Assembly (NCBI GenBank): GCA_021373025.1
Contig: JAJFTL010000035.1
Span: 1-32,265, forward strand
Origin: a bacterium
GTDB taxonomy: Bacteria; Caldisericota; Caldisericia; Cryosericales; Cryosericaceae
Direction: 5' to 3'
Length of the DNA stretch: 32,265 bases
In this document: positions 1 through 32,265 of the stretch, in pieces
Layout of the letters: each line of letters opens with the position of its first letter
How positions within the stretch are numbered: the first letter of the stretch is position 1
The notes under the pieces: model-generated
What the model was told of the DNA's origin: nothing
The model's database searches: none
Seen by the model: only the letters and a program-made list of their open reading frames with translations
Translations under genes and position numbers: made by a program

Positions 1-798
1 GCCGGAGCCACGGTGACCGTCTGGAATACTGCTGTCACAACCGGTGCGGACGGCTCGTTCACCATGGAGGGGTTGGCGGAAGGGACCTATGTTGGGAGGG
101 TCACAAAACAGGGATACGCCGACGCCACGTTCAGCCTTGTCGTTGGGAAAGGGGCAAAGCCCGCGAAAATAACGCTTAAGGAGGGGCAGCTCCTGTCTCT
201 CTCGTCGCTGGCCAATCTTTCAGCGTATGAGTTGACTGCTTCGTATCACCGGACGCTTGGTGGAGAAGAAAAAACATTCGATGGGCGCATCATCAAGAAT
301 GGGAGTGACCTTCTGGTGATGAGCGGCGATCCTGCGAATCCGATGGCGTCTCTCATGGTACGCGGAGGGACAGGGTACACGTTTGAAAATGGCGCATATG
401 TTGTCAAGGGCGAAACGGCCGCTGCGGCTGCGCGCGTCTTGCAGGAAACCTGCGAAGGACTTCTGCAGCTGCCGGCAACGTTTTCTCCGCGTCTGTTCAC
501 GATCCAGAAGCAAGCGCCAGCCCAGCTGCTGGGGCAGGCATGCGACGTATGGACCATGAGCGGACAGTTCACCTTCGAGGAAGAACCGGTCGACGCCACA
601 GCGACCGTCACGGTCGGGACGAACGGCGTGTTGACAGGCATTCCGGTGAAGATTGTGCTGAATGCACGTTCGCAATCGTTCTTCAATTTTACCTATGATG
701 CGGTTGTCGAAATCGTTTCTGTCGATCAGGCACAGGTTGCCGCACGCTTTTCCCTGAGGACGTCACCTCAATCCGAGGGAAGCCCTTCTAACCCATGA
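1..798 (+). CDS. 3' part of a protein with a carboxypeptidase-regulatory-like domain (5'-truncated by window)
   Basis: The reading frame is open from the first base, so the true start lies outside the window. The visible 266 residues begin with a beta-rich segment (residues about 1-60: G-A-T-V-T-V, then TGADGSFTMEGLAEGTY and VTKQGYADATFSLVV). This matches the pattern of carboxypeptidase regulatory-like (CarboxypepD_reg/PEGA-like) beta-sandwich modules, which are usually found in exported proteins. The rest, about 200 residues, is unrecognised; it is polar, beta-rich and lacks transmembrane segments, so a periplasmic, cell-surface or lipoprotein location is inferred. No signal peptide can be seen because the N-terminus is missing. 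The stop lies 10 nt before dnaE with no visible terminator, so the two may be co-transcribed. Function unknown. Confidence 0.8.
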   Translation, partial: AGATVTVWNTAVTTGADGSFTMEGLAEGTYVGRVTKQGYADATFSLVVGKGAKPAKITLKEGQLLSLSSLANLSAYELTASYHRTLGGEEKTFDGRIIKNGSDLLVMSGDPANPMASLMVRGGTGYTFENGAYVVKGETAAAAARVLQETCEGLLQLPATFSPRLFTIQKQAPAQLLGQACDVWTMSGQFTFEEEPVDATATVTVGTNGVLTGIPVKIVLNARSQSFFNFTYDAVVEIVSVDQAQVAARFSLRTSPQSEGSPSNP

Positions 799-808
799 GG
801 AACTCCGC

Positions 809-3800
809 ATGAGCTTTGTGCACCTGCACCTCCATACAGAGTATTCGCTGCTGGATGGTATGAGCAAGATTGAGCCGCTCGTAGCGAGGCTCAAAGAAAT
901 GGGGCAGACAGCGTGCGCCATTACAGACCACGGCAACATGTATGGCGTGCTCGACTTCTACATGAAGATGAAAGCGGCCGGACTAAACCCGATCATCGGC
1001 AGCGAAGTGTACATGGCGCCGAATGGCCGGCTGAACAAGGAGAAGGAGTCGGGATCTCCTAACCATCTGATTCTCCTGGCCAAGGACTTCAAGGGGTATC
1101 AGAACCTCAGCCACATCGTCTCTGTCGGCTACCTGGAGGGCTTCTACTACAAGCCGCGCGTCGACTACGAGGTTCTGGAGTGCTATCACGAGGGAGTTAT
1201 CGCCCTGTCTGCTTGCCTCAAGGGGGAGGTCGCCGAGGCGGCAGCCAAGGGAGACGAGGAGAAGGCAGTAACGATTGCCAGACGGTATCAGGACATCTTC
1301 GGGAAGGACAATTATTTCATCGAGCTTCAGAATCATGGCATCGAGGAAGAGCTGCGCGCCCTGCCTGTCCTGCGCAACGTTGCGCGACGCATTGGCGCCA
1401 AAACTGTAGCGACGTGCGACAGCCACTATCTGTACAAGGAAGACTACGAGGCGCACGAGGTGCTGTTGTGCGTCCAGACACTGCAAAAAATGACGGACAA
1501 CAGCCGCATGAGTTTCAATGGTCCGTATTATCATGCGATGACCGAGGAAGAGATGCGCGAGCGCCTGCCGCAAGACGAGGAGGCCATTCAGAACACACAG
1601 CTCGTTGCCGACATGTGCAATGTCGAGATGCCGCTTGGCACCTATCATTTACCTCGCTACATCGAAGAGGGGCAGACGATGCCGTGGGACGCCGAGGTCA
1701 ACCGCCAGCTACTGGAGAAGCTGACCATGGATGGCATCCAGCGGCTGTACCCGTCCAGCCAGTTGGAAGACGCGACGGCCCGTGCGCGCATGGAACTGGA
1801 AACCATTGAACAATGCGGATTTGTCGACTACTTTCTTATCGTCCAGGATTTCACCCGCTTCGCCCGCCGCAGGGGGATCGCCGTCGGACCGGGACGGGGG
1901 TCTGCCGCTGGCTCGATAGTAGCCTATGCAACCGGTATCACTGAAGTAGAGCCGCTGCGATACAATTTGCTGTTCGAGCGTTTTCTCAATGCAGCACGCA
2001 TCTCAATGCCGGATATCGACATGGATTTCGAGGACACGCGCCGCGGCGAGGTCATCCAGTACGTGCGAGAACGCTATGGCGAATCCTCGGTGGCCCAGGT
2101 AGCAACGTTTGGCAGGATGGAGGCGAAGCAGGCCGTCCGTGACGTGGGAAGGGCTCTCGGCATGTTACCTAAGGAGACGGACCTGATTTCCAAGCTGATC
2201 CCGTTTGGAACGGGATTGCGGGGGGCTCTCGAGACTGTGGACAAGCTCAAGACGATGTACGATGATGGCACAACATTGAGTGGAATCACGGTCAAAGAAC
2301 TGTTTGACACGGCCATGAAGCTGGAGGGCGTGAACCGCAATTTCAGTACGCATGCCGCGGGCGTTGTCATCGCCGACACAGAGCTCACCGATTACCTGCC
2401 GCTGCAGCGTGATAAGGACGGCAATGTCATCACACAGTGGGACAAGAACTTTGTGGAGGCATTTGGCCTGCTGAAAATGGACTTTCTGGGCTTATCGTAT
2501 CTGGGTGTCATTCAAAAGACCGTCGACATGGTCCGAGAGCAGCTGGGCGTTACCATAGACATCAGCAACATCGACACCGAGGATCCTGCCGTCTACAAGC
2601 TGATCAGCAGCGGGGATACGGTTGGCGTGTTTCAGATGGAATCTGCCGGCATGAAAGGCGTTGCGGCTGGCGTTCAGCCGTCCTCGATCGAAGACCTGAC
2701 CGCAATTATTTCCCTGTATCGTCCAGGTACCATCAAGGCAGGCGGCATTCAGAAGTATATCGACCGCAAGAATGGCAAGGAAAAGATCGACTATTACCAC
2801 CCGAGCATCGAAAGCGTCCTCAAGCCTACGTACGGCATCATCGTGTACCAGGAACAGATCATGCAGATCGCAAACCGAATGGCAGGATTCTCCATGCAGG
2901 AAGCAGATATCCTGCGCAAGGGCGTGTCGAAGAAGAAGGCCGACATCCTGGCCAAACAGCGGGCCATGTTCGTGGAAAGGTCCGTCAAGAAGGGTGTCCC
3001 AAAGAAGACTGCCGAGGACGTGTTCGCCCTCATCGACTTTTTTGCCGGATATGGGTTCAACAAGTCCCACGGGGTCGCCTATGCTATCATGGTGTACCGC
3101 ACTGCGTGGCTCAAGGTGCACTATCTCATCCAGTACCTGACAGCCCTCATGAACTCGGGCATCGACGATGAAGATCGGTTGAAAGAGCTGATCGCCGAAT
3201 CCCGCAGCAAGGGGATCCCCATTCTTCCACCGGATATCAACAAGTCCGACAAGCTGTTTGCCGTGGAGACACTGGCCGATGGCTCTCGGGGAATCCGGTT
3301 TGGCCTGCTTGCCATCAAGAACTTGGGATCGAAGGCCATCGATGAGATCATGGAGGAGCGAGGAAATCGCCCCTATACGACATTCAAAGACTTCCAGCGG
3401 CGCTCCGGCGGCAGCAAGGTCAACCGCAAGTCTATCGAATGCCTCGTGAAATCCGGCGCCTTCGAAAGCCTGGGAAATGACCGGGCGGGAGACTTAGATG
3501 AATTGATGGGCATGAATGGCAAGCAGAATGGGAAGGCTCCCGTGGTAGAGGATGGAGCCGCTGGCCTGTTCGGGGGATCCGTGGGTGAGCCGCAGTCTTT
3601 GGCGTCTTCGCACGCAACGGCGAGTGCTGCAGCGATGGAGAAGGAAGCATTTGGCTTCTTCTGCTTCTGCAGTCCCTTTCAGCAGTACGAGCCACTGCTT
3701 GCCAAGTACAAGGCGAAACGGGTGTCCGACTGTGCCGGAATGGAAGACGGGACGACCGTGACAGTGCTGGGGCTCTTGACTTCTGCCAAGACGGCAAAAT

Positions 3801-4267
3801 CCAAGGCGGGCCACGCCTATGGGAAATGCACACTGGAGGATGACGATCGCAAGGTGGAATTGATGGTATTCGAATATGTTCTCGGACAGTTTCAGCCATG
3901 GTTCGAACACGAGGGAGCCATTGTTCTGGAAGCCAGCGTGCGCAGGGACGGCGACGATATGTCGCTGACTGCCAAAAAGTTCATCGATTTTGTCACGCCC
4001 GAACAGGCAAGGAGCGCGAAGCCAGCTTCTGCAGCATCGCCAGTCCTGAAGCTGGTCATGACAGAGCAGCAGGTAAACAGCGAAATGCTTGGCCGCGTCC
4101 TTCTCCTCATGCAACGGCATCCCGGCAAGGAGCACTGGCGCATCCTCTATCGCAACGGCACGGAACACTGCCTCGAAGTTGGCAACAGCCACTGGGTCAC
4201 GGTCACGCCTGCCCTGCTCAAGGATCTGGCCGCGATTCTGGGCCCCGGCAGTGTGGACTACTCCTAG
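809..4267 (+). CDS. dnaE: DNA polymerase III alpha subunit DnaE
   Basis: This is the catalytic subunit of the replicative DNA polymerase, and 1152 residues is usual for DnaE. It begins with a PHP domain: HLHLHTEYSLLDGM at residues 5-18, then ITDHGNMYG, SAC and CDSHYLYKED, so most metal-ligand His, Cys and Asp positions look preserved. The C-family polymerase core shows GPGRGSAAGS near residue 360 and the catalytic PDIDMDFED at 401-409. Helix-hairpin-helix sequence lies near residues 830-890 (FGLLAIKNLGSKAIDEI). An OB-fold near 980 (TVTVLGLLTSAKTAKSK) is followed by a short C-terminal domain. There is no epsilon-type exonuclease insertion, so it is not PolC. The ATG at 809 is preceded by GAGG at 797-800. 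The motif before the OB-fold, usually GFYLSGHPL-like, is here FGFFCFCSPFQQY, a divergent form. Confidence 0.97.
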   Translation: MSFVHLHLHTEYSLLDGMSKIEPLVARLKEMGQTACAITDHGNMYGVLDFYMKMKAAGLNPIIGSEVYMAPNGRLNKEKESGSPNHLILLAKDFKGYQNLSHIVSVGYLEGFYYKPRVDYEVLECYHEGVIALSACLKGEVAEAAAKGDEEKAVTIARRYQDIFGKDNYFIELQNHGIEEELRALPVLRNVARRIGAKTVATCDSHYLYKEDYEAHEVLLCVQTLQKMTDNSRMSFNGPYYHAMTEEEMRERLPQDEEAIQNTQLVADMCNVEMPLGTYHLPRYIEEGQTMPWDAEVNRQLLEKLTMDGIQRLYPSSQLEDATARARMELETIEQCGFVDYFLIVQDFTRFARRRGIAVGPGRGSAAGSIVAYATGITEVEPLRYNLLFERFLNAARISMPDIDMDFEDTRRGEVIQYVRERYGESSVAQVATFGRMEAKQAVRDVGRALGMLPKETDLISKLIPFGTGLRGALETVDKLKTMYDDGTTLSGITVKELFDTAMKLEGVNRNFSTHAAGVVIADTELTDYLPLQRDKDGNVITQWDKNFVEAFGLLKMDFLGLSYLGVIQKTVDMVREQLGVTIDISNIDTEDPAVYKLISSGDTVGVFQMESAGMKGVAAGVQPSSIEDLTAIISLYRPGTIKAGGIQKYIDRKNGKEKIDYYHPSIESVLKPTYGIIVYQEQIMQIANRMAGFSMQEADILRKGVSKKKADILAKQRAMFVERSVKKGVPKKTAEDVFALIDFFAGYGFNKSHGVAYAIMVYRTAWLKVHYLIQYLTALMNSGIDDEDRLKELIAESRSKGIPILPPDINKSDKLFAVETLADGSRGIRFGLLAIKNLGSKAIDEIMEERGNRPYTTFKDFQRRSGGSKVNRKSIECLVKSGAFESLGNDRAGDLDELMGMNGKQNGKAPVVEDGAAGLFGGSVGEPQSLASSHATASAAAMEKEAFGFFCFCSPFQQYEPLLAKYKAKRVSDCAGMEDGTTVTVLGLLTSAKTAKSKAGHAYGKCTLEDDDRKVELMVFEYVLGQFQPWFEHEGAIVLEASVRRDGDDMSLTAKKFIDFVTPEQARSAKPASAASPVLKLVMTEQQVNSEMLGRVLLLMQRHPGKEHWRILYRNGTEHCLEVGNSHWVTVTPALLKDLAAILGPGSVDYS

Positions 4268-4310
4268 TGGCCGCTTCGCGGGTACTGCGAACTTGTAAAT
4301 GAAAATGAGG

Positions 4311-4338
4311 TTGTCTTTTGTGCATTCCTACGTATACT
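4311..4338 (+). promoter_or_regulatory. Predicted sigma-70-type promoter for rimP-nusA-infB
   Basis: TTGTCT (4311-4316) and TATACT (4333-4338) are separated by 16 nt. They lie in the 210-nt gap between dnaE and rimP, which places the transcript start near 4345 with a leader of about 130 nt. The assignment rests on sequence match alone. Confidence 0.55.
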
Positions 4339-4382
4339 ATTATCTGTAATGTCATGAACGTGATACGCAACTGAGCGGCATG

Positions 4383-4409
4383 ACGTCCGGAGGCCCTGCT
4401 TTCGGACGT
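4383..4409 (+). promoter_or_regulatory. Leader hairpin upstream of rimP
   Basis: A perfect 7-bp stem, ACGTCCG (4383-4389) with CGGACGT (4403-4409), closes a 13-nt loop in the predicted rimP leader. It lies about 20 nt before the terminator-like hairpin. It could be the upstream half of an attenuation switch or a protein-binding hairpin. No known riboswitch class was recognised. Confidence 0.45.
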
Positions 4410-4428
4410 TTCATATTGGTGGAACGTG

Positions 4429-4459
4429 AAAAGTGGGCGCGCAAGCGGGCCACTTTTTT
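4429..4459 (+). terminator. Terminator-like hairpin in the rimP leader (candidate attenuator)
   Basis: AAAAGTGG (4429-4436) pairs with CCACTTTT (4450-4457). An inner CGC-GCAA-GCG tetraloop stem sits between them and a run of six T follows (4454-4459). It has the form of an intrinsic terminator, but it lies after the predicted promoter and only 18 nt before the rimP start codon. It could end dnaE transcripts, or attenuate transcription into rimP-nusA-infB. Confidence 0.6.
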
Positions 4460-4477
4460 GTTTCATGTGGAGTAGAC

Positions 4478-4927
4478 ATGGACAGGAGATTTGCAGACAT
4501 CGTGGAACTGGAGGTGGCAAAGAGCAATGCCACCCTTGTCGCCATCGAGAATGCTCCGGGAATGGTGAGTGTCGTGCTCATGGTGCCGGGGAGGGACATA
4601 ACGGTCGACGAGCTCGAGACCGTCAGCCGGGCGATCAGCCATACGTTTATTGAGCTCTATGGTGATGACTCTCTGCCGGCATTCGAGGTAACCAGCCCTG
4701 GAATGGACCGCGTGCTCAAGACACGGCGGGAATTGGTGCTCTTTGCTGGCAGGCTCGTGCGCATGACGATGAGGGAGTCCACCGAGGCGATTATTGGAAC
4801 ATTGGGAGCATCCGATGAGAACAGCGTACACGTCAATGTTCTCGGCGTGGACCGCGTGTTCGAACTACGACAGGTGGCGAAGATCTCATTGTGGGATGAG
4901 ATATTGGGGGGTGCATATGAGGGATGA
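4478..4927 (+). CDS. rimP: Ribosome maturation factor RimP
   Basis: RimP assists maturation of the 30S ribosomal subunit. The 149-residue product has the usual length. Family features include an N-terminal alpha/beta domain with V-S-V-V-L-M-V-P, then AISHTFIELYGDDSLPAFEVTSPGMDRVLKTRREL, which carries the conserved E-V-[ST]-S-P-G-[LM]-D-R-x-L signature. A C-terminal SH3-like barrel follows. I chose the ATG at 4478 because GGAG at 4469-4472 sits 5 nt upstream; the open frame extends back to a GTG at 4433, but that lies inside the terminator-like hairpin. Its stop overlaps the nusA start by 11 nt, which implies translational coupling. rimP directly before nusA is the common bacterial order and supports the call. 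Confidence 0.93.
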   Translation: MDRRFADIVELEVAKSNATLVAIENAPGMVSVVLMVPGRDITVDELETVSRAISHTFIELYGDDSLPAFEVTSPGMDRVLKTRRELVLFAGRLVRMTMRESTEAIIGTLGASDENSVHVNVLGVDRVFELRQVAKISLWDEILGGAYEG

Positions 4928-6005
4928 GCTCCAGAGTGCGATCTACGAGCTGGAGAAAGAACGGGGAATCTCCAGGGAATACATCGTGACAGCAATCAAG
5001 GAAGCCTTCGAGGCGGCGTACCAGCAACAGTATCAGAACGACAACTTCGTGGTGAAGGCTGACACGGGGACAGGCCTCGTCCGACTGTATGCACGGAAGA
5101 CAGTCGTACCGAAGGTCGTGGACAGCAACAGCGAGATCACGCTGAAGGATGCTCGCAAGGTCGAGCCGGATGCGAAGATCGGGGATGACGTGCTCATTCA
5201 GGTGAAGATCGAACAGCTGCCCCTGCCAGTCGTTGTGAAGGCACGCAAGTTCATCGACGACAAGATTAAGGAACGTGAGAACGACCTGGTTTATGAGCGT
5301 TTCCACTCACAGGTGGGCACCCTCGTCAACGGGGAAGTCCTGCGTCAGAACAAGGAGGGGCTGCTGATCAACCTTGCACGCTGTGAAGGCATTTTGCCAA
5401 AGGATCAGCAGATTCCCGGCGAGCGCCTGCGCTATCAGAGCGTAGCCAAGGCTCTCATCCTTTCGGTTGACAAGTCGGCCCAGGGTCCAAGGGTGGTTCT
5501 GACACGGGCCCACCCGGACTTCATTCAGCGCCTCGTCGAGCTAGAGGTTCCAGAAGTTGCCTCGGGTCTGGTTGAGATCAAGCGCATTGTCCGCGAACCA
5601 GGGCAGCGCGCAAAGATCAGCGTGTACAGTCGCGATCCCAAGATCGATCCCGTTGGTGCAGTCATCGGGCCGATGGGGGCGCGCATCCGCGCCGTATCGC
5701 GCGAGGTTGCCTTCGAGCATATTGACGTGGTCCGCTACGATCCCAATCCGGTGAAGTACGCTATCAACGCTTTCAGCCCAGCCAAGGTGCTGGATGCAGA
5801 ACGCAGGCCGGAAGATGGCTCCTTTGTGGTGCGTACGACTTCGGATGCATTTGCCGTTGCTCTGGGCAAGGGCGGGGTCAACGTTCGGCTCGTGGAACGC
5901 CTATTGGATGCGAAGGTAGAACTCGTTCAAGTAGAGGAAGGGTTGCCGAAGGCAGCTCCAACTCGTGAGGCAGGTGAGACACATGAAGAAAGTACGCATC
6001 TATGA
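4917..6005 (+). CDS. nusA: Transcription termination/antitermination factor NusA
   Basis: NusA binds RNA polymerase and nascent RNA to control pausing, termination and antitermination. The 362-residue product has an RNA-polymerase-binding N-terminal domain (1 to about 125, with ISREYIVTAIKEAFEAAY and VVKARKFIDDKIKERE). An S1 domain follows from about 130 (VGTLVNGEVLRQNKEGLLINLARCEGILP). Two KH domains then appear: DPVGAVIGPMGARIRAVSRE near 245 and ALGKGGVNVRLVERLLDAKVELV near 320. It ends soon after KH2, so the acidic C-terminal repeats of enterobacterial NusA are absent; this short form is common in other bacteria. The start ATG at 4917 lies inside the end of rimP and is preceded by a G-rich ribosome binding site (4906-4911). 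Its 3' end overlaps infB by 23 nt. The ylxR and ylxQ genes often found between nusA and infB are missing. Confidence 0.96.
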   Translation: MRDELQSAIYELEKERGISREYIVTAIKEAFEAAYQQQYQNDNFVVKADTGTGLVRLYARKTVVPKVVDSNSEITLKDARKVEPDAKIGDDVLIQVKIEQLPLPVVVKARKFIDDKIKERENDLVYERFHSQVGTLVNGEVLRQNKEGLLINLARCEGILPKDQQIPGERLRYQSVAKALILSVDKSAQGPRVVLTRAHPDFIQRLVELEVPEVASGLVEIKRIVREPGQRAKISVYSRDPKIDPVGAVIGPMGARIRAVSREVAFEHIDVVRYDPNPVKYAINAFSPAKVLDAERRPEDGSFVVRTTSDAFAVALGKGGVNVRLVERLLDAKVELVQVEEGLPKAAPTREAGETHEESTHL

Positions 6006-7986
6006 ACTTGCTAAGGAACTGAATGTAAAGTCGCCGCGGATGCTAGAGATTCTCGATAGTCTGGGAGTCCCGGTAAAGGGTGTCGTGGGCACGATCGATG
6101 AAGAAACAGCTACCCTTGTCAAGGACATTGTTGACAAGGAACAAGCTGCCAAGACGGAGGAAGCAAAGCCAGCCCCAAAGGCGGCCAAGGCGGCCTCCAA
6201 GGCTGCACCTGAAAAGGAGAAGGAGAAGACAACGCTCACACCAGTTGAACCTGTCGTCCCCATCGAAAGGCCCAAGGCTTTTACGGAATCTATCAGTTAT
6301 GCCGCTTTTGCAAAGCAGTTCGGTCTCAAGCAGCAGGAGCTCAATACGATGATGCTCAAGAATGGCGTCCCCGTACGTGAGTGTGGCCTGCTGGATCCTC
6401 TTGATGCCAACTATATTGCTCGCCTTCTGGGTGAAAACTATGTTGCACCCCCTGAGAAATATCTGAAATCCTTTGAAACGCGCCCACCAGTCGTGACCGT
6501 GATGGGGCACGTCGACCATGGCAAGACGACCCTGCTGGACTATATTCGCAAGAGCAGTGTCGCCAGCCGTGAAAAGGGCGGCATTACCCAGAAAATCGGT
6601 GCGTATGAGGTACAGGTCAAGGGTAAGACCATCGTGTTCATCGACACGCCAGGCCATGAGGCATTTACCTCGATGCGTCTCAAGGGTTCGCAGGTTACCG
6701 ACGTGGTCATCCTGGTCGTCGCCGCTGAAGAGGGTGTCAAGGAACAGACCCTGGAGGCGCTTGACCATGCCAGGGCGGCCAAGGTCCCGATCATCGTGGC
6801 GATGAACAAGATCGACAAGCCCGAAGCCAACCCCGAGCGCGTGAAGCAGCAGCTCGCGGACCGCGGTTTGCAGCCCGATGACTGGGGTGGAGATACTGTC
6901 TTCCTTCCCGTGTCGGCGAAGACCGGCAAGGGTGTAGACGAACTGCTGGACATCATTCTCCTGCAGGCGGAAATGGCTGGACTGAAGACCCGCTCTTCGG
7001 TCGATGCATCTGGTTCTGTGATCGAGGCGCGTGTTGACAAGAACATCGGTGTCCTGGCTCGTCTGCTCGTGCAGACAGGAACACTGCATGTGGGCGACGA
7101 CATCCGCGTCGGCGATTGTGTGGGCAAGATCAAACGCATGACCAACGAAGCCGGGGTAAACCTCCGCGAAGCGAAGGCACTGATGCCAGTCGAAGTCATG
7201 GGGTTGTCGGAGCTCCCCGAGGCTGGTGAAGTGTTCTATACGGTCGGGGATGTCGAGTCCTGCCGTATGATCATCGACGAGAAGCGGCAAAAGGAACGCC
7301 TGGCATTCCTGGCGCAGGAACAGAAGAAGCCGATGACGCTGGACGAGCTCTTTACTGAAGAAGAAGCGCTGGAGAAGAAGAAGCTGACCCTGATCCTCAA
7401 GGCAGACTCCCTCTCGACGCTCGACGCCGTCAAGTTTGAACTCAAGAAGGTCAAGACCAAGACCATTCCACTCGAGATCCTGCACGAGGGGACCGGTGGT
7501 ATCACGAAGTCAGACGTCTTGCTCGCATCCGCCAGCAACGCTGTCATCGTTGGTTTCAACGTCGTCCCGCTGGCAGAGGCGCTCAAGGTGGCTGCGGCCG
7601 AGAAGGTCCAGATCCGCACGTATGATCTGATCTTCGAACTCGGCGACTCCATTGACAAGATGATCGCCGGCTTGACCAAGCCGGTGTTCGAGGAAGTGGT
7701 CCAGGGACGCGCCCGTATCAAGGACGTGTTCAAGATCACGGGCGTCGGTGCCATTGCCGGCTGTCTGGTCGAGGACGGCAAGATCATCCGTGGTGCCAAG
7801 GCCCGCGTGGTCCGCAATGCCGTCGTCATCTACGCCAACTCGAGCATCGCTTCGCTGAAGCGGTTCAAGGAAGACGCCAAGGAAGTTCTCAAGGGGTACG
7901 AATGCGGTGTGGGCCTGCAGAACTTCAACGACTTCAAGGTCGACGACATCATCGAGACCCTGGTGATGGAAGAGAAGAAACCATAA
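5983..7986 (+). CDS. infB: Translation initiation factor IF-2
   Basis: IF-2 is the GTPase that places formyl-Met-tRNA on the small subunit and promotes subunit joining. The 667-residue product starts with an IF2 N-terminal domain (MKKVRIYELAKELNVKSPRM). A Lys/Ala/Pro/Glu-rich linker (about 50-90) and a second IF2_N-like domain (SYAAFAKQFGLKQQELNTMM) follow. The G domain has G1 GHVDHGKT (175-182), G2 GGITQKIGAY, G3 DTPGHEAF, G4 NKID and G5 SAKTGKG. Domains II-IV complete the protein. The linker is short compared with enterobacterial IF-2. The ATG at 5983 follows AGGTGAG (5972-5978) and lies inside nusA. No rbfA or truB follows; a terminator at 8021-8050 ends the unit. Confidence 0.97.
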   Translation: MKKVRIYELAKELNVKSPRMLEILDSLGVPVKGVVGTIDEETATLVKDIVDKEQAAKTEEAKPAPKAAKAASKAAPEKEKEKTTLTPVEPVVPIERPKAFTESISYAAFAKQFGLKQQELNTMMLKNGVPVRECGLLDPLDANYIARLLGENYVAPPEKYLKSFETRPPVVTVMGHVDHGKTTLLDYIRKSSVASREKGGITQKIGAYEVQVKGKTIVFIDTPGHEAFTSMRLKGSQVTDVVILVVAAEEGVKEQTLEALDHARAAKVPIIVAMNKIDKPEANPERVKQQLADRGLQPDDWGGDTVFLPVSAKTGKGVDELLDIILLQAEMAGLKTRSSVDASGSVIEARVDKNIGVLARLLVQTGTLHVGDDIRVGDCVGKIKRMTNEAGVNLREAKALMPVEVMGLSELPEAGEVFYTVGDVESCRMIIDEKRQKERLAFLAQEQKKPMTLDELFTEEEALEKKKLTLILKADSLSTLDAVKFELKKVKTKTIPLEILHEGTGGITKSDVLLASASNAVIVGFNVVPLAEALKVAAAEKVQIRTYDLIFELGDSIDKMIAGLTKPVFEEVVQGRARIKDVFKITGVGAIAGCLVEDGKIIRGAKARVVRNAVVIYANSSIASLKRFKEDAKEVLKGYECGVGLQNFNDFKVDDIIETLVMEEKKP

Positions 7987-8020
7987 AGGAGCATCGTCTC
8001 ACTGCTGCCTTTTTCTGTAT

Positions 8021-8060
8021 TGCGCCGGATATCTTCTTCTGTCCGGCGCACTTCTTTTTC
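8021..8060 (+). terminator. Intrinsic terminator after infB
   Basis: A perfect 9-bp stem, TGCGCCGGA (8021-8029) with TCCGGCGCA (8042-8050), is followed by a T-rich tract (CTTCTTTTTC, 8051-8060). It lies 34 nt after the infB stop and ends the rimP-nusA-infB unit. Confidence 0.85.
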
Positions 8061-8077
8061 TCTTCATGACAATGGGA

Positions 8078-8106
8078 TTGACAACCCCAGAACCATCGGG
8101 TAGGAT
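8078..8106 (+). promoter_or_regulatory. Predicted promoter of the purine operon
   Basis: A consensus TTGACA (8078-8083) and TAGGAT (8101-8106) are spaced by exactly 17 nt. They lie just after the infB terminator and about 300 nt before purE. The predicted transcript start is near 8113. No PurR-type operator could be recognised. Confidence 0.75.
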
Positions 8107-8112
8107 GCTCAT

Positions 8113-8411
8113 GGTACCATTCTGGGCGGGTTGTTGTTCCGCCTGCTCAACGGGAGCTCCGATGACGGTGTTTGCTGGACGACAGAAATCAGCGACTACC
8201 TCCGTCACCCGAATTCCACTCTCGTCCCATCCCCTGCTGGAAGACCACCGTGTCCTCCAGATACCGCTGCCATGAGACAGTGGGGTCTATCCCTCCTTCG
8301 GGGAGAAGACTCCGACCTCATACCAACCAGACGAAACCCCCCCCGGTTGCCTTCAGTCCAGGCAACCGGGGTTTTTCCATTTCATGATCAACTGCCAGCG
8401 AGGAGATTATC
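8113..8411 (+). promoter_or_regulatory. Long structured 5' leader of the purine operon, class unidentified
   Basis: About 300 nt lie between the predicted start and purE with no convincing gene. Visible structure includes GGCGG/CCGCC (8125-8129 with 8139-8143) and TGACGG/CCGTCA (8163-8168 with 8202-8207). A TTCG-capped hairpin is closed by GTCT/AGAC (8285-8288 with 8307-8310). The strong terminator at 8341-8376 comes last. GGGCGGGTT (8124-8132) could pair, with one mismatch, with AACCCCCCC (8335-8343), which would take up the base of the terminator and so compete with it. I could not match it to the guanine, ZTP, PRPP/ykkC, THF, glutamine or T-box consensus as I know them. A metabolite- or protein-responsive attenuator is an inference. 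Confidence 0.5.
8341..8376 (+). terminator. Strong terminator upstream of purE (candidate attenuator)
   Basis: A perfect 12-bp stem, CCCCGGTTGCCT (8341-8352) with AGGCAACCGGGG (8360-8371), encloses a 7-nt loop and is followed by TTTTT (8372-8376). It stands between the operon promoter and purE, 35 nt before the start codon. Unless transcripts escape it, the operon would be silent, so conditional readthrough is likely. Confidence 0.85.
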
Positions 8412-8936
8412 ATGCCACAGATCGTCATCGTCATGGGCAGTGACGCAGATCTGCCTGTCCTGGAGCCGGCATTTGCCGTGTTCCGTCGTTTTCCCGTGAG
8501 CTGGGAAGCGCGCGTCATCTCAGCGCACCGGACACCGGTCGAGGCGTTCGAGTTTGCGGGCGCAGCGCGCGCGAACGGTGTGCAGGTTATCATCGCGGCT
8601 GCGGGCAAGGCAGCCCATCTTGCCGGCGTCCTGGCTGCCTCGACGACGCTGCCGGTCATCGGTCTTCCAGTAGGGACGTCAGGCATGGGAGGGATGGATG
8701 CCCTGCTGTCGACGGTGCAGATGCCCTCTGGTGTGCCGGTCGCGACAGTTGCGGTGGACGGGGCCGAGAATGCCGCCTGGCTGGCACTGGAGATCATAGG
8801 ACTGAGTGACGTGACCGTGACTGCGCGGTTGGAAGAGGAGCGGCAGCGTATGGGTGACAAGGTGCGCGCCAGGGACGTCAGCGTGCGCGAACACTACAAG
8901 AGCACCACCGAAATGCCTACAGGAGGATTGGAATGA
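8412..8936 (+). CDS. purE: N5-carboxyaminoimidazole ribonucleotide mutase PurE
   Basis: PurE interconverts N5-CAIR and CAIR in IMP synthesis. The 174-residue product has the class I pattern: [13 protein letters not shown] at the N-terminus, ISAHRTP with the catalytic His at residue 39, [25 protein letters not shown], and [28 protein letters not shown] at 8401-8406 lies 5 nt before the ATG. It is the first gene of the operon and ends in an ATGA overlap with purC. Class I enzymes normally use the product of PurK, but no purK is in the window. The class II signature (A-G-R-S-N in place of the A-x-x-A-A-H-L loop) is not present. Confidence 0.96.
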
Positions 8937-9649
8937 GACGAGGAGCAATGCTGTACGAGGGAAAGGCGAAGAGGGTCTACAGTACCGATGAATCGGGACA
9001 ATGCATCATCGAGTTCAAGGACGACGCATCGGCGTTCAACGGGATCAAGAAGGGAACCATCGCAGACAAGGGCATCATGAACAACACGATGTCATCGTAC
9101 CTGTTCGCGATGCTGTCAGCAGCCGGCGTTGCCAACCACTTCCTGGAGCGCATCGGCGAACGGGAGATGCTCGTTCGCCGAGTACAGATCATCCCGCTGG
9201 AGGTCATCGTTCGCAACATCGCGGCGGGTTCCATGAGTAAGCGCCTCGGCATTCCTGAAGGCAAGGTCCTTGCCAGTCCGGTGGTGGAATTCAGCTACAA
9301 GGATGATGCGCTGGGCGACCCGCTGGTCAACGAAGACCATATCCGTGCCTTGGGTGCCGCAACAGACGTTGAGGTCGCGACGCTCCGGCGCCTGGCACTG
9401 ACGGTCAATGACCTCCTGCGCGAACGATTCTCGTCTGTCGGGATCACGCTGGTGGACTTCAAGCTGGAATTCGGACGGGCGAATAGCATGATCTTCCTTG
9501 CCGATGAGATCTCGCCCGACACCTGCAGGTTCTGGGACACCGCAACGGGCGAAAAGCTCGACAAAGACCGCTTTCGCCGTGATCTGGGCGGTGTCGAGGA
9601 AGGCTATCGCGAGGTCCTGGGGCGCCTGCTGTCCGGGAGCGCGCAATGA
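8933..9649 (+). CDS. purC: SAICAR synthase PurC
   Basis: PurC joins aspartate to CAIR with ATP to give SAICAR. The 238-residue product has the family motifs [57 protein letters not shown] and [14 protein letters not shown], covering the ATP and substrate sites. The start at 8933 overlaps the purE stop and has AGGAGG at 8921-8926, 6 nt upstream. An internal ATG at 8948 (MLYEGKAK) is the only sensible alternative. The length is typical for single-domain bacterial PurC, and it is followed by an ATGA overlap with purS. Confidence 0.97.
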
Positions 9650-9897
9650 AGGCCCGGGTGCTGATCACGCCGAAGAAGGGCATCGCCGATCCCCAGGGGA
9701 CGGCGATTGAACAGGCGCTCCATGCGCTCGGCTTCACAGGTGCGCGCGGAGTCAGGATGGGCAAATGCATTGAACTCGAATTGCCGGACGGGGACCCAAA
9801 TTCAGCACGTGATGCCTTGGCTCGCATGAGCGAGCAGCTGCTCGCCAACACGAACATCGAACAGTACACCTGCATGATCCTGGATGAGGACGTATGA
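9646..9897 (+). CDS. purS: FGAM synthase subunit PurS
   Basis: PurS is the small bridging subunit that, with PurQ and PurL, forms the three-part formylglycinamidine ribonucleotide synthase. At 83 residues it has the usual size. The sequence fits the fold: [18 protein letters not shown] near the N-terminus, [14 protein letters not shown] in the middle, then [19 protein letters not shown]. It overlaps purC and purQ by 4 nt each. The stoichiometric order purS-purQ-purL is conserved in bacteria that use small PurL, and supports the call. Confidence 0.95.
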
Positions 9898-10610
9898 AGT
9901 TTGCGGTCGCGGTCTTTCCGGGCTCGAACTGCGATATCGACGCATACCGTGCCATGGGTGCCGTTCTTGGACAGAAGGTCGAGTATGTCTGGCACCGCGC
10001 AACGGATCTGTCGGGCTTTGATGGCGTGATCCTGCCGGGTGGCTTCTCTTACGGCGACTACCTGCGGCCGGGCGCTATCGCCCACTTCTCGCCCCTTATG
10101 ACATCGGTCGTCCGTTTCGCCCGGGGGGGAGGGATCGTCATCGGCGTCTGCAACGGGTTCCAGTTGCTTACGGAGGCAGGCCTGCTCCCCGGAGCGCTGC
10201 TGCGCAACCGCGGGCTGACGTTTATCTGTGACACTGTCCACGTGCGTGTCGAGAATGCCGGGACGCCGTTCACCAGCCGCTGCGCTGCTGGGCAGGTCCT
10301 GCGCCTTCCGATCGCGCACGGTGACGGCAACTACAGCGTGGACGCCACTACTCTTGCGGCGATGGAACAGAAGAACCAGGTACTCCTGCGGTACTGTTCC
10401 GCTGAGGGGACCGCGGATGACGCGCACAATCCCAACGGTTCGTGCGCGAACATCGCCGGGGTCGTGAACGAGCAGGGCAACGTGGCGGGTATGATGCCGC
10501 ATCCCGAGCGTGCCGCCGAGTCCCTGTTGGGCGGGACCGACGGCCTGTTCATCCTGGGATCCGTCGTCGACGTTCTCACCCGGAGGGACCATGAATCCTG
10601 TGCGTGCTGA
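9894..10610 (+). CDS. purQ: FGAM synthase glutaminase subunit PurQ
   Basis: PurQ is the class I glutamine amidotransferase subunit that supplies ammonia to PurL. The 238-residue product starts [20 protein letters not shown]. The nucleophile is Cys86 in GVCNGFQLL, the oxyanion segment is [15 protein letters not shown], and PHPERAAE near the C-terminus supplies the catalytic His and Glu. The start overlaps purS by 4 nt, and its last 20 nt overlap purL. The C-terminus after [11 protein letters not shown] is short and not strongly conserved. Confidence 0.97.
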
Positions 10611-12792
10611 GCGGGTCGGGCTGACTGCAACGGAGTACCGGCGGGTCTGCGAACTCCTGGGCCGCGAACCCGGCGACGTCGAGCTGGACCTGTTCGGCGT
10701 GATGTGGAGCGAACACTGCAGCTACAAGACGTCGCGCCCTCTGCTGCGCCTGTTCCCGACCTCCGGGCCGGGGGTCCTGCAGGGGCCGGGCGAGAACGCC
10801 GGCATCGTGGACATCGGTGATGACCTGGCGGTCGTCATGAAAGTCGAGAGTCACAACCACCCGTCGGCCGTTGAACCCTATCAGGGAGCGGCCACAGGAT
10901 CCGGGGGCATCATCCGCGATATCTTCACGATGGGTGCGCGCCCGGTCGCGATGCTGGATTCACTGAGGTTCGGCGACCTGGAGGATGTCCACCAGCGAGC
11001 GCTGTTCCGGGAGGTGGTTAAGGGTATCGGTGACTACGACAACTGCATGGGGATCCCGACAGTTGCTGGCGAAGTAGGGTTCGATCCATCGTACGCGGGC
11101 AACTGCCTGGTGAATGCCATGTGCGTCGGCATCATTCGTCACGAGGACATCAAGCGTGGAGCAGCGGCAGGTGTCGGCAACGCCGTCATGCTGGTCGGAT
11201 CGACGACGGGACGGGACGGCATGGGAGGAGCCAGCTTCGCCTCGGTGGACCTGACGGCGGCCTCTCAGGAGCGCAAGTCGGCCGTGCAGGTGGGTGATCC
11301 ATTCATGGAGAAGCTGTTGCTGGAGGCGTGTTTGGAGCTGTTCCGGACGGACGCCGTCGTCGGTATTCAGGATCTGGGGGCGGCGGGGCTCACGTCAGCC
11401 AGTTGCGAAACGGCTGCCCGTGGTGGTGTGGGCATCGATCTCGACGTTGAACTGGTGCCGCGCCGGGAAGATGGCATGAGCGCTGTTGAGGTCATGATCT
11501 CGGAGTCGCAGGAGCGAATGCTGGTCATTGTTCGCCAAGGTCACGAGGATGAAGTACGGCGCATCTTCGACAAATGGGGACTCAACGCAGCGGTCATCGG
11601 CCATGTCACCGAGGATGGGATGCTGACGGTCCGACAGGACGGAGAGGTTGTCGCGCAGGTCCCGGCAAAGGCATTGGCCGAACAAGCCCCCTTGCGGCAT
11701 CCACAGGCAGAGCGTCCGACGTGGCAGGATGACGTCATGCGCCTGGATGAGACAGAACTGCCTGCTGTTTCCGACTGGAAGGTGGTATTGAAGGACGTAC
11801 TGCGCATGCCCACGGTCGCAAGCAAGGAGTGGGTCTATCGGCAGTATGACAGCGTCGTACGGACGAGCACGGTCGTCGGTCCGGGGTCCGACGCGGCCGT
11901 CCTGCGGGTCGATGGTACGACGTGCGGCATTGCCCTCACTATCGATGGGGCAGGGCCGATGTCGCTGCTGGACCCGGCGACAGGGGCAGCCATGGCGGTG
12001 GCTGAAGCTGCTCGGAATCTCGTCTGCAGTGGTGCGCGTCCACTCGCCCTGACGGATTGCCTGAACTTCGGCAACCCCGAGCGGCCGGACGTGTTCTGGC
12101 AGTTCAGTCAGGCCGTGGCGGGCATGAGTAAGGCTTGCCGCGCCCTGGGGATTCCGGTCATCGGTGGAAACGTCAGCTTCTACAACGAGACCGGCACATT
12201 GGCGATCCTGCCGACGCCCGTGGTGGGCATGGTAGGCGTCATGGATGACCCCGGCCGCGCGTGCAGGCAGGGGTTTGTCGCGCCCGGCGACAGCATCGTC
12301 CTGCTGGGCGAGTGTACCGATGAGCTGGGAGGAAGCGTCTATGTGCACATGGTGACCGGCCGGACGGCAGGTCATGTGCCGGTCCTGGACCTTGAACGTG
12401 AGTGCCTGGTCCAGACGGTCTGCCAGGGCGCCGTCAGCAGGGGGATCATACGATCAGCCCATGACGTCAGTGAGGGAGGGCTCGCGGTGACGCTGGCCGA
12501 GTCGTGCATCACGGGAGATATCGGGGCACACATCTCTCTGCCGGGGGGTGTGCGTCCTGACGCGCTGCTGTTTGGCGAAGCGCCGTCGCGGATCGTCGTG
12601 TCCGTCGCCCCTGAGGATCTGTGCGCGCTCCTGGAAATGGCCCGGAACGCAGGCGTGCCGGCCACGCTCCTGGGATGCGTCGGAGGATCTGATGTGATCC
12701 TGGAGGTCGGGGGAAGGTCCATTGTCCAGGCGCCAGTGACGGAACTGGCCGACGCATGGCGAGGGGCGCTGCCTGGAGTGATGGGCAGATGA
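10591..12792 (+). CDS. purL: FGAM synthase synthetase subunit PurL (small form)
   Basis: PurL uses ATP and ammonia from PurQ to turn FGAR into FGAM. At 733 residues it is the small form that needs PurS and PurQ, not the ~1300-residue fused enzyme. Motifs include MWSEHCSYK (His42), the metal/ATP segment [44 protein letters not shown] and [12 protein letters not shown]. The second AIRS-like repeat carries [23 protein letters not shown] and [14 protein letters not shown] chose ATG 10591 because CGGAGGGA (10581-10588) precedes it; upstream frame sequence has no family similarity. It overlaps purQ by 20 nt and purF by 4 nt. Confidence 0.97.
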
Positions 12793-14210
12793 GAGCCATC
12801 ACGGGACTGCACGAGGAGTGTGGGGTGTTCGGCATTGTCGGCGGCCCGCAGACCAAAGCTGCGCGTGCCACGTATTACGGCCTGTACGCATTGCAGCACC
12901 GCGGGCAGGAGAGCGCCGGGATCGCCGTCAGTACGGGAGGAGACATCCTGCACCACAAGGCCATGGGGCTGGTTTCGGAAGTCTTCGACGACAAGCGTCT
13001 CGCTGCACTGCCCGGTACGATGGCGTGCGGTCACGTCCGCTACTCGACATCGGGACGTAGCCTGGTGGTCAACGCCCAGCCTCTCGTCGTCCGCTACCGT
13101 GGCGGATCGCTGGCCCTCGCACACAACGGGAACCTGGTCAATGCTCCATCGCTGCGCGCAACGCTGGAACAGGAGGGCGTCATCTTCCAGACGTCGATCG
13201 ACAGCGAGCTCATCGCGAACCTCGTGGCGCGCGCGGACACCGCTGACATCGTGGAAGCTGTGCGCAGCGCCATGCGGATCGTGCGCGGAGCGTACGCTCT
13301 GGTCATCATGACGCCGGACCAGATCATCGGCGTGCGGGATCCAGACGGTATCCGTCCGCTGAGCATCGGGCGCGGCGAGAATACCTGGATGCTGGCCTCC
13401 GAGAGCTGCGCCTTCGACGCGGTCGGCGGAACCCTGGTCCGGGACGTGGAACCGGGGGAGATCGTGACACTGGACCGGGGTGGGGTAAGGAGCTACCCGC
13501 CCGGACTCGCGCGGTCGGAACGCCTGTGCATCTTCGAGTTCATCTACTTCGGCCGTCCGGACAGCATCATGGGGGCCGATACGATGTATGCCGTACGCAA
13601 GCGGTCGGGCGGACTGCTGGCCGGCGAGGCGCCCGCACAGGCCGACATCGTCGTGCCGGTGCCTGACTCGGGCATATCAGCAGCGGTCGGATATGCCGAG
13701 GTGTCCGGGATCCCGTTTGCCGAGGGGTTCGTCAAGAACCGTTACGTCGGGCGGACATTCATCCAGCCGGAACAGTCGCTGCGAGCGACGGGAGTCGACC
13801 TCAAGCTCAGCGTCCTCACCGACGTGGTGCGGGGAAAGCGGATCGTGCTGGTCGACGACTCCATCGTGCGGGGGACGACCATTCTGCGGCTGATCCGGAA
13901 GCTGCGCGCCGCGGGGGCGGCAGAGATCCATTTGCGCGTCGCATCGCCACCGGTCAGGTATCCCTGTCACTTCGGCATCGATACACCGTCGCGCGGCGAG
14001 CTGATCGCCAACAGCCTGGCACCCGCTGCGATCTGCAGCAGGGTGAACGCCGATTCACTGGCTTACCTGAGCATCGAGGGGCTTCGCACGGCGGTCGGTG
14101 GCAAAGGCAGTTGTGATGCTTGTTTCAACGGCGACTACCCCATGGAAGTGCCGGACGAAGGCGACAAGATGGGCCTGGAGGCAAAGGAGACAGACTATGC
14201 AGCGAGCTAG
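12789..14210 (+). CDS. purF: Amidophosphoribosyltransferase PurF (Fe-S type)
   Basis: PurF commits PRPP to purine synthesis by replacing pyrophosphate with ammonia from glutamine. The 473-residue product begins [15 protein letters not shown]. Cys11 would become the N-terminal nucleophile after removal of a 10-residue propeptide, as in Bacillus PurF. The glutaminase domain shows LQHRGQESAGI and CGHVRYSTSG. The phosphoribosyltransferase site is VLVDDSIVRGTT. Cysteines in LCIFEFIYF, YPCHFGID and SCDACF match the 4Fe-4S ligands of the Bacillus-type enzyme, so an oxygen-sensitive cluster is inferred. The ATG overlaps the purL stop by 4 nt; purM starts inside its last 14 nt. Confidence 0.97.
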   Translation: MRAITGLHEECGVFGIVGGPQTKAARATYYGLYALQHRGQESAGIAVSTGGDILHHKAMGLVSEVFDDKRLAALPGTMACGHVRYSTSGRSLVVNAQPLVVRYRGGSLALAHNGNLVNAPSLRATLEQEGVIFQTSIDSELIANLVARADTADIVEAVRSAMRIVRGAYALVIMTPDQIIGVRDPDGIRPLSIGRGENTWMLASESCAFDAVGGTLVRDVEPGEIVTLDRGGVRSYPPGLARSERLCIFEFIYFGRPDSIMGADTMYAVRKRSGGLLAGEAPAQADIVVPVPDSGISAAVGYAEVSGIPFAEGFVKNRYVGRTFIQPEQSLRATGVDLKLSVLTDVVRGKRIVLVDDSIVRGTTILRLIRKLRAAGAAEIHLRVASPPVRYPCHFGIDTPSRGELIANSLAPAAICSRVNADSLAYLSIEGLRTAVGGKGSCDACFNGDYPMEVPDEGDKMGLEAKETDYAAS

Positions 14211-15225
14211 CTACGAGCAGGCGGGCGTGGACATTGCCGCAGGAGACCAGGCTGTCGAGCTGATCCGGCGCGCTGTGGCGTCGACGGAAACGCCGGGTAT
14301 GTTGGGGACCATCGGGGGGTTCGGCGGGTGTTTTCGACCGAACCTCGAGGGGCTGCGTGACCCCATCCTTGTGTCCGGGACGGACGGCGTTGGGACCAAG
14401 CTGAAGATCGCCTTCATGACGGGGCGTCATGATACCGTGGGCATTGACTGTGTTGCGATGTGCGTGAACGATGTCGCAGCGATGGGAGCCGACCCGCTGT
14501 TCTTTCTCGACTACATTGCACTCGGCCATCTTGTTCCTGAACGTGTCGCCGAGGTTGTGGAGGGGGTGGCTGCCGGCTGTCGGCAGGCGCACTGCGCGCT
14601 CGTCGGGGGTGAGACAGCCGAGATGCCGGGGTTCTACCCGCCTGATGAGTATGATCTTGCGGGTTTCTGTGTCGGGCTGGTCGACCGCGAGTGGATCGTC
14701 GACGGGCATGCCGTCAAAGCGGGCGACGTTATCGTGGGATTACCGTCTTCCGGCCTGCACAGCAATGGTTTCTCCCTGGTGCGGCACGTGGTCTTCGACC
14801 GGTGCGGTCTGGATGTGGACAGCTACGTTCCAGAGCTGGGCCGGACGGTCGGCGAAGAGTTGCTGGAGCCCACCATTATCTACGTGGACGCGGCCACCCG
14901 GGCACGGAACGTCGCACCTGTTCGAGGGATGGCCCACATCACGGGCGGCGGACTCCTGGGCAATATCCCGCGCATCATTCCGTATGGTCTGCGTGCACAG
15001 CTCGATCTCCGCAACTGGCAGATCCCTCCCGTCTTCGTGTGGCTGACGCAGCTGGGCAATCTGGACGAAACGGAGTGCTACCAGACGTTTAACATGGGGA
15101 TCGGGTTTGTGCTGGTCGTGCCGCAGGCATCGGCGGGAGCCCTTTGTGGTGAGCTTGCGCATGACGGCGCACGTGTGATCGGCACGGTCGTGCCGGGAGA
15201 CGCCGGCGTGGAGCTGGTCCGATGA
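14197..15225 (+). CDS. purM: AIR synthase PurM
   Basis: PurM closes the imidazole ring of FGAM with ATP to form AIR. The 342-residue product begins MQRASYEQAGVDIAAGDQAVELI and has the AIRS-family motifs GTIGGFGGCF, LVSGTDGVGTKLKIA, CVNDVAAMGADPLFFLDY, LVGGETAEMPGFY, GLPSSGLHSNGFSLVR and AHITGGGLLGNIPRI. The ATG at 14197 lies within the end of purF and follows AAAGGAGA (14183-14190). The frame is open further upstream but without similarity. The gene ends in an ATGA overlap with purN. Confidence 0.97.
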   Translation: MQRASYEQAGVDIAAGDQAVELIRRAVASTETPGMLGTIGGFGGCFRPNLEGLRDPILVSGTDGVGTKLKIAFMTGRHDTVGIDCVAMCVNDVAAMGADPLFFLDYIALGHLVPERVAEVVEGVAAGCRQAHCALVGGETAEMPGFYPPDEYDLAGFCVGLVDREWIVDGHAVKAGDVIVGLPSSGLHSNGFSLVRHVVFDRCGLDVDSYVPELGRTVGEELLEPTIIYVDAATRARNVAPVRGMAHITGGGLLGNIPRIIPYGLRAQLDLRNWQIPPVFVWLTQLGNLDETECYQTFNMGIGFVLVVPQASAGALCGELAHDGARVIGTVVPGDAGVELVR

Positions 15226-15851
15226 CACGCGTCGCGATCCTGGCGTCAGGAAATGGGACGGACTGCGAGGCGGTGCTGGAAGCAGTCGAGCAAGGGCGGA
15301 TCCACGATGCGGTCGTCGCCATCGTGGTTGCCGACCGACCGGCTGGCGTGCTGGAGCGGGCTCGGCGTCATGGGGTCAAGGGGCTGCTCGTAGACCGGCG
15401 CAGTTTAGGGCGGGCATCGTACGATGCCGCTCTCAGAGCGACCATGATCGAGCACCGCGTCGATGTCATCGTCTTGGCAGGGTACCTCAGCGTTCTGGAC
15501 CGGGAAACGGTAGCGAGGTGGCGGAATCACATCATCAACGTCCATCCCTCACTCATTCCGGCGTTCTGCGGTCACGGCTTCTATGGAGAACATGTCCATC
15601 AGGCCGTGCTGGACGCAGGAGTGAAGCTGACGGGCGTAACCGTGCACTTCGTGGACGAGGGGACCGACACCGGACCCATCATCGCGCAGGAGGCCATCCC
15701 CGTGCTGGACGACGATGACGCGGCATCCCTCGGTGCGCGCGTTCTGGAAGTTGAACACCGGCTGTTGCCATGGGCCGTGGAGCTGTACTGTCGTGGACGG
15801 TTGTCTGTCGACGGGCACAAGGTACGTATCGACAAGGAGGAGAAAACGTGA
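15222..15851 (+). CDS. purN: GAR transformylase PurN
   Basis: PurN transfers a formyl group from 10-formyl-tetrahydrofolate to GAR. The 209-residue product has the Rossmann start RVAILASGNGTD, and INVHPSLIPAFCGHGFYGEHVH, which carries the catalytic Asn and His. GVTVHFVDEGTDTGPIIAQ supplies the catalytic Asp. Two segments differ from the E. coli type: GTD replaces the usual GSN in the first loop, and the CGHGFYG insertion follows the HPS motif. This combination resembles a PurN subtype I associate with Clostridia-like bacteria. It overlaps purM and purH by 4 nt each. Confidence 0.95.
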   Translation: MTRVAILASGNGTDCEAVLEAVEQGRIHDAVVAIVVADRPAGVLERARRHGVKGLLVDRRSLGRASYDAALRATMIEHRVDVIVLAGYLSVLDRETVARWRNHIINVHPSLIPAFCGHGFYGEHVHQAVLDAGVKLTGVTVHFVDEGTDTGPIIAQEAIPVLDDDDAASLGARVLEVEHRLLPWAVELYCRGRLSVDGHKVRIDKEEKT

Positions 15852-17392
15852 AACGAAGAGTGATCATCAGTGTTTCGGACAAGACAGGTGTGACGGATCT
15901 GGCGAGGCGGCTCGTCGCCATAGGCTGGGAGATCGTGAGCAGCGGCGGGACGGCGGCGGCCCTCGCAGGAGCTGGTATCCCCGTGACGCCGGTCAGCGAC
16001 GTGACGGGTTTCCCGGAGTGCCTGGACGGACGCGTCAAAACCCTCCATCCAGCCGTCCATGCCGGGATCCTTGCGCGAAGAGGCGTGCCGGAACACATGC
16101 AGCAACTACAGGCGCTCGGTGTGACGCCAGTGGATCTCGTCGTCGTGAACCTGTATCCCTTCCGTCAGACGGTGGCGCGTCCAGGAGTGACGTGGGAGGA
16201 AGCGGTCGAGCAGATCGACATCGGCGGCCCGTCCCTGATCCGCGCGGCTGCCAAGAACCACGCGTCCGTCACCGTGGTTGTCGATCCAGCGGACTACGAG
16301 CGTGTCCTGGGCGAGTACGAACGTGACGGAGATACGAGTGACGCTACCCGGCGCAGCCTGGCCGGCCGGGCCTTCCGCCACACGGCCGCCTATGACGCGT
16401 TCATTGCGCAGTGGTTCGGGGACCAGTTGGGTGTCCACTTTCCCGAACAGCTGACACGTACCTGGAACCGGTCACAGGACCTCCGGTACGGCGAAAACCC
16501 TCATCAGGCGGCGGCACTGTACAAGGATCCGCTACCGGCCCCTGGTTCTGTCGCGATGGCCGAACAGCTGGGTGGCAAAGAGCTCTCCTTCAACAACATC
16601 GGCGATGCGGACGCAGCGCTCTCCTGCCTGGGGGAGTTCCCGGCCGATGTCCCGACGGTCGTGGCACTCAAGCACAGCAATCCCTGTGGCGTTGGTACGG
16701 GCTGCGACCTGATGACCGCCTGGCGGGGAGCCCGCGACGGCGACCCCGTGTCCGTCTATGGTGGGGTCGTCGCGCTCAACGGGACCGTGGACGAACCGCT
16801 GGCGGCGTCGCTGGCAAAACTCTTCCTAGAGATCGTTGCGGCGCCGGGATACACCGACGGGGCACTGCAGATCCTGCGGAAGAAGAAGAACCTGCGCGTC
16901 CTGCGTGTCGCCCCGGCCACCTCGGCGCCGGGCGAATGTTCGCTGCGCGAAGTGCGCGGGGGGCTGCTGGTGCAGGACCGGGATACACTGCTCCTTGGTG
17001 AGGAGCCGCGCGTCGTGACCCGCCGCTCTCCCACCGCCCGGGAGCAAGCCGATCTGCTGTTTGCGTGGCGCGTCGTCAAGCACGTCACGTCGAACGCGAT
17101 TGTTTTGGCGCGGGACGGAGCGACCATCGGGGTCGGTCCGGGACAGACCAACCGCATCTGGGCCCTGCAGAACGCGATTCGACAGTCGACGGTGGCGACA
17201 ACAGGATCCGTGCTGGCGTCCGACGCGTTCTTTCCTTTTGCGGACTGCGTCCAGGCCGCCGCAGTGGCGGGCATCCGGGCAATCATCCAGCCGGGCGGCT
17301 CGATCCTGGATGCAGATTCCATTGCGGCTGCGGATGAAGCGGGCATAGCTATGCTGTTCACTGGCGTCCGGCACTTCCGGCACCAGGGCTAG
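15848..17392 (+). CDS. purH: Bifunctional AICAR transformylase / IMP cyclohydrolase PurH
   Basis: PurH performs the last two steps to IMP. At 514 residues it has the standard two-domain length. The N-terminal MGS-like IMP cyclohydrolase has RVIISVSDKTGV, SSGGTAAAL, GRVKTLHPAVHAGIL and VNLYPF. The C-terminal transformylase has LRYGENPHQAA, ELSFNNIGDADAALSCL, ALKHSNPCGVG and SDAFFPFADCV. I chose the GTG at 15848 because AAGGAGG (15834-15840) lies 7 nt upstream and the start forms a GTGA overlap with the purN stop. Similarity begins at K-R-R-V-I-I-S. Confidence 0.97.
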   Translation: MKRRVIISVSDKTGVTDLARRLVAIGWEIVSSGGTAAALAGAGIPVTPVSDVTGFPECLDGRVKTLHPAVHAGILARRGVPEHMQQLQALGVTPVDLVVVNLYPFRQTVARPGVTWEEAVEQIDIGGPSLIRAAAKNHASVTVVVDPADYERVLGEYERDGDTSDATRRSLAGRAFRHTAAYDAFIAQWFGDQLGVHFPEQLTRTWNRSQDLRYGENPHQAAALYKDPLPAPGSVAMAEQLGGKELSFNNIGDADAALSCLGEFPADVPTVVALKHSNPCGVGTGCDLMTAWRGARDGDPVSVYGGVVALNGTVDEPLAASLAKLFLEIVAAPGYTDGALQILRKKKNLRVLRVAPATSAPGECSLREVRGGLLVQDRDTLLLGEEPRVVTRRSPTAREQADLLFAWRVVKHVTSNAIVLARDGATIGVGPGQTNRIWALQNAIRQSTVATTGSVLASDAFFPFADCVQAAAVAGIRAIIQPGGSILDADSIAAADEAGIAMLFTGVRHFRHQG

Positions 17393-17394
17393 CC

Positions 17395-18657
17395 ATGGAC
17401 ATCCTGGTCGTCGGTTCCGGAGGACGCGAGCATGCCCTGTGCTGGAAGATGCGGCAGAGTCCATTGGCAAAACGCCTGTGGGCCGCGCCTGGAAACGCCG
17501 GCATCGCGCAGTGTGCCAGGTGCGTTCCCATAGCGGCGAACGACACGCCCGGCATCGTCGCGTTCTCGGTGAGCCATGCCGTGGACCTCGTCGTCGTTGG
17601 TCCTGAAGACCCATTGACGAAGGGCCTTGCCGACCACCTCCGCGCTGCAGGTGTTCGTGTCCTGGGTCCTGGAGCGGACGGGGCACGGCTTGAGGGGAGC
17701 AAGACGTTTACAAAGGACTTCTGCCATCGGCACGGCATCCCGACGGCACGTGCCATCGCATGTGCCAGCGCCGCAGAAGCGCTGGGGCATCTGGGCGACC
17801 TGGGGTTTCCCGTCGTCGTGAAAGCGGACGGTCTTGCGGCCGGGAAAGGCGTCATTGTCGCTGCCAACCGGGAGGAAGTACAGTCAGCGGTGGAGCGGCT
17901 GTCGGGAACGGGTCATCTGCTGCTCGAGGAATTCCTGGCGGGCAGGGAATGTTCACTGCTCTACCTGTGTGACGGGCACGCCATGGTCCCGCTCGCTCCC
18001 GCCCGTGACTACAAGCGGGTGGACGATGGAGACCGGGGGCCCAATACCGGTGGTATGGGTGCGTACAGCCCTGTTCCGGATGCCGGGCCGGACGTCCAGC
18101 GGGAGGCAGGCAGACAGATCGCGCAGAAGGTGCTGGCAGGGCTCGCCGACGAGCACATCGATTACCGCGGGGTCCTGTATGCCGGCTGCATGCTGACCGG
18201 GGATGGTCTCAAGGTCTTGGAGTTCAACTGCCGGTTTGGCGATCCGGAGACGCAGGTTCTGATGCCGCGCGTGGACGGAGACATCGTTCCTGCCCTCACG
18301 GCCTGCGCCGACGGGCGCCTCGACGGTGTCCGGATCGGATGGCGGGACGAGGCGGCGGTGTGCGTGCAGATGGTGTCACGCGGATACCCGGCGGCACCGG
18401 AGACGGGTATGATGATCACAGGACTGGAGGATGTTCCCGAGGACGTGGTTGTCTTTCATGGAGGCACAAGGAGGGAGAACGATCACGTCATGACGGCCGG
18501 TGGTCGCGTGCTAGGCGTCACTGCCTGCGGTGCCACGATGGCGCAGGCGCGGGAACGGGCATACGCCGGCATAGGGGCCGTCCGGTTCGAGGGTGCGCAC
18601 TGGCGCACGGATATCGCTGCGCAGCAGGGCGTTACAGCAAAGGAGGAACGACAATGA
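17395..18657 (+). CDS. purD: GAR synthetase PurD
   Basis: PurD ligates glycine to phosphoribosylamine with ATP, the second step of the pathway. The 420-residue ATP-grasp protein starts MDILVVGSGGREHALCWKM. It shows FPVVVKADGLAAGKGV (ATP-grasp B domain), GPNTGGMGAYSP and LEFNCRFGDPETQVLMPR (metal and glycine site). The start lies 2 nt after purH and has only a weak upstream G-rich site, so it is probably expressed by coupling. It ends in an ATGA overlap with purB. Confidence 0.97.
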   Translation: MDILVVGSGGREHALCWKMRQSPLAKRLWAAPGNAGIAQCARCVPIAANDTPGIVAFSVSHAVDLVVVGPEDPLTKGLADHLRAAGVRVLGPGADGARLEGSKTFTKDFCHRHGIPTARAIACASAAEALGHLGDLGFPVVVKADGLAAGKGVIVAANREEVQSAVERLSGTGHLLLEEFLAGRECSLLYLCDGHAMVPLAPARDYKRVDDGDRGPNTGGMGAYSPVPDAGPDVQREAGRQIAQKVLAGLADEHIDYRGVLYAGCMLTGDGLKVLEFNCRFGDPETQVLMPRVDGDIVPALTACADGRLDGVRIGWRDEAAVCVQMVSRGYPAAPETGMMITGLEDVPEDVVVFHGGTRRENDHVMTAGGRVLGVTACGATMAQARERAYAGIGAVRFEGAHWRTDIAAQQGVTAKEERQ

Positions 18658-19970
18658 TCGATCGATATGCACTGCCACCGGTACGCGCAATCTGGACCGA
18701 GCGGGCTCAGTACGAGCGGTGGCTGGAGGTAGAGTGCGCCGTCGTGGCGGCGTGGGAGGAACTGGGGGCGGCTCCTGCCGGGACAGCTGACCGGATCCGC
18801 CGGGCCGCGGTCATCGATGTCGACGATATTCACGCCATCGAGGCGACGGTCGACCATGATGTCATTGCCTTCATCACGTCGACGACGCACGCCATGGGCG
18901 ACGAGGCGCGTTTCTTTCACCTGGGGATGACCTCCTCGGATGTTGTCGATACGGCGCTGGGGCTTGCACTGAAGCAGTCGGGACAGCTGCTCCTGCAACA
19001 GCTGGACACACTGCGCGGCGTTCTTGCCGACCAGGCAGTGCGGTACCGCGGTACCGTGGTGGTGGGAAGGACGCATGGCATCCACGCCGAACCGACCTCC
19101 TTTGGGCTCAAGTTCCTGTCCTGGCTTGCGGAGACGGAACGGAACCAGGAGCGACTGGCACATGCCACGGAGGGTGTCGCCTGTGGCAAGATCTCCGGCG
19201 CGGTCGGCAACTATGCCAACATCGATCCGCGCGTTGAGCAGATAGCTCTCGGTCGACTCGGCCTGGCTGCTTCCAAATGCTCCACACAGATCGTTCCCCG
19301 CGATCAGCATGCAGAGTTTGTGGCGGCACTCGCGCTGGTGGGTGCTCAGGTGGAACGCATGGCAACCGAGATCCGCCATCTGCAGCGCACGGAGGTGCGC
19401 GAGGCCCAGGAGCCGTTCAAGCCAGGGCAACGGGGATCATCGGCGATGCCGCACAAGAAGAACCCGATCCTGTGCGAGCGCCTCTGCGGGATGGCCCGGC
19501 TGCTGCGCGGGTACGTGACGGCGGCGTACGAGGATGTCGCCCTGTGGCACGAGCGTGATATCTCCCACTCGTCGGTGGAGCGTGTCATCCTGCCGGACGC
19601 GGTGATGATGACGTACTACATGCTGGACCGCGTGACCTGGCTGATGGAGGGCCTGATCGTGGACGCCGACCGCATGGAGACCAACTTTGCCGTGTCGCAC
19701 AATCTCGTCTTCTCGCAGCGCGTCATGCTGGCGCTCGTTGGGCGGGGCATGTCACGCGAGGACGCATATACCCTGGTGCAGGGGCTTGCGCTCGCGGCAT
19801 GGGAACATGGAGCCGACTTCCGAACCCTGTGTGCGGCAGAGGCACGCATTGGTGCGCTGCTCCCGCCTGCGGAGCTGGAGGCTCTTTTTGAACCGCAGTA
19901 TTACCTGAGGAACATCGGACCGGTCTATGCGCGGTTTGGTCTGGACAAGACAAAGGAGGAACAGTCATGA
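18654..19970 (+). CDS. purB: Adenylosuccinate lyase PurB
   Basis: PurB acts twice, splitting SAICAR to AICAR and adenylosuccinate to AMP, releasing fumarate each time. The 438-residue product begins MIDRYALPPVRAIWTERAQYERWLEVE and has TTHAMGDEARFFHLGMTSSD and GRTHGIHAEPTSFG. The fumarase/lyase signature GSSAMPHKKNP near residue 260 contains the flexible-loop catalytic Ser. AAAGGAGG lies a few nt before the ATG at 18654, which overlaps the purD stop. The 4-nt overlap with purA matches its second role in the AMP branch. Confidence 0.97.
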   Translation: MIDRYALPPVRAIWTERAQYERWLEVECAVVAAWEELGAAPAGTADRIRRAAVIDVDDIHAIEATVDHDVIAFITSTTHAMGDEARFFHLGMTSSDVVDTALGLALKQSGQLLLQQLDTLRGVLADQAVRYRGTVVVGRTHGIHAEPTSFGLKFLSWLAETERNQERLAHATEGVACGKISGAVGNYANIDPRVEQIALGRLGLAASKCSTQIVPRDQHAEFVAALALVGAQVERMATEIRHLQRTEVREAQEPFKPGQRGSSAMPHKKNPILCERLCGMARLLRGYVTAAYEDVALWHERDISHSSVERVILPDAVMMTYYMLDRVTWLMEGLIVDADRMETNFAVSHNLVFSQRVMLALVGRGMSREDAYTLVQGLALAAWEHGADFRTLCAAEARIGALLPPAELEALFEPQYYLRNIGPVYARFGLDKTKEEQS

Positions 19971-21220
19971 GACGTGTCGCAGTCGTGGGCGCCCAGTGGG
20001 GCGACGAAGGCAAAGGCAAGGTCGTCAACTATTTTGCCAAAGAGTTCGAATGGATCGTCCGGTTTGCCGGCGGCGCCAACGCAGGGCACACCGTCTACGT
20101 CCATGACCGGAAGTATGTCAACCATCTCCTGCCGTGCATTGTTCCGGATGGTCCCGGCAGGGGATTCCTGGGGGCCGGCATGGTCGTGGATCTGCAGCAG
20201 CTCGTGGGTGAGCTCGAGGCGCTGGCCGCCGACTTCCCCGGCGTCGGGGCCAAGTTCGCCGTGGACCCCGAGGTATTCCTCGTCCTGCCGTGGCACAAGC
20301 AGCAGGACATCCTCCTGGAGAAGATGCGCGCTGCACCGATCGGGACGACCGGCCGTGGCATCGGACCGGCGTACACCGACAAGGCGTCGCGCGAGGGGAT
20401 CAAGCTGTGTCACCTGTTTGACGAGCAGATGCTGAAGGAACGGCTTGAGAACTCATGGCATATGAAGCAGATCCTGTACCAGGGACAGCTCACCATGCCA
20501 CCGGCAGAGGTGGCGGCCGAACTCATCCGCTTGAGAGACCGGCTCACGAAGCTCGGCGTGCAGTTCACCAGCGCCGTGGATATGGGCAACGTTTTTCGCA
20601 GCACGTCCGTGCTCTTTGAGGGAGCGCAGGGCGTCCTCCTGGACCTGGACTTCGGCACCTTCCCGTTCGTGACCTCCGGCTCGTGCATGGCGCACGGCGT
20701 CTCCTCGGTCGGGTTCTCAACCTTTGAGCTGGACGACGTGGCCGGCGTCCTCAAGGCGTACACGACGCGTGTTGGTGCCGGACCCTTCCCGACTGAGGAA
20801 GACAGCTCCGTTACCCAGGGCATCCGCGAACGCGGAAAAGAATACGGTGCCACGACCGGGCGACCGCGTCGCGTCGGCTGGTTGGACCTGCCCGGACTGC
20901 GGTACGCCGCCATTCGGTCGGGACTCACGAGCTTCGTCATCACCAAGGCGGACGTCCTCAACGGTCTGGAAACCGTCAAGGTGTGTACAGGATACCGCAT
21001 CGACGGCGTCGTGCGCGATATCCCGTCCACGTCGCACGACTTCTTCGTCGCCGAACCGGTGTATGTGGAGCTGCCCGGCTGGCCGTCGACCAACCATGTC
21101 AATTTCCTCAAGTACATGACGTTCATCGAAGAGCAGGTGCACGTGCCCATCACGTACATCTCGTATGGACCGAAAACGGACGAGATGGAGACAAAGGACA
21201 ACCTCATCATGAGCATGTAG
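19967..21220 (+). CDS. purA: Adenylosuccinate synthetase PurA
   Basis: PurA condenses IMP with aspartate using GTP, the first committed step to AMP. The 417-residue product has GAQWGDEGKGK with the P-loop at residues 12-18, FAGGANAGHTVYV, GTTGRGIGPAYTDKA, LFEGAQGVLLDLDFGTFPFVTS, TTRVGAGPFPTE and GRPRRVGWLDLPGLRYA. It is the last gene of the twelve. It overlaps purB by 4 nt and has AAAGGAGGA upstream. No clear intrinsic terminator is visible in the 143 nt that follow; only a weak CCCC/GGGG hairpin (21281-21295) was seen. Confidence 0.97.
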   Translation: MRRVAVVGAQWGDEGKGKVVNYFAKEFEWIVRFAGGANAGHTVYVHDRKYVNHLLPCIVPDGPGRGFLGAGMVVDLQQLVGELEALAADFPGVGAKFAVDPEVFLVLPWHKQQDILLEKMRAAPIGTTGRGIGPAYTDKASREGIKLCHLFDEQMLKERLENSWHMKQILYQGQLTMPPAEVAAELIRLRDRLTKLGVQFTSAVDMGNVFRSTSVLFEGAQGVLLDLDFGTFPFVTSGSCMAHGVSSVGFSTFELDDVAGVLKAYTTRVGAGPFPTEEDSSVTQGIRERGKEYGATTGRPRRVGWLDLPGLRYAAIRSGLTSFVITKADVLNGLETVKVCTGYRIDGVVRDIPSTSHDFFVAEPVYVELPGWPSTNHVNFLKYMTFIEEQVHVPITYISYGPKTDEMETKDNLIMSM

Positions 21221-21309
21221 GGCTGGTGTGCTGAAACCGCGATCAAGCAAACCTGTTCTTGTGCAATCGTTCTGGAGTAACCCCGGTGTGTGGGGCGACA
21301 ATTCTGACA

Positions 21310-21324
21310 TCGCGTTCGACGCGA
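21310..21324. repeat. Short palindrome upstream of the GGDEF gene
   Basis: TCGCGT (21310-21315) and ACGCGA (21319-21324) form an inverted repeat around TCG, 40 nt before the gene start and just upstream of its predicted -35. It could be an operator. The evidence is symmetry only. Confidence 0.3.
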
Positions 21325-21338
21325 CTGAGACAGAGCAG

Positions 21339-21365
21339 TTGAGTAATCATTGACAGGACTATAAT
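21339..21365 (+). promoter_or_regulatory. Possible promoter overlapping the start of the GGDEF gene
   Basis: A perfect TATAAT (21360-21365) overlaps the first candidate start codon, with TTGAGT (21339-21344) 15 nt upstream. Transcription from it would begin near 21372, at the second in-frame ATG (21373). A leaderless mRNA would result. TATAAT could be chance, and AGGA (21355-21358) may instead serve as a ribosome binding site for the ATG at 21364. Confidence 0.35.
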
Positions 21366-23595
21366 GCAAAGTATGGATCCAGAGACGGAGACACAAGAGA
21401 CAGGAGGAAAAAGTAGTTCTGGAGTTGGTCTCCAGACGGAACTGCAGCATTTGTATGAAAAAGCGTTTGACATGTCCGACCGGGATGCTCGCGCCGCCAA
21501 GGCCATGGCAGATGAGATCTACTCGCGGGCTGAAGCCGCAGGCGACTTCTACTGGCAGGCTCTGTCCCGGTATCTCGCCGGTTTCTGTCTCTACAACGTG
21601 AGCGAGTATGACAGCGCCATGCAGGAGTTTGAGCATGGTGACCAGATTGCGCAGACGCACGATCTCCCGGCCCTCGTCGTCAAGTTTCGCAATGGGTATG
21701 GCGCCATCTTTGAACGTCTTGGACGGTATCATCAGGCGGTCGAGCAATTCGCCGAGGGCTTGAAGCGGGCCAGGGAAATGGGCCTGAAGAGTGACGCGGC
21801 ACACTTCCTGGTCAACATGGGAGAGGTCTGTCTCCTCATGGGCGATACGGCGCAAGCCTTGGCGTTCGAGTTGGAGGCTGAGGGATACGTCGTGCAGCTG
21901 CCCGACGAGCGCAGATTTGCCATCGATGTGTACTACAACCTTGGGGAGGCGCAGGCCAGGAGTGGCCTCATGGAAGAAGCAGAACGCTCCTACCGTCGAA
22001 GCCTTGAGGCGGCCACGACGTGTGAGAATATGATCTCACAGGTGGAAGCGCGTGTCCGTCTGGGCTCGATCCTCGCGAGTCGTGGTCACGACATCGAGGG
22101 ACTTGGCGTTATTAAGGAAGCACTTCGCCTGTGCAGGAGTTGCGGTTTTCCTCTGCAGGAGGCGGCATCGCTTATCGCTCTTGGGCACATCGAGCAGAAC
22201 ATGGGACGCTTTGCAGACGCGGCCCGCGACTATCAGGCGGCAGTCGATGTGGCCAAAGGTCACAAGATGGGGGACCTGCTGCCGTCCGCTCTGGAAGCGC
22301 TGTCCGCTGCAAAAGCTGCCATGGGTAGTTTCGAGGAAGCGTATCAATGCCTTCGTCAGTCGGTCGAGGCCGGACGTGCATGGTCCAGTTCCGAGGCGGC
22401 CAGGACACTGGCCGAGGTGTCGATCGGTGATCGTCTCGAAAAGGCAAGGCGCGAAGCAGATCTTGAGAGGGCTCGACGTGAGGGGCTGGAGTCTGCGAAC
22501 GAACGTCTTCGGATCGTGACGCGCATCGGACGCAGGCTCACGCAGAGTCTTGAGCCTGACGATATCCTCCTCAGGATGTGGAGCGAGCTCTCGGCCACGA
22601 TCGACCTGCAGTGGCTAGCGTTTGGCATCTATAACCCCGAGTCGGGCGAGATCGAGTTTCCTGGCTGGATCGAGTCAGGCGTCCTTCAGGCTGCGTCATC
22701 TGTCTTTGTGAATGACGAGTCCAGCCTTGCCGCTCTCTGTGTTCGGGAGAAACGCGTCCTTTACTACTCGACATCCGATGAGGCTCGATCCGCATTGAGG
22801 GAGACGTCGCTCATCGCCCTCAAGGCTACGTCCCACAGGGCAGTGCCCGAGAAGGCGGAGACTATGGCGTTCCTTCCTCTGTTTCGGGAAGACGATATCA
22901 TCGGAGTCCTGACGGTACAGAGTGTCAAGGACCATGCATATTCGGACGAGATCGTTGAAATGCTCGAGGCAGTGGCTTCGTTCTGTGCAATCGCTGTCGA
23001 GAACGCCATGATCATGATCCGGCTGAACGAGATGAACCAGATGATCTCGGGCGAAAAGGAACAGGTGGAGAAGGCTGCACTGGCATCGTCCTGGCTGGCC
23101 GAGCACGACAGCCTGACGGGATTGTCCAACCGCCGCTTCCTCCAGAGAGTCCTCGACGAGAACATCCGTCTGGCGGTGCTGCAGGACCAAACTATCGCCG
23201 TGTTCTTCGTTGACATCGATGACTTCAAGAGGATCAACGATACATACGGGCACGACACGGGCGATCAAACACTCATTGCCGTCGGTAAGCGTCTGCTCGC
23301 TGTTTTCCGCGAGGGAGACTACGTCGCGCGCGTTGGTGGGGACGAGTTTGTCGTTGTGGCGCCCGGTGTCAAGCACGTAGTCGGCATTTCGTCCATGGCC
23401 GACAAGCTGGTCGAGGCGTTCAATGAACCCTTTGCGATTGGCAAACACTCGATCTCGATCACAATATCCGTTGGCGTCGCAATCTTCCCGGATCACGGGC
23501 ACACGAGCCAGGAGCTGATCGGGCGCGCCGACGAGGCAATGTACCTGATCAAGAGGACTGGCAAGGGGGCATGGCGAATGTGGTCGGCCTTCTAG
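21364..23595 (+). CDS. TPR-GAF-GGDEF diguanylate cyclase
   Basis: Likely makes cyclic-di-GMP from two GTP in response to a sensed signal. The 743 residues divide into a helical N-terminal region of tetratricopeptide-like repeats (about 15-340; for example NMGEVCLLMGDTAQALAFELEAEGY and YNLGEAQARSGLMEEAERSYRRSLEAA) and a GAF-like domain (about 385-560). A short coiled coil with EKEQVEKAAL leads into a GGDEF domain from HDSLTGLSNRRFL. The active-site GGDEF is intact at 658-662. The inhibitory-site RxxD (REGD, 649-652) is placed correctly five residues before it, so product feedback is expected. No transmembrane segment is seen, so it is cytoplasmic. ATG 21364 or ATG 21373 could be the start. It is a single gene after the purine operon. 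Confidence 0.9.
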   Translation: MQSMDPETETQETGGKSSSGVGLQTELQHLYEKAFDMSDRDARAAKAMADEIYSRAEAAGDFYWQALSRYLAGFCLYNVSEYDSAMQEFEHGDQIAQTHDLPALVVKFRNGYGAIFERLGRYHQAVEQFAEGLKRAREMGLKSDAAHFLVNMGEVCLLMGDTAQALAFELEAEGYVVQLPDERRFAIDVYYNLGEAQARSGLMEEAERSYRRSLEAATTCENMISQVEARVRLGSILASRGHDIEGLGVIKEALRLCRSCGFPLQEAASLIALGHIEQNMGRFADAARDYQAAVDVAKGHKMGDLLPSALEALSAAKAAMGSFEEAYQCLRQSVEAGRAWSSSEAARTLAEVSIGDRLEKARREADLERARREGLESANERLRIVTRIGRRLTQSLEPDDILLRMWSELSATIDLQWLAFGIYNPESGEIEFPGWIESGVLQAASSVFVNDESSLAALCVREKRVLYYSTSDEARSALRETSLIALKATSHRAVPEKAETMAFLPLFREDDIIGVLTVQSVKDHAYSDEIVEMLEAVASFCAIAVENAMIMIRLNEMNQMISGEKEQVEKAALASSWLAEHDSLTGLSNRRFLQRVLDENIRLAVLQDQTIAVFFVDIDDFKRINDTYGHDTGDQTLIAVGKRLLAVFREGDYVARVGGDEFVVVAPGVKHVVGISSMADKLVEAFNEPFAIGKHSISITISVGVAIFPDHGHTSQELIGRADEAMYLIKRTGKGAWRMWSAF

Positions 23596-23637
23596 TGGAA
23601 GTAGTGTCGCTGCCTTCGAGAATGCCCGGGCAATCTG

Positions 23638-23646
23638 TGATATAAT
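23638..23646 (+). promoter_or_regulatory. Predicted extended -10 promoter of ssrA
   Basis: TGATATAAT combines a perfect TATAAT (23641-23646) with the upstream TG of an extended -10 element. No good -35 is seen. Transcription would begin near 23653, giving a tmRNA precursor with about 50 nt of 5' leader. Confidence 0.6.
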
Positions 23647-23665
23647 CAATATGCTTCACCTTGTG

Positions 23666-23688
23666 CACGAGGCAATTGGCCTCTCGTG
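23666..23688 (+). repeat. Hairpin in the tmRNA precursor 5' leader
   Basis: CACGAG (23666-23671) pairs with CTCGTG (23683-23688) around an 11-nt loop. It lies 16 nt before the mature tmRNA 5' end and may help RNase P processing, but this is speculative. Confidence 0.35.
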
Positions 23689-23704
23689 TGGCTGGGAAGT
23701 ATCT

Positions 23705-24059
23705 GGGGGTGCTGGGGTTCGACAGATACGTGAGGTGCAGGGTTGCAGGTAGAGGACGACAGTTGGCCTCTTTAATCATCTGTCACAAAAAAACAAGCCA
23801 ATAACAATTACGCTCTAGCTGCCTAAGCGCGGCTAGCGTTCCTCCGGGCCGTCCATCCCTGGGTCCGTCAGGGGCGCGTCTACAGGGGTCTCGAAGGCGA
23901 GGGTCGTTCCCGTTCCTTGCCCAAGAGTACCAAACGGGAAATCGTGCAGAGCGGGGCGTCGACTCCCGGCCGAGCGCAAGGTACAATGGTCGACTAAACC
24001 TGTAGTAACACTGTGTTTAACGTATTTGGACGCGAGTTCAACTCTCGCCACCTCCACCA
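23705..24059 (+). ncRNA. ssrA: Transfer-messenger RNA (tmRNA)
   Basis: tmRNA with SmpB rescues stalled ribosomes and tags the unfinished protein for degradation. The 5' end GGGGGTG (23705-23711) pairs with CACCTCC (24049-24055), followed by encoded ACCA. The T-arm is GCGAG-TTCAACT-CTCGC (24032-24048). After the acceptor comes the conserved CTGGGGTTCGACAG. The tag frame runs from resume codon GCC (23797) to TAA (23824-23826) and encodes ANNNYALAA, close to the common ANDNYALAA with the degradation-signal end ALAA. The 355-nt length is normal for one-piece tmRNA. A promoter and terminator frame the gene. Confidence 0.96.
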
Positions 24060-24073
24060 TGAACAGAACAACC

Positions 24074-24105
24074 CGCCCACCGGCACCCCAGCCGGTGGGC
24101 GTTTT
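24074..24105 (+). terminator. Intrinsic terminator of ssrA
   Basis: A perfect 11-bp stem, CGCCCACCGGC (24074-24084) with GCCGGTGGGCG (24091-24101), encloses a 6-nt loop and is followed by TTTT. It begins 15 nt after the tmRNA CCA end. Confidence 0.9.
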
Positions 24106-24153
24106 GCTGTGGCAGTGGTAGAATAATGCTGCAGACAGTGGAGGTGGGTATTG

Positions 24154-24885
24154 ATGGCAACTGTAGTGAACGTTGTCATGGAGTACAACGATAAGGGATA
24201 TATGCTCTGGGCCGAACACTATCCTGGAGCGTTCACGCGCGGAAAAACGAAGGAAGAGGCTCTTGGCAAGATTCCCACGGAAGTCCGCTCCTATAACGCA
24301 TGGCGAAACCATGTAGCAACGCAGTCGGATGTTTCGGTCGTCGTCGTTCAGGAATGGAAAACAAACTTGAATGTTGCCGACGCTGACAGTGATGTCATTT
24401 TTGATAGCGAAAAGGCACTGATCACAGAGAACGAATATGTTTTCCTCAAAGAGCTTGTTTTGAAATCAGCGGAGGATTTCAGGACGCTGTATGCTTCCAT
24501 TCCCGACAAGGATCTTGCAGCAAAGCCAGGCCGGAAGACTTTTCATGGGGAAGTGCCGCTGACTGCAAACGCTATGATGACTCATACAAATAGCACAACG
24601 CGCTATTATGCAGCGCAGCTGGGCGTCCAGCTGAAGAATTTGACAGATATTTGCGAGAACCGTTTGAATGCCATAAGCTGCATAGAAAGGCTGCCTGGTT
24701 ATCTGGACTCTCCTGTTGTTCTAGGAGATTACGAGGAATGGTGGTCGCTGAAGAAGGTCCTGCGTCGCTTCCTCTGGCACGATCGCATTCATGCAAAGGC
24801 AATGTACCGCATGGCGGTGTGCCTCTGGGGAGAGGGCGCTGTCGAAAACCCGTTTTGCTTCATGCTGGAGAGTAAAGAGCGCTGA
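24154..24885 (+). CDS. HicB-like N-terminus fused to a DinB-like C-terminal domain
   Basis: The 243-residue product begins with a short alpha/beta segment, VVMEYNDKGYMLWAEHYPGAFTRGKTKEEALGKIPTEV. It resembles the partly degraded RNase H-like fold of HicB-type antitoxins, whose usual pattern is a strand, a G-Y-x-x-x-x-P-x-L-P-G-like loop and then a helix. From about residue 85 the sequence is a helical bundle like DinB/YfiT-type metal proteins: His144 in MMTHTNSTTRYYAAQL, and His209 and His213 in WHDRIHAKAMYRM form the expected three-His set. No HicA toxin is adjacent. The ATG at 24154 has GGAGG at 24140-24144; a TTG at 24151 is also possible. Enzymatic role unknown. Confidence 0.8.
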   Translation: MATVVNVVMEYNDKGYMLWAEHYPGAFTRGKTKEEALGKIPTEVRSYNAWRNHVATQSDVSVVVVQEWKTNLNVADADSDVIFDSEKALITENEYVFLKELVLKSAEDFRTLYASIPDKDLAAKPGRKTFHGEVPLTANAMMTHTNSTTRYYAAQLGVQLKNLTDICENRLNAISCIERLPGYLDSPVVLGDYEEWWSLKKVLRRFLWHDRIHAKAMYRMAVCLWGEGAVENPFCFMLESKER

Positions 24886-24895
24886 GACCGAACAT

Positions 24896-24969
24896 GACGA
24901 TGCTTTCCCTTTGGGGCCGGCGTTAACCTGGAGAGTTTGGCCGGAGTTCAACTCTCGGCATCGTCACCA
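24896..24969 (+). tRNA. tRNA-like element, degenerate (possible pseudo-tRNA)
   Basis: Seventy-four nucleotides have tRNA ends. GACGATG (24896-24902) pairs perfectly with CATCGTC (24959-24965), and encoded ACCA follows (24966-24969). The T-arm CGGAG-TTCAACT-CTCGG (24942-24958) has the same loop as the nearby tmRNA, with one G-G mismatch or a bulged G. The body does not form a normal D-arm. The best anticodon-like loop, CTGGAGA (24929-24935), has only a 3-bp stem, and there is no room for a standard variable loop. A terminator follows at once. It is therefore either a decayed tRNA, a duplicated tRNA/tmRNA end, or an unusual structured RNA. It starts 10 nt after the preceding gene. Confidence 0.4.
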
Positions 24970-24975
24970 GAGATC

Positions 24976-25013
24976 AAGCAGCTCACGGGTGTTGGACCTG
25001 TGAGCTGCTTTGC
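24976..25013 (+). terminator. Intrinsic terminator after the tRNA-like element
   Basis: A perfect 11-bp stem, AAGCAGCTCAC (24976-24986) with GTGAGCTGCTT (25000-25010), encloses a 13-nt loop, with only a short T-rich tail. It begins 6 nt after the CCA end of the tRNA-like element, as expected for the end of a small RNA transcript. Confidence 0.7.
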
Positions 25014-25064
25014 TGTACACTTCGGGTGGGAGCTACTCACTAGCTCCGCATGGGGAGACACTGC

Positions 25065-25805
25065 ATGAACTCGGGAAAGCTGGACTTGTTCTACTTTGGT
25101 GACATCGGCAACGAGGATGCGTTCAACCCTGCATACGTCTGCGCGCAGGAGTATGTGGCAGAGATACTCTATCTGATAGCATCCCGCGCTCCTTATGAGC
25201 TTCCACAAGCGGAAATCGCCCGGCTCCTGGGAGTTGGGCAGGAGATCCTGCAGCCTGTCATGGACTCCCTTCTTCGGATCAAAGCTATCGAAAGCAGAAG
25301 TGACACATACAGGATCTGCTTTCCCGTGTTCCTCAAGGCTGACGTCCAGCAGATGAAGGGGATATTGTCCCCTGCGAGTGATGCCATTGGAGGGACACTC
25401 GAACAGCTGAAGAGCCAATTGGTGCCGCTAGCGCAGCGGTTCAGATGCCACGGCCAGTTCACTGTCGGCCGGATCCTGTATCATGTGATCTGTGACTCTG
25501 TGTTTGACGACATAGCGTTTGCATATCTCGAGAAGAGCAGACTGCTATGCACTTCCAAACCGCAGCCGGGCAGCCGCGACTATCTCATCATCGGATATGA
25601 AGCATGTGAGGAAGTCGCGCAGAATAGCAGCCTCCTGCTCTGCAGCAGCAACAACTACGCCTGTGATGGGATCCGCTTCAACAGCTTCGGCGATTCGGAC
25701 GGCCGCAGAAAAGACATGTATCGCTTCATGCGCATCTTGGATTCGGAGCCTCACGAGCTGGAGCAGTTCCTTGACGGGGCGGAGGATATAGAAGCGCTGC
25801 TGTGA
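25065..25805 (+). CDS. Winged-helix-like protein, N-terminal part before an in-frame TGA
   Basis: The 246-residue product begins MNSGKLDLFYFGDIGNEDAFNP. Residues about 25-80 (AEILYLIASRAPYELPQAEIARLLGVGQEILQPVMDSLLRIKAI) look like a winged helix-turn-helix of the ArsR/MarR kind. The rest contains SKPQPGSRDYLIIGYEA and IRFNSFGDSDGRRKDMYRFMRILDSE and has no assigned function. ATG 25065 is chosen because GGGGAG (25052-25057) lies 8 nt upstream. The single TGA stop at 25803-25805 is followed, in the same frame and after two codons, by the next open frame to 26258. The two look like halves of one ~397-residue protein. The stop may be a mutation, a sequencing error, or read through. Confidence 0.75.
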   Translation: MNSGKLDLFYFGDIGNEDAFNPAYVCAQEYVAEILYLIASRAPYELPQAEIARLLGVGQEILQPVMDSLLRIKAIESRSDTYRICFPVFLKADVQQMKGILSPASDAIGGTLEQLKSQLVPLAQRFRCHGQFTVGRILYHVICDSVFDDIAFAYLEKSRLLCTSKPQPGSRDYLIIGYEACEEVAQNSSLLLCSSNNYACDGIRFNSFGDSDGRRKDMYRFMRILDSEPHELEQFLDGAEDIEALL

Positions 25806-25811
25806 TCTGAC

Positions 25812-26258
25812 ATGGAGAGTATTGCATCCGGGTGCAGCAGTATGGTGAGGAGAGTTGTCGCGAATGATGCGTACTGGACCGACCTGGCCGACGATGCAGA
25901 AACAGCCTTGCTGCTCTCGAAATTGGGATATGTCAGCGACAGACAGCATGGCAACCATCTATCCATGGTGGTTCCTGTGTTCTATCCGGATGAGCAGCTG
26001 CTGATCGCTGCAGTCAGTGACATCGTCCTGCCTCGAATAGGCGATGCCGTCAGGCGAGCATTTGATTCCTTATCGGTGCGCGCAGGCGATTTCACGGCAG
26101 TCCGGCATGGGGTCAATATCGAGGAAATCGGCAACGAGCTATGGCATCAGATCTTCGGATCCACGAACGAGCTTTTGGTCAAGACAGGGTTTGTCGACCA
26201 GCCGCCGCATATGGATGGACAAGGCAGATTTTTTAGAAGCATCAGAATGGAATCGTGA
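25812..26258 (+). pseudogene. C-terminal continuation of the winged-helix-like protein after an in-frame TGA
   Basis: The 148 residues from ATG 25812 lie in exactly the same frame as the preceding gene, separated only by TGA TCT GAC. No ribosome binding site stands within 15 nt of this ATG; the nearest, CGGAGGA, is about 25 nt upstream. Independent translation is therefore doubtful. The sequence includes DDAETALLLSKLGYVSDRQ, MVVPVFYPDEQ, and ELWHQIFGSTNELLVKTGFV. It reads as the natural second half of the same protein. Function unknown. If the TGA is real, the part may be lost; if recoded, the full protein would be about 397 residues. Confidence 0.6.
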
Positions 26259-26345
26259 CACATACGGATTGTGAGCGCGATCTCCATGCGTACCTGTTCG
26301 GCAACGCAAAGAACCATGGGTTGCCAGAGGGTGCCCTGAGAGGCG

Positions 26346-26600
26346 CTACTTGTGCGCGTTGTAGAATGCTTTCAGCTCCACCTTCTTGTTTGCAGGTAGA
26401 TCGCCCTTTCTGATTCCCTGGATCGCGCTTTCCAGGGCGTACAGCCGGTGGATGCAGGCCGAGTCGTCGATTGCCTTGATCCTCAGCCATGGTTCTTCGC
26501 TGCCGAGTTCCTTCAGCTTGGAAGACGTTTCTATGCCCACGGCGTTCAGCTGTTCTTCGACCACCTTGCCGATATTGGGAAGCGCGGACAACTCACCCAT
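26346..26600 (-). CDS. TfoX C-terminal domain protein
   Basis: The 84-residue product begins MGELSALPNIGKVVEEQLNAVGI and continues through KLKELGSEEPWLRIKAID and RLYALESAIQGIRKGDLP. This is the helix-hairpin-helix-like C-terminal domain of TfoX/Sxy proteins. In enterics and Haemophilus, full TfoX activates competence genes; the N-terminal domain is missing here. A stand-alone C-terminal domain is common in other bacteria and has no settled role. The ATG at 26600 follows GGAGGTGA with 5 nt spacing; the frame stays open to 26645 without similarity. TATAGT on the minus strand (26644-26649) may be its -10. It is divergent from the acetyltransferase gene. Confidence 0.87.
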   Translation of the reverse strand: MGELSALPNIGKVVEEQLNAVGIETSSKLKELGSEEPWLRIKAIDDSACIHRLYALESAIQGIRKGDLPANKKVELKAFYNAHK

Positions 26601-26683
26601 ATCACTCACCTCCTGCCAGGCGACTGCTTCCTGGCCCACATCCACTATACTGAAATACTAGTCAGATCGAAAGGAGAATGGTT

Positions 26684-27253
26684 ATGACCGAGAAGGAGAT
26701 CATGCTTTCGGGCGGCATGTACGATTGCTTGGACAAGGAACTGGTGCGGGAGCGGGACCGAGCCCACGTGCTTGCGCAGCAGCTGAACGCGTTGCCGGCG
26801 GATGACTACGCAGCGCGCGAGAGGATCACGCGGGAGTTGCTGGGGGCCGCGGGCTCGAACGTCTACCTTGAGAAGGGTTTCCAGTGCGAGTACGGCGACA
26901 ACATCCATGTGGGTGCCAACTTCTACTGCAACTACAATTGCCTGATGATCGACTGTAATACCATCACCATCGGCGACAACACGATGATCGGTCCCAACGT
27001 GACCGTCTGCACCGCGACACACCCGGTCAAGGCTGCAGAGCGCTGCAACGCCGAGGGCCGTGAATACGCGCTGCCGATCAGGATCGGCGATCAGGTGTGG
27101 ATCGGTGCCGGTGCGATCATCAACCCCGGCGTCACTATCGGTGACCGGGCGGTCATCGCCTCGGGCGCCGTGGTCACGAGAGATGTCCCCGCCGACACCC
27201 TGGTGGCCGGAGTGCCGGCAGTCCCAAAGAAACACATCGATAATGGGAAGTAG
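26684..27253 (+). CDS. Maltose/galactoside-type O-acetyltransferase
   Basis: Probably transfers acetyl from acetyl-CoA to a sugar hydroxyl. The 189-residue product starts with a Mac-type N-terminal helical domain ([31 protein letters not shown]). A left-handed beta-helix of hexapeptide repeats follows ([46 protein letters not shown]). The catalytic His is residue 113 in TATHP, and the C-terminal [12 protein letters not shown] is typical. AAGGAG (26671-26676) lies 7 nt before ATG 26684; the ATG at 26678 would be too close to it. The sugar acceptor cannot be read from sequence. TATACT (26646-26651) may be the -10 and overlaps the -10 of the divergent gene. Confidence 0.92.
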
Positions 27254-27296
27254 CACGGACACGTGAGTTGTGGAAGCGTGCCGTCGGAGGAAACGA

Positions 27297-27944
27297 GTGA
27301 AGGGCTTGCTGCTATATGGATTGAAATGCCAGCCGTGGATCTGGGATCAGATGAGACACGATCTGGCTGACTGCGACATTGAGTATGTGGAGTACCCGGA
27401 AGAAGTGACCCGGACGTGCGCGTCTGTCAGCGACCTGACAGCATGGGTGGGCGAGCAGTATCTGTCCCGTGGTCAGGCATACGACTTCGTCCTGGGACAC
27501 AGCATGGGCGGATTGATCGCCCTGCAGTTGTCGGCGCTGGACGGCGCCTACTTCACAAAGACGATCTTCGTCGAGTCCTTCCTGAAGCCCTCAGAACCCT
27601 TCTACCACAATCTGATGATGGAAGCCAACATGGCGGCGATGGGCGACAAGGTGCTGGCGATGTTCAGCGAAGAGGATGCCAAGTACACGCCTGAGTTGAA
27701 GGCCAGCCTGAAAGAGGATTTCGACTACACGGGATCCCTGGATCACATTGCCAATGAGGTTTTCGGCATCTACGGCGACCGGGGGAATCGAGATCGTTCC
27801 CTTCTGCTGCGCAACCTGGATCTCGACGATCCACAGCTCGGCAAACTGGACATCAGCTTCATACCCGACTCGTGTCACCTTCCCATGTTGGAAAACCCGC
27901 ACGAGCTGGCGCAGAGGGTCCTAGCGATTCTGCAGCAGAGCTAG
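27297..27944 (+). CDS. Alpha/beta hydrolase
   Basis: The 215-residue product has the alpha/beta-hydrolase core. MKGLLLYGLKCQPWIWDQM is the first strand and oxyanion region, GHSMGG carries nucleophile Ser69, and DSCHLPMLENPHELAQRVL carries catalytic His194. The acid residue is not certain. The substrate is unknown; esterase, lactonase or thioesterase roles are all possible. The GTG start at 27297 is chosen for its GGAGG (27286-27290) 6 nt upstream. It follows the acetyltransferase by 43 nt and may share its transcript. Its TAG stop interlocks with that of the convergent GNAT gene in the palindrome CTAG. Confidence 0.87.
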   Translation: MKGLLLYGLKCQPWIWDQMRHDLADCDIEYVEYPEEVTRTCASVSDLTAWVGEQYLSRGQAYDFVLGHSMGGLIALQLSALDGAYFTKTIFVESFLKPSEPFYHNLMMEANMAAMGDKVLAMFSEEDAKYTPELKASLKEDFDYTGSLDHIANEVFGIYGDRGNRDRSLLLRNLDLDDPQLGKLDISFIPDSCHLPMLENPHELAQRVLAILQQS

Positions 27945-28483
27945 ACGGCTGCAGAACCCGGGTAGGCGGTCTGGAACGTGTCCGGAGTGACCTCCAGGGA
28001 GGTTGGACCCTTTGGGAGGAATGTTGGTCGTGGCTTGCTGACGAACCCGAGCTTCGCAAAGAGGTTCCACGCCTTCTTGTTCTTCAGGTGAGGGTCGACG
28101 TATCCCTTCGTGGCCAGGTTGCTGCTGAACACGTGGTCGATGACATGGCTGAACGCATAGGCCGCAATGCCCTTGCCTTGCGCTCTCGGCAGAAGCTTGA
28201 TATCTAGTGTTGCCAGGTCATGCTCACGATCGATGCGGTAGAATGCCTCACCACAATACCCGATGTCGTGAGCGTAGATGCTGTAATGCCTGCTGTAGAT
28301 ATCCTGGTTGATCCCTTCCAGCCACTGCTGGAGGCGTTCCATGGTCACCCCCAGACCGCTTGGAAAACCGACGTAGAACATCACCTGCCCGTTGTTCCAA
28401 AGCTGCATGATATTCGGCAGGTCTGATTGATCCGTCTCTTTGATCCTGATCTTGCCGGTATACACAAAACGCCCCCTGAGCAT
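27941..28483 (-). CDS. GNAT-family N-acetyltransferase
   Basis: The product of 180 residues fits the RimJ/RimL-like branch of GNAT enzymes that acetylate amino groups from acetyl-CoA. It has IRIKETDQSDLPNIMQLWNN at the start and the acetyl-CoA loop in LLPRAQGKGIAAYAFSHVI. NKKAWNLFAKLGFV near the C-terminus matches the usual N-x-x-x-x-x-x-Y/F-x-x-x-G-F region. The target is unknown. I prefer the ATG at 28483, with GGGGTGG upstream; a GTG at 28495 is an alternative. Its stop overlaps that of the convergent hydrolase gene. Upstream lies a REP-like hairpin and then the HD gene on the same strand. Confidence 0.85.
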   Translation of the reverse strand: MLRGRFVYTGKIRIKETDQSDLPNIMQLWNNGQVMFYVGFPSGLGVTMERLQQWLEGINQDIYSRHYSIYAHDIGYCGEAFYRIDREHDLATLDIKLLPRAQGKGIAAYAFSHVIDHVFSSNLATKGYVDPHLKNKKAWNLFAKLGFVSKPRPTFLPKGPTSLEVTPDTFQTAYPGSAAV

Positions 28484-28494
28484 TGTTGTCGCCA

Positions 28495-28511
28495 CCCCGG
28501 CGAAAGCGGGG
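28495..28511. repeat. REP-like palindrome (single copy in window)
   Basis: CCCCGGCGAAAGCGGGG folds into a GC hairpin with a GAAA loop and is flanked by GTCGCCA and GTCCAT. It strongly resembles the dispersed intergenic palindromes of the form T-C-C-C-C-G-C-G-A-A-A-G-C-G-G-G-G-A known from many bacteria. It lies between two minus-strand genes. Only one copy was noticed here. Confidence 0.5.
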
Positions 28512-28533
28512 GTCCATCTGTTGCGTGGTCGGT

Positions 28534-29103
28534 CTAGAGATCTCCCTTGAGGCCGATGGCTTGGGCGACTTCGCGCATGCCCATGATGGTCTCGGTGATG
28601 ATGGTGTCCAGGTCCATATTCAGCATAGCGGCTCCCTTCTCAATGACTTCGCGGTTGACGCCCGCGGCAAACCGGTGGTCCTTGTATTTCTTCTTGACGG
28701 ACTTCAGCTCCAGGTCCAACACACTCCTGGACGGCCGCATGATCGCGCAGGCATTGATGAGCCCCGTCAGCTCGTCGATGGTGTACAGGACCTTCTCCAT
28801 GACGTGCTCCGGCTTTACGTCGCAGCACAGCTCATACCCGTGGCTTTGGATGGCATGAATGATATCGTCATCCACGCCGTGCTCCGTCAGGATCTCCCGC
28901 GCCTTGATGCAATGCTGCTCCGGGAATTGCTGGTAGTCAATATCATGCATCAGACCGACGACGCCCCACTTCTCCTCATCCTCGCCCAGCAGGCGCGCAA
29001 AGTGACGCATGACGCCTTCGACAGCTAGCGCATGAGTAATGAGGGCGGGAGAGTCGTTGTACTCGCACAGCACCTGATACGCTTCATCTCTTGTTGGTTT
29101 CAA
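28534..29103 (-). CDS. HD-domain phosphohydrolase-like protein
   Basis: The 189-residue product has the HD fold: ALITHALAVEGVMRHFARLLGEDEEKWGVVGLMHDIDYQQFPEQH. It supplies His, the HD doublet and a downstream His, followed by IIHAIQSHGYE. These match metal-dependent phosphohydrolases of the HDIG-like hydrolase set. The substrate is unknown, and nucleotide or phosphoester hydrolysis is the usual guess. The only visible start is TTG (29101-29103, read on the minus strand), with AAGGAG 10 nt upstream (29114-29119), a slightly long spacing. It is on the same strand as the GNAT gene. Confidence 0.87.
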   Translation of the reverse strand: MKPTRDEAYQVLCEYNDSPALITHALAVEGVMRHFARLLGEDEEKWGVVGLMHDIDYQQFPEQHCIKAREILTEHGVDDDIIHAIQSHGYELCCDVKPEHVMEKVLYTIDELTGLINACAIMRPSRSVLDLELKSVKKKYKDHRFAAGVNREVIEKGAAMLNMDLDTIITETIMGMREVAQAIGLKGDL

Positions 29104-29645
29104 GGTTGCACTACTCCTTATACGGATTCATTCGCACCTCGACACATCATACCAGGCGACGCGAGTGAAATCAACCAGTGAGTTGCATCACGTTACATCA
29201 TCGCGAACGCTCTCCACCCTCTCTCGTAAGATACTACGATCCATGTCTGGCCTCTGGACAGGGATCGTAGTTTGTCAGGTGAGTTGACACGGATGCAGGG
29301 ATGTTGCAGAACTCTCAGCAAAGGAGATAATTGAAGTTAGCCGAGCAAGGAATATGGATCATTTGTGAAGTACATCTACTTGTAAGATTCTCTATAACAA
29401 CCTATTGTAGGCAACAAGTCCCAGAGATGGAGCTTGTATAACGGAGAGTCTTGTTGAGACTCGTTCCCAGGCGACGGGAAGCTCAGACGGTACATTGTGC
29501 CTGATCAGTGTTTGTTGTGACGACAGATCTTGGGAGGATCAAATGGCGCCATTCAAGAGTAGGGTTGTGGTTGACACCGGCGGAAGCCCTGGCAAGGGGG
29601 CGGTCCGCTGCCAAGCTTCTTGCAGAAGTCCCCTGATTCTCGATC
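29104..29645. other. Gap without a convincing gene
   Basis: Together with the promoter and leader that follow, this makes about 650 nt between HD and OYE genes. Open frames here (for example plus 29495-29749) lack ribosome binding sites and similarity. It contains a long hairpin (29234-29270) and an isolated TTGACA (29284-29289) without a matching -10. Most of it still has the GC character of the host, unlike the block that follows. Confidence 0.6.
29234..29270. terminator. Long hairpin, possible bidirectional terminator or operator
   Basis: CTACGATCC (29234-29242) pairs with GGATCGTAG (29262-29270), and inside it TGTC pairs with GACA after one A-G mismatch, giving 13 bp around a 9-nt loop. 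Only a short TTTG follows on the plus strand. It lies 130 nt upstream of the HD gene start, where no transcript is expected to end unless an unseen gene is present. Confidence 0.45.
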
Positions 29646-29674
29646 TTGACAGCAAAACAACCCAGGCTTATACC
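29646..29674 (+). promoter_or_regulatory. Predicted promoter for the OYE-rubredoxin pair
   Basis: TTGACA (29646-29651) and TATACC (29669-29674) are spaced by 17 nt. Transcription would start near 29681, leaving an 80-nt leader with a small CGGGA/TCCCG-type hairpin and then AAGGAGG before the start codon. Confidence 0.6.
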
Positions 29675-29743
29675 CAGATCATCAGCACAGGATCGCGGGA
29701 AAATCCCGAATCGCGGCAGAAATCGTCCAAAGCTCGAATTGAA

Positions 29744-29761
29744 TCCTAAGGAGGCTCTCAT
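29744..29761. repeat. Left copy of an 18-nt imperfect direct repeat flanking the AT-rich block
   Basis: TCCTAAGGAGGCTCTCAT matches the sequence at 31968-31985 in 15 of 18 positions. It includes the ribosome binding site of the OYE gene. The other copy lies where esterase similarity ends. It may be an insertion footprint, or a coincidence caused by the AAGGAGG site. Confidence 0.35.
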
Positions 29762-31708
29762 ATGGATAGCGATGTGATGTATCCAAAACTATTTACACCT
29801 ATCAAGATCAATGGTGTGGAAATAAGAAACAGGGTTGTCTTTTTGCCCCATGCCACAGTTTATGTGGATCAGAACTACGCCCCGACTGAAAGAGAAATGT
29901 ATTACTACGAAGAACGAGCAAAGGGCGGCGCCGGCCTTATAGTCGTCCCCAGCCGGATTGTCCATCTTACCGGGGTATTTCCAGGCCTGGGCATAGGATA
30001 CAACAGGGAAAATCTCCCAAAATTCAAGAGAATAGTTGACGCTGTCCATTCTCATGGAGCAAAGATATTTATACAGCTTTCACATATGGGCAATCAGACA
30101 AAAAGTGTAGAGACATTCCATCCTACGTGGGCACCATCTGCCATACCTGATATGACTGTAGGTGAGATGCCCAAAGAAATGACCTTCGAGGAAATCAATC
30201 AATTGGTTGAGTCCTTTGCAGCATGTGCAGAAATGCTTATGGGAGCCGGTTTCGACGGCGTAGAGATAAAGGTTGCTCATGACGGCATACTGGGACAATT
30301 TGTGTCTCTCCTCAAGAACAAGAGAACCGACAAATATGGAGGCAGCATAGAAAACAGGGGAAGAATAATCGTCGAAATCTTAGGCGCTATCAGGGAGAGA
30401 ATCGGGCAAGTACCGCTGGGTGTAAGGTTTGGTATAAACAGATATATGCCCGGAGACTATGGTGTAGATGACGCCGTTGAGTATGCGAAGCTGTTTACGA
30501 CTGTTGCCGACTACATAAGCACCGATACAGGCACCTGGGAAAGCATAGATATGCTTGTGCCGTCCATGAACATACCGCAGGGATTCCTTTTGAAAGATGT
30601 GGCAAGGATAAAGCAGGCAACCGGTAAAATCGTAATTGGTAATGGACGCATCGTATGGCCGGCTACTGCTGAGAATGCACTGGAAAATGGCTATTTGGAT
30701 ATGGTGGGTATGGCCAGGGCACAAATAGCCGATCCTTATTGGGCCAAGAAAGCCGAAGCAGGAAAGCCTGATGAAATAAGGGGTTGCATCGGCTGCAACC
30801 AGAAGTGCATGGGTAGGTTGCTGCAAAACCTGCCTATAAGCTGTGTGCAAAACCCTACCTCAGGCAATGAAAAGAAATACGGCGAGGACGTCCTTTACCA
30901 GAAGACCCCCAACCCAAAAAAGATTGTAGTGGTAGGTGGCGGCCCTGCAGGCATGAAGGCAGCGGAAATATATGCCAGAAGGGGCAATCATGTCGTGCTG
31001 TTTGAGAAAGACGGGGAACTTGGCGGAAGGGTGCGCTGGGAAAGTAGAATTCCCGGAAGGCGCGGAGTATCAGGCGTCAGCCGCTACCTCATATATATGC
31101 TGGGTATACTCGACAACGTTGACGTACGGTTGAACGCAGAAGCAGATGCCGAAACTGTAGTAAAGGAAAATCCGGATATTGTCATTATTGCCACAGGTTC
31201 GACCCCGATTTCGGCAAATCCGAATTACTACAGCACCATTGATGCGCTTAACGGCACTGTAAAGGGAGACAGTATACTCGTTGTTGACAATGACTCAACC
31301 ACTGAAGGTTCCGGCGTTGCAGAACTGTTTGTCAAGGCTAATAAAACAGTCCACTGGGTAACTCCAGGCTTCTTCAACGGCCAAAATGTCACCGCTCCGA
31401 TTTTGTTGGACAACTTCAAGAGACTTGCCGGAAAAGAAAACCTTGTACTCCATCCAATGAAAGTGATGATAGATTTTAAAGACGGCGAGGCAACCCTGCT
31501 CAATATATACCTCAACACTACAGAAAAAGTGACTGGCATAGATGCTGTGGTAGTTGCCGGAATAAAAGAAGCGAATAACAGCCTCTATGATTCTCTTAGA
31601 GAAAAGGTGTCCGAATTGTATATCATAGGTGATGCAGCCGCTCCTCGTGATATAGCTTCTGCTCTTGAGGATGCAGTAGGGCTGACTGAATTGATAAAGG
31701 AAGCCTGA
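29762..31708 (+). CDS. Old Yellow Enzyme-family Fe-S flavoprotein (2,4-dienoyl-CoA/enoate reductase type)
   Basis: Probably reduces a carbon-carbon double bond with NAD(P)H. The 648 residues comprise an FMN-binding TIM barrel (1 to about 335; YPKLFTPIKINGVEIRNRVV at the start, KVAHDGILGQFVSLLKNKR and DKYGGSIENRGR). A 4Fe-4S cysteine set follows at 342, 345, 349 and 361. An FAD/NAD(P)-binding half comes next, with KIVVVGGGPAGMKAAEIYARRG from about 386. This is the layout of 2,4-dienoyl-CoA reductase, 2-enoate reductase, trimethylamine dehydrogenase and BaiCD/BaiH. The substrate is not readable. AAGGAGG (29748-29754) lies 7 nt before the ATG. Codon use (many AAA, ATA, AGA) is clearly AT-richer than in neighbours, suggesting acquisition from a Clostridia-like donor. 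Confidence 0.92.
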   Translation: MDSDVMYPKLFTPIKINGVEIRNRVVFLPHATVYVDQNYAPTEREMYYYEERAKGGAGLIVVPSRIVHLTGVFPGLGIGYNRENLPKFKRIVDAVHSHGAKIFIQLSHMGNQTKSVETFHPTWAPSAIPDMTVGEMPKEMTFEEINQLVESFAACAEMLMGAGFDGVEIKVAHDGILGQFVSLLKNKRTDKYGGSIENRGRIIVEILGAIRERIGQVPLGVRFGINRYMPGDYGVDDAVEYAKLFTTVADYISTDTGTWESIDMLVPSMNIPQGFLLKDVARIKQATGKIVIGNGRIVWPATAENALENGYLDMVGMARAQIADPYWAKKAEAGKPDEIRGCIGCNQKCMGRLLQNLPISCVQNPTSGNEKKYGEDVLYQKTPNPKKIVVVGGGPAGMKAAEIYARRGNHVVLFEKDGELGGRVRWESRIPGRRGVSGVSRYLIYMLGILDNVDVRLNAEADAETVVKENPDIVIIATGSTPISANPNYYSTIDALNGTVKGDSILVVDNDSTTEGSGVAELFVKANKTVHWVTPGFFNGQNVTAPILLDNFKRLAGKENLVLHPMKVMIDFKDGEATLLNIYLNTTEKVTGIDAVVVAGIKEANNSLYDSLREKVSELYIIGDAAAPRDIASALEDAVGLTELIKEA

Positions 31709-31736
31709 TTTTTTGCATTGAAGGGAGGTGAATGGT

Positions 31737-31898
31737 ATGCAAAAATACAAATGCAGCGTATGCGGTTATGTCTATGACCCTGCCAATGGAGATCCAAGCG
31801 CTGGCATTAAACCCGGTACAGCTTTTGAAGACCTTCCAGACAACTGGGTATGCCCGGTTTGTGGCTCCACAAAGGACAAATTCAAACCTGCTGACTAA
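31737..31898 (+). CDS. Rubredoxin
   Basis: Small iron electron carrier of 53 residues, starting [15 protein letters not shown]. Cys6 and Cys9 (C-S-V-C-G) with Cys39 and Cys42 (C-P-V-C-G) form the single-iron site, and the aromatic core residues (Y4, Y11, W37, F49) are in place. GGAGG (31724-31728) lies 8 nt before ATG 31737. It starts 28 nt after the OYE gene, shares its AT-rich codon use, and is probably co-transcribed as the electron donor or acceptor partner. The length and sequence are typical of anaerobe rubredoxins. Confidence 0.96.
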
Positions 31899-31917
31899 AT
31901 AAGGTTATCTATGCTGC

Positions 31918-31955
31918 AAGAATATGCTCGGCCAATGCAGGCCGAGCATATTCTT
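31918..31955. terminator. Bidirectional terminator after rubredoxin
   Basis: A perfect 16-bp stem, AAGAATATGCTCGGCC (31918-31933) with GGCCGAGCATATTCTT (31940-31955), encloses a 6-nt loop. The A/T-rich stem ends provide U-rich tails in either direction, though short. It ends the OYE-rubredoxin unit and marks the right part of the AT-rich block. Confidence 0.85.
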
Positions 31956-31967
31956 AATAATGAGAGG

Positions 31968-31985
31968 TCCCAAGGAGGCGCCCAT
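31968..31985. repeat. Right copy of the 18-nt imperfect direct repeat
   Basis: TCCCAAGGAGGCGCCCAT matches 29744-29761 in 15 of 18 positions. On the minus strand it encodes the esterase nucleophile motif M-G-A-S-L-G, after which esterase similarity stops. Confidence 0.35.
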
Positions 31986-32265
31986 GATCGCTGTGTCCTC
32001 CCGCCTGGCGGAGATGCGAAGACCATCTTGCAGATGGGGAGCTCGTCGGTGATGTACGTGAAGTATCTGAGTCCATTTTTCATGCCCGCATAGAAACTTC
32101 TGGAGCCCTCCGGCATGACAAGGGCTGTGTGGTAATCCTTTGCGTAGACCGGCAGCATGGGGTAGTCGACCAGGTCGCCGTTCCTGTCGCACAGGCCGTG
32201 AAGAAGATAGGCGACCTGGTAGGGCTGGTGCTGATGGAAACCGTCGGGCAACAACGACCGTTATC
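31968..32265 (-). pseudogene. Broken esterase (FrmB/tributyrin-esterase-like), fragment
   Basis: Minus-strand sequence encodes SLLPDG, PYQVAYLLHGLCDRNGDLVDYP, ALVMPEGSRSFYAGMKNGLRYFTYITDELPICKMVF. In a second frame RISARREDTAIMGASLG follows. These are consecutive parts of one alpha/beta esterase of the S-formylglutathione hydrolase/putative esterase family, with the nucleophile Ser in GASLG. Three lesions are visible. An in-frame TAA sits at 32261-32263 upstream of the preserved part. A 1-nt loss near 32016-32021 shifts the frame between F and RIS. Similarity ends right after GASLG at about 31968, where the AT-rich block begins. The rest of the gene, including the catalytic Asp and His, is absent. 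It also runs to the window edge. Confidence 0.75.

Follow-up and report, generated by a model that had tools for sequence, protein, structure and literature searches.

Control of de novo purine operons in bacteria is known to rely on PurR repressors and on riboswitches that sense guanine, PRPP or ZTP. Another route to the control of nucleotide synthesis is UTP-sensitive attenuation in the pyrBI leader of Escherichia coli. There, the leader ORF extends across the terminator, and the pause site is rich in U; systems of this type need no competing antiterminator. Riboswitches for PRPP and guanine act on de novo purine operons via a terminator (PMC7266159). In Corynebacterium, the purS motif (WRC-75-1) is proposed to work at the level of translation, by means of an anti-SD loop (PMC11109978). 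In Streptococcus, the fthC uORF motif (uORFC-39-1) consists of a hairpin, a Shine-Dalgarno sequence, an upstream ORF (uORF) whose stop codon lies in a second hairpin, and a terminator (PMC11109978). Finally, the TnaC leader peptide stalls at its Pro-UGA end (PMC8429421). Attenuation by a uORF is thus of an already-known kind; we found, in the open-access literature, no report that a leader peptide attenuates an operon for de novo purine synthesis.

We propose such a role for the leader of a purine operon located in a stretch of 32,265 nucleotides, analysed here as a whole and called the window, from a genome of 1.6 Mb. With a probability that we put at about one half, this leader attenuates transcription in a way that depends on translation, through a uORF or leader peptide. 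As in pyrBI, a nucleotide-synthesis operon stands behind a leader ORF and a terminator, and coupling of ribosome and polymerase is proposed; by contrast with pyrBI, the leader ORF (ORF1) stops 65 nt short of the terminator, which only a hypothetical re-initiated frame (ORF2) would cross. The order of parts is that of the fthC uORF motif, also followed by a metabolic gene, related there to one-carbon and folate metabolism (PMC11109978). The likeness that we claim is one of part order; the gene and the lineage are different, and the two computational proposals differ in their number of representatives, 69 for the fthC motif against five for the purE leader (PMC11109978). Like tnaC, ORF1 would encode a short peptide with a Pro-UGA end placed so as to affect downstream events (PMC8429421). 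We claim for it no TnaC-like Trp/Asp arrest residues, and the purE leader differs from tnaC in having an intrinsic terminator and in preceding genes for purine synthesis rather than a catabolic operon. The purS motif is, as is this leader, rare, limited to a genus and placed before a purine synthesis operon, yet the anti-SD loop proposed for it sets it apart from a leader with an intrinsic terminator and a uORF. As for the PRPP and guanine riboswitches, Rfam finds no match to them in the window or in its relatives.

The purine operon and its leader

The features of the locus are collected in Table 1. In the window, dnaE, a rimP-like gene (for which the family search gave no identification), nusA and infB precede the leader, and the twelve pur genes follow it. 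Each of these was matched in NCBIfam, in keeping with the twelve-gene operon described in the first-pass annotation of this DNA, and their order is the same in two relatives (G009 and G013). Directly after purA (21364-23595) comes a gene whose product has a TPR-like region at its N-terminus and a GGDEF domain at its C-terminus, and further on a tmRNA gene (23705-24059; Rfam RF00023, 151 bits).

Table 1. Positions in the window of the purine operon and of the elements of its leader.
Feature	Position	Strand	Basis
Sigma-70-type promoter, TTGACA-17-TAGGAT	8078..8106	+	Consensus scan; conserved in four relatives
Hairpin P0, TGGGCGG (8123-8129) with CCGCCTG (8139-8145)	8123..8145	+	Kept in 5/5 species
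Shine-Dalgarno sequence of ORF1, ACGGGAG	8150..8156	+	Sequence; position conserved in relatives
ORF1, putative leader peptide MTVFAGRQKSATTSVTRIPLSSHPLLEDHRVLQIPLP, 37 codons and UGA	8162..8275	+	Frame conservation, coding scores
Hairpin P2, base AUGAG (8272-8276) with CUCAU (8317-8321)	8272..8321	+	Fold energies, conservation
ORF2 frame, possible re-initiation frame	8272..8499	+	ATG overlaps ORF1 stop (ATGA)
11-nt spacer ACCAACCAGAC, from P2 to the terminator region	8322..8332	+	Identical in 5/5 species
Intrinsic terminator, 12-bp stem and U5	8341..8376	+	Scan; stem kept in 5/5 species
Regulated operon purE-C-S-Q-L-F-M-N-H-D-B-A	8412..21220	+	NCBIfam matches, every gene above curated cutoff

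The first-pass annotation had a consensus promoter driving a long structured leader that ends in a strong terminator, and these statements stood. The promoter matches 10 of 12 consensus positions, and promoter-like sites number two where shuffled sequences would give 0.4. In the four relatives its -35 element is invariant, and its -10 element reads TANNAT. Transcription would start near 8113, giving a leader of about 260 nt up to the terminator, with a fold (8113-8380) of -98.2 kcal/mol (z -2.8) that none of 200 dinucleotide shuffles equalled. The terminator stem (8341-8371) has nine G-C among its 12 pairs and is followed by TTTTT, reaching 8376, with a gap of 35 nt before the purE ATG. Since the scan found no promoter-like site on the + strand between terminator and purE, the operon needs read-through, as the same annotation had held. 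Within the stem (8346-8367), the window has two U-A pairs where the four relatives have a C-A mismatch and a U-G pair. A second terminator-like hairpin (8021-8050), the sequence of which is not conserved in the relatives, lies directly 3' of infB and sets the leader apart from the nusA-infB operon.

The leader follows purE closely in its distribution. Fifteen members of the genus were examined: purE is found in five, the leader in exactly the same five, always in the order infB-leader-purE, and in none of the ten that are devoid of purE. This suggests that much of the genus lost, or never had, de novo purine synthesis. The members lacking both include one genome that is 94% complete. Outside the genus, DNA searches of 54 genomes of the phylum gave no homologue of the leader, a covariance model built on P2 together with the spacer had no match in 386 related genomes, and the regions before purE in the other families of this phylum, on inspection, disclosed no such element. 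A scan of viral contigs for the exact pattern gave no match, nor do the genomes hold a second copy of the P2/spacer site. A contig search with purE retrieved matches from distant relatives only, mostly Clostridia.

Sampling comes down to two clearly separated lineages, the window on one side and four relatives, similar to one another, on the other. Between them, DNA identity is 79% in ORF1, 90% in P2 and the spacer and 82% in the terminator, against 71% in purE and 74% in purC, so that the leader is under stronger constraint than the genes downstream; the stretch from infB to the promoter cannot be aligned (less than 20% identity).

Does this element belong to a known RNA family? At gathering score, Rfam finds only the tmRNA in the window and no family in the leader, and the leaders of the four relatives have no match up to E 1. 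The covariance models of the guanine, PRPP, ZTP and ppGpp riboswitches go unmatched in the window and in the four relatives. The first-pass annotation, which recognised no known riboswitch class here, was right in this respect. Several candidates (sX13, snoZ247, mir-4523, Betaproteobacteria-1) were seen below threshold only, and none of them turns up again in the relatives. The best of them in the leader, sX13 (RF02232, 26.3 bits), is a small RNA, and this weak match, together with the strength of the terminator, would fit a constitutive unit, in which a stable RNA of some 260 nt extends from promoter to terminator while the operon lives on unregulated leakage. We hold this for highly improbable: the match is far under its cutoff of 50 and is missing in the relatives, and the leader is found only before purE, and only where purE exists.

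A putative leader peptide and the hairpin at its stop codon

Just downstream of hairpin P0, the leader displays a ribosome-binding site and a short ORF, overlooked in the first-pass annotation. The Shine-Dalgarno sequence, 5 nt before the ATG of the window, reads AAAGGAG in three relatives and AAGGGAG in G013, and this ATG is aligned to TTG-ATG in the relatives. In all five species, the frame is free of indels and of stops and ends with the same UGA. The peptide of the relatives is MVLAELLQSATTTVTRIPPLPHPLLEDQRILQVPLP in G001, with deviations at a few residues in the others, and its C-terminus is conserved as LQ(V/I)PLP-UGA. Variable columns fall on codon positions 1, 2 and 3 in the numbers 6, 8 and 15, an excess at third positions. 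A column-shuffle test gives the coding score a P value of 0.01-0.02, with only two separated lineages to draw upon, and a joint P of about 0.007 when the absence of stops is included (about 0.04 allowing for six frames). Judged by the codon usage of the window genes, this frame is the best-scoring one in 5/5 species, with values midway between those of true genes and those of wrong frames. Because well-separated lineages are only two, we take it as likely, rather than proven, that ORF1 codes for a peptide. A search with this peptide found it in these five leaders only, one other match being at chance level (E 0.075). It contains SATT(T/S)(V/A)T and scattered Pro and Leu residues; no residue dominates, and codons for a single amino acid are nowhere clustered.

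The stop codon of ORF1 (8273-8275) sits within the 5' base of P2, the upper stem of which pairs UGGGGUCU with AGACUCCG. This hairpin is the best conserved in the leader; its folding energy lies between -22 and -24 kcal/mol in every one of the five species, with z from -3.4 to -3.9, and its 13 lower pairs are invariant. Upstream, P0 shows one compensatory change, from C-G to U-A, and one one-sided change. Taking P0, P2 and the terminator together, 96.7% of cells are paired; conservation of leader pairs among relatives was one of the checks proposed in the first-pass annotation. The compensatory change in P0 is the only one among the five sequences, and covariation in the leader is no greater than in shuffles, invariant pairs being uninformative either way in so small a set.

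The ATG of ORF2 opens a frame that continues past the terminator in 5/5 species. Its alignment among the five is free of synonymous bias, and its frame differs from one lineage to the other: in the window, eight consecutive C lead up to and enter the terminator (8337-8344), where the relatives have CCACCCC, one base shorter. On these two grounds we do not take ORF2 for a coding sequence. In G013 its frame crosses the terminator without a stop and joins that of purE, with which it is out of register in the other species.

Possible ways to attenuate

Taken together, a Shine-Dalgarno sequence, a peptide frame that is conserved, a hairpin with a stop codon in its base and, behind it, a terminator make up the picture of a uORF attenuator. 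The ORF is short, its start and stop are conserved, and the terminator comes before the first structural gene. It is the evidence for ORF1 that makes us prefer this reading to an aptamer or a protein site. The first-pass annotation had suggested a new RNA switch or a protein-dependent attenuator; an unlisted, conserved leader of the attenuator type is indeed what we find, whereas ORF1 points to mediation by ribosomes.

What, then, would the ribosome do? RNA polymerase would start at about 8113, and a ribosome would load at the Shine-Dalgarno sequence of ORF1 to make the 37-codon peptide. P2 and the invariant spacer would act as a hairpin-type pause just before the terminator, where polymerase would await the ribosome. 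A hairpin with an 11-nt spacer resembles the hairpin-stabilised pause sites of the his and trp leaders, and such a role for the spacer would explain why it is invariant though unpaired. On arriving at the Pro-UGA stop, the ribosome would open P2, and its subsequent release, stall or re-initiation at the overlapping AUG, trailing polymerase into the terminator, would set whether the latter forms. Two routes may be imagined: re-initiation, along pyrBI lines, at the AUG that overlaps the stop, or a ribosome stalled at the conserved Pro-Leu-Pro-UGA end that would keep P2 open. In the likeliest logic, a shortage linked to purine nucleotides would slow polymerase in the G/A-rich segment of P2, the ribosome would keep up, and read-through would follow, UTP having this part in pyrBI. 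What the sequences themselves display are the parts, their conservation and a coding signal; we infer translation, pausing, the switch and its signal, as well as the tie to the supply of purines or GTP. In E. coli, a terminator is blocked by a ribosome standing on a stop codon only within about 27-30 nt (PMC4824070); the 65 nt that separate the ORF1 stop from the terminator exceed this, so that re-initiation in ORF2 or an RNA switch, both hypothetical, is required.

A bolder version of the second route makes ORF1 an arrest peptide. The stall at Pro-Leu-Pro-UGA would respond to a purine-related metabolite or NTP, open P2 and set the read-through of the operon, which would be the first case of de novo purine synthesis being sensed through a leader peptide. 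We regard this as speculative and, on the whole, improbable.

The textbook solution would be a competing antiterminator. The first-pass annotation had drawn one between 8124-8132, in the 5' arm of P0, and 8335-8343, in the 5' arm of the terminator, and occupancy of ORF1 by ribosomes could in principle set the choice. In the four relatives, the counterpart of this pairing, CCGGGUGG with CCACCCCGG, does appear in the minimum-energy fold before the 3' arm of the terminator is made. In the window, the pairing can be drawn with eight pairs and one C-C mismatch, yet it is absent from the minimum-energy fold, and its duplex energy is at the level of shuffles (P about 0.43, and 0.30-0.41 in three relatives); moreover, P0, with its compensatory pair, is the better-supported partner of this arm. 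Two further candidates were discarded. Pairing of the G-run of P2, CAGUGGGGU, with the terminator arm again has the energy of shuffles (P 0.27-0.41), and P2 is stronger. An antiterminator formed from the 3' arm of P2 upon masking of the stop codon by a ribosome is predicted in G009 and G013, but G001 and G007 have lost it. In the leaders of the five species, we found no conserved partner for the terminator arm that does better than shuffled sequence. The energies of the pairings tried being at this level, we do not accept a classical antiterminator, which we deem very unlikely; the possible competing pairing of the first-pass annotation is not supported. Of the hallmarks of a classical trp-type attenuator, we found in the leader neither a conserved competing antiterminator nor a run of codons for a regulated amino acid.

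There remains the invariance of P2 and the spacer, which exceeds what a uORF alone needs. It may be accounted for by a new ligand-binding riboswitch, with P2 (which has an asymmetric internal loop, ACAG / AC) and the spacer as aptamer, the terminator as expression platform and ORF1 as an incidental feature. This element is nearly invariant where purE is at 71%, the invariant stretch 8308-8332 is devoid of synonymous change, the leader lies upstream of a biosynthetic operon, and since it has no Rfam match the class would be new. Yet this leader is shared with an ORF endowed with a ribosome-binding site and conserved in the way of coding sequences, P2 is a simple hairpin in which we see no junction or pseudoknot, no alternative pairing of P2 with the terminator arm rises above chance, and the five sequences offer but one compensatory pair. 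A riboswitch thus seems to us rather unlikely. We find it distinctly doubtful that an RNA-binding protein sits on P2 and the C/A-rich spacer, preventing or promoting the terminator. An invariant unpaired segment does adjoin an invariant hairpin, and no conserved RNA antiterminator is there to do the work; however, we recognised no candidate regulator gene in or next to the operon, the site has no second copy in the genomes, and ORF1 would be left unexplained.

The uORF attenuator that we favour is readily amenable to test with a reporter, the leader being compact and better conserved than its genes. If it is what we propose, a poorly studied, uncultured lineage would have come to a separate solution for the control of its purine operon, in which nucleotide supply would be joined to translation via the coupling of ribosome and polymerase.
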